NCBI GenBank assembly: GCA_009873635.1
Contig: WAHY01000006.1
Span: forward strand, 19,395-77,142
Length of the DNA: 57,748 nt
Direction: 5' to 3'
DNA from: Nitrospinota bacterium
Lineage (GTDB): Bacteria; Nitrospinota; Nitrospinia; Nitrospinales; VA-1
This document shows, piece by piece, positions 1 to 57,748 of this stretch; the first letter of the stretch is position 1, and the number at the start of each line of letters is the position of its first letter. A program made the position numbers and the translations under genes. Under the pieces are notes generated by a model, which did no database searches, was not told the origin of the DNA, and saw nothing but the letters and a program-made list of their open reading frames with translations.

Positions 1-1475
1 GCTTGAACCGCGACTCGGTTGTAGACCTTAAAGAAGCGCGCAACCCGGAATTGGTTCTGGATGGAGAAAATGTGGTTCCCAACGATATAGAGTGGGATGG
101 TTATATAAAGGTGGTGATCATTTCTGGTCCCAATACCGGCGGCAAAACGGTAACGCTAAAAACCCTGGGGTTACTAGCTCTGATGGCAAGGGCCGGGCTC
201 TACCTGCCAGTCAAAGAACATTCCAGGATTCCATTTTTTCCAAAAGTTTATTCAGACATTGGTGATGACCAGAATATTCAGTTGAAGCTATCAACCTTTT
301 CAGCACATCTTAAAAAAATCGTTCATATTTTGAACCATGTTGATGCCGGATCATTAGTTCTTCTTGATGAACTGGGAATTGCCACCGATCCACAAGAGGG
401 TGCCGCCCTGGCGGAAGCCATTTTGTTAAACCTTAAAAATAAAGATGTGATGACATTGGTTTCCACTCACTACTTCAGCTTGAAGGTTCTGGCGCAGACC
501 CAGGAAGGTTTTCTAAACGCCTGCACCGAGTTTGATCTTGATACATTGAGTCCCACTTATCGTTTGATTTTTGGTGCACCGGGTCAAAGTGCCGCCCTTG
601 ATACAGCTGAACGACTGGGACTGGATAAAAGCATAATAGAGCAAGCTCGAGGTTTGTATCAAACCAAGGATAACCGTGCCGAAGACCTGCTGAAAGATCT
701 GACCCGTCAGAGACTGGAACTAAGCCGGGATAAGGAAGAAATCAAACTTGAGAAAGAAACGACTGAAGCCATGGCCAGGGAGCAGAGAATTCTGACCCAT
801 AGAATGCGAGAAGAAGAAAAGGATTTCCAAAAAAGTAAAAACAAAAAGCTACAACTGGAAGTACGAGCCGGAAAAGCTGAAATTCAAAAAATGATCCAGG
901 AAATTAAGGGTGAAAAGAACCTGCCAAAAATTCGCAAAGTGGAAAGACAAATAAATTCGTTGAGCCAGGTACCTTTATCCTCAAAAGTAGAAGATGCAAA
1001 AGAATGGTCTTTACCCGTTGAAGAATTAAAATCCGGGGACCCGGTGTTAATTATGAACCTGGGTGCCTATGGCACTTTGCTTGAATCCCCTGAAGGTAAG
1101 AAAAAACTACGGGTGCAAATGGGCAATATCAATACGGTTGTTGATGCCAGGTCACTACGAGGCAATCCGCAGCAAAAAGGTAAAAAAAGCGAAAAGAAAT
1201 TTTCAATGAACGTTCAAGCAGAGTCTGGAAATGATTCGGTCGCCTCTTGTGATTTAAGGGGTATGAATTCGGAGGAGGCAGGAGAAGTGATGGAGGCCTT
1301 TATCAGCCGAGCCATAGTGCAAAAAGCCCAGAGAGTTCTCATCATACATGGCCACGGGATGGGAAAAATCAAATCCCTTGTCCGCAGTTACCTGGAAAAA
1401 TCAGGTCTTTGCAAACAGTTTATGGCTGGCGCTCGCCATGAAGGCGGGGACGGTGTCACCGTCGTTGAATTTTGA
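1..1475 (+). CDS. mutS2: MutS2 family ATPase/endonuclease, 3' part
   Basis: The window opens inside this gene: the frame is open to base 1 and the N-terminal core is outside. About 490 residues remain. They carry the MutS-type Walker A GPNTGGKT (residues 42-49 of the visible part), a Walker B LVLLDELG near 118, a long charged coiled coil (about 215-330), and a C-terminal Smr nuclease domain with DLRGM and the HGHGMGK motif ending about 15-40 residues before the stop. MutS2 proteins act on branched DNA and in some bacteria on collided ribosomes; they are not classical mismatch repair factors. Identity is secure from the Walker A plus Smr arrangement. The true start cannot be seen. It converges with the glycosylase gene 3 bp downstream. 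Confidence 0.93.
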   Translation, partial: LNRDSVVDLKEARNPELVLDGENVVPNDIEWDGYIKVVIISGPNTGGKTVTLKTLGLLALMARAGLYLPVKEHSRIPFFPKVYSDIGDDQNIQLKLSTFSAHLKKIVHILNHVDAGSLVLLDELGIATDPQEGAALAEAILLNLKNKDVMTLVSTHYFSLKVLAQTQEGFLNACTEFDLDTLSPTYRLIFGAPGQSAALDTAERLGLDKSIIEQARGLYQTKDNRAEDLLKDLTRQRLELSRDKEEIKLEKETTEAMAREQRILTHRMREEEKDFQKSKNKKLQLEVRAGKAEIQKMIQEIKGEKNLPKIRKVERQINSLSQVPLSSKVEDAKEWSLPVEELKSGDPVLIMNLGAYGTLLESPEGKKKLRVQMGNINTVVDARSLRGNPQQKGKKSEKKFSMNVQAESGNDSVASCDLRGMNSEEAGEVMEAFISRAIVQKAQRVLIIHGHGMGKIKSLVRSYLEKSGLCKQFMAGARHEGGDGVTVVEF

Positions 1476-1478
1476 TAA

Positions 1479-2063
1479 TCAGGACAAAAACTCACTCACC
1501 TTCTTTTCCAATTCAGGCACCAATTGTTTCTCGAACCACGGGTTTTTTTTGAGCCAGATATTGTTTCTTGGTGACGGATGAGGTAAAACAAAATATTCCG
1601 GCAGATATGATTTCCAGCTTTTTACTGTTTCTGTCAGGGTTGCCTTCTTTTGCGAATTTAAAAACCAACCTTGTGCATACTGACCGATCAACAAGGTGAG
1701 CTTCCTTTTAGGGAGTTTACCCAATATCGGCGACATCCATGTATCCGCGCATTTCGGGGGCGGAGGCAAATCGCCGGACTTGCCTTTTCCGGGATAGCAA
1801 AATGCCATTGGAACGATCGAAAAATATGTCGTGTTATAGAATTGTTCTCTGGTTACATTCATCCACTCCCGTAATCTGTCGCCACTGGCATCGTTCCAGG
1901 GAATCCCGGTCTCATGAACTTTTATTCCCGGAGCCTGCCCGACAATCAGTATTTTTGATGTTGAAGCAAATGATAATGTGGGTTTTGCTGGAAAAGGGAG
2001 GTCTGCCTCGCAAAGTTTACAGACTTTGATATGTTGCCTCAGTTCTGTAATGGATTGATACAA
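1479..2063 (-). CDS. Uracil-DNA glycosylase superfamily protein
   Basis: A 194-residue protein of the uracil-DNA glycosylase fold. It has the family motif GQAPG (residues 42-46), a downstream GIPWND stretch, and the C-terminal HPSPRN motif (about 162-167) that usually holds the catalytic/DNA-binding loop. Cysteines C15 and C18 (CKLC) plus C89 and C105 are spaced like the 4Fe-4S ligands of family 4/5 enzymes, so an iron-sulfur UDG is likely (inference). Expected role: removal of uracil or other deaminated bases in base excision repair. The start is a TTG with a GGGGAG ribosome-binding site about 9 bases upstream; no ATG precedes it in frame. The gene stands alone, convergent with mutS2. Confidence 0.75.
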   Translation of the reverse strand: MYQSITELRQHIKVCKLCEADLPFPAKPTLSFASTSKILIVGQAPGIKVHETGIPWNDASGDRLREWMNVTREQFYNTTYFSIVPMAFCYPGKGKSGDLPPPPKCADTWMSPILGKLPKRKLTLLIGQYAQGWFLNSQKKATLTETVKSWKSYLPEYFVLPHPSPRNNIWLKKNPWFEKQLVPELEKKVSEFLS

Positions 2064-2093
2064 GGATTTATTCTCCCCCTGAAAAACCGTTTT

Positions 2094-2122
2094 TTCAACT
2101 CATCTCGTTAAGATGCTAAAAT
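2094..2122 (+). promoter_or_regulatory. Candidate promoter of the thiol peroxidase gene
   Basis: A weak -35 TTCAAC (2094-2099) is followed after 17 bp by TAAAAT (2117-2122), preceded by TGC, an extended -10. It lies 36 bp before the ATG of the thiol peroxidase gene. The -35 is poor; the call rests on the extended -10 and position. Confidence 0.4.
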
Positions 2123-2157
2123 ATGTATTAAGACTTCAATATCAAGGAGAGCATAAT

Positions 2158-2721
2158 ATGCTTCAGAAAATATTAGCAAGTATAATCGTGGTTCTGGTTT
2201 TTGCGGTATCAAGTTGGGGACAACCTGCGGTCAGCTTAAGGGGGAAGCCTTTGACTCTAATAGGGGAAATAGCGCAGGTGGGTCAAACACTCCCGACAAT
2301 CGCCCTCCCTGGCCTTGGTTTGAACATGATTGACCTGCAATCGTTCAAAGGCAAGGTGACTATACTGAGTGTTGTTCCCTCCCTGGATACTCCCACCTGC
2401 GATAAACAAACTCATATACTCAGCGAAGAGAACAAAGGGCTTGACCAAAACGCCAACCTGGTAACAATCAGCCGGGATCTGCCATTTGCGCAAAAACGCT
2501 TCGCTAAAGAAGCCAAGATCAACAACATCCTTTTTCTTTCAGATTATCGGGATGCTGAGTTTGGCAAATCTACCGGGCTATTGATTGAAGAAAGCCGCCT
2601 TTTGACACGAGCTATCATAGTCCTTGACCGTGAAGGGGTCATTCGATATCTGGAGGTGGTTCCAGAACTGGCCCGACTTCCTGAAATGGAAAAAGCCATG
2701 GAATTTGCCCGGTCATTATGA
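2158..2721 (+). CDS. tpx: Exported thiol peroxidase (Tpx-like), resolving cysteine absent
   Basis: A 187-residue peroxiredoxin of the Tpx group, which reduces hydroperoxides using thioredoxin. The peroxidatic cysteine C81 sits in PSLDTPTC, and the following SRDLPFAQKRF matches the Tpx signature SxDLPFAQxRFC. At the place of the resolving cysteine there is alanine (A116), so the usual intramolecular disulfide cannot form. The N-terminus (about 21 residues: KI, a long hydrophobic run, SSWG-Q) looks like a Sec signal peptide, whereas the standard E. coli Tpx has none I can compare here by sequence. The start at 2158 is chosen because an AAGGAG site lies 7 bases upstream and it exposes the signal peptide; an in-frame ATG at 2113 is less likely. 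It probably acts as a one-cysteine periplasmic peroxidase (inference). Confidence 0.85.
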   Translation: MLQKILASIIVVLVFAVSSWGQPAVSLRGKPLTLIGEIAQVGQTLPTIALPGLGLNMIDLQSFKGKVTILSVVPSLDTPTCDKQTHILSEENKGLDQNANLVTISRDLPFAQKRFAKEAKINNILFLSDYRDAEFGKSTGLLIEESRLLTRAIIVLDREGVIRYLEVVPELARLPEMEKAMEFARSL

Positions 2722-2874
2722 GCGCATTGAGTGTCGTGTAAACCGCTGATCTTCCCTCTTTTGACGTTTTTTGAAATACGTCTCGTAATCACGACAACCG
2801 CTCTTCAACTCGGAAACCTGACTCACTCCAAATGACCTCAAGAGATCCAAGATTTCTTTACGCTTGAGCTTCAT
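2716..2874 (-). CDS. Small basic ORF (52 aa), unknown
   Basis: A short reading frame encoding a highly charged 52-residue protein starting MKLKRKEILDLLRSFG and ending in an arginine-rich tail. It has a proper AGGTGA ribosome-binding site five bases before the ATG, and its N-terminal helix is amphipathic. Its last six bases overlap the 3' end of the thiol peroxidase gene on the other strand. I do not recognise a family. A nucleic-acid-binding role would fit the charge but is only a guess. It could also be a chance frame. Confidence 0.4.
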   Translation of the reverse strand: MKLKRKEILDLLRSFGVSQVSELKSGCRDYETYFKKRQKREDQRFTRHSMRS

Positions 2875-3043
2875 ATTTCACCTGTAAATAGCAAACTCTT
2901 ACGTTTTTCTATCGACAGGTAACCTCAAAAACTTAAGCGCATTGACAGGGAGAAGGCACATGCCTAGTCAGGTCAGGCATGACAGACAGTAATACATTAT
3001 CCAGCCAAACAGCTCTACATAATTGCCACTGCCGTTACGCCAG

Positions 3044-5971
3044 TCAGTTAAAAACTTTAACGAGTTGGCCGAATACTGATTTGGACTTTTTGAGTTTATC
3101 TTCATTACCCAGGGCACACACATTACCATTATCCCTGATTTCTTCGAACACAGATGCGTAACCCTTTAAATCTTCCAGCCGGGTAGATAATAATTCTTCG
3201 CGGATTTGTTTCTTCAAATCTTGGGTTCGGCCGGTAAGGTGGTCGATCATGGATGCCGAGCCTTTTCTGTCCGGCGTCAAAGGAGGATCCATTTTCCCGA
3301 CACATCCTATGATTAATTTAGTCAACTCGTCATAAGACAAGTCCAAATTGCCCAGAAAATTTGCTATCTCATCATAAACAGCTAAAGTTTCGGCAAGATT
3401 GGGGTCTCGATAAGAAACCAGGTTGTAATCGCCAGTAAAAAAATCAAAAGAATTACTACTGCCATAAGCACCACCGTGAACCCGAACCTTGTCCCATAAA
3501 AACCCTGTACGAAGGAGTGCCTTCAACACTTCAAACTGGCCGGAATATTTAAACCCCAAATCATACAGGTTGGCCCCTTTGCCGACATGCTGGACATTAC
3601 TGGCAGTTAAAAACCCCTCATTCAAAGGGACATCATCCAGAATCCATTCCTCGTTGCTGTATTCTTTCGTTGAAAGAGTATCCATCGTTTCATTGATTCT
3701 TTTTTCAATTTTTTTATAATCCTTTTTCCCTGACGTGATATTAAACAAGACGTTTTTGCGATTAAAAATTCGTTCAGCAACCTGTCGAAATTCGTCAGCC
3801 ACCCCACCCGGATTTTTCTCAACACGCTCCAGCAATTGCTCCAAAAACCGGTAATACGTGATGCCATCGGTAAGGTCTTCAAACTTCCCGAGCCGTGACT
3901 GGTAAGACTGCAACCGGACTAATACATAGTGATTGCCATGAGGAACTATCGAGTCTGCCATATCGGCTTTTGCGCTACGAATGATCTCAACCAATCTCTT
4001 GTTATCATCAAAACTATATTCACCAAACAATTCGTCATAAAGATCAAACATGTTGTCCACTTTTTCCATCAACGCCTTACCATTGAAAAAGATATAAGAG
4101 AGAACCTGTTGACGATCTTCAACTGTAGCCGAGGAAAAATGAGAGGTGCGGATTCCACCCGTATGCATGCCTATCAATTTTGAAATTTCTGTATAACTAC
4201 GTTTGCGAGTTCCCATTCCAAGCACAAGAGTCCCTAGCAGCGGGATATAAGGAATCATTTCGCGCGGTACCGATTTAGTACAGAACCCAATTTGAGTGTA
4301 GGCAATATTATTGGTGAACAAGTCGTGAAACAACACATTTGATTCGCTCTTGTTTTTTATTTCCAGAGGATACTTTTCAATTTCCTTAGGGACATCATTA
4401 ATTTCCAGAGAAGGAAGCGTTGCAAGAGACTCAGGTGAGTCAGGGGTCAATTGCAATTCCTGGAGTTTTAGAGTTTCAGCAATCAACGCATCTAACTGAC
4501 TCGAAGTAAGTTCATCTTTGACAGTTTTTAAAATTTTTCTTTCCCTGGCTTCTAACTTTTTCCCCAATCCTTGTTTAGGGCTCGCAACAAGGACAATTCG
4601 ATGGTGATTCTCTATCAGGAACTGTTTTATCAAGCCTTCAAAATATCCATCATGCATCTGATTTCTAATCTTTTGCATCACTCTCTCAAACTTGAGATGG
4701 CTAAAAGGGTCTTTATCATAGAGCCATGAGCCTAACGCCTGGATGTTATAAACAATTCCTTTTGGGAAACCGCCAAAGTTTGCTTCCCGCAATCTGAAGT
4801 CTATCGAGTTGACGGCTGACAAAACCATGTCTTTTTCTATCCCCTTTTCCACCAATCCACGAAGGGTGGAATCTATGAGCCCAACAATTTTGTCCTCAAG
4901 CTCCAGCTCTGAGCCTTTTAGCCCAACGGCAAACATAGTATCGGCACGATTATCATCGAAACCTCCGCCTATAACTTCACTGCCTAATTCGGAGGCTATA
5001 AGGGCATTTCTTAAAGGAGATGCTGAAGACCCCAGCAAAAGATGGCTCAGAATGCTGAACCCGAGACAATGTTCGTGATTTACAGCTTTATCCAGCTTAT
5101 ACCCTACCAGCACATAAGTTTTTTTCTCCAGGGATTCCCCTGTAGAAACCGGGTAGGATATAAGTTTTCTTTTGGGTTTCCTGAAAGACCTCTGGTGAGC
5201 AATGGTGGTATTGACATCCATATACTCAAAGTCCTGCAAATATTTTTCCTGCAAAAAGTCCAGATAACTTTGGGTATCACCATCTCCATAAATAAAAAGC
5301 CTGCTATTCGAGGGGTGATAGTGTTTTCTGTGAAACTCCGTGAATTCCTGATATGTCAACTCAGGAATGCTTTTGGGATCACCCCCGGACTCAAACCCGT
5401 ATGCAGTCGATGGGAACAGCAAGTGGGCCATCTGACGGTCCACGCAACTTTCAGGGTTGGAAAACTCACCCTTCATTTCATTAAGCACAACCCCTTTATA
5501 GACTATTTTATCTTCCGGGCTGTTAAGCTCATAGTGCCAGCCTTCCTGCTTGAAAGTCTCTTCAGTAATATTGGGGTAAAACACCGCATCAAGATAAACA
5601 TGCATGAGATTAAAAAAATCTTTCTGGTTCCTGCTGGCGACAGGATACATCGTCTTATCAGGAAAAGTCATCGCATTTAGAAAGGTCTGCAAACTACCTT
5701 TCATGAGTTCAACAAAAGGTTCCTTAACTGGAAAGTTTTTAGAACCGCATAAAACACTATGCTCAAGGATATGGGCAATCCCAGTATCATTTTCAGGAGG
5801 GGTCCTGAACGTTGCACTGAAGACCTTGTTATCGTCATCGTTTTCAAGGACCATCAATTGAGCCTTTGTAACCTCGTGTTCAAAAAGGAGACCGAGAGAC
5901 TTCAGCTCCTTAATATTCTTCTTTTTGGTCAATATGAATCCGCTATAACTTTTATTGAGTTCAAACCCCAT
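3044..5971 (-). CDS. M16C zinc metallopeptidase (presequence protease/PreP-like)
   Basis: A 975-residue peptidase of the insulinase family, subgroup M16C. The inverted zinc motif HILEH gives H67, E70 and H71, and the distal zinc ligand is E165 in LNEMKGEF; the roughly 95-residue spacing is right for presequence proteases. The four-domain length (about 970) matches PreP/Cym1. These enzymes degrade free peptides up to about 65 residues within a closed chamber. There is no signal peptide, so it acts in the cytoplasm. I chose the ATG at 5971 (MGFELNKSYSGF) because family members begin about there and GGAG lies 10 bases upstream; the open frame extends 18 residues further to 6025. It is monocistronic, with exonuclease III upstream on the same strand 121 bp away. 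Confidence 0.9.
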   Translation of the reverse strand: MGFELNKSYSGFILTKKKNIKELKSLGLLFEHEVTKAQLMVLENDDDNKVFSATFRTPPENDTGIAHILEHSVLCGSKNFPVKEPFVELMKGSLQTFLNAMTFPDKTMYPVASRNQKDFFNLMHVYLDAVFYPNITEETFKQEGWHYELNSPEDKIVYKGVVLNEMKGEFSNPESCVDRQMAHLLFPSTAYGFESGGDPKSIPELTYQEFTEFHRKHYHPSNSRLFIYGDGDTQSYLDFLQEKYLQDFEYMDVNTTIAHQRSFRKPKRKLISYPVSTGESLEKKTYVLVGYKLDKAVNHEHCLGFSILSHLLLGSSASPLRNALIASELGSEVIGGGFDDNRADTMFAVGLKGSELELEDKIVGLIDSTLRGLVEKGIEKDMVLSAVNSIDFRLREANFGGFPKGIVYNIQALGSWLYDKDPFSHLKFERVMQKIRNQMHDGYFEGLIKQFLIENHHRIVLVASPKQGLGKKLEARERKILKTVKDELTSSQLDALIAETLKLQELQLTPDSPESLATLPSLEINDVPKEIEKYPLEIKNKSESNVLFHDLFTNNIAYTQIGFCTKSVPREMIPYIPLLGTLVLGMGTRKRSYTEISKLIGMHTGGIRTSHFSSATVEDRQQVLSYIFFNGKALMEKVDNMFDLYDELFGEYSFDDNKRLVEIIRSAKADMADSIVPHGNHYVLVRLQSYQSRLGKFEDLTDGITYYRFLEQLLERVEKNPGGVADEFRQVAERIFNRKNVLFNITSGKKDYKKIEKRINETMDTLSTKEYSNEEWILDDVPLNEGFLTASNVQHVGKGANLYDLGFKYSGQFEVLKALLRTGFLWDKVRVHGGAYGSSNSFDFFTGDYNLVSYRDPNLAETLAVYDEIANFLGNLDLSYDELTKLIIGCVGKMDPPLTPDRKGSASMIDHLTGRTQDLKKQIREELLSTRLEDLKGYASVFEEIRDNGNVCALGNEDKLKKSKSVFGQLVKVFN

Positions 5972-6092
5972 AAAGCACACACTCCAGTTCAAAATATTTT
6001 TGATTACGATGCTTAATCGCAACAACCCCCTTTTCAGAAAGGCGTGTTATTTGATGCCATTCAGCCTCTATAAAACAAATGATGTCGCCCGC

Positions 6093-6860
6093 TTATTTAG
6101 CTTTAATATCAAGGCCTATTGGGCAATGGTCCGACCCCATAACATCAGCCAGGATGAATGAGTCTTTGACCTTTGCCATAAGTTTTTCTGTAACAAAAAA
6201 ATAATCAATGCGCCATCCAATATTTTTTGCTCGAACATTAAACCTGTAACTCCACCAGGTATATTGATCCGGCTCAGGATGAAACACCCTGAAACTATCC
6301 ACATAGCCATGAGACACAAACTTATCGACCCATGCCCTTTCTTCCGGCAAAAAACCGGAGTTTTTTTCATTAGCTTTCGGATTTTTCAAATCTATTGCCT
6401 TGTGGGCCGTATTCACATCTCCTGTGATCACCAGCTCTCTACCTTGCGCCCGTAATTGTTCGCAATGGTCCAGAAACGCATCATAAAACTCCATTTTATA
6501 CTGTAATCTTTCAGAACCGCTGGTTCCGTTAGGAAAATAAACATTCAACAAATCAAAATCTTTGAATTCGACCCGGATCAAACGCCCTTCTACATCAAAC
6601 CGGTCAATCCCCATTCCCATATGAACCGATTTCGGTTTCTTTTTTGTAAAAACAGCAACACCACTATAACCCTTTCGTTCAGCTGAATTCCATATAGTAT
6701 GATAACCATCAGGATTCAGTATGGTCTCGTCAAGGTCCTCGGTTCTGGCCTTTATTTCCTGCAAGCAAACTATTTCCGGCGATTCAGACTCCAACCAGTT
6801 AAAGAATCCTTTTTTAACCACAGCACGCACACCATTAACATTCCAACTCAATATTCTCAT
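6093..6860 (-). CDS. xthA: Exodeoxyribonuclease III (AP endonuclease)
   Basis: A 255-residue member of the ExoIII/APE1 endonuclease-exonuclease-phosphatase family, which nicks DNA at abasic sites and trims 3' blocked ends in base excision repair. The start MRILSWNVNG supplies the metal-binding Asn. CLQEIKA holds the metal-ligand Glu, TGDVNTAH the catalytic Asp-x-Asn, and GSDHCPI the Asp-His pair. Length is normal for the family. The frame can be extended three codons to a TTG, but the ATG at 6860 matches the family start exactly. No strong ribosome-binding site is seen. Functionally it pairs with the glycosylase at 1.5-2.1 kb, though they are not in one operon. Confidence 0.95.
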   Translation of the reverse strand: MRILSWNVNGVRAVVKKGFFNWLESESPEIVCLQEIKARTEDLDETILNPDGYHTIWNSAERKGYSGVAVFTKKKPKSVHMGMGIDRFDVEGRLIRVEFKDFDLLNVYFPNGTSGSERLQYKMEFYDAFLDHCEQLRAQGRELVITGDVNTAHKAIDLKNPKANEKNSGFLPEERAWVDKFVSHGYVDSFRVFHPEPDQYTWWSYRFNVRAKNIGWRIDYFFVTEKLMAKVKDSFILADVMGSDHCPIGLDIKAK

Positions 6861-7448
6861 ATAGACCAAAAGTTATTGCCGGAGGATTATATTAGATTCT
6901 TACATTCATTTTCCGGATATTTAAAGCTGGCAAGTATAAACAATTTTGCGAAATATCATCGAAGAATTTTTGACTCCAGCTTCAAAGATACAGAGCTGCA
7001 AAATAATCCATATATCCCGGTGATAATTTTCCGCACAAACTTCACAATACTTGATGGCATGAAGGTCTTAGTTTTCAGAATCAAATAGCAAGATACATTC
7101 TCAGAGAAACCATACATAGGAGACAATAGCCCAACCCACAAAAATGACACAACGTGGACAACCGAAAATATGAGACTGATAAGTATTTGCCAACCTTATG
7201 ACAACTAAAAAAAATTCCCTAGTATATTCCAATTCATCTATTAGTAACCTACTACATAAAGATACCACAGCACCTTTAAATCATAAGATTTCCGAACCTG
7301 AAAAATACCACACAATCCTGACATAAATGTAATATTTCCAAGGATTTATTTAAGTTATAATGGTTTCAGATTCCATCATAAAGAATCAGGTTTTTGCAAG
7401 TTTATTCGATATCATATTATCCGTAACTTATTTAGTTTAAAGAATAAA
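6861..7448. other. AT-rich intergenic stretch without a recognised gene
   Basis: Nearly 590 bases between exonuclease III and a possible small membrane-protein gene. It is AT-rich with scattered stops in all frames; the few open frames (for example 6956-7150 minus) lack a ribosome-binding site and any recognisable motif. I see no RNA gene, repeat or strong terminator. Confidence 0.5.
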
Positions 7449-7553
7449 ATGGAAGAGAACATTTTAATTATATTATTGTTGTTGATGCTTGGTACTGTTG
7501 CGAAGGTAGCGTTCGGCGCTATTCGCAAGAAAAAACCAGCCAAAACAAAATAA
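7449..7553 (+). CDS. Possible small membrane protein (34 aa)
   Basis: A short frame encoding 34 residues: an acidic start (MEEN), one hydrophobic helix (about residues 5-24), then a basic tail (IRKKKPAKTK). This is a typical single-span small membrane protein, with the positively charged end predicted inside. There is no clear ribosome-binding site, and no family is recognised. It was kept because the ordered charge-hydrophobic-charge pattern is unlikely by chance in such AT-rich sequence. Confidence 0.35.
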   Translation: MEENILIILLLLMLGTVAKVAFGAIRKKKPAKTK

Positions 7554-7776
7554 CTAAATCAGATAATCAGCATTTTACAAACCAGCCCCAATAAAGGGAC
7601 TGACGACCTCATTGTATCTTCATCACTCACCTCTCCCAGGAACACCCTACCCCCCAATATTTTCAATAACTTAAATACAACCCATGGTTTTTCCTGTAAA
7701 AATAAGGTATCCTTCAAACATAGCGTCATATTTATTTTAGACACAAATAGAGCAGGTCATTGGGAGGAAGACTGAT

Positions 7777-8232
7777 ATGTGGATATACAAAGCTATGGGA
7801 TGGACAGCACTATCATTAGCATTCTTTATGAATGCGCCAATCTCCATGGCGGCTGAGGTAGCTGATACATCAGCTTGCGATGCGATCACCAAGGAAGTTC
7901 GTAGAGGACGACCCGGGGTAGCCCCGGTAACAGTTATTGATGGGAAAGGACCCACTGATTCCATGGCAAGGGTCGGTTTATTCTCATCCGCAGCAAAACC
8001 AACCGGCAAGCTTTCCAAAGAAGACGAGAGAAACCTTTGCCTTGCGCTAAGCCCTATAAAAAACCCTGAAAGTCGCTACAAACATAAAGATCACAGTAAT
8101 TATTACTGCACCCTGATTCTAAATCGGGATAGCCAGACCTATTGTTTTGCCATTGTTCTCGGTGAACCGGGAAAATGCAACAATATAGTGAGTGCAGAGC
8201 TTGAAAAGGAATGTCTTACTAAATCCAAATAG
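7777..8232 (+). CDS. Secreted cysteine-containing protein, unknown
   Basis: A 151-residue protein with a clear Sec signal peptide (MWIYK, hydrophobic core, cleavage predicted after SMAA, about residue 26). The mature part has six cysteines, at ACD, LCL, YYC, TYC, KCN and KEC, enough for three disulfides in the periplasm. No known domain is recognised. The ATG has a strong GGGAGGA site eight bases upstream. It is followed at once by an excellent hairpin terminator, so it is a single-gene unit. The ordered cysteines and terminator argue for a real gene; function is unknown. Confidence 0.75.
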   Translation: MWIYKAMGWTALSLAFFMNAPISMAAEVADTSACDAITKEVRRGRPGVAPVTVIDGKGPTDSMARVGLFSSAAKPTGKLSKEDERNLCLALSPIKNPESRYKHKDHSNYYCTLILNRDSQTYCFAIVLGEPGKCNNIVSAELEKECLTKSK

Positions 8233-8250
8233 TCATCAATTTTAGCGTTC

Positions 8251-8290
8251 TCAATATAAAAGGCAGTCTACGGACTGCCTTTTATATTGA
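8251..8290. terminator. Perfect 18-bp hairpin with UACG tetraloop
   Basis: Bases 8251-8268 and 8273-8290 are perfectly complementary and close on TACG with a C-G closing pair, a UNCG-type tetraloop that is exceptionally stable in RNA. The stem includes AAAA opposite TTTT, and more T follows (GCTTTTT at 8291), so it works as an intrinsic terminator for the secreted-protein gene and, by symmetry, could act on both strands. Confidence 0.85.
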
Positions 8291-8375
8291 GCTTTTTCAT
8301 TTCCTCCCAACTCTCTTTCCTCAATGATCGCAACAAAATACTTTCCACAATGTCAATGGCCGCTAAATGTTTTAT

Positions 8376-8381
8376 TATAAT
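8376..8381 (+). promoter_or_regulatory. Candidate -10 element for the ABC ATPase pair
   Basis: A perfect TATAAT lies 65 bp before the first ATPase start. The -35 region is poor (TGTCAA-like), so this is only a tentative promoter. Confidence 0.3.
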
Positions 8382-8445
8382 TGAGTTTTAATGCGCAGCT
8401 TTCATCAGGGCAAACTCGTTTCAAGTTCTCAATTAGAAGGTAAAG

Positions 8446-9432
8446 ATGCCATCACCAGAACTGGATATTGACAACCTGACCGTTTCTTTTCACACTCCCA
8501 AGGGTAAACTGACTGCAGTTAATGGAATCAGTTTCCAATTGAACGAAGGCGAAATATTGGCTTTGGTTGGAGAATCAGGATGTGGGAAGACCGTCAGCGC
8601 CCTTTCCATTCTGCGTCTTTTGCCAGAACCACCGGCGGAAATTTCAAGTGGCAAAATTCTATTTTCAGGGCAAAACCTTTTATCCATGAACACAAAAGAA
8701 TTGCAGAATCTGCGTGGCCATTCCATTTCAATGATCTTTCAGGATCCGATGACTTCTCTTAATCCGGTCTTGACCATTGGAGAGCAAATGGCCGAAACAC
8801 TCCTTCGTCATACAACCATGACTCGCCAGGAAGCCTTGAAAAAATCAGCAGACTTGTTGGAGCGGGTTGAGATACCCTCTCCTAAAGACAAGTTAAAATA
8901 TTACCCTCATCAACTCAGCGGAGGAATGAGACAACGCGTCATGATTGCAATGGCCCTTGCCTGCTCACCAAGAGTCCTCATTGCTGACGAACCTACGACA
9001 GCCCTTGATGTTCTTATTCAAGCCCAGATCCTAGAGCTTCTCAAAAATTTAAAGACGGAAGCTGGCATGTCCATTCTTATCATTACCCATGATCTTGGAG
9101 TTGTCGCGGAAATTGCCCAGAGGGTTTTGATCATGTATGCTGGAGAAATCGTAGAGTCCGGACCCGCAAAATCTCTTCTTGAAAACCCGTTTCATCCTTA
9201 TACCAAAGGGCTCATCGCCTCTGTACCAAAACTCGGAACACATAAACATACAGGCGAAAGATTGCAGGAAATCTCAGGCAACGTCCCCGGTCTGGATCAG
9301 CGTCCTTCGGGTTGTTCGTTTCACCCTCGTTGCGAATGGGCTATCGAAAAATGCAAAACCCAAAAACCCGTGTTGCGTGAAGCGGGTGCCCAGAGGCAAT
9401 GGAGCTGCCACCTGGAGCAGGGATCGATATGA
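8446..9432 (+). CDS. Oligopeptide/dipeptide ABC transporter ATPase (OppD/DppD type)
   Basis: A 328-residue ATPase of peptide importers. It has Walker A GESGCGKT, signature LSGGMRQR, Walker B VLIADEPTTALD, and the C-terminal oligopeptide-transporter domain with CSFHPRC (about 290-320) that separates this family from other ABC ATPases. In the complex it pairs with an OppF-type partner under two membrane permeases. The partner follows directly with a 4-bp ATGA overlap, but no permease or binding-protein gene is nearby. Substrate cannot be told. A GAAGGT site lies close to the ATG. Confidence 0.92.
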   Translation: MPSPELDIDNLTVSFHTPKGKLTAVNGISFQLNEGEILALVGESGCGKTVSALSILRLLPEPPAEISSGKILFSGQNLLSMNTKELQNLRGHSISMIFQDPMTSLNPVLTIGEQMAETLLRHTTMTRQEALKKSADLLERVEIPSPKDKLKYYPHQLSGGMRQRVMIAMALACSPRVLIADEPTTALDVLIQAQILELLKNLKTEAGMSILIITHDLGVVAEIAQRVLIMYAGEIVESGPAKSLLENPFHPYTKGLIASVPKLGTHKHTGERLQEISGNVPGLDQRPSGCSFHPRCEWAIEKCKTQKPVLREAGAQRQWSCHLEQGSI

Positions 9433-10409
9433 ACACAAAAAACGGCATTCCACTGCTGGAAGTCAGAGACCTCAAGAAACATTTTATACAACATAAAAAA
9501 CTTCTCGAAGAACAGGCACCACCTGTTCGCGCGGTAGATGGTATTTCATTCACAATGCAAGCAGGTGAAACACTGGGTTTGGTTGGGGAGAGCGGATGTG
9601 GAAAGTCCACAGCAGCCAGAACCTCTCTGCGACTGATCGAGCCAACTTCGGGACAAGTGAGGTTTTGTGGAACAAACTTGTTTGACCTTAAGGAAACAGA
9701 GCTGAGAAACCTTCGAAAGGAGATGCAAATAATCTTTCAAGATCCTTATTCAGCTGTCAATCCGTCAAGACGTGTAGGCAAAATAGTTCAAGAGCCTTTT
9801 GAAATTCACGGCTACCAAAACAAAAAAGAAAACTCCGAAAAAGCCAGACAACTTTTAGAGTATGTGGGGTTGTCACAAGGGCACTTCAACAGTTACCCGC
9901 ATGAGTTGAGTGGCGGACAGTTACAGCGAGTAGGAATTGCCCGGGCAATAGCTCTTAACCCCAGATTGGTGGTGGCTGATGAACCCGTATCAGCTTTGGA
10001 CGTTTCCATACAAGCCCAGATCATTAACCTGTTGCAAGACCTGAAAGAAAAACTGGATATATCCTACTTATTTATTTCTCATGATATGGGGGTGATTGAG
10101 TATTTTTGCGATCGGGTCGCAGTAATGTATCTTGGAAAGATCGTTGAAATTGCAAACAGCGAACAAATATACAATTCAGCCCAGCACCCTTATACAATTG
10201 CCTTGCTAAACGCAATTCCCAATCTAGCATCAGGAGAGACCAAACAAAAAACATTCATAAAAGGAGATATCCCCGATCCGGCAAGCACGCAAAAAGGCTG
10301 CGCCTTTCAAAGCCGATGCCCGATCAAAGAAAAACAATGCGAACAAGAAATACCGGAACTTAAAGAAATCAATACCGGTCATCAGGTTGCGTGTTTCCTA
10401 AAACATTAA
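9429..10409 (+). CDS. Oligopeptide/dipeptide ABC transporter ATPase (OppF/DppF type)
   Basis: A 326-residue second ATPase of the pair. It has Walker A GESGCGKS, signature LSGGQLQR, Walker B LVVADEPVSALD, and the C-terminal cysteine-bearing tail CAFQSRC. Start at 9429 is chosen because it overlaps the previous stop as ATGA, giving translational coupling; the frame is open 10 codons further upstream. OppD/F heterodimers power import of peptides or related compounds. The permeases and periplasmic binding protein must be encoded elsewhere. Confidence 0.92.
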   Translation: MNTKNGIPLLEVRDLKKHFIQHKKLLEEQAPPVRAVDGISFTMQAGETLGLVGESGCGKSTAARTSLRLIEPTSGQVRFCGTNLFDLKETELRNLRKEMQIIFQDPYSAVNPSRRVGKIVQEPFEIHGYQNKKENSEKARQLLEYVGLSQGHFNSYPHELSGGQLQRVGIARAIALNPRLVVADEPVSALDVSIQAQIINLLQDLKEKLDISYLFISHDMGVIEYFCDRVAVMYLGKIVEIANSEQIYNSAQHPYTIALLNAIPNLASGETKQKTFIKGDIPDPASTQKGCAFQSRCPIKEKQCEQEIPELKEINTGHQVACFLKH

Positions 10410-10442
10410 CCTAATAGAAAAGGTGGGCATTCCTTGCCGAAT

Positions 10443-10859
10443 TTAATTTTTCAGAACATCATCTGTTTCCCGGGTTTCAGGCATTGGCGAGGCGTGGTGC
10501 ATGATCATTTTCCATGAATCACCCTCAAGGTAAAACAGGTTTGTAGCAAAAACTTTTGAGGCTGACACTCCTATTTCAGCTATGGTATACAGTTTTTCGA
10601 TACATGAAACCCATGCCAGATTTTCTGAAGCGATAACCTGCACATCAGAAATTTTTATTTCCATATTGCCTGAATTCTCAAAAATTCCCGCCCAACTATT
10701 CAACGTTGCCTCAAAACCTTTAAGAGGTGGCCACCCGGGATGAACACAAGTTGTGTTCAAATTATGCCCCCACACTTCTTTCATCGCTTCAATATCTCTA
10801 TTATTAAAAGCTTTATAAAAGTTTTCATTCGCAGACAAAACTCGATCTTCACTTATCAT
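10443..10859 (-). CDS. SnoaL-like/NTF2-fold protein
   Basis: A 138-residue protein of the nuclear-transport-factor-2 fold (SnoaL/DUF4440 type). It shows the typical early helix NENFYKAFNNRDIEAM, a WGHN and a HPGWPPLKG segment, a conserved W, and an end strand WKMIMHHASPMP. Many such proteins have no known enzymatic activity. It lies 20 bp downstream of ccmG on the same strand, so it is probably the last gene of the ccm operon, though its link to cytochrome c maturation is unclear. No signal peptide. Confidence 0.75.
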   Translation of the reverse strand: MISEDRVLSANENFYKAFNNRDIEAMKEVWGHNLNTTCVHPGWPPLKGFEATLNSWAGIFENSGNMEIKISDVQVIASENLAWVSCIEKLYTIAEIGVSASKVFATNLFYLEGDSWKMIMHHASPMPETRETDDVLKN

Positions 10860-10879
10860 TAAATGCTTTCCTTTTAGTT

Positions 10880-11455
10880 TTATTGTTTTAAAAGGTGCTC
10901 AACGGCTCGGAAGGTTTCAGGCGACTCCCAGTTTTTAGCACCGTCAACACGAGCGACAACCCTCCCCAACTTATCAATTACATAGGTAAATGGAATGGTA
11001 AAAGATGGATAAAGTTTTTCAGCAACACCATTTATATCCAATAATATCGGGAATGATAATTTGTGTTTATCAACAAACTTTTGGACTTTATCAGAGTCTC
11101 CTTTATCAAGGCTGACTGCGAGAATGGTTAACCCTTCAGACCGGAAGCGGCGGTACAGGTTTTCAAAGCTGGGCATTTCCCTTACACAAGGAACACACCA
11201 GGTAGCCCAGAAATTAATGATAATCACTTTTCCAGAGTGATCGTCAAGTCCTTCCAGGTTACCCTTAAGGTTTCTTAAACTAAAACGTGGAGCAAGATAT
11301 CCTTCTTGCGGTTTAAACTGGTTTGCATCCGGGTTTTCCGTACCGGTTTTTTGGATACGGAGCACGAGCAGAGTCAGAGCCACAATTATAAGCAGGCCCA
11401 GAAGTACGTCCCTAGGACGAATAAAGCTTTTCCCTTTTGAGCCGGTCAATTTCAT
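10880..11455 (-). CDS. ccmG: Membrane-anchored thiol:disulfide oxidoreductase (CcmG/ResA/TlpA type)
   Basis: A 191-residue protein with an N-terminal membrane anchor (about 16-32) and a periplasmic thioredoxin fold holding the active site WATWCVPC (about 85-92) and a cis-proline near TIPFTYVIDK. In System I cytochrome c maturation, CcmG keeps the apocytochrome cysteines and CcmH reduced so heme can attach. It is the last ccm gene of the operon. Its ATG lies inside ccmC, overlapping by 44 bp, an unusually long overlap that suggests coupled translation; no better internal start exists before the membrane segment. Confidence 0.9.
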   Translation of the reverse strand: MKLTGSKGKSFIRPRDVLLGLLIIVALTLLVLRIQKTGTENPDANQFKPQEGYLAPRFSLRNLKGNLEGLDDHSGKVIIINFWATWCVPCVREMPSFENLYRRFRSEGLTILAVSLDKGDSDKVQKFVDKHKLSFPILLDINGVAEKLYPSFTIPFTYVIDKLGRVVARVDGAKNWESPETFRAVEHLLKQ

Positions 11456-12131
11456 CCTTTAGTTTTTCCTGCCGCACCCGCTCACCCATCAGCAGGAAAT
11501 AAAGCAGCGTGAAAGCACCCAGAGATATGCCCAGTGTTGCCAACATGCTCGGGTCCATGCCCTTACCAAGCCCTTCGCTGGAAATAACCTTGGGTTGAGG
11601 GTGGAATGTTCGCCACCATAATACAGAAAAATGGATAAAGGGGATATTTAGAAACCCAATAATACCAAGTACCGCCGCATAACGAGCCCTCATGGAACCG
11701 GCATCACTTTGTGCTCGAAGCATGAGGTATGCTACATAAATCAGCCAGAGTATCAGGGTAGATGTCAAACGTGCGTCCCACACCCACCATGCCCCCCAAA
11801 TTGGCCGCGCCCAAATCGGGCCTGTGATCAAAACCAGGGAACAGAAAACCACACCGATTCCTGCTGAGGCGTGAGCATAAATATCCCACTCCCTGTCCTT
11901 CTTCCACAAAAACAAAATCGAACAAATAAAAACCACAAAGAAAGCAAAAAATGAAAGCCATGCGCAAGGAACATGGAAGTACATGATGCGCTGGATCACT
12001 CCTTCTGTCTTTTCAGTAGGAACATATAAAAAAATCGAGACCATTGCCGCAAGAAGACCAATACCGGTCAACCAGACCAGAACATTTCCTTCCTCCTGGC
12101 TGTCTTCTACTTCTTCAGGGTTCATCTTCAT
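11412..12131 (-). CDS. ccmC: Heme transporter subunit CcmC
   Basis: A 239-residue six-span membrane protein with the tryptophan-rich heme-handling signature (WGAWWVWDARL, about 114-124), flanked by conserved periplasmic histidines HVPCAW and HFSVLWW. CcmC receives heme and loads it on CcmE with the help of CcmA, CcmB and CcmD. The start overlaps the ccmD stop as ATGA. The cytoplasmic C-terminus ends in a charged helix. Length is normal for CcmC; the identity is secure from the signature and operon position. Confidence 0.95.
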   Translation of the reverse strand: MKMNPEEVEDSQEEGNVLVWLTGIGLLAAMVSIFLYVPTEKTEGVIQRIMYFHVPCAWLSFFAFFVVFICSILFLWKKDREWDIYAHASAGIGVVFCSLVLITGPIWARPIWGAWWVWDARLTSTLILWLIYVAYLMLRAQSDAGSMRARYAAVLGIIGFLNIPFIHFSVLWWRTFHPQPKVISSEGLGKGMDPSMLATLGISLGAFTLLYFLLMGERVRQEKLKDEIDRLKREKLYSS

Positions 12132-12271
12132 CCTTCTTTGCTCAAAGTTTCTTTTAGCAGGTTCAGGTCTTTTTCGAGAGAGCGGTTACGTTGTTTGAGC
12201 ATATACACATAAAAAACTATGCCGCCCCACACAAACACATTAGCCGCAAATAAAAATCCCAGGTTATCCAT
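12128..12271 (-). CDS. ccmD: CcmD-like small membrane protein (47 aa)
   Basis: A short gene, 47 residues: one transmembrane helix (about 4-24, with the V-W-G-G-I-V-F-Y run) followed by a cytoplasmic charged tail (KQRNRSLEKDL). That architecture and the position between ccmB and ccmC fit CcmD, which stabilises the CcmC-CcmE complex and helps release heme-loaded CcmE. A strong GGAGG ribosome-binding site overlaps the ccmB stop and precedes the ATG. CcmD is poorly conserved, so the name rests on topology and context. Confidence 0.8.
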   Translation of the reverse strand: MDNLGFLFAANVFVWGGIVFYVYMLKQRNRSLEKDLNLLKETLSKEG

Positions 12272-12275
12272 TCCG

Positions 12276-12956
12276 TCACTCCTCCAGAATATGGTCAATC
12301 GTCATGATGGAGACACCAATATAAATGATATCGAAGGAAGCCGTCAAACCAATCCAGTTCATCATTTCCGATAAAGGTTCGCCAGCCAGAACTTGCCCGG
12401 TCATTCGAACCACTCCAATGACAACAGGAATCATTAACGGATAAAGTAAAATAGGCAACATGATTTCCCGCGTTTTCAGGTTTGAGGCTAACGAAGATAA
12501 CAGGGTACCCAGAGCGCAGAACCCGAGGGTACCCAGAAAAATTACAAGCAAGAGTGGTAATAAATGATCTATCAGGTCTATGTTAAAAAAAATCATGAAC
12601 AGCGGCATAATGAACAATTCCATAATGCTAAGGAAAGCAAAATTACTGACCAGTTTGCCAAAATAAACGGCCGTTCTATCTGCAGGTGTCAACATCAACC
12701 CCATGAGGCATCCATTTTCCTTTTCAAGCATGAAAGAACGATTCAGCCCCAAGGTTCCTGAAAATAAAAACGCCACCCACAAAACTCCGGGGCCAACCTC
12801 ACTGGCCTTAACAATGCTGAGGTTCACAGAAAAAATAAAAATCAAAATAACCAGCAACGCAAAAATGAACATTGAACTGAACAGTTCACGCGTCTTGAAT
12901 TCGGTCAGGAAATCTTTCCAGACTATAGATGAGACCTGACTGAAAAAAAGGTTCAT
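12276..12956 (-). CDS. ccmB: Heme exporter membrane subunit CcmB
   Basis: A 226-residue integral membrane protein with about six hydrophobic spans and the CcmB pattern: an early cytoplasmic W-K-D-F segment, NRSFMLEKENGC between spans two and three, and PLMIPVVIG near the fifth span. It forms the membrane part of the CcmAB ABC complex, which uses ATP hydrolysis to free holo-CcmE from CcmC. Located 15 bp after ccmA and 4 bp before ccmD, all on the minus strand. Confidence 0.92.
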   Translation of the reverse strand: MNLFFSQVSSIVWKDFLTEFKTRELFSSMFIFALLVILIFIFSVNLSIVKASEVGPGVLWVAFLFSGTLGLNRSFMLEKENGCLMGLMLTPADRTAVYFGKLVSNFAFLSIMELFIMPLFMIFFNIDLIDHLLPLLLVIFLGTLGFCALGTLLSSLASNLKTREIMLPILLYPLMIPVVIGVVRMTGQVLAGEPLSEMMNWIGLTASFDIIYIGVSIMTIDHILEE

Positions 12957-12971
12957 AAATTCATCCTTACA

Positions 12972-13730
12972 TCAATGAGGGCGAATTCCCATAGTAAACT
13001 GGTTATTACGAACTGCATCAAAATATAGAGTCTCAAAGTTTTCCCTATCAATATCTTTAACATCCTCAAAGAATGCAAACTGCCCCATAACCTGCAAGGC
13101 AACTTTATCGCACATTTCCAGGCCGCAGGAAATATCATGCGTAGTCATCAATATTGTCCTCTTCTTATCATGTAAAGACTGAAGGTGCTCCTTGAGCACA
13201 TTGGATGCGTGAATATCCAATCCAGTGAAAGGCTCATCTAAAAATAAAATGGAAGGATCATGTAGAATAGCCCTTGCGATGGACAGCCTCTGCAACATAC
13301 CGCGTGAAAAAGTTCTAACACGATCATTTCTGCGTGGAGCCAACCCTACATCCTCAAGAGCGTTCAAAGCTGATTCATGAGGACGTTCCACTCCATACAT
13401 CTTGCCAAAAAAAATCAAATTTTCCATTGGGGTCAAATCAGCATATAAAGCAGAAGAATGCGAAATAACACCTATCTCACGCCGCATCTCCGCCATCCCT
13501 TCTTCCACTTCATAACCAGCAACCCTCGCTGAGCCTGATGAAGGACGCGTTAATCCCGTTAGAATCTTAATAAGGGTGGTTTTTCCCGCGCCATTGGGAC
13601 CAAAAACAGATAAAAATTCCCCACGCTTCAGGTCAAAACTGATTCCATCTACAGCTTTTAAAACTCCAAACTCTTTACGCAACTGTCTAACTTCAATAGC
13701 GGAGGAATCGGGATTGGAATTATCTACCAT
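12972..13730 (-). CDS. ccmA: ABC transporter ATPase CcmA
   Basis: A 252-residue ATPase with Walker A GPNGAGKTT (about 44-52), signature FSRGMLQRL, Walker B ILFLDEPFTGLD and a switch histidine in TTHD. It provides ATP hydrolysis for release of heme-loaded CcmE. It is somewhat longer than the about 205-residue E. coli CcmA because of an N-terminal tail (MVDNSNPDSSAIE) and a C-terminal extension. No clear ribosome-binding site is visible. The direct neighbourhood of ccmB fixes the role. Confidence 0.88.
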   Translation of the reverse strand: MVDNSNPDSSAIEVRQLRKEFGVLKAVDGISFDLKRGEFLSVFGPNGAGKTTLIKILTGLTRPSSGSARVAGYEVEEGMAEMRREIGVISHSSALYADLTPMENLIFFGKMYGVERPHESALNALEDVGLAPRRNDRVRTFSRGMLQRLSIARAILHDPSILFLDEPFTGLDIHASNVLKEHLQSLHDKKRTILMTTHDISCGLEMCDKVALQVMGQFAFFEDVKDIDRENFETLYFDAVRNNQFTMGIRPH

Positions 13731-13760
13731 ACATTTTAGTGCCAGATAGTATAGTCAGGT

Positions 13761-14087
13761 TTAATGGGATTTATGTGGCTTGCCTTTTTTTCGTTCCTTT
13801 TCCAATCGGTCCAGTTCCTCAAGTATTCCCGTTGCTTCAGCTTCAAGTCTATGTAGAAGCTCATTGTAATCGGGCTCTGAGATTTTTCCCGTATTGAAAT
13901 CGAACTCCAACTCTTTAATAGAAATAAGTGTTTCTTCCTTGCGAACCAATAGATGCTTATATTCATCCATCAAAGGGTCCACGGGTTCCATCAGCTTTTT
14001 GAGTCTCAACTTGCCAAAAAGAGGTATCCCCACAACAAGAAGGACCGCAACAATCGAAACCAACTCTAAGAAGTGGATGAATCCCAT
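13761..14087 (-). CDS. Small membrane protein with coiled coil, CcmI-like
   Basis: A 108-residue protein: one N-terminal membrane span (about 8-25), then a long charged coiled coil ending in a lysine-rich tail. This resembles the N-terminal membrane/coiled-coil part of CcmI (CycH), which brings apocytochrome to the heme ligation complex, but the TPR domain is missing. It lies 2 bp after ccmH. The assignment rests on topology and position; it might instead be a lineage-specific ccm accessory protein. Confidence 0.65.
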   Translation of the reverse strand: MGFIHFLELVSIVAVLLVVGIPLFGKLRLKKLMEPVDPLMDEYKHLLVRKEETLISIKELEFDFNTGKISEPDYNELLHRLEAEATGILEELDRLEKERKKGKPHKSH

Positions 14088-14089
14088 TC

Positions 14090-14566
14090 CTACAACTCGA
14101 TCCCGTCTAGTTCGTCTTTTAAACGTTTGGAATATTTTTTAGAAATTTCGGGTTCAGCCACAGGAGTCTCTATAGGACCATTATCGCCTTTTTTTCCTAC
14201 CCAGGCCTGAAGAATTTTACGAACTCCAAATCCTCCTGCAATCAAAGCTACAAACGGTGTCATCCAAGCTGTGAGGTTGAATCCGAATTTAGTAGGCGCG
14301 GATAATACTGTTTCGCCGTATTCATCCACCTGCATTTTTACTATTTGTTCAACGGTGAGACCTGATTCCAGCATTTTCGTAAACTTAGCACGGGTTTTAT
14401 CAGAAGTAGAACAAGTGCAGTTTATAAGAACTTTTCCACACTTGTCATCGCATTTGCACATGAGTTGGTTTTCAAGATCCTGCAACAAAGCTCCAGCTTC
14501 AAGCACCTGACCTGTTGAAAGCCATCCAAATACAAATAAAAATATTAACGCTTTTAAAACTTTCAT
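14090..14566 (-). CDS. ccmH: CcmH-type thiol oxidoreductase, multi-cysteine variant
   Basis: A 158-residue protein of the CcmH/CycL/NrfF family: signal peptide (about 1-24), then the active-site region. Classical CcmH has LRCxxC; here the same place reads LMCKCDDKC followed by a second pair INCTC, five cysteines in all. After it come the family's three-helix bundle and a C-terminal membrane span (about 108-124) with a cytoplasmic tail. CcmH reduces apocytochrome cysteines within the CcmFH ligation complex. It lies 4 bp after ccmF. The extra cysteines are seen directly; whether they change chemistry is unknown. Confidence 0.88.
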   Translation of the reverse strand: MKVLKALIFLFVFGWLSTGQVLEAGALLQDLENQLMCKCDDKCGKVLINCTCSTSDKTRAKFTKMLESGLTVEQIVKMQVDEYGETVLSAPTKFGFNLTAWMTPFVALIAGGFGVRKILQAWVGKKGDNGPIETPVAEPEISKKYSKRLKDELDGIEL

Positions 14567-14570
14567 CCGG

Positions 14571-16586
14571 TTACTCCTGCGCAGGAGAAGGGAACAACTG
14601 CTCCTGCCTGCGAATCCTGTCCAGGCGGCGTCTTTGTTCTAATCGATCCGGCCACATAGAGATCATCGTGCCAAAAGCTATAATCCATCCACCTGTCCAC
14701 ATCCAACTGACCATCGGATTCACATAAACTTTTATCGTTGCTGATTCATCTTCACGGAAATCCGCCAGAATCATATATAAATCTTCCTTCCAGGTTGAAA
14801 GGACATCCACTTCAGAAACCGGCTGGTTCTGTCCCTTATAAAATTCTTTTTCAGGATGGCCTGTCCAATACCGTCTTCCATCACGCTCTACAGCGAGTTG
14901 GGCAATAATTCGAGTCTTAACGTTTGTGGCTTCCACAGCAACCAGTTTTTGATACGTGATTTTATAACCCCTGATTTCAAAGGACTCCCCCAGTTGCAAA
15001 TGTTTTTCCGTGTGAGTTCCATAAGCCTGCGACCCCGCAATACCCGCAAAAATCAACACCACTCCTATATGGACAATATAACCCCCATAACGTCTCTTAT
15101 TGCGCCAAGTAGCCGTCGCCAAAGCGCCAACAACAGACTCCTCATGCAACCCCATTCTCGAAACCGTAACCTTGTAAAACTCGGCGAGGATAGAAGCCAT
15201 CACGAATACACAAAGTACAAAAGTCACATATGTATAAACCTCGGCTCGACTTTCCAAGGGGACAACCGGGAACAATACAATTGCCGCTACAATGGAGGCA
15301 AGCAAAGGTTTTAAAAAGTTTTTCTTCAGGTTGGAAAATGTTGCCCTTCTCCAGGCGATTACAGGCCCAATACCAATCAGCGCTAAAAGCGCAAGACCTA
15401 TGGGAACATTCACCTGGTTATAAAATGGCGGCCCCACCGTTATCTTCACACCCCGTACAGCTTCTGAAATGATCGGGAAAATAGTACCCCAAAATGTTGC
15501 AAAAGCAATTCCCAGCAAAACCAGATTGTTAAATAAAAAACTACTCTCTCGAGATAAAAAAGAATCCAGTTCATTCGCGCTTTTTAGAAGAGGTAGACGC
15601 GTAACGATCAAAGTAATACATGCCGCAATGACTACAAAAAGAAAAGCCAGAAAGTAATAACCAAGAGTCGCCTCATCAAATGTATGAACAGATTGAATGA
15701 GACCGCTACGAGTGATAAATGTTCCAAAAATTGTCATTGCAAAGGTTAAAAGGATTAAAGACATGTTCCAGACTTTCATCATGTCCTTTTTTTCCTGAAT
15801 CATCACCGAATGCAAATAGGCTGTGGCAATCAACAAAGGCATAAATGCTGCGTTCTCAACAGGGTCCCAGGCCCAGTATCCCCCCCAACCCAACTCAACA
15901 TAAGCCCAGGAAGCTCCGAACAAATTTCCCATGCAGAGAAAAAACCATGAGATCAGAGTCCACTTCCGTGTCATTCTAATCCAGCCATCATCCAGGTTTT
16001 TACTGATAAGAGCCGCAACGGCGAAAGCAAATGGAACCGTGAACCCGACATAGCCCAGGTACAAGGTCGGCGGGTGGATCACCATCCAATAGTTTTGCAG
16101 AAGTGGATTCAGGCCGCGCCCATCTTCGGGCGGCAGTGGAATACGCTCAAATGGATTGGTGGAAAAGTTTATCAGAAAAAGAAAGAACACTACTATGGCG
16201 AGCATAACCGCCATCGCATAGGGAACCACTCGCAGGTTTTTTCCCCGGTTTTGAAAATAAACCACGAGCATGTAGGTGGTAAGCAAGAGTGTCCAGAAAA
16301 GCAGGGAACCTTTCTGCCCTCCCCAGAATGAAGAAACTTTGTAAAACGTATCTAACTCGCGATTGGAATAAGCCCAGACATATTGGAGGCTGAAATCATC
16401 GGTTAGAAAAGCTTTCCACAAACATATAGATGAGATAGCTACGCAGGTCCAAACAATAAATGGAGTCTTATCCGCACTCAAATAAAGGTCGATACGGTTT
16501 CCTCGGGCGGACATGATGTAGGCAACACAACCATATAAAGCCGTTGCCAGGGCCACCAATAATGTAAACTCACCAATATCATTCAT
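14571..16586 (-). CDS. ccmF: Cytochrome c heme ligase CcmF
   Basis: A 671-residue multi-span membrane protein of the heme-handling family. The WGGYWAWDPVEN motif (about 235-246) is the WWD domain that binds heme from CcmE, and conserved histidines lie in NYWMVIHPP. About 14 hydrophobic spans and a large periplasmic domain near residues 540-625 match CcmF, which attaches heme to CxxCH of apocytochromes. Length is normal. It is the second gene of the operon, 62 bp after ccmE. Confidence 0.96.
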   Translation of the reverse strand: MNDIGEFTLLVALATALYGCVAYIMSARGNRIDLYLSADKTPFIVWTCVAISSICLWKAFLTDDFSLQYVWAYSNRELDTFYKVSSFWGGQKGSLLFWTLLLTTYMLVVYFQNRGKNLRVVPYAMAVMLAIVVFFLFLINFSTNPFERIPLPPEDGRGLNPLLQNYWMVIHPPTLYLGYVGFTVPFAFAVAALISKNLDDGWIRMTRKWTLISWFFLCMGNLFGASWAYVELGWGGYWAWDPVENAAFMPLLIATAYLHSVMIQEKKDMMKVWNMSLILLTFAMTIFGTFITRSGLIQSVHTFDEATLGYYFLAFLFVVIAACITLIVTRLPLLKSANELDSFLSRESSFLFNNLVLLGIAFATFWGTIFPIISEAVRGVKITVGPPFYNQVNVPIGLALLALIGIGPVIAWRRATFSNLKKNFLKPLLASIVAAIVLFPVVPLESRAEVYTYVTFVLCVFVMASILAEFYKVTVSRMGLHEESVVGALATATWRNKRRYGGYIVHIGVVLIFAGIAGSQAYGTHTEKHLQLGESFEIRGYKITYQKLVAVEATNVKTRIIAQLAVERDGRRYWTGHPEKEFYKGQNQPVSEVDVLSTWKEDLYMILADFREDESATIKVYVNPMVSWMWTGGWIIAFGTMISMWPDRLEQRRRLDRIRRQEQLFPSPAQE

Positions 16587-16648
16587 GGTTTTTATAAACT
16601 TCTTAAATCCCGCATCTATGCTGGGTTTGCACGGTTTTTCAGGGAGGG

Positions 16649-17140
16649 TTAGATTGTTGTTTTCGGCAAGGCTTCCGCTTTATTGATGCCCGGCCTTTTA
16701 TACTCGTCAGCTTTGGGGAGTGTACCCGGATGCATCTTTCCGGCCTCTTTTTCAGCTTCATATTTAGACGGGCAACTGGTCAATAAAGTGTTGGCGTGGA
16801 AAACACCATCCTTCCCTAAAGTTCCCTCGACCACCACCTCACCTCCATCAACAAACATATCCGGTGTCACCCCTTGATAAGCTACCTTCAACGAGGAATC
16901 ATTCTCCTCAATAGAAAAATTCACATTTAAATAATCATTAGGGTCCCTTTGAATTGAACCATTTACCACATTGCCTTTTACTTTTAATCCAGCACCGGTG
17001 AATGAAACTTTCTGGCTCATCAATTCGTCCACGGTAAAGAAATACTGCGAAGTATTACTGATTCCCATTGTTATCAAATATCCAATGGCTCCAACAATCA
17101 GCAAACTACCCACTAAAAATCTTGTTTTTTTCTGCTTCAT
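16649..17140 (-). CDS. ccmE: Periplasmic heme chaperone CcmE, CxxxY type
   Basis: A 163-residue CcmE: N-terminal membrane anchor (about 7-27) then an OB-fold. The classical heme-attaching motif HxxxY is here CxxxY (CPSKY, residues 123-127), following the strand and linker GVFHANTLLTS. Cysteine-type CcmE proteins are known from archaea and Desulfovibrio-like bacteria. It carries heme from CcmC to CcmF. Start is ambiguous: a GTG at 17149 with a GAGGG site three bases before it, or this ATG with spacing of 12. First gene of the ccm operon, with a good promoter about 55 bp upstream. Confidence 0.93.
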   Translation of the reverse strand: MKQKKTRFLVGSLLIVGAIGYLITMGISNTSQYFFTVDELMSQKVSFTGAGLKVKGNVVNGSIQRDPNDYLNVNFSIEENDSSLKVAYQGVTPDMFVDGGEVVVEGTLGKDGVFHANTLLTSCPSKYEAEKEAGKMHPGTLPKADEYKRPGINKAEALPKTTI

Positions 17141-17195
17141 AACCGGCACACACCCTCTGAGTTAAGAATATCATTAATTTATTGAGGCTTTTTTC

Positions 17196-17225
17196 ATAGT
17201 AGCATCCAGAATTTAGCCTTGTCAA
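17196..17225 (-). promoter_or_regulatory. Promoter of the ccm operon
   Basis: Read on the minus strand: TTGACA (17225-17220), an 18-bp spacer, and TACTAT (17201-17196) preceded by TGC, an extended -10. It lies about 55 bp before ccmE and no other promoter of this quality is visible before the operon. Confidence 0.65.
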
Positions 17226-17521
17226 AGCAAATCCATTGGAAGGAAAAGGGTAAAAATTCTCATGCAATAAATTAATCCAGGGCAGGACATATATATAATG
17301 TTCTAACTCAAAATTACGATTTTTTTTCTCAGGTTTCCCGTCCCCCCATCATTCTTCCATGTCCTGCTATTTTGATCGGTTCCGATAATGGCGGTGTCAC
17401 GACCTGTTTTCCCGGAAAAACCCCTTTTCTTGCTCGCTCAAAATCAATCAAACCCTTTTTAAATAAAAAGTTATACAATTTTTGCCCGTTCAAATTTTCG
17501 ACTTTTTTCACACCTTTTCTG
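17226..17521. other. Divergent intergenic region between ccm and dcw
   Basis: About 300 bases between the two operon promoters. It has T-rich and C-rich patches. One 60-codon minus-strand frame (17329-17511, GTG start) has reasonable codon use, but overlaps the dcw promoter edge and shows no family or good ribosome-binding site; it is left unassigned. Confidence 0.4.
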
Positions 17522-17549
17522 TTGACAGTTTGTCACGTTATGTTAGGAT
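17522..17549 (+). promoter_or_regulatory. Promoter of the dcw cluster
   Basis: A perfect -35 TTGACA (17522-17527), 16-bp spacer, and -10 TAGGAT (17544-17549) with an upstream TGT, an extended -10. It is the only strong sigma-70 promoter seen ahead of mraZ and ends where the repeats at 17548-17587 begin. Confidence 0.7.
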
Positions 17550-17587
17550 TGTGTACTAAAGTGTCGTAAAATGTAATTTTATGTCAT
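17548..17587 (+). promoter_or_regulatory. Four 10-bp direct repeats, probable MraZ operator
   Basis: Four boxes on an exact 10-bp period: ATTGTGTACT, AAAGTGTCGT, AAAATGTAAT and TTTATGTCAT, with (G/A)TGT at 17551, 17561, 17571 and 17581. MraZ is known to bind such direct repeats (AAAGTG-type in mollicutes, TGGG-type in E. coli) just ahead of its own gene. Placement over the transcription start fits repression. The repeats are seen; MraZ binding is inferred. Confidence 0.7.
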
Positions 17588-17610
17588 AGTTTAAAAATTT
17601 GGTGAATGCA

Positions 17611-18003
17611 GTGTTAAACAACTTTCTAGGAACCTACAACATCAGTCTGGACGACAAGGGGCGGTTCAACGTGCCGGCGAAATTTCGCAGCGCGCTCGAA
17701 CAGTTTGGTCCGCAATTGGTGGTGTGTGTAATGGATCATTATCTAGTGGTCTTTCCTCAGAAAGAATGGTCCGAAAATGAGGCCAAGCTGAGCGACCTGA
17801 ACGCATTCGACAAGACCGACAGAAACCGATTACGGGAGTTTTATTCCAGGGCAACCGAGTGCGAAATGAAGTCTGGAAAGATACTGCTCCCTGCCAACCA
17901 GAGAGAGATTGCAGGATTAAACAAAGAGGCCATCTTGGTGGGAATGTCTAAAACCTTTGAGGTCTGGTCCCCAGAAGAATGGTCCAAGCAAGGGGAACAA
18001 TAG
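17611..18003 (+). CDS. mraZ: Transcriptional regulator MraZ
   Basis: A 130-residue MraZ with the two SpoVT/AbrB-like half domains. The first includes FLGTYNISLDDKGRFNVPAK, with the DxKGR motif, and the second repeats the pattern at ATECEMKSGKILLPANQRE. MraZ forms a ring that represses the dcw operon by binding repeats in its leader. Three in-frame non-ATG starts exist (TTG 17599, GTG 17602, GTG 17611). The last is preferred because the family begins close to FxGTY and GGTG lies about six bases upstream. First gene of the cluster, just behind the operator repeats. Confidence 0.9.
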   Translation: MLNNFLGTYNISLDDKGRFNVPAKFRSALEQFGPQLVVCVMDHYLVVFPQKEWSENEAKLSDLNAFDKTDRNRLREFYSRATECEMKSGKILLPANQREIAGLNKEAILVGMSKTFEVWSPEEWSKQGEQ

Positions 18004-18049
18004 TGGCCGCTCCATAGACATTAGCCAGCTATGGACTAGCCAAAACATC

Positions 18050-18988
18050 ATGCCAACGTACCACGAATCGGTAATGAAAAATGAAGTGCTTCATTACCTG
18101 AATGTTCACATGGAGGGTGTAATCGTGGATGGCACACTTGGGGATGGAGGCCATACGGAATTCATCCTGAAAAACACAGCGCCTGATATCCGGGTCTTTG
18201 CGATCGACCGGGACAAATCCGCTATAGAGCGGGCCAGTAAAAGACTATCTCCTTTCCGTGACAGGGTTACTCTAGTCCATGGCAACCTGGCAGACTTAAA
18301 AAAACTGGCAACCCAAAACGGGATCACCCGTGTGGTTGGGTTGTTGATGGATCTGGGAGTCTCTTCACCCCAGTTAGATTTACCCGGACGCGGCTTCAGC
18401 ATAAAAAATGATGGTCCTCTCGATATGCGAATGGACTCCTCCCAAAATACTACGGCCGCAGATCTTCTGGAAAATCTTTCTGACGCTGAACTGGCGTCCA
18501 TTATTAAAAATTATGGTGAAGAACGTTATTCAAAAAAGATTGTCCGGGCAATTCGCAAAGAACAGGCTGAGCGCCCAATAACCTCTACTGGCCAACTCTC
18601 ACAAATTGTTGCTCAAGTGGTCCCGGCACCAAGGCGCTCACGGATTCACCCTGCTACGAAAACTTTTCAAGCGCTGAGGATAACTGTCAATGATGAACTG
18701 GTGCAATTGAAAACTGTTCTGTCTGACATGATGGGTCTGCTTTGTTCGACAGCGCGTGTCGCAGTGATTTCGTTTCACTCTCTTGAAGACAGGATAGTGA
18801 AAACATTTTTCAGGGATCAGGAAAAAGGGTGTGAGTGCCCACCCAGGACCCCTATATGCATTTGTGGAAAAACGCAGAGCTTGAAGGTTTTAACCCGCAA
18901 ACCCATTGTGCCTTCTGATGAAGAGGTCGCGCGAAACCCAAGATCGATAAGTGCGAAATTAAGGGTCGCGGAAAGGGTTTATGTTTGA
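18050..18988 (+). CDS. rsmH: 16S rRNA (cytosine-1402 N4) methyltransferase
   Basis: A 312-residue SAM methyltransferase. Start at MPTYHESVM is the conserved family start. The SAM-binding loop is DGTLGDGGHTE (about 25-35) and the family motif DLGVSSPQLD (about 103-112) follows; near the C-terminus is SFHSLEDRIVK. It methylates C1402 of 16S rRNA in the decoding centre. The frame stays open 31 codons upstream but those residues are unlike the family. It overlaps ftsL by 8 bp. Confidence 0.95.
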   Translation: MPTYHESVMKNEVLHYLNVHMEGVIVDGTLGDGGHTEFILKNTAPDIRVFAIDRDKSAIERASKRLSPFRDRVTLVHGNLADLKKLATQNGITRVVGLLMDLGVSSPQLDLPGRGFSIKNDGPLDMRMDSSQNTTAADLLENLSDAELASIIKNYGEERYSKKIVRAIRKEQAERPITSTGQLSQIVAQVVPAPRRSRIHPATKTFQALRITVNDELVQLKTVLSDMMGLLCSTARVAVISFHSLEDRIVKTFFRDQEKGCECPPRTPICICGKTQSLKVLTRKPIVPSDEEVARNPRSISAKLRVAERVYV

Positions 18989-19298
18989 CGGAGTTCGAGG
19001 GCTGATAAAAGGCCGGCTCCATGTTACCTCAAAAGATTTCTGGGTGGTCATTTCCGTGTCCATCCTGTTCATGTTCGGAGCTCTGGCTCTGGTTTGGCCG
19101 AATATCAAAAAAATCAAACTGGCGTATGACTATCAGGATCTTGCAAAAGAACACGAGGAATTGTCCAGGGAGAATCAGTTGCTTAATCTTGAGCGTGAAA
19201 GCCTGAGGTCTTTGAACCGTATTTATCATTTAGCCAGAAACGAAGTGGGAATGAAAGAGCCTGATGAAGGCAATGAAATCACAATAATACTTAAATAG
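18981..19298 (+). CDS. ftsL: Cell division protein FtsL
   Basis: A 105-residue bitopic protein: a short cytoplasmic N-terminus, one membrane span (about 24-42), and a periplasmic coiled coil with leucine heptads (DLAKEHEELSRENQLLNLE) ending in a conserved acidic tail. This fits FtsL, which with FtsB and FtsQ activates the FtsWI septal synthase. FtsL sequences diverge widely, so the name depends on topology plus the fixed position between rsmH and ftsI. Its ATG overlaps the rsmH stop by 8 bp. Confidence 0.88.
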   Translation: MFDGVRGLIKGRLHVTSKDFWVVISVSILFMFGALALVWPNIKKIKLAYDYQDLAKEHEELSRENQLLNLERESLRSLNRIYHLARNEVGMKEPDEGNEITIILK

Positions 19299-19303
19299 CA
19301 AAC

Positions 19304-21049
19304 ATGGCAAAACACGGAAAACAGAATACCGGATCCTTTAAGGACGGAATCAAAACTCGTCTTATTATCGTCTCGGCATTGTTCTTTCTTGTCGTTGCCG
19401 CTTTGATAGTCCGGCTGGCCTCCCTGCAAATCCTTCAACATGAGACGTTGCTGGCAAAATCTGAAAAACAATACGTGGGAACGGTTGAAACTCAGTTTGG
19501 GCGTGGAGTGATCTACGATCGAAACTTGAATGAGCTGGCACAGAATATCGAAGTGGAATCTGTTTATGCCAATCCTTCTGAGATATTGAACCGAAAAGCC
19601 GCGGCCCGTGTGCTTTCTAAAACATTAAATTTGGATAGGAATAAGGTCTATAAAAAAATCTCCTCGAAAAGGGATTTTGTCTGGATCAAGCGTAAAGGTG
19701 ATCTTGAGGGAATTGCAAAACTAAAAGAAGCTGATCTGCAGGGGATAGGGTTTCTTCCAGAACAAAAAAGGTTTTATCCAAAACGTGAACTGGCGGCAAA
19801 TGTTCTTGGATTTGTCGGTGTGGACAATCAAGGGCTTGCTGGCGTGGAACACGCTCATCAATCCCGGCTCAAAGGCACCACGATTAGACGGGTTACCGAA
19901 CGTGATGCGAAGGGAAGAAGTATTCAGCCGCCTGAAAGTTTGCGCGATTCCAGTCGAAAAAGTTTTGATCTTGTTCTTACTCTCGATGAGGTCATTCAAT
20001 TCACCGCCGAATACCACTTAAAGAAACAGGTTGAACGTTTTAAGGCGGACTCGGGAATGGCCGTGGTTATGGACCCTCGCACTGGGGAAATTTATGCAAT
20101 GGCCAATGTGCCTCAGTTTAATCCTAACAACTACAGGGCGTTTTCCCAGCATATATGGAAAAACAATATTGTTGCGGGTTCCTACGAGCCGGGATCAATT
20201 TTCAAGCCCATCGTTGCAGCTGCCGCGCTCGATAAAGGGCTGGCCCGACCGCATGACATTTACTTTTGTGAAAACGGGAAGCTTAAAATTGGTAAAGCAA
20301 ATATAGGAGAAGCTTCAGACCATAAGTTCGGCTGGATGACCATGAGCGATATCATTGCGAAATCCAGCAATATTGGTGCAATAAAAATTGCCCAGCAGGT
20401 TGGGAAAAAACCTTTTTATGAGTACATCCGTAAATTTGGTTTTGGGGAGAAATCAGGGCTGTCTCTACCGGGTGAGTCGGCGGGGCAATTAAAAGATCAA
20501 AAAAACTGGAGCAACCTTTCTCTTGCTTCAATTTCTTTTGGCCATGAAATTGCTGTCACTCCCATTCAAATGGTCACCGCCATGTCGGCAATCGCCAATG
20601 GCGGAATGCTTATGGAACCTCATATCATAAAAGCGCTGATCAAAGACGGAGAGGTTGTGGAAAAATTCGGTCCGAGAAAAATTCGACGTGTCATCTCCAA
20701 AAAAACCAGCCTGCAAATGGTCGAAATTTTAAAGTCTGTGGTGAAAAATGGTACCGGGAAAAAAGCAGCATTGGACGGGTTTGATGTGGCAGGAAAAACT
20801 GGAACGGCTCAAAAATATAATATGGAGACCCGCTCTTATTCCAGCACAGAATTCATTTCCTCCTTCATTGGTTTTGTCCCGGCAGATTCTCCGAGACTGG
20901 TAATACTGGTGATGATTGACAACCCGAAAGGTTTGCATTGGGGGAGTGTTGTGTCGGCGCCAGTGTTTCAGAAAATAGCAAAAAAGGCGTTGCGTTATTT
21001 AGACATTACGTCAAGCAAAGAACGCGTTTTAATTCTTGATCGAGCCTGA
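19304..21049 (+). CDS. ftsI: Septal peptidoglycan transpeptidase (PBP3/FtsI)
   Basis: A 581-residue class B penicillin-binding protein. One N-terminal membrane span (about 22-45), a pedestal domain, then the transpeptidase domain with the catalytic serine S298 in EPGSIFKP (SxxK), the SxN motif in AKSSNIGA, and KTGT at 498-501. There is no PASTA repeat at the C-terminus, so it is the FtsI rather than the Spo VD/PBP2x type. It cross-links septal peptidoglycan with FtsW. The stop overlaps the murE start by one base. Confidence 0.95.
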   Translation: MAKHGKQNTGSFKDGIKTRLIIVSALFFLVVAALIVRLASLQILQHETLLAKSEKQYVGTVETQFGRGVIYDRNLNELAQNIEVESVYANPSEILNRKAAARVLSKTLNLDRNKVYKKISSKRDFVWIKRKGDLEGIAKLKEADLQGIGFLPEQKRFYPKRELAANVLGFVGVDNQGLAGVEHAHQSRLKGTTIRRVTERDAKGRSIQPPESLRDSSRKSFDLVLTLDEVIQFTAEYHLKKQVERFKADSGMAVVMDPRTGEIYAMANVPQFNPNNYRAFSQHIWKNNIVAGSYEPGSIFKPIVAAAALDKGLARPHDIYFCENGKLKIGKANIGEASDHKFGWMTMSDIIAKSSNIGAIKIAQQVGKKPFYEYIRKFGFGEKSGLSLPGESAGQLKDQKNWSNLSLASISFGHEIAVTPIQMVTAMSAIANGGMLMEPHIIKALIKDGEVVEKFGPRKIRRVISKKTSLQMVEILKSVVKNGTGKKAALDGFDVAGKTGTAQKYNMETRSYSSTEFISSFIGFVPADSPRLVILVMIDNPKGLHWGSVVSAPVFQKIAKKALRYLDITSSKERVLILDRA

Positions 21050-22611
21050 TGGAAACTACAAGTTCAACAAATTGGCTGGAGTATCCTGAAAATGGTTACC
21101 TTAACGTGACTAACAAAAATACACAAAAACTCTCGAGTTTGATCCTGGGATTGCCCGTCACCAATATTCTGGGAACCATGGACAGGGATATTCGAAATAT
21201 TGTCTACGACTCCAGAAATTCTGACGAGGACAGTCTGTTCGTTGCCATACATGGAGAAAATTGGGATGGTGGGCTATTCATAAAAGACGCTATCGCAAGA
21301 GGAGCGACTGCTTTCATCACCCAAACTTCTCTGGACTCTATTAATGGACTCAGCCTCGGCACGCGCGATGTAACAGCCTTGAGTGTTGAGGATTCTCGCC
21401 GAGCGCTTTCTATTATTAGCGCTAATTTTTATCGTCAACCCTCAGAGCGCATAGCTTTAACTGGTATCACTGGAACTAATGGAAAAACCACTACGGCTTA
21501 TATTCTGGAAGCTTTATTCAGCGCAAAAGGAATTCGCACGGGAGTTATTGGCACAATTAATTATCATTATGGAAATAAAAAACTCTCTGCGCCTGTAACC
21601 ACACCCGAATCTCTGGACCTGAATCGCATGTTGGCTGCAATGATCGAAGATAATGTTCAAAATTGTTTTCTTGAGGTTTCATCCCACGCTCTACACCAAA
21701 GCCGAGTTAATGACATGCTTTTCAAGGTTGGAATTTTCACGAATCTGAGTCGCGATCACCTGGATTTCCATGGCGACATGAAGAGCTATAAGGAAGCCAA
21801 GAAGAAATTATTTCTTGATAATCGCGTTCAACAAAAAATTTTCAATATAGACGATGCTGTGGGTCGAGAGTTTGCTGGCGAGTTTAAAACGGATTCTTTT
21901 ACTACGGGAATTGACGGCAATGCGGATTTCAAGGCTGAAAATATTTTACTGACAAAATCAGGTTGTCAATTCACTTTAAAAACACCCTTTGGGACTGGGG
22001 AGATCCGCTCCAATCTCCTTGGCCGGCACAATATCCACAACCTCATTTCCGCAGCGGCAGGTGCTATGGCTCAAGGTATTTCTTTGGAGGAAGTCCAGAA
22101 AGTTGCTTTAAACATCCAGCCTGTCCCGGGGCGGTTTGAAAGTATTGAAAACAATCAAGGGTTTTCGGTTCTGGTTGATTACGCGCACACTGATGACGCA
22201 CTTAAAAACGCAATTTCAGCAGCAAAATTGTTTACCGAGGGAAAAGTGATCGTCGTTTTCGGATGCGGGGGAGACAGAGACAAGGGAAAAAGGCAAACCA
22301 TGGGTCAGGCTGCTCTGAATGAAGCGGATTTTTCGGTCATTACTTCTGACAATCCTAGAACAGAAGATCCCTCTCAGATCATTGAGGATATCCTGCGAGG
22401 CATACCTGCTTCTGCTGTCGAAGGTAAAGATTATACCGCGATCACCAGTCGGAAAGAGGCTATTGAACATGCCATCGATATTGCCGGGGAAAATGATTTG
22501 GTTTTGATCGCCGGCAAGGGGCATGAGGACTATCAGATTCTGGGAACACAAACTATTCACTTTGATGACCGGGAAATCGCCCGTTCTGCTTTAGGAAAGA
22601 GAATTCATTGA
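21049..22611 (+). CDS. murE: UDP-MurNAc-tripeptide synthetase, meso-DAP adding
   Basis: A 520-residue Mur ligase. The P-loop is GITGTNGKTTT (about 138-148). SDNPRTEDP (near residue 433) is the DNPR motif that selects meso-diaminopimelate over lysine. SRDHLDFHG and DYAHTDDAL are other family motifs. It adds the third residue to the peptidoglycan stem peptide in the cytoplasm, implying a Gram-negative A1-gamma wall. The first ~30 residues are longer than usual; a GTG at 21106 is an alternative start. The chosen ATG overlaps the ftsI stop (TGATG). Confidence 0.95.
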   Translation: METTSSTNWLEYPENGYLNVTNKNTQKLSSLILGLPVTNILGTMDRDIRNIVYDSRNSDEDSLFVAIHGENWDGGLFIKDAIARGATAFITQTSLDSINGLSLGTRDVTALSVEDSRRALSIISANFYRQPSERIALTGITGTNGKTTTAYILEALFSAKGIRTGVIGTINYHYGNKKLSAPVTTPESLDLNRMLAAMIEDNVQNCFLEVSSHALHQSRVNDMLFKVGIFTNLSRDHLDFHGDMKSYKEAKKKLFLDNRVQQKIFNIDDAVGREFAGEFKTDSFTTGIDGNADFKAENILLTKSGCQFTLKTPFGTGEIRSNLLGRHNIHNLISAAAGAMAQGISLEEVQKVALNIQPVPGRFESIENNQGFSVLVDYAHTDDALKNAISAAKLFTEGKVIVVFGCGGDRDKGKRQTMGQAALNEADFSVITSDNPRTEDPSQIIEDILRGIPASAVEGKDYTAITSRKEAIEHAIDIAGENDLVLIAGKGHEDYQILGTQTIHFDDREIARSALGKRIH

Positions 22612-24011
22612 TGGAAGGTCAAGCTCAAGATTGCCTCAATGCTGTTGAAGGCCAGCCCTTGCAAGGAAAGCTCTCCAGTTCATTCAAGGGAGTTTCTATA
22701 AATTCCCGCACCGTATCAAAAGGTGAACTGTTTATTTGCATTAAAGGAGATCGGTTTGATGGTCATGATTTTCTGGCCGAAGTCATCGAAAAAAGAGCCG
22801 GGGGAATCATTCTCTCCAGCCCTGAGAAGTTGCCCGGCGCATCTTGCTCAAATGGAGAAGAGCCTTTTGTGATTCGCGTTCAGGATACGCTTAAAGCTCT
22901 GCAGGATTTGGCAACCTTCCAGAGAAAACGGTTTCCCTTTAAGGTTGTCGCCGTTACAGGAACAAATGGAAAGTCAACCACCAAAGAAATGATCGCTTCA
23001 ATTTTAGAAACCAAATTCAAAACGTTAAAGACAAAGGGAAACCTGAATAACCATATAGGGCTTCCCCTTTCTCTTCTTGAAAGAGAACCTTCTCATGAGA
23101 TGGGTGTTCTTGAGTTGGGGATGAGTGCCGCCGGGGAAATAAAAAAACTGGCCGAGATTTCCCAGCCTGATATCGGTGTGATCACTAACATTTCAGAAGG
23201 GCATCTGTTGAAGTTGAAAACTCTGAAAGATGTTCAGTCCGCAAAAGGTGAATTGTTTGACGCCCTGACAAAGGAAGGGACGGCCATTGTAAATGCTGAT
23301 GACCCTCTTGTATTCGAGCTGGCAAAATCGCTCCGCGCTAAGACTGTAACTTTCGGCATAGACCAGCCAGCCGATGTAAGAGCCAGCGAAATAGAAAGAA
23401 AGGACAACCTTGGATTCCAATTTAAGGTCAACCTTTTTGACAAAACTCTCTCAGTGAATCTCCCTTATCTGGGCTACTGCAATATTTATAACGCACTGGC
23501 CGCGCTGGCTACCGGTTATTCGTTAGGGATTCAGGAAGAAGATATGGCTAACGGACTTGAGAACTCTCAGCATATGTCTCAACGTAACGAACAATTGCGA
23601 CATAAGGAGATTGACCTGATTAACGATGCTTATAACGCCAATCCCAGATCCATGACCGAAGCCTTAAAGACACTGGATCATTTTAAAACCCGGGGACGGC
23701 GGATATTTGTAATCGGGGACATGCTGGAGCTTGGAGATCAGTCTGAAGTAGCGCATCAAAAATTAGGCGAAGAAATAGCACGGTCCCAAACAAATATTCT
23801 TATCACTGTAGGGAACCTTGCAAGCCTGTCTGCGGAAAGCGCGCGCTTGATAGCGAAGAAAAAAATTCATATTGAAGAATTCACCAGTCATCAGAAGGCA
23901 TCAGACTTCCTGGTTCAGGAAACGGTTGGTGGGGATTGCGTAATGTTCAAAGGTTCACGCGGTTCAGCTATGGAAAAAGTATTACAACTATTTTTGGAAA
24001 ATAAGAATTAA
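22611..24011 (+). CDS. murF: UDP-MurNAc-tripeptide D-Ala-D-Ala ligase
   Basis: A 466-residue Mur ligase with the P-loop VTGTNGKSTTK (about 118-128), the metal-binding segment LGMSAAGEIKKL, and the C-terminal motif NDAYNANPRSM (about 342-352) typical of MurF. It ligates D-Ala-D-Ala onto the tripeptide, finishing the cytoplasmic precursor. The ATG overlaps the murE stop by one base; the frame opens one codon upstream at a TTG, which is less likely. Three bases separate it from mraY. Confidence 0.95.
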   Translation: MEGQAQDCLNAVEGQPLQGKLSSSFKGVSINSRTVSKGELFICIKGDRFDGHDFLAEVIEKRAGGIILSSPEKLPGASCSNGEEPFVIRVQDTLKALQDLATFQRKRFPFKVVAVTGTNGKSTTKEMIASILETKFKTLKTKGNLNNHIGLPLSLLEREPSHEMGVLELGMSAAGEIKKLAEISQPDIGVITNISEGHLLKLKTLKDVQSAKGELFDALTKEGTAIVNADDPLVFELAKSLRAKTVTFGIDQPADVRASEIERKDNLGFQFKVNLFDKTLSVNLPYLGYCNIYNALAALATGYSLGIQEEDMANGLENSQHMSQRNEQLRHKEIDLINDAYNANPRSMTEALKTLDHFKTRGRRIFVIGDMLELGDQSEVAHQKLGEEIARSQTNILITVGNLASLSAESARLIAKKKIHIEEFTSHQKASDFLVQETVGGDCVMFKGSRGSAMEKVLQLFLENKN

Positions 24012-24014
24012 ACA

Positions 24015-25100
24015 ATGTTTTATCACTTTTTTTATCCGCTTAGTTCGGACTATTCGATATTCAATGTCTTCAAGTACATCACATTCCGGTCGGCTTATGC
24101 CGGAATCACGGCATTGGCTTTGAGCCTGATCCTGGGGAAATTGATGATAAGGACTTTGCAAAAACTTCAGATACGGGAAAAGATTCGCAGCGATGGCCCA
24201 CAACACCACAGCTCCAAATCTGGCACTCCAACAATGGGCGGTCTGCTAATCCTGGCTACCTTTATAGGTTCCACTCTGCTCTGGGCTGATTTGAGCAACT
24301 ATTATATCTGGGTTGTTGTCCTTACCGCTGTTGGGTTTGGCGCAATCGGGTTATGGGATGATTTCCTCAAGTTAAGAAAAGGGGATGGCATAACAGCAAA
24401 AGAAAAAATTTTTCTGCAAATACTGTTGAGCCTGGGTATTGGAGTTTATTTGCTGTATTTCGATCCTTCCCGTGCTGAATACGCAACGCTCTTGTCGGTT
24501 CCCTTTTTTAAAAGTTTCCAACCAGACCTTGGTTTTGCCTACCTGTTTTTTATCGTTTTCATTATTGTGGGCACCTCCAATGCGGTCAACCTGACAGACG
24601 GCCTTGATGGATTGGCTATCGGCCCCATTATTGTTGCCACATTCACTTACACCGGCATCGTTTATATTTCCGGTCATTTTAATTTCTCGGAATACTTGCG
24701 CATTCAGCACATTAAAGATGCGGGAGAGATTGCAGTCGCAAGCTCAGCAATCCTCGGTGCCAGCCTGGGTTTCCTTTGGTACAACTCATACCCTGCTCAA
24801 ATATTTATGGGGGATGTTGGGTCCTTGTCTTTGGGAGGGGTTCTTGGAACTATCGCAGTAATCGTAAAACATGAACTGCTTTTAATCCTCGTAGGTGGCA
24901 TTTTCGTGATTGAAGCTCTTTCTGTGATCATACAGGTAGGTTATTTCAAATACACAGGTGGAAAACGTTTTTTCAAAATGGCTCCTCTTCACCACCACTT
25001 TGAAGAGTTAGGGTGGTCGGAGCCCAAGGTCATAGTGCGGTTTTGGATAGTAGCCGTAGTGTTAGCCATGATTAGCCTCAGCACTTTGAAACTAAGGTAA
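24015..25100 (+). CDS. mraY: Phospho-MurNAc-pentapeptide translocase
   Basis: A 361-residue ten-span membrane enzyme that transfers phospho-MurNAc-pentapeptide to undecaprenyl phosphate, making lipid I. It shows the hallmark segments GTPTMGGLLI, GFIDD-like GLWDDFLKL, NAVNLTDGLDGLA and the metal-binding FMGDVGSLSLGG, ending with the substrate-binding HHHFEELGW (about 327-335). Length and motifs match E. coli MraY closely. The stop overlaps the next gene (murD) by one base. Confidence 0.97.
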   Translation: MFYHFFYPLSSDYSIFNVFKYITFRSAYAGITALALSLILGKLMIRTLQKLQIREKIRSDGPQHHSSKSGTPTMGGLLILATFIGSTLLWADLSNYYIWVVVLTAVGFGAIGLWDDFLKLRKGDGITAKEKIFLQILLSLGIGVYLLYFDPSRAEYATLLSVPFFKSFQPDLGFAYLFFIVFIIVGTSNAVNLTDGLDGLAIGPIIVATFTYTGIVYISGHFNFSEYLRIQHIKDAGEIAVASSAILGASLGFLWYNSYPAQIFMGDVGSLSLGGVLGTIAVIVKHELLLILVGGIFVIEALSVIIQVGYFKYTGGKRFFKMAPLHHHFEELGWSEPKVIVRFWIVAVVLAMISLSTLKLR

Positions 25101-26443
25101 TGATGGAACTCAAAAACAAAAAATTATCTGTAATAGGCCTTGGCCAAACGGGAGTTGCTGTAGCCAATTTTCTTTCCAGGCATGGCGCCAGTGTCACGGT
25201 GTCTGATGGAAAACCTCGCGAACAATTATTAGAACCATTGGAAAAACTATGCGCAGACATCAAGACCCGTTTCCAAAATCCTGAACCCCCTTCTGACACT
25301 GAAGGAGTGGTGCTAAGCCCGGGAGTGGATATTCATTCACCGTTTCTTCAGCAAGCTAGAAAGAAAGGAATCGAAATCATTAGCGAAATTGAGCTGGCAA
25401 ACAGATTTAATACTGTTCCTATTATTGCCATAACAGGAACCAATGGGAAATCTACTTGCACCAGCCTGACAGCTGAAATCATTTCGCAGGCAGGAGTGAA
25501 AGTGCAAGCCGGTGGAAATCTTGGAACGCCTTTTATTTCTTTGCTTGATCAAGGGGATGCAAACTACAGGGTTCTTGAGCTTTCCAGTTTTCAAATGGAA
25601 GCCACTTCAGGTCTTCATCCTGTTATATCCGTCATTCTCAACATAAGCCCTGACCATATGGACCGGCACAAGAATTTCGAAACCTATGTTGAGTTAAAGA
25701 AAAAAGTATTTGCCTGTCAAACTAAAGATGATTTTTTGATACTGAATCAGGATGATCCGAACACCCGTGATCTGGGAAAAGATTGCCCGGCAGAATGTAT
25801 TTTATTCAGCGCCCGGATTGAATTGAAAAAAGGTGTCTTTGTCCGCGGAAATAAAGTCATAGCCAGGCTTAATGATTGTGAAATAGAAGTGTTGTCCCTT
25901 GACTCTCTTTCTCAGGGAATGCAATGGCAAGTTGAAAACATCCTGCCCGCTATCGCTATAGCCTTACTTCTGAATATACCGAAGGATGCTATTGAACGGG
26001 CCTTGAAAAATTTCAAGAGTCTTGAGCATCGTTTGGAATGGGTCCGTACCCTGAACGGTGTTGATTTTGTCAATGATTCAAAGGGAACGAACGTGGGCTC
26101 TGTTTGCAAATCTTTAAATACCTTCGACCGCCCTATCATTCTCATCATTGGTGGAAAAGATAAGGGCACCGATTTTTCTCCGCTTAAAAACCTGATGAAG
26201 GAAAAGGTCAAGCACCTGGTTTTGATTGGAGAAACCCGGGACAAGTTTAAAGGAATTTTGAACGGAACCTTTTGTTACGAAGAAAGCAACAGCCTGGAAG
26301 AGGCTGTGGATATGGCCACAGCTAAAGCAGAAGATGGAGACATCGTGCTCCTTTCTCCTGCCTGTTCCAGCTTTGACATGTTTAAGAGCTACGCCGATCG
26401 TGGCACTCGTTTTAAAACTATCGTTAAAAATCTTGAAGGGTAG
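25100..26443 (+). CDS. murD: UDP-MurNAc-L-Ala:D-Glu ligase
   Basis: A 447-residue Mur ligase that adds D-glutamate to UDP-MurNAc-L-alanine. Rossmann-like start VIGLGQTGVAVANFL, P-loop AITGTNGKSTCT (about 111-122), ISPDHMDRHKNFE, and NDSKGTNVGS near 318 as expected for MurD. An extra ATG lies one codon further in; either start works. It follows mraY with a one-base overlap and is 6 bp before ftsW. Confidence 0.95.
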   Translation: MMELKNKKLSVIGLGQTGVAVANFLSRHGASVTVSDGKPREQLLEPLEKLCADIKTRFQNPEPPSDTEGVVLSPGVDIHSPFLQQARKKGIEIISEIELANRFNTVPIIAITGTNGKSTCTSLTAEIISQAGVKVQAGGNLGTPFISLLDQGDANYRVLELSSFQMEATSGLHPVISVILNISPDHMDRHKNFETYVELKKKVFACQTKDDFLILNQDDPNTRDLGKDCPAECILFSARIELKKGVFVRGNKVIARLNDCEIEVLSLDSLSQGMQWQVENILPAIAIALLLNIPKDAIERALKNFKSLEHRLEWVRTLNGVDFVNDSKGTNVGSVCKSLNTFDRPIILIIGGKDKGTDFSPLKNLMKEKVKHLVLIGETRDKFKGILNGTFCYEESNSLEEAVDMATAKAEDGDIVLLSPACSSFDMFKSYADRGTRFKTIVKNLEG

Positions 26444-26449
26444 CAGATT

Positions 26450-27556
26450 TTGGCAACATCTCAGGCAAAACATTCAGATTCTTTGCTTGGTATCACTGTA
26501 GCCGTTCTGGTTTTGGTGGGTATCGTTATGGTTTTCAGCTCCAGCGCTGTATACGCCATGGAAAAATACAACGACTCCTACTATTTCCTCAAGCGTCAGA
26601 CAGTATGGTGTCTACTCGGCACCGGGGCTCTGCTCGCTACCAAGAACCTGGACTATCACAAATTACATCAACACACATATCTCATCATGACGGTGACTTT
26701 TCTGCTTCTGCTGGCAGTCATGTTCCCTGGCATCAGCAAAGAGGCAGGTGGAGCAAGAAGGTGGTTATCTATCGGAGGTCTTTCTTTTCAACCTTCAGAA
26801 CTGGCAAAGTTCGCACTGGTACTTTTTATCGCCAAGTCTCTGGTGAAAAGAGCAGATAAGCTGAGAAACTTCGCTTATGGATACCTTCCCAATTTAATAG
26901 TACTGGGATTTTTTTTCATCCCGATACTATTTCAGCCCGATTTCGGAACCGCAATGATCATTTGCATGGTGACTTTCACGATGCTTTTTATTGCTGGTCT
27001 GAGAAAAAAGTTTCTCTTTCTTTCAGTGCTGGCACTGATTCCTTTTATAGTCTCGGCAATTATGGGAGCAGAATATCGCACTCGCCGAATCATTGCTTTT
27101 CTCGACCCCTGGCAAGATCCTTCGAACGCGGGGTTTCAGGCTATCCAATCCTTTTACGCTTTTGGACGAGGGGGATACTGGGGCGCAGGACTGGGGGCCA
27201 GCCACCAAAAACTTTTTTATCTTCCAGAAGCGCATACCGATTTTATTTTTTCCGTTATCGGGGAAGAGTTGGGTTTTATAGGAACAACAGCAATCGTTCT
27301 CTTATTTTCAATTTTTATTTGGCGGGGATTCGTTACCGCTTATCGAGCCAAAGATCCATTTGGAACGCATTTGGCCACAGGCCTGACTCTTTTGATTGGG
27401 TTTCAGGCTTTTATAAATCTGGGAGTAGCCGTTGGGCTTCTTCCTACCAAGGGGTTGACTCTCCCTTTTATCAGTATGGGCGGATCATCCATGCTAATCA
27501 CCATGTTGTCGGTGGGTGTTCTGCTGAACATCTCGGAACAGACGGTGAAACATTAA
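26450..27556 (+). CDS. ftsW: Septal peptidoglycan glycosyltransferase FtsW
   Basis: A 368-residue SEDS-family membrane enzyme with about ten spans. It shows the conserved segments GGARRWLSIGG, QPSELAKFA, FQPDFGTAM (with the essential aspartate) and the periplasmic loop AHTDFIFSVIGEELGFIG. It polymerises lipid II glycan chains at the septum with FtsI. The start is a TTG about seven bases after GAAGGG; there is no in-frame ATG before the first membrane span. Ten bases separate it from murG. Confidence 0.95.
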   Translation: MATSQAKHSDSLLGITVAVLVLVGIVMVFSSSAVYAMEKYNDSYYFLKRQTVWCLLGTGALLATKNLDYHKLHQHTYLIMTVTFLLLLAVMFPGISKEAGGARRWLSIGGLSFQPSELAKFALVLFIAKSLVKRADKLRNFAYGYLPNLIVLGFFFIPILFQPDFGTAMIICMVTFTMLFIAGLRKKFLFLSVLALIPFIVSAIMGAEYRTRRIIAFLDPWQDPSNAGFQAIQSFYAFGRGGYWGAGLGASHQKLFYLPEAHTDFIFSVIGEELGFIGTTAIVLLFSIFIWRGFVTAYRAKDPFGTHLATGLTLLIGFQAFINLGVAVGLLPTKGLTLPFISMGGSSMLITMLSVGVLLNISEQTVKH

Positions 27557-27566
27557 CGAAGGTCTA

Positions 27567-28715
27567 ATGCAAAAAAGAGTCGTAATAGCCGGTGGTGGCA
27601 CTGGAGGCCACCTGTATCCAGGAATTGCTTTAGCTAAAGCACTTATGAGACACGATATGGATATTAAAGTTTCATTCGTAGGAACTAAGAGAGGTATAGA
27701 ATCCAGGGTTCTTCCGCGTGAAGGCTTTGAGCTGAAAACTATTTTATCTGCAGGTTTACTAGGCAAAAAGCGACTAAGCCGCTGGGTGTCCTGGGTCAAA
27801 CTTCCAATAGGAACTGCTCAATCCATGTGTTTCCTGCTCAACAAGCGACCGAACCTTGTTGTAGGTGTAGGCGGTTATGCTTCAGGGCCTCTGGTCCTCT
27901 CTGCATGGATATTGAGGATCCCTATTCTTATTCACGAACAAAATTCTTTTCCCGGGCTCACCAACAAATGGCTGGGAAAAATCGCGGACAAGGTAGCAGT
28001 ATCTTTCAAGGATTCCGCAAAATTCTTCCCCCGCAACAAGGTCACAGTAACGGGAAACATGATTCGAGATGAATTCTGTAAGCCGCGGGAGGAGTTTCCT
28101 AAAGTTTCTCAGGGCCTGTTTCGTGTGCTGGTTCTGGGGGGCAGTCAAGGGGCCCACTCCATCAATGTTGCAATGGTGGACGCGCTGAAGTCCCTGGAGT
28201 CCAAACGGGGGAATATCCATATCACCCATCAAACGGGTGAAAGCGATCATGAAATGGTCAAAGGTGAATATGTGAAAAGCGGTCTTTCTTATGAAGTAAA
28301 ACCATTTATTGATGATGTAGCAGAACAATATCGTAAAGCTTCATTAGTTATCTGCCGAGCCGGTGCCACCACATTGGCAGAAGTAACCGCATGCGGAAAA
28401 GTGTCTGTATTAATTCCTTATCCCCATGCAGCTCACAATCACCAGGAGAAAAATGCCCGCGTTCTGGACGCCGCAAATGCCGGTGAATTGGTGCTGGACA
28501 AAGAATTGTCAGGCGATCGAATTGCTCAATCAATTATTCGCACTATGGAAGACCCTGACCGGTTACGGGAAATGGAAGATAACAGCTACCAGCTAGGCAA
28601 CCGTGATGCTACTGAAAAAGTAAGGAAACTATGTATGGATTTGTTAAATGACGCAAATCAGAAATCCGGCGGATCCGGAAAAACAGAAGGAAATTATGTT
28701 CTGTCATGTTTTTAG
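27567..28715 (+). CDS. murG: Lipid II synthase MurG
   Basis: A 382-residue GT28 glycosyltransferase that adds GlcNAc to lipid I at the inner face of the membrane. The N-terminal glycine-rich loop GGGTGGHLYPGIA and the motifs VGVGGYASGP, HEQNSFPGLTNK, VLGGSQGAHSIN and CRAGATTLAEVTACGK are all present. The C-terminal tail after about residue 365 is longer than in E. coli, because the reading frame runs on into the start of murC (10-bp overlap). Confidence 0.96.
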   Translation: MQKRVVIAGGGTGGHLYPGIALAKALMRHDMDIKVSFVGTKRGIESRVLPREGFELKTILSAGLLGKKRLSRWVSWVKLPIGTAQSMCFLLNKRPNLVVGVGGYASGPLVLSAWILRIPILIHEQNSFPGLTNKWLGKIADKVAVSFKDSAKFFPRNKVTVTGNMIRDEFCKPREEFPKVSQGLFRVLVLGGSQGAHSINVAMVDALKSLESKRGNIHITHQTGESDHEMVKGEYVKSGLSYEVKPFIDDVAEQYRKASLVICRAGATTLAEVTACGKVSVLIPYPHAAHNHQEKNARVLDAANAGELVLDKELSGDRIAQSIIRTMEDPDRLREMEDNSYQLGNRDATEKVRKLCMDLLNDANQKSGGSGKTEGNYVLSCF

Positions 28716-30082
28716 GAAAAACACAAAAGATCCATCTGGTCGGGATCGGAGGTTCGGGAATGAGCGGAATCGCTGAAGTTTTGATCAACCAGGACTATGA
28801 GGTGAGCGGTTCTGATCCCTCCTCCAACAGGGTTACCGATCATCTGAAATCTCTGGGTGCTGACATTTGCCACAACCATAGTGCTGAAAATGTCACAGGC
28901 AAGCATGTTGTTGTTATATCAAGCGCCATCAGTGAAGACAACGTAGAGGTGCTTGCCGCCCGTGAACAATCTATTCCCGTTATACCTCGTGCTGAAATGC
29001 TGTCTGAGTTGATGCGGATGAAATATGGAATCGCTATTGCCGGCACACATGGAAAAACCACAACCACTTCATTGGTCTCCACAGTCCTGGCCGCTGGTGA
29101 TTTGGACCCGACGGTAATAATTGGAGGACGAATCAAAAACATGGGTGGACACGCGAAACTCGGGCAGAGCAAGTATCTCATTGCTGAAGCAGATGAGAGC
29201 GATGGTTCTTTTCTCAGGCTTTCCCCGACTCTTGCAGTGGTGACGACTTTGGATGAAGAACATATGGACTATTACCAGTCATTGCAGAATATGAAATCCA
29301 CGTTCCTGCAGTTTCTCAATAAAATTCCATTTTATGGTGCCGCAATCATTTGTCTTGACGATGTCAACCTTCAGTCTCTCATGCCTGGTATCAAAAAACG
29401 AACGATCACCTATGGGCTGAAATCCCAGGCCGATTACACCGCGCGCGACATTGCAATAGAAGGATTGAAAACCTCCTTCACCGTATACCACCAAGAGAAA
29501 AAGCTGGGGAAAATTTTATCCGCGGCTTTGGGCCGACATAACATTTGCAATACCCTTGCAGCGGTCGCAGTCGGAATGGAATTGAACATGGACTTCCATT
29601 CAATCGCTGAATCTCTGGAGAACTTCAGTGGAGTTCAGAGACGCTTTGAAATTCTTAAACAATCCGAGTCATTGGTAATTGTTGATGATTATGGACACCA
29701 TCCAATAGAAATCCAGGCCACCTTGTCAACAGCGAAAGAAGTGTGGCCTAACCGAAGGCTGATAGTCATTTTTCAACCTCACCGCTTTTCACGAACCGAA
29801 CACCTGATGGAAGATTTTTTCTCAGCATTTAACGATGCCGATCAACTACTCCTTCTAGATATTTATTCGGCGGGTGAAAAAGTGATCGAAGGTGTCAATT
29901 CGCAAAGAATCGCACAAGGAGTAAAGGAGTTTGGACATAAGAATGTGAAGTTTATTGAGGGAATGGAGTCTATTATCCCGCATCTTCAAAAGGTACTTAA
30001 ACCGGGAGACATTGTCATGACTCTTGGCGCTGGAAATATTGGGGAGTTGAGCCACAAACTCGAATCCCATTTCAATGATTGA
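28706..30082 (+). CDS. murC: UDP-MurNAc:L-alanine ligase
   Basis: A 458-residue Mur ligase that starts stem-peptide synthesis by attaching L-alanine. It has the N-terminal GIGGSGMSGIAEVL, the P-loop AGTHGKTTTTSL (about 112-123), AEADESDGSFL, EEHMDYY, and DDYGHHPIEI. GTHGKT is the MurC version of the loop. Its ATG lies within the last codons of murG, overlapping 10 bp. A 28-bp gap separates it from the murB start chosen here. Confidence 0.96.
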   Translation: MFLGKTQKIHLVGIGGSGMSGIAEVLINQDYEVSGSDPSSNRVTDHLKSLGADICHNHSAENVTGKHVVVISSAISEDNVEVLAAREQSIPVIPRAEMLSELMRMKYGIAIAGTHGKTTTTSLVSTVLAAGDLDPTVIIGGRIKNMGGHAKLGQSKYLIAEADESDGSFLRLSPTLAVVTTLDEEHMDYYQSLQNMKSTFLQFLNKIPFYGAAIICLDDVNLQSLMPGIKKRTITYGLKSQADYTARDIAIEGLKTSFTVYHQEKKLGKILSAALGRHNICNTLAAVAVGMELNMDFHSIAESLENFSGVQRRFEILKQSESLVIVDDYGHHPIEIQATLSTAKEVWPNRRLIVIFQPHRFSRTEHLMEDFFSAFNDADQLLLLDIYSAGEKVIEGVNSQRIAQGVKEFGHKNVKFIEGMESIIPHLQKVLKPGDIVMTLGAGNIGELSHKLESHFND

Positions 30083-30110
30083 TCGATCTCAATAGGAAGG
30101 ATTGTTACCT

Positions 30111-31166
30111 ATGCTCAATGAAGCCTGGAAACGCCGATTGATTCACATCGCCCATTCTGGAACGGGGAGAAGTTTTAACCTCAAAACCAAGATGGAATAT
30201 CCCAAAACTGTTTTGGGCCACAAAATTCATCAGAGTAAAACTATGAGCCATTCATTTCCCTGGTTACACAAAGTAAAAGGAACCGTACTGCAAAACGAAA
30301 TTCTAGCACCCTACACTTCGATTAAGATTGGCGGTCCAGCAGATGTATTGATTTTCCCTGAAGATCTTCGAGATCTTCAAACAATTTTGAAGCACAAAGG
30401 TTCCCAGCCAGTTTTCATTCTTGGTGAGGGGACAAATTTGCTTATAGGTGACCGTGGAATTCGAGGAGTGGTCATATCTCTAAAAAATTGTTTTAAAGAA
30501 ATCAAACGGCCTCTTTTCTTCAGAAAAGAAACGGGTAATCGCAGGGCCGTTATCAAGGCAGGGGCTGGAGTAAAGATGTCTTACCTTGCCAAAAGTGCGG
30601 CCCGTTATTCTCTTAAAGGTATCGAACATCTGGTAGGTATTCCCGGGTCTTTGGGAGGAGCCATTGTCATGAATGCCGGAGCTGAAGGAACTGAAACAGG
30701 GCAAGTATTGCGTAGTGTGACCCGGATAACTTTGGATGGAGAAATTCAGACTCTACAGCGCGAACAGCTTACATTCGAATATAGAAAAACCCTTTTCCCG
30801 GGTGGCGATGGAATCATCATTGAGGCAGAGCTGGAACTTGAAGAAGGAGACCGAACTGAAATACAGAATACCATGGATCGACACCTTTCCAGAAGGTCAC
30901 AAACTCAACCACTGACGGTTCCCAATTCAGGGTCTGTATTTAAAAACCCTGATGGCGACACTGCTGGAAGGTTGATCGAGTCGATAGGCCTCAAAGGGCT
31001 TTCTCTCGGCAATGCAGGTGTATCGATTAAACACGCGAACTTTATTGTAAATAAAGGCGGCGCAACGGCAAAAGACGTAGCCCGTTTGATTGAAAATATT
31101 CAAAAAGAAGTTAAGGAAAAGACTGGTATTGAATTGCAAACTGAGGTTGTCAGTGCAGGCGAATGA
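30111..31166 (+). CDS. murB: UDP-N-acetylenolpyruvylglucosamine reductase
   Basis: A 351-residue FAD-dependent reductase that makes UDP-MurNAc. Recognised by TSIKIGGPADVLI, GEGTNLLIGD, VGIPGSLGGAIVMNAGA and NSGSVFKNP; the serine of GSVF is the proton donor. The compact C-terminal domain indicates a type II enzyme. The ATG at 30111 has AGGAAGG ten bases upstream, but gives an unusual 44-residue N-terminal extension. A start at the ATG at 30243 (MSHSFPWL) would give about 307 residues, the usual size, with only a weak ribosome-binding site. Confidence 0.93.
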   Translation: MLNEAWKRRLIHIAHSGTGRSFNLKTKMEYPKTVLGHKIHQSKTMSHSFPWLHKVKGTVLQNEILAPYTSIKIGGPADVLIFPEDLRDLQTILKHKGSQPVFILGEGTNLLIGDRGIRGVVISLKNCFKEIKRPLFFRKETGNRRAVIKAGAGVKMSYLAKSAARYSLKGIEHLVGIPGSLGGAIVMNAGAEGTETGQVLRSVTRITLDGEIQTLQREQLTFEYRKTLFPGGDGIIIEAELELEEGDRTEIQNTMDRHLSRRSQTQPLTVPNSGSVFKNPDGDTAGRLIESIGLKGLSLGNAGVSIKHANFIVNKGGATAKDVARLIENIQKEVKEKTGIELQTEVVSAGE

Positions 31167-31200
31167 CTTGGAGGAAAATTATTATTAAATCGGTCCGCAA

Positions 31201-31253
31201 ACAAAGGTCACCCCTCCTTCCTTTGTTCTCCGGCCCTTTTGGCCAAGGGCCGG
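31201..31253 (+). promoter_or_regulatory. Two tandem hairpins between murB and ddl
   Basis: ACAAAGG (31201-31207) can pair with CCTTTGT (31219-31225), and CCGGCCCTT (31230-31238) pairs perfectly with AAGGGCCGG (31245-31253) around a six-base loop. There is no T run afterwards, so these are not a classic terminator. They are placed in the only large gap of the dcw cluster, in front of ddl. Confidence 0.45.
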
Positions 31254-31289
31254 GGCGGACCTGTTTACACAAGGTGCATTAAAAGACTG

Positions 31290-32207
31290 TTGAATAATTT
31301 AGAAAATAAAACCATTGGAGTGCTCATGGGGGGTCTCTCTCCTGAGAAAGAGGTCTCAATCGTTACCGGAAACTCGGTCCTTGAAGCCATACATAGAAAG
31401 GGGTTGACTGCTTTGCCAGTTCACGTTGACCACAATATAGGAGAAACACTCAAGTCGAATCCGATCGACCTGGCTTTTCTGGCTCTACACGGCACGTTTG
31501 GGGAAGATGGATGCATTCAAGGCTTACTTGAATATTTCAATATCCCTTATACAGGAGCAGGCGTTATGGGCAGTGCCCTGGCGTATGACAAATTAAAGTC
31601 CAAGGAAATCCTGAAGTTTCATGGAATACCTACTGCTGACTATGAAGTGTTCTATAAAAATCAGAATGCCAGTCGTAGCCTGAGCCTTCCTGTTGTTGTC
31701 AAGCCAACCAATCAGGGCTCAAGCATCGGTGTAACCATAGTGAAGGATGATAGCCAGTGGGACGCAGCTTTGAAAACAGCGTTCTCTTACTCCGATGAAG
31801 TCATTGTGGAAAAATTTATTGAAGGAAAACTGCTGGCAATAGGAATGAATGAATTGACTCCCATGCCAATAGTTCACATCCGGCTCAAGTCAGGATTTTA
31901 TGATTATGAGGCAAAGTACACAAAAGGCAGAACCGAATACTTCTGCCCGGCGGATATTACTGAGGACGAAGCAGAAAGATGCAGGCAAACAGCAATAAAA
32001 GTATTTCAGGTATTAAAAGGCAGAGGCTTCCCTCGTGTAGACGTAATTCTGGATAACCAGGGAATTCCTCAGGTGCTGGAGATGAATACCATTCCCGGGT
32101 TGACCCCTACCAGCCTGCTCCCAATGGCAGCACGGGAAATGGGACTTGAGTTTGATGAACTGGTGGTTGAAATATTAAAAACCGCTCAACTTGATTACAT
32201 GGAATAG
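31290..32207 (+). CDS. ddl: D-alanine--D-alanine ligase
   Basis: A 305-residue ATP-grasp ligase making D-Ala-D-Ala for MurF. Motifs: VLMGGLSPEKEVS at the N-terminus, ALHGTFGEDGCIQG, the ATP-grasp loop KPTNQGSSIGVTI, and EMNTIPGLTPTSLLP at the end. The frame is open to a TTG at 31239, but that codon lies inside a hairpin. The TTG at 31290 gives exactly the usual family length (about 305). The ribosome-binding site is poor for both (AAGGTG lies 15 bases away), so the start is uncertain. It is followed by ftsQ after 2 bp. Confidence 0.93.
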   Translation: MNNLENKTIGVLMGGLSPEKEVSIVTGNSVLEAIHRKGLTALPVHVDHNIGETLKSNPIDLAFLALHGTFGEDGCIQGLLEYFNIPYTGAGVMGSALAYDKLKSKEILKFHGIPTADYEVFYKNQNASRSLSLPVVVKPTNQGSSIGVTIVKDDSQWDAALKTAFSYSDEVIVEKFIEGKLLAIGMNELTPMPIVHIRLKSGFYDYEAKYTKGRTEYFCPADITEDEAERCRQTAIKVFQVLKGRGFPRVDVILDNQGIPQVLEMNTIPGLTPTSLLPMAAREMGLEFDELVVEILKTAQLDYME

Positions 32208-32209
32208 CC

Positions 32210-33112
32210 ATGGATTTTGCTATCGCTGGACAAAAGAGCCCTTCCTCAGCATGGTCGGACCTTCGCACTGAAAGGAAGAAAAAACACAGGCGTGGTGGAG
32301 ACTTACAAAAGAAGGCACCTTCGAAAACTTCGAACCATGATTTCTCATGGACAAGAATAATTTTTGAACTTGCTTCAAAACTTTTTCTGGCAGGAGTTGT
32401 CGTTTATTTATGTTACGCCAGTTATCAGTTTATGATTTCAGATCCCAGATTTGAGATATCCGATGTAACTTTCAGCGGTCATCACGAACTGAATGATAAA
32501 CAGCTATTGGAATGGCTGGGACCAATCCATGGAGAAAATCTGTTCACCTATGATCTGCCTGGAGCCTCTGAAAGGCTGGCGAAGCACCCCTGGGTGCTTT
32601 CAGCTTCTGTACAAAGGAAATTCCCCCAGGAAATAATGGTCGAGCTGACTGAACGAGTTCCTTACGCACGTATCAAATTTGAAAAAACATATTTGATGGA
32701 TAATTTTGGAGTGATTCTTTCAGAAGAAAAACCGGAACACAAACATCTACCCCTAATTGTTCAATCAAACAAAGGAGCGAAACCAGAAAATTTTTCAGGG
32801 GAAAAGGTCATTCAAAGTCTCAAGACCATGCATTACTTTAACAAACTTTCTTTTTTTAAAAATAACCCTCTGGACATTGCCGAAATCAAGGGTCTGTCCA
32901 GAATCATGTTTTTCACCCACAACAGAGATCTACAAATTCATATGTCCATGGAATCGTTAACGGAAGGATTTAAAAAGTTCATGCTTATGCTGGACACACT
33001 GGAGGATGACAGCATGAAAATCCAAATGATTGATCTGTCGTTCAAGGATCAGGTAGTGGTTCGCGATCGAATTTCAATCGACTCAACATCCATGAATCGA
33101 CAAACCAACTAG
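32210..33112 (+). CDS. ftsQ: Cell division protein FtsQ
   Basis: A 300-residue bitopic protein: a positively charged cytoplasmic N-terminus (about 1-50, rich in K/R), one membrane span (about 56-75), a POTRA domain (ISDVTFSGHHELNDKQLLEWLG about 85-106) and a beta domain including VLSASVQRKFPQEIMVELTER. FtsQ recruits FtsLB to the divisome. The conserved AxVxRxFPxxIxVxxxEr pattern confirms the identity. Between ddl and ftsA, 15 bp before the latter. Confidence 0.93.
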   Translation: MDFAIAGQKSPSSAWSDLRTERKKKHRRGGDLQKKAPSKTSNHDFSWTRIIFELASKLFLAGVVVYLCYASYQFMISDPRFEISDVTFSGHHELNDKQLLEWLGPIHGENLFTYDLPGASERLAKHPWVLSASVQRKFPQEIMVELTERVPYARIKFEKTYLMDNFGVILSEEKPEHKHLPLIVQSNKGAKPENFSGEKVIQSLKTMHYFNKLSFFKNNPLDIAEIKGLSRIMFFTHNRDLQIHMSMESLTEGFKKFMLMLDTLEDDSMKIQMIDLSFKDQVVVRDRISIDSTSMNRQTN

Positions 33113-33127
33113 GAGGAAACTGACCGC

Positions 33128-34360
33128 ATGGCCAAAAAAAGTAATTATATAGTCGGGCTGGATATTGGAACGACCAAAATCTGTTGCATCATCGGAGAAG
33201 TCGTTGATGATGAAAAAATAGATATCATAGGGCTGGGTCAGTATCCATCAAGGGGCTTGCGTAAGGGAGTGGTTGTTAATATTGACAGCACCGTAGAGTC
33301 TATAAAAAGCGCTGTTGAAGAAGCCGAATTGATGGCCGGATGTGAAATCGACTCTGTTTTTGTAGGCATTGCAGGAGGCCACATAAACAGCATGAACAGC
33401 CATGGAATTATCGCTGTCAAAGGAAAAGAAATCACACAAAAAGATATTGATCGGGTTATCGAAGCAGCCAAAGCTATTGCTATCCCTCTTGACAGGGAAG
33501 TCATCCACGTTCTTCCCCAGGAATATATTGTCGACAACCAGGACGGAATTAAAACTCCATTGGGGATGGCAGGGGTGAGACTTGAAGCCAAGGTTCATAT
33601 TGTTACTGCTGCTGTGACGTCCGCCCAGAATATTGTCAAATGCGTAAACAAGGCGGGCCTGGGAGTTCAGGACATTGTCCTCGAACAACTGGCTTCCAGC
33701 GAGTCTGTTTTATCTCAAGATGAAAGAGAACTCGGTGTCGCTATGATTGATATCGGCGGCGGAACTTCTGACCTGGCGATTTTTTATCAGGGAGCCATAA
33801 AGCATACCTCAGTACTGACCATAGCAGGGGCTCAAATGACAAACGACATTGCCATTGGACTTCGCACTCCAAACACAGAAGCTGAGAAAATAAAACATTC
33901 GCATGGGTGCGCCTACCCGTCCCTGGTTCAAGAAGATGAAAGTATCGAAGCACCAAGTGTCGGGGGACGTGAACCACGGACTGTACCAAGGCAAATTCTA
34001 AGCGAAATCATTGAGGCCAGAACAAGAGAAATGTTTGAACTGTTAGACCATGAAGTGAGTGAATCAGGTTATAGAGAAATCATTTCTTCAGGCATTGTCC
34101 TGACAGGAGGAGCTTCCAGCATGCAGGGTATGGCTGAATTGGCTGAGGATGTTTTTCAAACCCCTGTTCGAGTGGGAACACCCATCGGTCTTGGAGGGTT
34201 GATGGATGTCGTTAACAACCCCATGTACGCTACCTCCACAGGGCTGATTCAGTATGGTTCTAAAAGATTTAAATCAGGAGCAAACCGGGAACTTCAAGGA
34301 AGAAACCTGTTTGATAAAATTTTCACACGTATGAAAGATTGGGCAGATGAATTTTTTTAA
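33128..34360 (+). CDS. ftsA: Cell division protein FtsA
   Basis: A 410-residue actin-like ATPase that tethers FtsZ to the membrane. Phosphate loop 1 is GLDIGTTKICCIIGE (about 10-24), phosphate loop 2 is MIDIGGGTSDLAIF (about 206-219), and the adenosine motif is GIVLTGGASSMQGM. The C-terminal membrane helix is the amphipathic tail LFDKIFTRMKDWADEFF. A strong AGGAGG site lies ahead of the ATG. Fourteen bp to ftsZ. Confidence 0.97.
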   Translation: MAKKSNYIVGLDIGTTKICCIIGEVVDDEKIDIIGLGQYPSRGLRKGVVVNIDSTVESIKSAVEEAELMAGCEIDSVFVGIAGGHINSMNSHGIIAVKGKEITQKDIDRVIEAAKAIAIPLDREVIHVLPQEYIVDNQDGIKTPLGMAGVRLEAKVHIVTAAVTSAQNIVKCVNKAGLGVQDIVLEQLASSESVLSQDERELGVAMIDIGGGTSDLAIFYQGAIKHTSVLTIAGAQMTNDIAIGLRTPNTEAEKIKHSHGCAYPSLVQEDESIEAPSVGGREPRTVPRQILSEIIEARTREMFELLDHEVSESGYREIISSGIVLTGGASSMQGMAELAEDVFQTPVRVGTPIGLGGLMDVVNNPMYATSTGLIQYGSKRFKSGANRELQGRNLFDKIFTRMKDWADEFF

Positions 34361-34374
34361 AACCGGAGGATACA

Positions 34375-35535
34375 ATGAGTTTAATAGAGTTTGATAACGA
34401 AAACGATTATTCGGCAACAATCAAGGTCGTTGGTGTAGGCGGCGGTGGTAATAATGCCGTCAACTCCATGGTTCGGGATAACATCCGGGGCGTGGAGTTT
34501 ATTATCGCTAACACAGATTTGCAAACACTTGAAAAGTCTGAGTGCGCGGGAAAGATTCAAATTGGCGGAGAATTGACCCGTGGCCTGGGTGCTGGCTCCA
34601 ACCCTGCAATTGGCAGAGATGCCGCTGAAGAAAGTGAAGACAATATTCGCGAGATGCTGGAAGGAGCAGACATGGTCTTCATTACTGCCGGAATGGGAGG
34701 AGGAACCGGAACAGGAGCTGCCCCTATCATTTCACGTGTCGCTAAAGAAGTAGGCGCGTTGACAGTAGGAGTAGTCACAAAGCCTTTTGCTTTTGAAGGG
34801 AAACGGCGAATGAGACAGGCAGAGGAAGGCATTTTGGAACTCAAGGATGCGGTCGATACATTGATCGTTATTCCCAACCAAAAGCTTCTCAGTTATGTAG
34901 GCAAACAAACTTCATTCACGGGCGCCTTTGACATGGTAGATGATATTTTGAAGCAAGCTGTATGCAGCATCTCAGACCTGATAGTCATACCAGGCCTCAT
35001 CAATCTCGACTTCGCTGATGTCAAATGTATCATGGGAAGCATGGGAAAAGCCTTGATGGGAAGTGGGATGGCTACTGGAGAAACCAGAGCTGTCGAAGCT
35101 GCACAGAAAGCTATTTCCAGCCCATTACTTGATGAAGCGACCGTTGACGGAGCAAAAGGTATTTTAATCAATATCACAGGAGGAGAAGACCTCACCCTGC
35201 TTGAAGTCAACGAAGCTTCCATGATGGTCCAGGAAAATGCTCACGAAGATGCTCATATTATTTTCGGAGCAGTGATTGACAAACAAATGGAAGGGGAAAT
35301 GAGAGTAACCGTTATCGCCACAGGTTTTGAACAGGAAGCAACAAGCAGGATTGAAGAGGCTGCCCCTTTGAAACAAGTAGTCGGTGGCGAGACCTTACCC
35401 GGTGAAGACTCGGGGTCAACCTCCTATAAACATTTAAAATCTCTGGCCAGTTCCATTAAGGAAGAAAACCCAGACCCTGGAAGTCTGACAGCAAATTTTG
35501 ATATTCCAACATTTCTCCGTAAACACGCAGATTGA
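34375..35535 (+). CDS. ftsZ: Cell division GTPase FtsZ
   Basis: A 386-residue tubulin homologue that forms the Z ring. GTP-binding segments are VGGGGNNAVN and the tubulin signature GMGGGTGTGAAP (about 102-113). The T7 loop reads NLDFADVK. The C-terminal linker (about 318-375) is short, and the conserved C-terminal peptide FDIPTFLRKHAD binds FtsA. Strong GGAGG site before the ATG. It is the last gene of the dcw cluster, followed by a large hairpin. Confidence 0.98.
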   Translation: MSLIEFDNENDYSATIKVVGVGGGGNNAVNSMVRDNIRGVEFIIANTDLQTLEKSECAGKIQIGGELTRGLGAGSNPAIGRDAAEESEDNIREMLEGADMVFITAGMGGGTGTGAAPIISRVAKEVGALTVGVVTKPFAFEGKRRMRQAEEGILELKDAVDTLIVIPNQKLLSYVGKQTSFTGAFDMVDDILKQAVCSISDLIVIPGLINLDFADVKCIMGSMGKALMGSGMATGETRAVEAAQKAISSPLLDEATVDGAKGILINITGGEDLTLLEVNEASMMVQENAHEDAHIIFGAVIDKQMEGEMRVTVIATGFEQEATSRIEEAAPLKQVVGGETLPGEDSGSTSYKHLKSLASSIKEENPDPGSLTANFDIPTFLRKHAD

Positions 35536-35538
35536 TCA

Positions 35539-35581
35539 ATGTTCGATGACCGGCGGGCAATTGCCCGCCGGCGGAGAACAT
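35539..35581. terminator. Two-tier hairpin after ftsZ
   Basis: An outer stem ATGTTC/GAACAT encloses an inner self-complementary stretch (35550-35571, CCGGCGGGC then AATT then GCCCGCCGG). It sits between the convergent ftsZ and DUF547 genes, 4 bp after the ftsZ stop. The T run after it is short (CATTTCC), so termination strength is uncertain; it could serve both strands. Confidence 0.6.
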
Positions 35582-35598
35582 TTCCAGGAGCCGAAAAC

Positions 35599-36381
35599 CT
35601 ATCTGCCGTTCACCTTCCAGTTATAATCCAAATAAGAAACTTTTATCTTACGACTCGCTAATAATTTTCTTTCCTCGCCCAAAATATATTTGCTGATAAA
35701 TTTTAAAACTCCCCCATGGCTTTCAAAGTCATCTTCAAACCATTTGAATATTGATGACAGGTAAACCTTCTTGCCCTTTTCATCGAGTTTCATGCCTTTT
35801 TCCCTGGACAATAAAAATTTTCTCATTTGGTCATCTAACTGATCACTTAGTTTTTCAGCAGTGTATGCTTCCATACGAAGATCAGGACAACTTACTGAAG
35901 CACAGACGATAGCAACATGAATACGAGGCTCATTCATTTTCCTTAATATTTCGTGTTCAATATCATGAAGGGTACGTTCCTTGCCCCCAACAACTCCAGC
36001 CTTACGTTTCCAAACCGGGCTAAAAAAACTCCCGATATCTTTTATACTTTCTACAGGGTAATGGTCGGTGATCATTTTCACAGCAAGAATGTTATAAACA
36101 TTTATCCAGAAAGCCAGCCTGGATTTATCGGACTCCAATCTACCCATGGGGTAAGATTTAAGTCTGGAAACTAAACTTGAAAAGGCAGGGTCATTTTTCA
36201 AACTGACATAATCAACAGCATTGATTGAAATACCGTCCACCGCTTTTGGGCTCACATATTTTTTGACCAGCACATTCCAATCAGAAAAGTCATCAGCTTC
36301 ACCATAACCGGGAAAGGTAAGAATTAAAAATATTCCGAAAATCACAGATAGAAGGTGTCGACTGCAAGTTCTATCTTTCAT
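35599..36381 (-). CDS. Exported DUF547 protein
   Basis: A 260-residue protein with a signal peptide (MKDRTCSRH then a hydrophobic core, cleavage near YGEA-D). The DUF547 domain is recognised by LAFWINVYNILAVKMI, IERELLR-like HDIEHEILRK, and the RIHVAIVCASVSCPDLR stretch. The function of DUF547 proteins is not known; the bacterial members are mainly periplasmic and sometimes near quinoprotein or respiratory genes. Start at 36381 chosen because GAGG lies nine bases upstream; the frame extends eleven codons further to 36414. It converges with ftsZ. Confidence 0.85.
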   Translation of the reverse strand: MKDRTCSRHLLSVIFGIFLILTFPGYGEADDFSDWNVLVKKYVSPKAVDGISINAVDYVSLKNDPAFSSLVSRLKSYPMGRLESDKSRLAFWINVYNILAVKMITDHYPVESIKDIGSFFSPVWKRKAGVVGGKERTLHDIEHEILRKMNEPRIHVAIVCASVSCPDLRMEAYTAEKLSDQLDDQMRKFLLSREKGMKLDEKGKKVYLSSIFKWFEDDFESHGGVLKFISKYILGEERKLLASRKIKVSYLDYNWKVNGR

Positions 36382-36540
36382 AAGCATGAACCTCATTTCA
36401 CAAAAATAAAGCAAACATAAACTTTATATTTTAGTATACTCCCAAAGTATTTCCTTACAAACAGACTCAATTATCAAGAAAACCATCCAATAATATCTAA
36501 AACCATTTATCTGCTGTTCTAGCAGGAATAATTCATAAGT

Positions 36541-37383
36541 ATGAAAAACAATCTCCTATATATTTCCGACCTTGACGGTACATTATTGTGCCCCGACAGC
36601 TCATTCCCTGAAGACTATAAAAAGAGGCTCAATCGGCTGATCGATATGGGGTTGCTTTTTACCATCGCCACTGCACGAAACTATGATTCCGCGCACCCGA
36701 TTTTAAACGGACTGAACATTAACCTGCCGGTCATATTGTTTAATGGTGTTTATCTGGCTGAGTTCAGCACCGGTCGCATATTGGAGCACTCCGATTATAT
36801 TGATAAAGAAGTTGTCGAGAGCATGCTGGAGCTTGCATTACCTCAGGGCATTGACCCTTTCATTTATACACTCGGCGAAAAACATCAGCTTTATTATTTA
36901 AACGCAACAAACCCTGGTTCACAGGCATACGTCAAGAGCCTTGAAGGTGATGGAAGACTTTGCCAGGTTCCGAGGTTTAATTTTCATGAGGAAGAAAAGG
37001 TCTCTGGTTTTTTGCTGATCGATACACATGACCGTTTGGAGCCTATCTATCAATCACTCGATGAAAAACATTTTGACCATCTCAACCTGTACTTTGCTGA
37101 AGATGTGTCCATGAAAGGATATTACTGGCTGCAATCTTTCCATCAAGAGGCCAGCAAAGGAAATATGGTGAAAGTTCTTGCAAAAAAGAAAAATATTCCT
37201 TTAGATCAGATTGTTGTGTTTGGGGATTATTTGAACGATCTGGATATGTTTAAAATCGCTGGCCACTCAATTGCCATGGAAAACGCCCTTCCGGAAGTAA
37301 AGAAATCTGCCAATGAGATAATAGGAAACAACACAAATGGAGCTGTCCTGCAATATCTGGAGTCTATATGGCTTGAAAAATGA
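36541..37383 (+). CDS. HAD-superfamily phosphatase (Cof type)
   Basis: A 280-residue hydrolase. Motif I is ISDLDGTLL (about 8-16, with the first Asp as nucleophile), motif II is FTIATAR, and motif IV is VVFGDYLNDLDMF (about 229-241); the cap between them is the large IIB type found in Cof/YidA proteins. These enzymes dephosphorylate small sugar or nucleotide phosphates in the cytoplasm; the substrate cannot be predicted. It stands 63 bp upstream of the parvulin-like gene on the same strand. Confidence 0.88.
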   Translation: MKNNLLYISDLDGTLLCPDSSFPEDYKKRLNRLIDMGLLFTIATARNYDSAHPILNGLNINLPVILFNGVYLAEFSTGRILEHSDYIDKEVVESMLELALPQGIDPFIYTLGEKHQLYYLNATNPGSQAYVKSLEGDGRLCQVPRFNFHEEEKVSGFLLIDTHDRLEPIYQSLDEKHFDHLNLYFAEDVSMKGYYWLQSFHQEASKGNMVKVLAKKKNIPLDQIVVFGDYLNDLDMFKIAGHSIAMENALPEVKKSANEIIGNNTNGAVLQYLESIWLEK

Positions 37384-37445
37384 AGCCATTCAAATTAGAC
37401 TGACATATGAATCATTAACCACAGAAGTAACCGGTATAAATAATC

Positions 37446-38030
37446 ATGTCTGACTCCAAACAACCACAAGAACCTGAAAAAACAGTTTATCAACGTGATA
37501 AAACCGCCAAAGAGAGGAAGCCTGTAGAAGACAGCCCTAAAGGCCCGATCAAACCCAAACCAAAAATTAAAAAAGCCTTTGTTCCCACAAAGAAAACTTT
37601 CACTACAGACAAACCCATGGAGCACAGGGTGAGAAACATCCGTATGACATCTATGGAGTCCGCAAAAATGATTTGGGAAACTCTTATTGAGTACCAAAAC
37701 GAGCTAACGCAACAGGAGATGGATGATCCTGACAAGGCTTATCATGACTGGGAAAAAATGGAGAAATTTTTTACTCGTCTCGCTAAAAAATATAGCGCAT
37801 GTATGAGTAAAACACTGGGTGGTTCACTGGGTTGGGTTTACAAAGAGATGGAAATCGCCCCGCAAACCATGAACCAGGAGTTGATAGACAATATTATGAA
37901 GGCAGAGAAATTCAAGATTCCTGAGCCCATTAAAACAAAACTGGGTTTTCATATCATCATGATTTGCGAGAGCCAGGTTCATACCCCGCGCGAAAAATTT
38001 GTCGAGGAAGAAAAACCGCCGCTGTTTTGA
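37446..38030 (+). CDS. Cytoplasmic parvulin-like (PpiC-type) protein
   Basis: A 194-residue protein without a signal peptide. Residues 1-58 are disordered, rich in Lys, Pro and Glu. The rest has the layout of a parvulin prolyl isomerase: HRVRNIRMTSMESAKMI, then LAKKYSACMSK followed by GGSLGWVYKEM, and TKLGFHIIMICE at the end. The histidines expected at the parvulin active site are at H60 and H177 (inference). Most bacterial PpiC proteins are periplasmic; this one appears cytoplasmic. It is in front of the PIN-aminotransferase gene, tail to tail with 9 bp between. Confidence 0.78.
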   Translation: MSDSKQPQEPEKTVYQRDKTAKERKPVEDSPKGPIKPKPKIKKAFVPTKKTFTTDKPMEHRVRNIRMTSMESAKMIWETLIEYQNELTQQEMDDPDKAYHDWEKMEKFFTRLAKKYSACMSKTLGGSLGWVYKEMEIAPQTMNQELIDNIMKAEKFKIPEPIKTKLGFHIIMICESQVHTPREKFVEEEKPPLF

Positions 38031-38039
38031 ACTTTCCGC

Positions 38040-39542
38040 TCACTCCCCTAAAAAGAACTGTTGAATCATTGCAACAACATATTCCTGCTGGGCCTGGCTC
38101 ACCTCATGAGATATAGGTAGCGCCAAAGTCTCCCTGGCGGCTTTTTCCGATTCAGGAAAGTCCCCATTTTTACAGCCCAAAGATTTGAAGCAGTCCTGAA
38201 GGTGGAGCGGTATCGGATAATAAATTTCACAGCCTATCCGCTTTTCATTAAGAAATGATTTAAGCTCATCCCTGCGGTTCCCCGCACGAATTACATATTG
38301 GTTATATACATGTCTGGGAAACACTTCAGGGGGAAGTTGAATAAACGGGGTTAAGGCCGCATTTTTAAATAATTGGTTATAGGTTTGCGCATTTTTTCTT
38401 CTTTTCTCTGTCCAGCCCTCCAAATACCCAAGTTTGGCAGACACAACATCTGCCTGAAGAGCATCCAGACGGAAATTACCTCCCATCACTTTATGGTAAT
38501 ATTTAGGCTTCCCACCATGCACCCTATGGATCTTTAGCTGTTCATATAACTCTTTCGAATTGGTGGTGACCAGCCCACCATCTCCAAAACCACCCAGGTT
38601 TTTAGCCGGAAAAAACGAAAAGCATCCCATGTCTCCCATCGATCCTGCCGGTTTGTTTTTGTATTCAGAACCAATCGCCTGCGCGGCATCTTCTATCACT
38701 GCCAAACCTTTTTGCTTTGCCAGTTGCAGGATCGGTTCCATATCTGCGCATTGTCCATAGAGATGCACCGGGATGATGGCTTTGGTGTTAGGAGTGATAC
38801 AACGCTCAATATGTTCGGGCTTAATATTAAAAGTAATATCGTTGATATCGACAAAAACCGGTTTGGCTCCAGCACGGACAATTGAACCTGCTGTCGCAAA
38901 AAATGTGTAGGGTGTAGTGATCACCTCATCCCCAGGGCCGACCCCTAATGCCATCAAGGCAATCAATAATGCATCGGTACCTGAAGAAACCCCCACAGAA
39001 TATTCAGCCTGACAATATTCTGCCATCCTCTCTTCCAGTCTTGAGACCTTTGGTCCAAGGATGAAATATCCAGATCGAACTGTTTCAGACATTTCCTTTT
39101 CCACATCATTCAATATCTCATGGTAAGAAGCGGCAATATCGAGTAAACGTACCTCACGAACTGGTTCAGGAGGAGCATTGAGTTTTTCCTGCAACTGCCG
39201 GGGGGTCAGAACCTCTACATTTAAACCTGAAAAGCTTTCAGGAGAAAGCGTGACCACAGCATCCAAACCACAAGCTTCCACAAGACGAGCCAGCATGTCT
39301 TTAGCAAATGGTTTTTCAGACTCCAATGCCATATTTATATCATGAGCAGTAGGAGTCAATACAGCAAGCTGCTGCAAAAGAGATTGAACATTCTGCTCGC
39401 CGACCTCTTCCAAAATAACCGGAATTGAAGTGGATGCGACCCAGCCCCGGCAAAGTTTTTGACGACACAGGTTCAGCACAGTAGCATCCTGAATATCGCT
39501 CAAAGCCTGAATCAGGCAATCAGTATCTAAAAGTATCTGCAT
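38040..39542 (-). CDS. PIN domain fused to a DegT/DnrJ-type aminotransferase
   Basis: A 500-residue two-domain protein in one frame. Residues 1-120 look like a PIN nuclease domain: a first strand ILLDTDCLI with D6 and D8, VILEEV with E45/E46, D82 in AKDMLARL, and the core strand AVVTLSPESF then VLTPRQL. The usual fourth acid after VVT is serine here, so activity is doubtful. Residues 131-500 are a complete DegT/DnrJ/EryC1/StrS aminotransferase: SSGTDALLIAL, IEDAAQAIGSEY, and PLP lysine K314 in FFPAKNLGG. Such enzymes aminate keto-sugar nucleotides for surface polysaccharides. A fusion of the two is unusual, and no sugar-nucleotide genes lie next to it. Confidence 0.85.
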   Translation of the reverse strand: MQILLDTDCLIQALSDIQDATVLNLCRQKLCRGWVASTSIPVILEEVGEQNVQSLLQQLAVLTPTAHDINMALESEKPFAKDMLARLVEACGLDAVVTLSPESFSGLNVEVLTPRQLQEKLNAPPEPVREVRLLDIAASYHEILNDVEKEMSETVRSGYFILGPKVSRLEERMAEYCQAEYSVGVSSGTDALLIALMALGVGPGDEVITTPYTFFATAGSIVRAGAKPVFVDINDITFNIKPEHIERCITPNTKAIIPVHLYGQCADMEPILQLAKQKGLAVIEDAAQAIGSEYKNKPAGSMGDMGCFSFFPAKNLGGFGDGGLVTTNSKELYEQLKIHRVHGGKPKYYHKVMGGNFRLDALQADVVSAKLGYLEGWTEKRRKNAQTYNQLFKNAALTPFIQLPPEVFPRHVYNQYVIRAGNRRDELKSFLNEKRIGCEIYYPIPLHLQDCFKSLGCKNGDFPESEKAARETLALPISHEVSQAQQEYVVAMIQQFFLGE

Positions 39543-39672
39543 GAGTTAAGTTTAACCTTGATAATTTTACTGGGAAAAGTATTTCGGGAGAAATGGCACA
39601 GGCAATTGCATTCTATTCTCCTTTATTTTTAGTTCCCAAAGGAATATTTTAGAACAGTTGAAGAGTAAATAA

Positions 39673-39954
39673 TTAAAATTGAATATCCTGACCTAGCTTT
39701 TCGCGAAGAATGATCTCTGCTGGGGTGTAGTATTTTTTATTCACATTACATTTTTTGCATGAGGGAACAAGATTGCCCCGCCGGCTCTTTCCTCCCCGGG
39801 ATATAGGAACAATATGGTCCATGGTCAATTCTTCTGATGGAAACCGACCCCCGCAATAATGGCAAACGCCTGCCTGTATTTTTTCCTGCCACCACTGCGA
39901 TTGGCGAAGCTTACGTGCCTTGGCTTTTTCTATTTTGAATTGTTGCTGATCCAT
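39673..39954 (-). CDS. HNH endonuclease domain protein (93 aa)
   Basis: A compact HNH protein. The zinc-binding CHYCGG and CKKC pairs frame the catalytic DHIVPISRGG, with asparagine in RGNLVPSC. The N-terminus is a basic helix. Such short HNH proteins occur as free endonucleases of various nucleic-acid processes (restriction, phage packaging, mobile introns); no partner is evident here. It lies 6 bp before the DUF1566 stop, in tandem with it. No strong ribosome-binding site is seen. Confidence 0.82.
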   Translation of the reverse strand: MDQQQFKIEKAKARKLRQSQWWQEKIQAGVCHYCGGRFPSEELTMDHIVPISRGGKSRRGNLVPSCKKCNVNKKYYTPAEIILREKLGQDIQF

Positions 39955-39960
39955 ATATAT

Positions 39961-40539
39961 TTACAAGTCTCTGGTTTTTTCCGCCCAACCAGGGTCAATC
40001 ATCAGCAGAGGCTGCCAATTATCCCTTACGGCCCTTACTGTTCCTTTATGGCTTCCCTTGGGATACCAGTGAATGTCTCCCATGTCAAACTCAAAGCCAA
40101 GTGCCGCGGACCATCGTGTTTTACTGGTCCAGAAACAAGATCCATAACTGAACTCAAAAACCGGATCAATATGTAGAATAAAAGTCTTCCCCCTTGACTG
40201 GAAAGGTTTGGCTATCTCATAGATACTTTGGATTTCAAGACGACTTGGCAGACGCCAGTCATCATATCCCCCCAGCTTTTCATGGTTTAGTTTACCAATA
40301 TATTCCTGAGCATCATACCAGCTGATATTATTGCCGGTTTCTATATAAGCATAGCTTTCCTGCCAGACCAAACCTGTCTGCAAGTCTTTTATTGTTCTAT
40401 TTCCATTTTCAACAAACCGTTGTCCCATAACTGTATCCAAAAGTTGCATTATAACAGAATTAGTATGCTCATCTTCAAGCCAGTATCCCCTGGTCAAAAA
40501 AATAAATCTTTTTTTTACAACCAGTTCTTCGGCAATCAC
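39961..40539 (-). CDS. DUF1566 domain protein
   Basis: A 192-residue protein with the DUF1566 (Lcl C-terminal-like) pattern: RTIKDLQTGLVWQ, the YIGKLN/GGYDDWRLPSRLEIQSIYE segment, and FWTSKTRW with a late tryptophan-rich RAVRDNWQP. The domain is often extracellular but no signal peptide is seen here. Start GTG at 40539 is the longest option; MQLLDTVMGQRF at 40449 gives a more typical domain start, and neither has a clear ribosome-binding site. Function unknown. Confidence 0.72.
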   Translation of the reverse strand: MIAEELVVKKRFIFLTRGYWLEDEHTNSVIMQLLDTVMGQRFVENGNRTIKDLQTGLVWQESYAYIETGNNISWYDAQEYIGKLNHEKLGGYDDWRLPSRLEIQSIYEIAKPFQSRGKTFILHIDPVFEFSYGSCFWTSKTRWSAALGFEFDMGDIHWYPKGSHKGTVRAVRDNWQPLLMIDPGWAEKTRDL

Positions 40540-40694
40540 ATCCAGGCAAAACCACGAATAACGGACTACCTAGAAAGCAGCATTCCGCATAACGATAAAA
40601 TTACTTGCAATTTGGTAATCAATACCCAACATTGGAAAGGTATCTAAATATTGGAAATATTATTAACCGGCATTACTTCACCAAAAGGCCGGCA

Positions 40695-42215
40695 ATGAAT
40701 TCCAAAGAATCAAAATTTCGAACTGACCAGAATCCTCCCTTAAAAACCCCTGTTTTATCAAGTCAAAAATATAGTAAGAATTCAAATCCTGCCGGCAAAA
40801 ATCTCTCTCGAATCAACAATACAGCCTTGTATGCTGTTTCTCGAAACCAATCTATGAAGAGATTGAACATGCTGATTGGTAAAAGCAAGAGTTCACTGGA
40901 ATCACTACAGGATAGCGAAGCAAAATTAAATCAATTCAACCATCATTTATCCTCCGTCAGTCAAAGTACCTGCTCTGTCATCGGTAATGAGTTTTTCAAC
41001 AAACTGTCCCAAAGCCTGGCTTCAGTTTTCGAAGTAAACTATGTCATCATCGGAAAAACTACCGGAACGAATGGAGAAAAAGTAAAAACTCTGGCTTTCT
41101 GGGATGGGAGTAATATTGCCGAAAATTTTACCTACGACTTGAAAGGAACCCCATGTGAGAAAGTGGTAAACAGGGGGATATGCTATTTCCCAAACGTGCA
41201 GGAAAGTTTTTCCAACGATCTATTTCTGGTCGAGCATAACATTCTGTCATATCTAGGGGTTCCAATATTCAACATTAAGAATCAATTGATCGGCCTGATA
41301 GCAGTTATGGGTGAGACACTTATTCCGCGTTATGAACACTACTGGTCCATCCTGAATATTTTCGCGCCCCGATGCGCTAGTGAATTAGAACGTATGCATG
41401 CAGAGACTCAACTTGAATCTAAGGCTCAGGAATTGAAAAAAAGCAATCAGGTTCTGAAAGATTTCATAGCCCTGGCCTCTCATGAGTTGCGATCGCCCGC
41501 CTATAAAATTGCCCAATTTGGTCAGCGGTTATCTGAAAAGGTTGACTGTCTCGAACCGGAATCGAAGGATTACCTGCTTCGAATGCAAAACTCCGCATTA
41601 AGGATGCAGGAACTCATTAACGATCTTCAGGTTTTTTCACAAACCTCAATTAAGACAGAACTTACAAATAAAATTAATCTCGAAAAAGTTTTTAAAGAAA
41701 TAATTGCTGATCTGGGTTTATCACCTCTCATGAATGATGGACGTATTCTTGTAGATACGCTTCCTACTAACGAAGGAGACCTGTATCAGGTTCGACTTTT
41801 GTTGCAAAACCTCCTGTCCAATGCCATTAAGTTTCACAGTCCAGACAGACTTCAAAAAATTAATATTTACAGCCGTCCATGCGGACAAAACAATTGGGCG
41901 ATATCCGTCAAAGATCAGGGAATCGGCTTTGATGAAAAGTTCAAAGGTCGTATTTTCCTGCCTTTTGAAAGATTGCACAGCAAAAGTGAGTACAAGGGAA
42001 CTGGAATGGGACTTGCCATTTGTCAAAAAATAGCAGAAAACCACGGAGGAAATGTCCTCGCTCAAAGCGAACCCGGGCATGGTGCCTGTTTCACAGTTGT
42101 TTTACCAGCCAGCCACAGTGAAAATCATGCAATTTTTCGTCCACGATCACAGGTGCCTTTCCGGCTGAAAACTGTAGCCACATTCGGGAATGTCCTCAAT
42201 ATCTTCTTTGCTTGA
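40695..42215 (+). CDS. GAF-domain sensor histidine kinase
   Basis: A 506-residue kinase without membrane spans. A basic tail (1-60), a GAF-like domain (about 65-220), then HisKA with the phospho-accepting H263 in ASHELRSP, and an ATPase with N box LLQNLLSNAIKFH, G1 KDQGIGFDEK and G2 GTGMGLAICQKI. It would sense a cytoplasmic ligand through the GAF domain. No response regulator is adjacent, so it is an orphan kinase. Start ATG 40695 is preferred over the 40605 extension for the RBS-like GGCCGG and lack of domain content upstream. It overlaps the YkgJ-like gene tail to tail by 69 bp. Confidence 0.85.
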   Translation: MNSKESKFRTDQNPPLKTPVLSSQKYSKNSNPAGKNLSRINNTALYAVSRNQSMKRLNMLIGKSKSSLESLQDSEAKLNQFNHHLSSVSQSTCSVIGNEFFNKLSQSLASVFEVNYVIIGKTTGTNGEKVKTLAFWDGSNIAENFTYDLKGTPCEKVVNRGICYFPNVQESFSNDLFLVEHNILSYLGVPIFNIKNQLIGLIAVMGETLIPRYEHYWSILNIFAPRCASELERMHAETQLESKAQELKKSNQVLKDFIALASHELRSPAYKIAQFGQRLSEKVDCLEPESKDYLLRMQNSALRMQELINDLQVFSQTSIKTELTNKINLEKVFKEIIADLGLSPLMNDGRILVDTLPTNEGDLYQVRLLLQNLLSNAIKFHSPDRLQKINIYSRPCGQNNWAISVKDQGIGFDEKFKGRIFLPFERLHSKSEYKGTGMGLAICQKIAENHGGNVLAQSEPGHGACFTVVLPASHSENHAIFRPRSQVPFRLKTVATFGNVLNIFFA

Positions 42216-42530
42216 GGGAAAACGATGGCAAATGAGAGGTTTTTGCGGGCTGTCATGGACACGGCATTTATTATCCTTAGTCAGCTCACTACAAGGAAGA
42301 TCCATAGAATAATAGAGCTGGTTTCTCTTTTCATCAGAACCAACAACCCGAATGCCCCTGAAGGATAAATAAAGTTCAAGCTCTTCCAGGCTGCCATGTT
42401 GCTGGATTGTTATATCTCTCACAACGGTCATATTGACCGTCTTACAACACTCGCCACAGGAGTGACATTCACCGGTTCTCAGAGAGCCTCCGCCAGTACC
42501 TTGCAATGGATTTTTGCCGTTAGCAGTCAT
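42147..42530 (-). CDS. YkgJ-type cysteine-cluster protein
   Basis: A 127-residue protein with the metal-binding cluster C-x2-C-x2-CC (CHSCGECCKTV), then CSELTKDNKCRVHDSPQKPL and ICHRFP, as in the YkgJ/UPF0153 family of zinc or iron chelating proteins. A third cysteine (ECGYSF) follows. Cellular role is not established. It is 5 bp downstream of queF in the same direction, so likely co-transcribed, and its 3' 69 bp overlaps the histidine kinase gene on the other strand. Confidence 0.8.
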   Translation of the reverse strand: MTANGKNPLQGTGGGSLRTGECHSCGECCKTVNMTVVRDITIQQHGSLEELELYLSFRGIRVVGSDEKRNQLYYSMDLPCSELTKDNKCRVHDSPQKPLICHRFPSSKEDIEDIPECGYSFQPERHL

Positions 42531-42535
42531 ATTCG

Positions 42536-42934
42536 TTATCTCGCGCTGCTTTTACGGCGGGCAGAGGTTTTTTTTGCCAGATGTTCTACCGTCACGGTAG
42601 TGTGAATCCCTCCACGTACATTGAATTCACCTACAATCTTCATCTTTCGTGGACGACAAGCCGCTACAAGGTCATTCAGAATGAGATTGGTCACTTTTTC
42701 GTGAAATCCACCTTCATTCCTGTAGGAAACCAGATAAATTTTCAGGGATTTCAGCTCCAGGCATAATTTGTCAGGAACATAACTGATATGCAGGACGGCA
42801 AAGTCCGGTTGCCCTGTTTTGGGGCACAAACAGGTGAACTCTGGACACTCCATTTCAATAATATAATCCCTCTCAGGAAACGGATTCGGGAAGGTTTCTA
42901 CCTGTAAAACCTCTTTTTTATTAGTCTTTTTCAT
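42536..42934 (-). CDS. queF: NADPH-dependent 7-cyano-7-deazaguanine reductase (QueF type I)
   Basis: A 132-residue type I QueF, which reduces preQ0 to preQ1 in queuosine biosynthesis. The catalytic cysteine is in [15 protein letters not shown], and the QueF signature YRNEGGFHE supplies the substrate-binding residues; [11 protein letters not shown] precedes it. The C-terminus is extended by a basic tail ([12 protein letters not shown]). The start has no visible ribosome-binding site. I looked for a preQ1 riboswitch upstream and saw none. Neighbour: the YkgJ-like gene directly downstream. Confidence 0.92.
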
Positions 42935-42972
42935 AATTTTAGTATTTTTTTCACTTTTTTTGAGGGTAGACC

Positions 42973-43000
42973 TTGCTTTTTAAGATTCGGGTTTTATATA
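42973..43000 (+). promoter_or_regulatory. Promoter of groES-groEL
   Basis: TTGCTT (42973-42978), a 16-bp spacer and TATATA (42995-43000) form a plausible sigma-70 promoter that ends 3 bases before the CIRCE element, the classic heat-shock arrangement. Confidence 0.6.
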
Positions 43001-43003
43001 TTG

Positions 43004-43030
43004 TCAGCACTCACACCTCAAGAGTGCCAG
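43004..43030 (+). promoter_or_regulatory. CIRCE element (HrcA operator)
   Basis: TCAGCACTC, nine bases, then GAGTGCCAG. This matches the CIRCE consensus TTAGCACTC-N9-GAGTGCTAA at 15 of 18 positions and keeps the diagnostic GCACTC/GAGTGC core and spacing. It is over the transcription start, 141 bp before groES, so the HrcA repressor is expected. hrcA itself is not in the window. Confidence 0.9.
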
Positions 43031-43171
43031 ACTAGCGATACCTCTAGCCAAACCTCTTCTGAATAAGGGAATAAGGCATTAAATTTCAATATTTTGTGGT
43101 TATTGGGCAGATTTAAGCACAATTAGTTTTTTTATTTTAATTAGAGTTTAACATTATTTCAAGGAGTCCAT

Positions 43172-43459
43172 ATGAAAATCCGACCATTGCATGACCGTAT
43201 TCTGGTTCAACCCATCCTGGAAAAAGAAGTCCGAAAAGGGGGAATTATCATTCCTGACTCTGCCAAAGAAAAGCCTATCGAAGGCCGTGTGAAAGCAGTT
43301 GGCAAAGGCAAAGTGGGTGATGACGGCAAACCCGTCAAGATGGAAGTAAAAGTTGGTGACAAAGTCCTTTACAGTAAATATGGCGGAACAGAAATCAAAT
43401 TTGATGGCGAAGATTTCCTGCTAATGCGCGAAGATGATGTATTGGCAATAGTAGGCTAA
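43172..43459 (+). CDS. groES: Co-chaperonin GroES
   Basis: A 95-residue heptameric lid for GroEL. Start [12 protein letters not shown], the mobile loop near [18 protein letters not shown] (about 20-37) that contacts Gro[19 protein letters not shown] near the C-terminus. Strong AAGGAG site before the ATG. First gene behind the CIRCE element, 66 bp before groEL. Confidence 0.98.
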
Positions 43460-43480
43460 GCTTTCTTACCAAATATATAA

Positions 43481-45196
<1,716 letters not shown>

Positions 45197-45225
45197 TCCC
45201 ATCGTTCCATTATAGGTAAGACACT

Positions 45226-45261
45226 AAACCGGTTCCTCTCCATGGGGGAACCGGTTTTTTT
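45226..45261 (+). terminator. Intrinsic terminator after groEL
   Basis: AAACCGGTTCC (45226-45236) pairs with GGAACCGGTTT (45247-45257) around a ten-base loop, followed by a T run to 45261. It ends the groES-groEL unit. Confidence 0.92.
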
Positions 45262-45267
45262 GTCTGG

Positions 45268-45296
45268 TTGACAGCCTATAAGTTTAGCAATATCAT
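45268..45296 (+). promoter_or_regulatory. Promoter upstream of glgC
   Basis: A perfect TTGACA (45268-45273), 17-bp spacer and TATCAT (45291-45296), which differs from consensus at one place. It directly follows the groEL terminator and lies 115 bp before glgC. Confidence 0.65.
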
Positions 45297-45410
45297 CAAA
45301 GTCAACAGGTGCACATCCGGCGGGGAACGGAGCACTAACTAAAAAGCCCCTGCTACCCACCAGCAAAAGTAATTGCAAATTAATCCTGCATTTAGTGAAT
45401 AAGAGACTCT

Positions 45411-46655
45411 ATGGCTGGTTCTATAAAAAAAGTCCTGGGAATGATTCTTGCCGGTGGTGAGGGAAGTCGACTTTACCCACTTACCCAGCAACGAGCAAAA
45501 CCCGCTGTACCTTTTGGAGGCAAATATCGACTGATTGATTTCGCATTAAGCAATTTTATCAATTCCAGAATCTATTCTATTTACGTTCTGACCCAATTCA
45601 AGTCACAGTCCCTGGCCGAGCATTTGCAGGAAAGCTGGCGCTTCAGTTCAATACTTCGCGACCATTTCATTCTTCCTGTTCCCGCACAAAAACGGACAGG
45701 TGACAGTTGGTACCGCGGAACAGCCGATGCAATTTATCAGAACATAAACTTGATTGAAGATGGTGACTTCGATCTTATAGCAGTTTTTGGTGCCGACCAT
45801 ATCTACCGCATGGACTTACAGCAAATGATAGACTTTCATATTCGAAAGAGGGCGGATGTTACAATCTCTGCCCTGCCCGTTCCACTTAAAGAAGCCACCT
45901 CCTTCGGAGTGATCCAGGTGCAGGAAAAACAGAGGGTCACAGGGTTCAAAGAAAAGCCCAGGCGCCCAAAACCAATACCGGGAAAACCAAAAGAAGCCTT
46001 TGCTTCAATGGGGAATTATCTTTTCAATAAAGAAGCATTGATAGAAATGCTCTACGATGACGCCGCAAATGTAGACTCATCTCACGATTTCGGCAAGGAT
46101 ATCCTGCCTCGCGTATTCAATAAGTCACGAGTCTTTGCCTACGACTTTCGTAGAAACCGGATTCCCGGTATCACTAGAAAGGAAATAGGATATTGGAGGG
46201 ATGTTGGTACGATAAAAGCATTTTGGGAAGCAAATATGGACCTGAGAAACATCAAACCTGAGTTCAACCTCTATAATAAAAACTGGCCCATCAAAACTGC
46301 GAGCTACGGAACTCCTCCGGCTAAATTCGTATTTAATGAAGACGGACGCCGGGGACAGGCTGTCAACAGCATCGTCGCTGAAGGAAGTATTATAAGCGGT
46401 GGAATTGTTCAGGACTCCGTAATCGGACTTGAAGTCAGCATTGATAGTGGAGCGGCTGTGATCAACTCTCTATTGATGGACAGGGTTAAAATTGGCAAAA
46501 ACTGCAAAATCAATATGGCTATCATTGATAAGGATGTTGAAGTGCCTCCTAACATCACAATGGGGTATGACCTGGAACAGGATAAAAAACGTTTTTTTGT
46601 CGATGAAGAATCAAACATCATTGTCATACCCAAAGGTTTCAAATTCTCCCACTAG
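45411..46655 (+). CDS. glgC: Glucose-1-phosphate adenylyltransferase
   Basis: A 414-residue nucleotidyltransferase that makes ADP-glucose for glycogen. The N-terminal loop LAGGEGSRLYPLTQQRAKPAVPFGG (quoted here as LAGGEGSRLYPLT and AKPAVPFGG), the GTADAIYQN segment, FGADHIYRMD, and the C-terminal left-handed beta helix. Length and motifs match bacterial GlgC. Glycogen synthase and branching enzyme are not in the window; the neighbour downstream is a wall hydrolase-like gene. Confidence 0.96.
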   Translation: MAGSIKKVLGMILAGGEGSRLYPLTQQRAKPAVPFGGKYRLIDFALSNFINSRIYSIYVLTQFKSQSLAEHLQESWRFSSILRDHFILPVPAQKRTGDSWYRGTADAIYQNINLIEDGDFDLIAVFGADHIYRMDLQQMIDFHIRKRADVTISALPVPLKEATSFGVIQVQEKQRVTGFKEKPRRPKPIPGKPKEAFASMGNYLFNKEALIEMLYDDAANVDSSHDFGKDILPRVFNKSRVFAYDFRRNRIPGITRKEIGYWRDVGTIKAFWEANMDLRNIKPEFNLYNKNWPIKTASYGTPPAKFVFNEDGRRGQAVNSIVAEGSIISGGIVQDSVIGLEVSIDSGAAVINSLLMDRVKIGKNCKINMAIIDKDVEVPPNITMGYDLEQDKKRFFVDEESNIIVIPKGFKFSH

Positions 46656-46772
46656 GCGTGGGGCCAGCGAGCAATTATACGTTGAACCAAAAACACTTTT
46701 TCCCGCAAAAAAAATATTACAATTTACCAGCCAGGGTTTTTCACATTTTTCAACACTCTCGATATCTAATCA

Positions 46773-47960
46773 ATGACTCAGACCATTTCCGGAATTGACC
46801 ACCTACTCTCCCAGCCTGAAAAATATTTAAAGGGTAATACAATAGGTCTGATCGTTAACCACACAAGCCTGGCTGGTGATGGCAAACATTCTATAGCCCA
46901 TTTTAAATCCCATCCCGCTTACAGCCTGCATACTTTATTCGCCCCCGAACATGGTTTGTATGGCACCGCACAGGATATGATACATATCCCCGATGAAATC
47001 GACCCGCTTTCAGGCCTCAAAATAAAAAGCCTTTATGGAAAAAGTGAGACTTCTCTGACCCCCGATCCGGCATTGTTCGATGGAATTGATAATCTGATTT
47101 TTGATATTCAAGATGTCGGCTCGCGTTACTACACTTTCATATATACCATGGCTAACTGCATGACCATCTGTCAAAAGGCCGGCGTGAGAATGGTCGTTTG
47201 TGATCGCCCCAACCCCATAAACGGCATTTCGGTTGAAGGCAACCTGGTAGGCGAACCCTGGCGTTCCTTTGTGGGGCAATATCCCCTGCCCAACCGGCAC
47301 GGAATGACAGCAGGTGAGTTGGCTTGTCTGTTCAATGAACATTTTGAAATTCATTGCGACTTGAAAGTTGTTCCCATGACCGGATGGAACCGTGAGATGT
47401 GGTACGACCAGACAGGGTTGATCTGGACACCCCCATCGCCAAATATGCCCACCGTGTCAACAGCTACGGTCTATCCGGGAATGTGCCTGATTGAAGGGAC
47501 ACTGCTTTCAGAAGGACGAGGCACCACCCTCCCCTTTGAACAAACCGGTGCCCCATTTATTGACCCCCATAAACTGGCAACGCGACTTGAGAAAGACTCC
47601 GATCTTTTACCTGGAGTGATTTTCCGCCCACAATACTTCAAACCCATGTTCCAAAAACACGCTGGAGAAATTTGCGCGGGACTCCAGTTCCATGTCACCG
47701 ACCGGGATAAGTACAAACCCCTGCTCACTACCATCGCATTGCTTCGCGCCATTGCCGAATTGTACCCGGAGCAACTACAGTGGAGAACGGAACCCTATGA
47801 GTACGTCAGCGATCGTCTGGCCATCGACCTGCTTTATGGCAATACTGAATTGCGGGAATCTATTTTCGATGATAATTTCTCTTTAACCGCTCTCGAAGAA
47901 AGCTGGAAACAAGATTTAGCGGAATTTTCGAAAATACGAAACAAATACCTTATTTATTGA
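46773..47960 (+). CDS. DUF1343 protein, NamZ-like exo-muramidase (GH171)
   Basis: A 395-residue protein of DUF1343, a family whose characterised member NamZ removes terminal MurNAc from muropeptide glycans. Typical motifs: GLIVNHTSL near the start, FAPEHGLYG, FDIQDVGSRYYT, VCDRPNPING, and LLSEGRGTTLPFEQ. No signal peptide is seen, so this copy would act in the cytoplasm (cell wall recycling) or has lost its export signal. The ATG follows glgC by 117 bp. Substrate preference is not shown by sequence. Confidence 0.85.
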   Translation: MTQTISGIDHLLSQPEKYLKGNTIGLIVNHTSLAGDGKHSIAHFKSHPAYSLHTLFAPEHGLYGTAQDMIHIPDEIDPLSGLKIKSLYGKSETSLTPDPALFDGIDNLIFDIQDVGSRYYTFIYTMANCMTICQKAGVRMVVCDRPNPINGISVEGNLVGEPWRSFVGQYPLPNRHGMTAGELACLFNEHFEIHCDLKVVPMTGWNREMWYDQTGLIWTPPSPNMPTVSTATVYPGMCLIEGTLLSEGRGTTLPFEQTGAPFIDPHKLATRLEKDSDLLPGVIFRPQYFKPMFQKHAGEICAGLQFHVTDRDKYKPLLTTIALLRAIAELYPEQLQWRTEPYEYVSDRLAIDLLYGNTELRESIFDDNFSLTALEESWKQDLAEFSKIRNKYLIY

Positions 47961-48172
47961 GCCCATAGCCCTCAGAACCACTGCCTTCAAAAAGAAAAAA
48001 TATATTTTCCCTCAAATTATAAAAATATGAGACAATAAGCGGCTTGGAGAAGATTAATTCAAAATACCCTGTCAAAACCCGCCGGCACAAGACCGCCATA
48101 TCTTTTTGATAAATAAGGGCTATTGGATTTCCGGGCATCATTTTCGCCTAATTTTTTATTTACCGCAAAGTA

Positions 48173-48201
48173 TTGACAAAAACCGTGTGGGTCCCTATAT
48201 T
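48173..48201 (+). promoter_or_regulatory. Promoter of the yqeY-dnaG-rpoD operon
   Basis: A perfect -35 TTGACA (48173-48178), 17-bp spacer and TATATT (48196-48201), one mismatch from consensus. It lies 26 bp before the yqeY start, giving a short leader. One of the best promoters in the window. Confidence 0.85.
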
Positions 48202-48227
48202 CCCACCTTGTTTAATGGAATAAATTC

Positions 48228-48671
48228 ATGACTTTAAAGGAAAAGCTCCTTGCTGATATGAAGGAGGCGCTGAGATCCAAAGATTCGCTCAGGCTCAATA
48301 CCATCCGTAGTGTAATTTCGGCTATCAAAAATCAGGAAATCAACCTTCGTAAAGAACTGGAGGAAGAAGAGATTCTATCGCTGGTAACCCGTGAGGTAAA
48401 AAAAAGAAAAGAAGCATCAGCCCTTTTCAAGCAGGGTGAACGAGTGGATTTGATGGAAAAGGAAAATCAGGAATTGGCTATTTTGCAGTCTTATTTGCCA
48501 GAACAAATCTCAGAAGAGGATTTACGCAAAAGAATTAAAGAAGTGATCTCGGAAACCGGGGCCGAAAGCATGAAAGACTTCGGCAAAATAATGAAAATTC
48601 TGGTTCCTGAGTTCAAGGGTAAAGCGGATAACAGTGTTATTAAAGATCTTGCGGGTGAAATTTTAAGCTAG
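48228..48671 (+). CDS. yqeY: YqeY/GatB-tail domain protein
   Basis: A 147-residue all-helical protein of the YqeY family, related to the tail domain of GatB that contacts tRNA. Shows the characteristic IRSVISAIKNQEINLRK and EIL..V.REVKKRKEA segments and ESMKDFGKIMKIL in the second half. It may take part in tRNA-dependent amidation or other tRNA handling. It is the first gene of the macromolecular synthesis operon, taking the place that rpsU has in E. coli. Confidence 0.9.
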   Translation: MTLKEKLLADMKEALRSKDSLRLNTIRSVISAIKNQEINLRKELEEEEILSLVTREVKKRKEASALFKQGERVDLMEKENQELAILQSYLPEQISEEDLRKRIKEVISETGAESMKDFGKIMKILVPEFKGKADNSVIKDLAGEILS

Positions 48672-48704
48672 TGTTTTCCAACCCTTAAAAAGTATTTCAA
48701 ACAA

Positions 48705-48726
48705 GGCTCTATAAGAGCCGGGTTTT
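48705..48726 (+). terminator. Terminator-like hairpin between yqeY and dnaG
   Basis: GGCTCT (48705-48710) pairs with AGAGCC (48714-48719) over a three-base loop, or GGCTC/GAGCC over five bases, followed by GGGTTTTT. It sits about 17 bp before the dnaG start, as the partial terminator between rpsU and dnaG does in E. coli. Strength is uncertain. Confidence 0.5.
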
Positions 48727-48742
48727 TCATAAAGATTTTATT

Positions 48743-50515
48743 TTGAAAATTTCAATTCCAGACCATATCATTGACGAAATTCGCGATCGCGCAGATATTG
48801 TTGCAGTGATTTCGGATCATGTCGTGCTCAAAAAAGCCGGCAAAAACTATAAAGGGCTTTGCCCGTTCCACTCTGAAAAAACACCCTCTTTTTCAGTCAG
48901 TCCGGAAAAGCGTATCTATCACTGCTTTGGTTGCGGCACCGGAGGAAATGTTTTTAAATTCCTCATGGAAATCCAGAGTATCTCCTTCCCAGATGCCATA
49001 AAGATTCTTGCCGAGAGAACAGGTATCCCTCTGCCACGAAATAACTCGGACTCTTCATCTGACCCCAGGCAAAAAGAGAGGGAAGCTTTAAGGAAAATCA
49101 ATGAGGCCGCTACAAGATACTTTCAGTCCCTTTTAAAAAACCCGGAAGCAGGACTGAGCGCAAGAAACTATTTAACATCCCGGCATTTTGACTCTAAAAC
49201 ACTCGAGCGTTACCGTGTTGGCTGGGCGGCTCCATCCTGGAGAGGTCTGTTGACACATGTCCAGCAAAAAGGTTCCGTGGCACAGGAACAGCTCATTAAG
49301 TCTGGACTCGTCACTAAAAAAGAAGATGGTTCTTCAGTTTACGACCGTTTTCGTGGTCGGGTTATTTTTCCTATCAAAGACCTTCATTCAAACATAATCG
49401 GTTTTGGAGGACGCTCCATCGACGAAGAGAACCAGCCGAAATACCTCAATTCTCCCGAAACCCCTCTCTATCAAAAGAGCGAAACACTTTTTGGTATGGA
49501 CCAGGCAAAACTAGCGATACGCAAAGAGAATCAGGTCATTCTGGTTGAAGGCTATTTTGACCAGATGCGTGCGGTTCAAAACGGTATTGAGCATGTTGTA
49601 GCCACCTGCGGTACAGCTCTGACACCCAAGCAGGCCAGTATTTTGAGAAACCATGCTGAAACCGCAGTGCTGGTTTTCGACTCCGATTCCGCAGGACGTT
49701 CTGCTGCTGAAAAAGGGTTTGATATCTTGCTTGAGCAAGGCTTGAATGTGAAAATCGTTGTTCTGCCGGAAGGTCAAGATCCCGATTCGTTCATCCATGA
49801 ACAGGGGGCAGAAAATTTCCTGGAAAAAATACGCAACGCAAAGCCTTTTATGGAATCTTATATTGATGTGCTGGTGAAGGAATCACCCAATAAGACTCCT
49901 GAAGACAGAGTTAAAATGGCGAACCAGATTCTTCCATGGCTGGTAAAGATCAAGAATACTGTGGAGCGAACTGCCTGGTTGGAAAATTTTACTTCCAAAA
50001 CAAATATTGATGACCGGACTTTTTTAAAAGAATTGAGCAGGGCCCTGGCCCAGAACCAGCCACGGCTCGTTGAAAAAGATAATGAACTGGTTCCACTTAT
50101 AAACCTGGAGAAACATTTAGTTCAGCTGATTCTTTCCGATAAGGAAACGGCTCAGGCCATTTTGCTGGAAGTAAATCCTGACGACTTCTCTGATCCGGCT
50201 TTTAAAACAATTGCCAAAACCTGTCAGCAAAAAATAGATAATAACCAGGACTTGAAAATAGACCAACTGCTGGACCAGACTGAAAATCCCGAAATCAAAA
50301 ACACCTTGTCTCGTTTAGGATTGGAGCCGGTAGAGTTTGATTCTCCAGAAAAGACAGCTCAGGATTGCATTAGAAAATTCAAGAATATTCACATTAAATC
50401 AAAAATCAAGGTTTTGAAGCTACAACGTCTTGATGCCGCCAAAGCCGGGCAAGTTGAAAAATCACAGGAACTGCAGGCCAGGCTTCGTGAAATGCATTTA
50501 GCCTTAACTCATTGA
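48743..50515 (+). CDS. dnaG: DNA primase
   Basis: A 590-residue primase that makes RNA primers for replication. The zinc-binding domain has C40, H43, C61 and C64 (CPFH ... CFGC). The TOPRIM catalytic domain includes VEGYFDQMRA, LVFDSDSAG and the DPD triad in QDPDSFI, and the C-terminal domain binds DnaB helicase. The start is TTG, at the family's usual place (KISIPDHIIDEI); there is no strong ribosome-binding site, so translation may be low. It lies between yqeY and rpoD; 38 bp to rpoD. Confidence 0.96.
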   Translation: MKISIPDHIIDEIRDRADIVAVISDHVVLKKAGKNYKGLCPFHSEKTPSFSVSPEKRIYHCFGCGTGGNVFKFLMEIQSISFPDAIKILAERTGIPLPRNNSDSSSDPRQKEREALRKINEAATRYFQSLLKNPEAGLSARNYLTSRHFDSKTLERYRVGWAAPSWRGLLTHVQQKGSVAQEQLIKSGLVTKKEDGSSVYDRFRGRVIFPIKDLHSNIIGFGGRSIDEENQPKYLNSPETPLYQKSETLFGMDQAKLAIRKENQVILVEGYFDQMRAVQNGIEHVVATCGTALTPKQASILRNHAETAVLVFDSDSAGRSAAEKGFDILLEQGLNVKIVVLPEGQDPDSFIHEQGAENFLEKIRNAKPFMESYIDVLVKESPNKTPEDRVKMANQILPWLVKIKNTVERTAWLENFTSKTNIDDRTFLKELSRALAQNQPRLVEKDNELVPLINLEKHLVQLILSDKETAQAILLEVNPDDFSDPAFKTIAKTCQQKIDNNQDLKIDQLLDQTENPEIKNTLSRLGLEPVEFDSPEKTAQDCIRKFKNIHIKSKIKVLKLQRLDAAKAGQVEKSQELQARLREMHLALTH

Positions 50516-50553
50516 CATATATTTAAAACGCAAACGTGTAATTAGGAGAAACG

Positions 50554-52314
50554 ATGGCCACAATGGAAAAACTCACGCATGTATCAGAAATTAACAAGCT
50601 GATATCACTGGGCAAGGAAAAAGGTTATTTGACCTATGAAGAGGTCAATGATGTCCTGCCCTCTGATGTTGTGACTCCGGATCAAATTGATGACCTCATG
50701 CACCTTTTTGGTGAAAATGAGATAGACATTGTTGACACCACTCTTAAGGGTGAAAAAGTAGCCGCTGAGAAAGAAGACCGTAACAAGGAAGAAAGCACTG
50801 AAGATTCCCAGACTTCCAAGTCTGATTCAGTTTCCATCGATGATCCCGTCCGATTGTATCTCAGGGAAATGGGAACTATCTCACTGCTCACCCGCAAGGG
50901 CGAAGTGGAAATCGCCAAAAGAATTGAAGCCGGGCAAAATGAAGTGCTGGCGGCAGTGGCCAGTTGCGCAGTCACTACCCGGGAACTTGTTACCATGGCT
51001 GACCAGGTTAAAAAAGGAGAGATCCGTATCTTTGACCTGATTCAGAGCCCTGAACCAGAGGAAAACAAGGAACAGTCTGAGAAAGATGAAACTAAAAAAT
51101 TCATAAAAAAAGTTAAATCCTTAAAAACGGAATTTAACAAGCTTGAAAAACTGCAGCTGAAACTGGAAAGTGGCAAGCTGTCAGAAAAAATGCAGACTAA
51201 AACATCCGATCAAATTCAAAAACAACAAAAAGAAGTTGAAAAGCTCATTTCTGGATTGTCTCTCTCTCAGGATGAAATGGATAGTGTCATCGAAAAAATT
51301 TATTCGATCGCAGCCGAATACAGGGAAGCAGGAAAAACGGAAAGAGATATCGAAAGGCAACTGGGAATTTCACTGGCTGGAGTAAAAAAACTGGCTAAAA
51401 ACTGGACCAAGCAAAAAAGCGTAAAGGTTCCAAAAGGTAAAGTTGTTACACGCACCCAATATGACAACTTCATCAAACAGGTACAAACCGGACGTCGAAA
51501 GATAAAAAAAATAGAGAAGGAAACATTAACCAGCAAAGACAGCCTGCTGGCTACTGTAAGGTCCATAGCCCGTGGCCGCGTTAAAGACAAAACCGCTAAA
51601 CGGGAACTGGCGGAAGCCAACCTCAGGCTCGTGGTCAGTATCGCCAAAAAGTACACCAGCCGGGGACTCCAGTTTCTTGACCTGATCCAGGAAGGCAACA
51701 TCGGCCTCATGAAAGCGGTTGACAAATTTGAGTACCAGAGGGGCTATAAGTTTTCAACCTACGCGACATGGTGGATTCGACAGGCTATCACCCGAGCAAT
51801 TGCGGATCAGGCCCGGACGATACGTATTCCGGTACATATGATCGAAACTATCAACAAATTGATCCGTGTATCAAGACATCTTGTTCAAGAACTGGGTCGT
51901 GAACCAACTCCGGATGAAATCGCTGTCAAAATGTATTTGCCGGTGGACAAAGTTCGTAAAGTTCTAAAAATTGCCAAGGAGCCCATCTCCCTTGAGACTC
52001 CAATTGGTGAAGAAGAAAACAGCCACCTGGGGGATTTCATCGAAGATAAAAAAGTCCTTTCGCCCATCGATTCGGTGGTCAAAAAGAATCTGAAGGAACA
52101 AACTCTCAAAGTTCTCTCGACCTTGGCATCACGTGAAGAACGTGTATTGCGAAAACGGTTCGGTATAGGGTTGGATTCAGAGCACACACTGGAAGAAGTT
52201 GGGCAGGATTTTGCGGTCACCCGCGAGCGTATCCGACAAATTGAGGCAAAAGCCCTGCGCAAACTGCGGCATCCAAGCAGAAGTAAGAAGTTACGAAGTT
52301 TTATTGAAAGCTGA
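50554..52314 (+). CDS. rpoD: Primary sigma factor RpoD (sigma-70)
   Basis: A 586-residue housekeeping sigma factor. Region 1.1 (about 1-70), region 1.2 [12 protein letters not shown] (about 97-108), a long charged non-conserved region, region 2 [18 protein letters not shown] and [15 protein letters not shown] (the -10 binding part), region 3, and region 4 [21 protein letters not shown] that contacts -35. A strong AGGAG site precedes the ATG. It is the last gene of the operon; the tRNA gene begins 6 bp after the stop. Confidence 0.97.
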
Positions 52315-52320
52315 TTGTGT

Positions 52321-52396
52321 GGGCCTATAGCTCAGTTGGTAGAGCCCCCGGCTCATAACCGGTAGGTCACAGGTTCGAATCCTGTTGGGCCCACCA
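52321..52396 (+). tRNA. tRNA with CAU anticodon (Met elongator or Ile2)
   Basis: A complete 76-base cloverleaf with encoded CCA. The acceptor stem is GGGCCTA/TGGGCCC, then D-arm TAGCTCAGTTGGTAGAGC, anticodon loop CTCATAA, and T-arm CAGGTTCGAATCCTG. The G1-C72 pair excludes the initiator. Anticodon CAU can be read as elongator Met, or as Ile2 if the C is changed to lysidine; I cannot decide. One mismatch (C27-U43) is visible at the top of the anticodon stem. Confidence 0.93.
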
Positions 52397-52403
52397 ATAT
52401 TAC

Positions 52404-52436
52404 AAGGACTTATGGGATTACCCGTAGGTCCTTTTT
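52404..52436 (+). terminator. Intrinsic terminator after the tRNA
   Basis: AAGGAC (52404-52409) pairs with GTCCTT (52428-52433), an inner GGG/CCC pair helps, and TTTTT follows. It ends the rpoD-tRNA transcript. Confidence 0.7.
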
Positions 52437-52438
52437 GG

Positions 52439-52460
52439 TTTGGGTAGCGCTTTGGGTAGC
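52439..52460 (+). repeat. Tandem repeat next to the tRNA 3' end
   Basis: TTTGGGTAGC twice, on a 12-bp period (52439-52448 and 52451-52460). Paired repeats of this kind just past a tRNA gene are often arm-type integrase binding sites in integrated elements. No integrase is found in the window. Confidence 0.5.
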
Positions 52461-52854
52461 ATTTTGACTGAAATTAGAAGATATAGGGGTCTGGAGCAAA
52501 CTAGTTCTCAGACCTACTATCCCTAAATCTATGTGGTGTGGTAACAAGCTCTGAAGCCTTAGGAAAAGACTAGGTTCACGCAGGGATTATTATTTTCCCT
52601 ACGCTACTTTTCACTGGCTCTCAATTCAAATTCTGAGGCATGGCATATCCCCAAATTGCAGGGCCGAATATCGATATGTTCGCCCGAACGTGTTAGACCA
52701 ATTTTTTAGGGTCGCACATAAATGGCGTCAGAAAAGATAAGAGGCTGGTTCTAGGTGGATGGATTCACCACCTGATTAATCATTGGTTATGTAAGTTTTG
52801 AAACTCTTTTTTCGATTACTTTAGTTTGTTGCTAGAGTTGAATGGCCACAAATC
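52461..52854. other. Non-coding stretch after the tRNA
   Basis: About 390 bases with stop codons in all frames and no recognised gene. Contains GTTCGCCCGAAC, a short palindrome near 52680. It likely represents degraded element sequence between the tRNA and the transposase remnant. Confidence 0.5.
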
Positions 52855-53055
52855 ATGACGGCCCCAGTAGATAGGCTCCCCAATATAAAAAATGCAAAAG
52901 ATGTCTGGCTGGATCGGTATAACAACCAACGTACTCATCAGGGAAAACGGTGTCAGGGAAGAACACCGATGCAAACTTTTACTGAAAATATGCTTGCGGC
53001 AAAAGAAAAAATGTGGGACATGGAGGGAAGCTCTGAGCTGACAGCCACCATCTAA
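52855..53055 (+). pseudogene. C-terminal fragment of an IS481-type transposase
   Basis: A 66-codon frame whose middle part, DVWLDRYNNQRTHQGKRC then GRTPMQTFTEN, is the end of the DDE integrase domain of IS481-family transposases (the YNxxRTHQG and GrTPmqTf motifs). The catalytic N-terminal part and the D-D of the triad are missing, so this is a remnant. The first dozen residues are not family-like and are probably unrelated sequence. No inverted repeats were found. Confidence 0.7.
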
Positions 53056-53121
53056 ACTTACAATCGACCAAAGAAGAGTAGCTGCACTATCAACTCTTAG
53101 CTAAAACAGTTTATAATCTTT

Positions 53122-53418
53122 TTATCGAGCTTTTACTTTTTTCCAGCTTAGCGTTACCTTTCCTTTTCTAATTTTGACCTGGCAACCCAGCCGCATCCCT
53201 TCTTCCAGATCTTCAGGCAACAAATAATCTTTTTCTTCTTCCGTGACCCGGGACACATTTTCTCTTCCTTCCGCCACTGTTACTTCACAAACCCCACAAG
53301 TACCTTCAGTACAACCAAAGGAGAGTGACACACCAACCTCATCGCAAAAGTCTATAAGGGGAGTGCCGTCTTCTACATCATAAGTTACATTATCCGTTTT
53401 AAAATAAACTTGTGCCAC
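53122..53418 (-). CDS. 2Fe-2S ferredoxin
   Basis: A 98-residue plant-type ferredoxin. The cluster-binding cysteines are in FGCTEGTCGVCEV (C-x4-C-x2-C) and the fourth in LGCQVKI. It carries single electrons between redox enzymes; the partner is unknown. The GTG at 53418 has AAGGAG eight bases upstream; a GTG three codons further out overlaps that site and is rejected. Lies 84 bp downstream of the DnaJ-like gene on the same strand. Confidence 0.9.
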   Translation of the reverse strand: MAQVYFKTDNVTYDVEDGTPLIDFCDEVGVSLSFGCTEGTCGVCEVTVAEGRENVSRVTEEEKDYLLPEDLEEGMRLGCQVKIRKGKVTLSWKKVKAR

Positions 53419-53452
53419 AAACTTCACTCCTTAATGAGATACTTTGTAGATG

Positions 53453-53469
53453 CTAATAAGCCTTATTAG
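53453..53469. promoter_or_regulatory. Palindrome before the ferredoxin gene
   Basis: CTAATAA, GCC, TTATTAG: a seven-base inverted repeat 35 bp before the ferredoxin start, in the gap to the DnaJ-like gene. Could be an operator; no motif family recognised. Confidence 0.35.
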
Positions 53470-53502
53470 GATTCACAGATATTCAATAAAGTTTTTATTT
53501 TA

Positions 53503-54390
53503 TTAAACTCCTGTGTCCTGTAAAAACTGTATATGTGGAATTTGTTCCTCAGTGAGCGTTTTAGGAATCTTTACTATAATTCTTACCAATTGGTCACCAC
53601 GTTCTCTTGAAGCAAAGTTTATTCCTGCTCCTTTAAGCCTAAGCTTGGTACCATATTGAGTGCCTGGTGGAATTTTAACTGATTTTATACCCGTTAAAGT
53701 TTCAACCTCAACCGTTGCGCCTAAAACAGCCTGAGTCAGCTTTATTTCAGCATCAACAACAATATTTTTCCCCTCTCGGCGAAAAAGAGGATGGGAAAGA
53801 ACATTAATAAGCAGATGCAAGTCGCCTCTACGGTTATCCAAAGGGGAAGCCTGACCTTTTCCATGTACGCGTAAAACTTTTCCATGTGTAATTCCCGGAG
53901 GAATTTTCACACTGGTCTCTTCTTTAACTCCATTTCTTGCAATAGAAATTGTACGTTGACACCCCAGAGCTGCCTCCTCAAAGCTAATCGTACATTCCTT
54001 TTTAATTGGGGGAATTTTAACTTCACGCTGTTGCGCTCTCCCGTGGGAAAATGGGTTGCCAAATCCACCAAAACCCTGTCCCTGGAATGGATTACCTCCT
54101 CCGAAACCGAAGTCTCTGAGAATCTCATTTATGTCAAAATCACGAAAAATATCTTCTTGCGAAAACTTCTGATGGAAACCTTCGGAACCAAATTGATCAT
54201 ATTGATTTCGCTTCTTCTTATCACCTAGAACAGCATAAGCTTCACTGACTTCTTTAAATCTTTCCTCAGCTTTTGGGTCACCCTCGTTTCTATCAGGGTG
54301 AAACTTCATAGCTAGCTTACGGTAGGCTTTTTTTATCTCACTATCAGAGGCAGTTTTCTCGACGCCCAAAACAGAATAGTAGTTTTTCAT
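53503..54390 (-). CDS. DnaJ-family co-chaperone without zinc finger (CbpA type)
   Basis: A 295-residue J protein: J domain (1-70) with the HPD motif in KFHPDRNEG, a Gly/Phe-rich linker (about 88-120), then two C-terminal peptide-binding domains with [19 protein letters not shown] and [18 protein letters not shown]. There is no CxxCxGxG zinc domain, so it is a type II J protein like CbpA. It would hand clients to DnaK. Located upstream of the ferredoxin gene in the same direction; divergent from the lipoprotein gene. Confidence 0.92.
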
Positions 54391-54467
54391 ATCGCTAATG
54401 GCTTGATAAATAAGGAGTAATCAGATAAACTAAAAAATGACTATTTATAAATATTATATACCGCAAG

Positions 54468-55298
54468 ATGATCAAAAATGCAGTGAAAAATAACTTAATA
54501 ATATTGTTGGTCCTGATTTTTGCAGGATGTGGCGGCTACCTTCCAGCTGAAAAAAAGCATTGGCCGATAAACCAACAAGAAAGACATTCCTGGAATCCTC
54601 CTGATGAGTCAGTATTATCTGAAAGAAGGGCAAATCAGTTATGGCTTGATAATCTCACAAAGGAAATAGAGGTCCTTTTTGCTAATCATGCCACCTTTTC
54701 TAATAGGGAAATAGCATTGTTTGAATCTGTGAGTAAAGTTGACCCGAAGATAAATGCGATGAGCTCCAAATATGGCAAACAGATTGAGTCTGAGCGAGAG
54801 CGCAGGGTCCGAATGCAGAAAGATCTTGAGATGTCTAAAGTGGGTTTTACAGATGCGCAAACAAGGCTGAAAAAAATAATGGAAGTTAAACCCCCAGTTA
54901 TTTTTTCTATCGAAGATTACAACTTGGCAATGAAGAACTTTCGTGATGGACAATTTAAAAAAAGTTTAAATCTCTTTTTGAAACTTAACCGGCAAAATCC
55001 TCCATCATTCTTAAAAGACAATATCCATTTTGGTTTAGGCTCTGCCTATTATCGATTAAAAAATTATTCCAATGCTACAAAGCATTTTCAAAAAATTCTG
55101 GACAATTATGCTTACGGTGATAAAAGATTTGTCTCTTACTTCATGCTGGGTTTAATTCATAACCTTCAGGGTGAAAAGAGTCGTGCAATATATTTACTTG
55201 AAGAAGCCTTGAATAATAACCCTCCTGAAAATATGCGCAATACTATTCATCGCTTGATAGAAATAGTTAATGATGACTCCTCCAATGCTGCAGGTTAA
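54468..55298 (+). CDS. Lipoprotein with TPR-like repeats
   Basis: A 276-residue protein starting with a lipoprotein signal (IILLVLIFAGC, lipobox FAGC with the lipidated Cys about residue 21). The middle part (about 50-130) is a charged coiled coil, and the end (about 150-260) holds TPR-like pairs such as AMKNFRDGQFKKSLNLF and ALGSAYY-like FGLGSAYYRLKNYSNA. This resembles CpoB/YbgF-type periplasmic scaffolds, but no homologue is named. A GTG at 54483 would shorten the cytoplasmic end of the signal. It overlaps the next gene by 29 bp. Confidence 0.8.
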   Translation: MIKNAVKNNLIILLVLIFAGCGGYLPAEKKHWPINQQERHSWNPPDESVLSERRANQLWLDNLTKEIEVLFANHATFSNREIALFESVSKVDPKINAMSSKYGKQIESERERRVRMQKDLEMSKVGFTDAQTRLKKIMEVKPPVIFSIEDYNLAMKNFRDGQFKKSLNLFLKLNRQNPPSFLKDNIHFGLGSAYYRLKNYSNATKHFQKILDNYAYGDKRFVSYFMLGLIHNLQGEKSRAIYLLEEALNNNPPENMRNTIHRLIEIVNDDSSNAAG

Positions 55299-55938
55299 TT
55301 CGCCCGCTATTGACTTGGAAATTGAAGAATGGTTGGGTGGTTCTTCAAGCAATATAAGTAACGAGATTGGCCGGCCTATACTGATAAAGGTTTTTCAAGT
55401 TAATTGTCCCGGTTGTTTCACTCACGGATTTCCTGAAATCCTTGAGATAAGAAAAAAATTTATAAATTCTCCTCTACTGGTTTGGGGATTGGCTACTGCA
55501 TTTGAAGACTTTCACCTTAACAATTTAGAAAATTTAAAAAAGCTGATTGATGATGGCGAGTTGGTTGGTGCAACTTATGAAGTATTAAACTCGCAAGGAC
55601 TACTTTCAAATAATAGACTGGATTATTCCATACCCTTTCCTGTCGCCTGGGATAAAGTGATTCCCTACAAACCAAGCGACATTGATGTTGACGCGCAAAA
55701 TCTTATCAAAAAAGATTTCCCTCAATTTGATTCATTTCCACAAAAAAACCAGAATCTTATTTTGAACCAGATACTCGACTATTTAAAACATAAAAAGTAT
55801 GTCGCTAAAACATTTGAGGCATATCAGTTTAGAGGCACCCCTTCAACTTTATTGATTGATAAGAATGGAATTCTAAGAGGAAAGTGGTTTGGCTCTGGTT
55901 ATGGGCTTGAACATGAAGTGGAGAAGGTTTTAACATAG
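55270..55938 (+). CDS. Thioredoxin-fold protein with CPGC motif
   Basis: A 222-residue protein with a thioredoxin-like start: NSPAIDLEIEEWL, the strand ILIKVFQVNCPGC (C-P-G-C redox motif) and FRGTPSTLLIDKNG with the cis-proline. It lacks a signal peptide or anchor. A helical insert of about 90 residues separates the two halves. It may be a redox sensor or reductase; the substrate is unknown. It starts inside the end of the TPR lipoprotein gene (29-bp overlap), so both are probably translated together although they would sit on opposite sides of the membrane. Confidence 0.78.
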   Translation: MMTPPMLQVNSPAIDLEIEEWLGGSSSNISNEIGRPILIKVFQVNCPGCFTHGFPEILEIRKKFINSPLLVWGLATAFEDFHLNNLENLKKLIDDGELVGATYEVLNSQGLLSNNRLDYSIPFPVAWDKVIPYKPSDIDVDAQNLIKKDFPQFDSFPQKNQNLILNQILDYLKHKKYVAKTFEAYQFRGTPSTLLIDKNGILRGKWFGSGYGLEHEVEKVLT

Positions 55939-55974
55939 AAAACCTGATTGAGAGCATATTATTTTACAGGTTTT
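55939..55974. terminator. Weak convergent terminator
   Basis: AAAACCTG (55939-55946) pairs with CAGGTTTT (55967-55974) over a 20-base loop. It lies between the convergent thioredoxin-fold gene and a small ORF, and the TTTT gives a short U run. Overlaps the end of the small ORF. Confidence 0.4.
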
Positions 55975-56152
55975 GAGATTCATTCGAATTATTCATGGTT
56001 TCTTCAGTTATAAGTTTCTGCAACTTGAACTTTCTGTATAAACTCATATTTTCTTCCTGTAGGTTTTGTTCGAATTCTTCAGCTCGTTCTAAAATATTTT
56101 CAGGGTCCCTATTATCGACCTTCTTGAGTTCATTATCCAATTTCGACTTCAT
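55964..56152 (-). CDS. Small hypothetical protein (62 aa)
   Basis: A 62-residue, highly charged, helical protein (MKSKLDNELKKVDNRDPENI then E-rich coiled coil). The ATG at 56152 has GGAGG seven bases upstream, a strong site that decides the start over the longer frame at 56170. No family recognised. Likely a real small gene because of the ribosome-binding site. Confidence 0.65.
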   Translation of the reverse strand: MKSKLDNELKKVDNRDPENILERAEEFEQNLQEENMSLYRKFKLQKLITEETMNNSNESQNL

Positions 56153-56312
56153 ATGAACCTCCGTAGTCAAGTTATTGACTTTAAATTTTATATATTAAAT
56201 TATAAGTTTTATACCAAGTAAATATTAAAATATTGATATATAATTAAATTTATGCAGTTTTGGGCATATATCCGGGAGTTTAAATTTTAAGGAATTTTGG
56301 AGTTATCGAGTA

Positions 56313-57296
56313 ATGCCATATTTAAATTTTAATCAGTTTGTAAACAAAATTGATCTGCTGGAAGAGGCTAATATCCTTATCGCAGCGCTTGAATTCAAGG
56401 TATTCACCCACCTTGAAAAAAAACAGATGACCCATTTAGCTTTCGCAAAGAAGGCAGGGGTCAACAATGAAGGAGCTGAGGCGTTGTTAAATGCCTTAGT
56501 TTCACTAGGAGCAATAAAAAAAACGGGTAATAAATTTTCAAATACCTCGGAAAGTTACAAACATTTTTGTGAACTCAGCCCAAATTACAAGAGAGGAACT
56601 GTTTTTTTGCGAATGGAAAATCGTGACGAATGGTCCAAGCTTGTCGACATCATTCGAAATGGGAGAAAGTTAACAAAAGTTGAAGACGACGACCCTGATT
56701 TTCGCGAACCTTTTACCCACGCGATGCACGAAAGAAGTCAAAAGTATTCCAAACCGCTTACAAAGTTTATTACTCGAAAACCCGTGGGAAAATTAATTGA
56801 TATAGGTAGTGGTCCTGGAACCTATTCAGCAGAAATTTTGAAAGTTGATACATCAGCACAGGCCTTTCTGATTGACAGGGAAACAAGTCTTGAAGTTGCA
56901 AAAAATTTAATAAAAAACTCTCCGGTCGCGAAAAGAATTTCATTTGTAAAAGGAGATATTTTCAAAGTTGATTTTGAGAAAAATACAGATACTGCATTAT
57001 ATTCAAATATACTGCACATCTATAATTCATCTGAAAATCAAAAGTTGATAAAAAAAATTCACAAATCCCTTAAAAGAGGTGGTCGAATTTTAATTGTTGA
57101 TTTGTTTCTGCATGAAAATCGTATTAAACCTTATGATGCGGCATTATTTTCATTAACCATGCTAATGTTCACGGCTACAGGAAAAACATATACCTTCAAA
57201 GAAACTGAGAAAATATTAAAAAAGTGCGGATTTGGAAAATTTAAGCGTTTTGAATTAGGGGAGGGCAGTAGCGTCATTGAAGCGGTAAAAATTTAA
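56313..57296 (+). CDS. SAM-dependent methyltransferase, two-domain (O-methyltransferase-like)
   Basis: A 327-residue protein: N-terminal winged-helix dimerisation domain (about 10-90, with NILIAALEFKVFTHLE) and a Rossmann methyltransferase with the SAM loop LIDIGSGPGTYS (about 160-171) and GGRILIVDLFLH (about 257-268). Such enzymes methylate hydroxyls of small molecules. The substrate is unknown. The codons and flanks are AT-rich. It stands alone; convergent with the last gene by a 4-bp overlap. Confidence 0.85.
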   Translation: MPYLNFNQFVNKIDLLEEANILIAALEFKVFTHLEKKQMTHLAFAKKAGVNNEGAEALLNALVSLGAIKKTGNKFSNTSESYKHFCELSPNYKRGTVFLRMENRDEWSKLVDIIRNGRKLTKVEDDDPDFREPFTHAMHERSQKYSKPLTKFITRKPVGKLIDIGSGPGTYSAEILKVDTSAQAFLIDRETSLEVAKNLIKNSPVAKRISFVKGDIFKVDFEKNTDTALYSNILHIYNSSENQKLIKKIHKSLKRGGRILIVDLFLHENRIKPYDAALFSLTMLMFTATGKTYTFKETEKILKKCGFGKFKRFELGEGSSVIEAVKI

Positions 57297-57748
57297 CTCT
57301 TATACAATAATAAAGATTTTTCGAATTTTTCCAATAAGAACTCTGCAGATTCCATTAGGACAGGTAAAAATTTCTTGTCTCGTTCATATTCTTCATCCAA
57401 AAAACTTTTATCTTTCTGCAATTCCTTTTTATTTATTATTTCGCAATTAGACCGATACCACTCAGAAAATCCCTCAAAATCGTAGCCCTGAAGCAATAAG
57501 GCCGTATCTTTATCTTTCAAAACATCCTTATAAAGATTTACCATAGCAGTAATAAATGAGCGCTTACTCTGAGAATCAGGCTTTGACTCATATTGCGACT
57601 TGATAATTACAGCTTTATTGCGAATTGATTTTAAATCTCGAATTAATCTTGATATTGATTCATACATATTATCTGTAGTTTTTTGCTCATATGTAATTGT
57701 CTCAAACAAACCATCACATTTTTTCTTTATCGATTTATTACAATATGC
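57293..57748 (-). CDS. Hypothetical helical protein, upstream end uncertain
   Basis: At least 138 residues, mostly helical and charged, with an EYERDKKFLPVLMESAEFLL segment at the end. The frame stays open to the window edge, so the start may lie outside; TTG 57709 and ATG 57667 (MYESISRLIRDL) are possible internal starts. No family is recognised. It overlaps the methyltransferase stop by 4 bp. AT-rich codons. Confidence 0.55.
   Translation of the reverse strand, partial: AYCNKSIKKKCDGLFETITYEQKTTDNMYESISRLIRDLKSIRNKAVIIKSQYESKPDSQSKRSFITAMVNLYKDVLKDKDTALLLQGYDFEGFSEWYRSNCEIINKKELQKDKSFLDEEYERDKKFLPVLMESAEFLLEKFEKSLLLYKS

Follow-up and report, generated by a model that had tools for sequence, protein, structure and literature searches.

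Cytochrome c maturation with a C-x-x-x-Y motif at the heme-binding position of CcmE, and originally defined by the absence of CcmH, is known as System I* from Desulfovibrio and archaea (Allen 2006 and Goddard 2010, as cited in PMC3601427 and PMC9084895). According to PMC3601427 (FEBS J 2011), CPSKY is the commonest CcmE variant (25/36), around one-third of bacteria with a cysteine-type CcmE also have CcmH, and the lack of CcmH is not characteristic of such bacteria. In published work, residue C120 of Methanosarcina acetivorans CcmE is described as necessary for heme attachment and stability (PMC9084895) and the Desulfovibrio desulfuricans protein as binding heme covalently (PMC9084895, PMC3601427), whereas heme binding by Desulfovibrio vulgaris CcmE was reported to be non-covalent (PMC3884852), which counts against a covalent view.

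The ccm cluster and its CcmE

Frames and Pfam/NCBIfam searches revealed a System I (Ccm) cluster on the minus strand of the window (the whole 57,748-nucleotide stretch of DNA analysed here), in the order ccmE-F-H-I-like-A-B-D-C-resA/ccmG-like (Table 1). The named relatives of its CcmF, from Nitrospina sp. LS_NOB (93% over CcmF) and Nitrospinaceae OFTM91 (94%), assign the window, from a marine bacterium, to the nitrite-oxidising Nitrospina group. Profile searches recovered CcmA, B, C, D, E and F together, the combination by which System I is recognised, with scores under their own cut-offs for the NCBIfam models of CcmE, CcmF, CcmB and CcmC. The first-pass annotation had placed a cysteine-type CcmE alongside CcmF, CcmA, CcmB, CcmC and CcmH, all of which gave Pfam or NCBIfam matches, and CcmD was recovered by TIGR04391. 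The CcmI-like companion that it also listed held up in part: the 108-aa protein is CcmI-like by gene position and by an N-terminal membrane stretch seen by eye, but it matched no family at E 0.01 in Pfam or NCBIfam, and neither database gave the TPR domain that follows the membrane part in CcmI.

Table 1. Features of the ccm cluster and neighbouring genes (positions in the window)
Feature	Position	Strand	Remarks
ccmE, heme chaperone, cysteine type (LLTSCPSKYEA)	16649..17149	-	GTG start at 17149 or ATG at 17140, the latter used in the first-pass annotation; Pfam CcmE, E 3.4e-28, 98.3 bits, cut-off 24.6
codon of the presumed heme-binding cysteine	16772..16774	-	C123 from ATG, C126 from GTG; position from frame
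ccmF, heme lyase, with WGGYWAWDPVENAAF, presumably a WWD-type motif	14571..16586	-	CcmF_C 2.5e-66; TIGR00353 475.3 bits, cut-off 569.05
ccmH-like, helical	14090..14566	-	PF03918 49.4 bits, cut-off 25
five-cysteine motif CKCDDKCGKVLINCTC in CcmH-like protein	14411..14458	-	replaces plain LRCxxCQ; position from frame
108-aa protein at CcmI place, without TPR part	13761..14087	-	without family match
ccmA, ABC ATPase	12972..13730	-	TIGR01189 136.6 bits, cut-off 131.6
ccmB, ABC membrane subunit	12276..12956	-	PF03379 105.4 bits, cut-off 24.9; TIGR01190 57.5, cut-off 156.2
ccmD, 47 aa	12128..12271	-	TIGR04391 32.9 bits, cut-off 24; query without first residue
ccmC, with WGAWWVWDARLT, which we take to be a WWD-type motif	11412..12131	-	PF01578 123.2 bits, cut-off 29.9; TIGR01191 163.4, cut-off 186
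ResA/CcmG-like thioredoxin with WCVPC	10880..11455	-	frame and Pfam/NCBIfam
SnoaL-like small protein (PF13474)	10443..10859	-	directly after the ResA/CcmG-like gene
division/cell-wall cluster: mraZ, rsmH, ftsL-like, ftsI-like, murE, murF, mraY, murD	17599..26443	+	divergent from the ccm operon; by eye, from translations

The CPSKY-bearing CcmE reported in the first-pass annotation lies where it had been placed, but on the minus strand; the plus strand of 16649-17140 contains several stops. The C-x-x-x-Y of System I* is present as LLTSCPSKYEA, in the CcmE domain with which the protein ends, and its cysteine aligns with the heme-binding histidine of Escherichia coli CcmE (8ce8_E, 1sr3) and with the cysteine of the D. 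vulgaris protein (2kct). An AlphaFold model (mean pLDDT 85.1, 28-row alignment) combines a single helix at the N-terminus with a core rich in strands; a structure search with it returned CcmE first (E. coli 8ce8_E, 3.3e-8; D. vulgaris 2kct, 4.4e-4). The assembly (2.62 Mb in 54 contigs) gave no other CcmE match. Collectively, we are highly confident that the cluster is a normal System I operon whose CcmE is of the cysteine type known from System I* and which has kept CcmH.

Cysteine-type CcmE and CcmH across genomes

The pairing of a cysteine-type CcmE with CcmH had been put forward in the first-pass annotation as unusual, and as ordinary should most such operons turn out to have CcmH. Among 77 Nitrospinota genomes, CcmE was detected in 68, CcmH in 68 and both in 67, with CcmH above its cut-off in all of the latter except G002. 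The only Nitrospinota genome with CcmE and without CcmH (G029) carries its CcmE close to where a 7.5-kb contig stops, which cuts off the next genes. Elsewhere, an even draw of 50 Acidobacteriota genomes including its centre (completeness of at least 90 requested) gave CcmE in 35 genomes, 32 with cysteine and three with histidine, and CcmH accompanied 22/32 and 3/3 of these, respectively. A corresponding draw of 61 Chloroflexota genomes, again with its centre, gave CcmE in 43 (29 cysteine, 13 histidine and one unreadable, G206, which was left out of the residue count as its match runs into the edge of a contig without reaching the motif), with CcmH in 19/29 cysteine-type and 13/13 histidine-type genomes. 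Pooled, the two draws thus place CcmH in 41/61 cysteine-type genomes.

A third set was assembled by CcmF similarity, for which 50 of 65 distinct non-Nitrospinota loci were searched; two genomes (G080 and G096) are shared with the phylum draws. CcmE was found in 49, each of them carrying a cysteine copy, and CcmH in 31/49 (30 of the 31 above cut-off), a share that is biased upwards because none of the 15 omitted loci has a CcmH in the stretch around it, and that would fall to 31/64 if all 15 were cysteine-type and without CcmH. In the Nitrospinota sample and the pooled draws, the majority of cysteine-type genomes have CcmH, and rarity of the pairing is ruled out by the surveys together with PMC3601427: it is common in bacteria, was described in 2011 and is ordinary. 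A literature search joining Nitrospina with CcmE and CcmH terms returned no naming of Nitrospina among the matches listed.

CPSKY is present in 68/68 CcmE-bearing Nitrospinota genomes, so chance is no issue for this motif. Further CcmE copies include one in G102 (L219, contig C571) that reads SPSKY, with serine at the heme-binding position, and one in the Nitrospinota genome G044 (L002, L112) that reads HDENY and occurs with an LRCLVCQN CcmH besides the CPSKY copy, on a contig (C159) that may be foreign.

A CcmE tree of 85 rows was constructed with the motif omitted and with 8 of the 68 Nitrospinota genomes included; it has few columns and is poorly resolved. The residue switches between histidine and cysteine at least three times on this tree, as might be expected if the locus were a rare hybrid, that is, a histidine-type operon whose CcmE recently turned to cysteine or that was patched by gene transfer. 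The cluster is also not fixed everywhere, since a more distant Nitrospinota record (L044) has ccmEFHI without adjoining ccmABDC in an 18-kb locus. However, the eight Nitrospinota rows cluster together among cysteine-type rows with a support of 92, 11/14 Nitrospinota loci (L032-L045) retain the order E-F-H-I-A-B-D-C-G, with two others (L037 and L043) too short to judge, and both CPSKY and CcmH accompany one another throughout the phylum as counted above. This distribution rules out a recent or patched operon, and we consider a hybrid origin highly improbable compared with an ordinary System I operon with a cysteine-type CcmE.

In the two draws, all 16 histidine-type genomes have CcmH, and in each of these proteins the two cysteines of a plain CxxC are the only ones in the stretch printed (by eye); one of the 16 (G150, HDENY) may represent a transferred or foreign stretch. 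By contrast, 20/61 cysteine-type genomes have no CcmH, a difference (16/16 versus 41/61 with CcmH) that gives a Fisher p of 0.008 for genomes that are not independent. Where cysteine-type genomes do have CcmH, a plain CxxC was seen by eye in 11/19 Chloroflexota and 0/22 Acidobacteriota, and the others show CxxC with further cysteines (two further cysteines in six more of the 19 Chloroflexota), cysteine-rich or PCC forms. The 11 Chloroflexota proteins rule out strict covariation between the CcmE residue and the CcmH motif. A one-way association, in which histidine always occurs with CcmH, is without support once relatedness is counted: on the CcmE tree, CcmH presence changes eight times, and independent pairs number one on supported branches and three on all branches. 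It is conceivable, if rather doubtful, that a histidine CcmE requires a CcmH with a plain CxxC and that a cysteine CcmE frees the system, letting CcmH vanish repeatedly or drift into cysteine-rich (CxC..C..CxC) or PCC forms like those of Nitrospinota. The pattern is a lead and not an established result; if true more widely, it would mean that whether CcmH is needed in cytochrome c maturation is connected with the chemistry by which CcmE binds heme.

The CcmH-like protein

The CcmH-like protein (158 aa) passes the Pfam CcmH cut-off, is the one CcmH match in the assembly and has membrane stretches at its N- and C-terminus (by eye). No solved chain was found by sequence. When its model (mean pLDDT 84.0, 30-row alignment) was compared with solved structures by Foldseek, the first two matches were CcmH domains, whose fold has three helices, but both were weak by E-value: 2hl7 of Pseudomonas aeruginosa at E 0.28 (probability 0.97) and 2kw0 of E. 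coli at E 0.48. The plain redox CxxC (LRCxxCQ) is absent and five cysteines take its place, so the redox role may have changed or been lost. Among the rows printed, most of the Nitrospinota and myxobacterial/deltaproteobacterial ones have similar cysteine-rich forms, as do many from Acidobacteriota. In other CcmH-like proteins, from Nitrospinota, Acidobacteriota and one Kofleriaceae genome, APCC or SPCC stands for CxxC (L125, L133, L150, L164, L258-L260 and L271).

The missing CxxC and the spread of cysteine-rich forms would both suit a non-redox protein with another job at CcmF, such as metal binding by CxC-x3-C-x6-CxC. The Pfam score and, weakly, the first fold matches nevertheless point to CcmH, and the gene lies beside ccmF, with which it is joined in other genomes. 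Within the cysteine-type set, CcmF and CcmH share one reading frame in 20 genomes, apparently as a natural fusion: 16 found via CcmF similarity (myxobacterial/deltaproteobacterial and Acidobacteria), one Nitrospinota genome (G072) and three Acidobacteriota genomes (G139, G153 and G164). Fusion loci are L049, L052, L054, L063, L064, L067-L073, L075, L076, L078 and L082, with further examples at L123, L270, L272 and L275. Judging from these shared frames, CcmH most likely remains involved in the lyase step. A non-redox role seems unlikely to us.

Proposed maturation route and comparison with known systems

Alongside the observed gene content and order, CcmE fold and phylum-wide cysteine, we propose a route in which CcmABCD would load heme onto CcmE, where the CPSKY cysteine would hold it, by analogy with D. 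desulfuricans and M. acetivorans; heme is thus probably carried on cysteine, not histidine, during cytochrome building. CcmE would then pass heme to CcmF. CcmH, predicted to work despite its altered cysteines, the small CcmI-like protein and the ResA/CcmG-like thioredoxin would hold the apocytochrome thiols in reduced form and present them, and the thioredoxin would be fed by a DsbD-type protein encoded elsewhere in the genome, for which the assembly gave one match. ResB was not found in the assembly (95% complete), which speaks against a back-up System II and makes the Ccm cluster probably the only c-type maturation system here; at this completeness, a second system could have gone unseen.

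The locus resembles System I* in the cysteine at the CcmE heme-binding position, which occurs in the commonest published form, CPSKY. It differs in that CcmH, whose absence marked System I* originally, is present, together with a CcmI-like protein and a CcmG/ResA-like thioredoxin. With the classical System I of E. coli (CcmABCDEFGH) it shares the full gene set, the CcmE fold and the CcmH family, whereas its CcmE has cysteine where E. coli has histidine, its CcmH has five cysteines for the plain LRCxxCQ, and its CcmI-like protein is without the TPR part.
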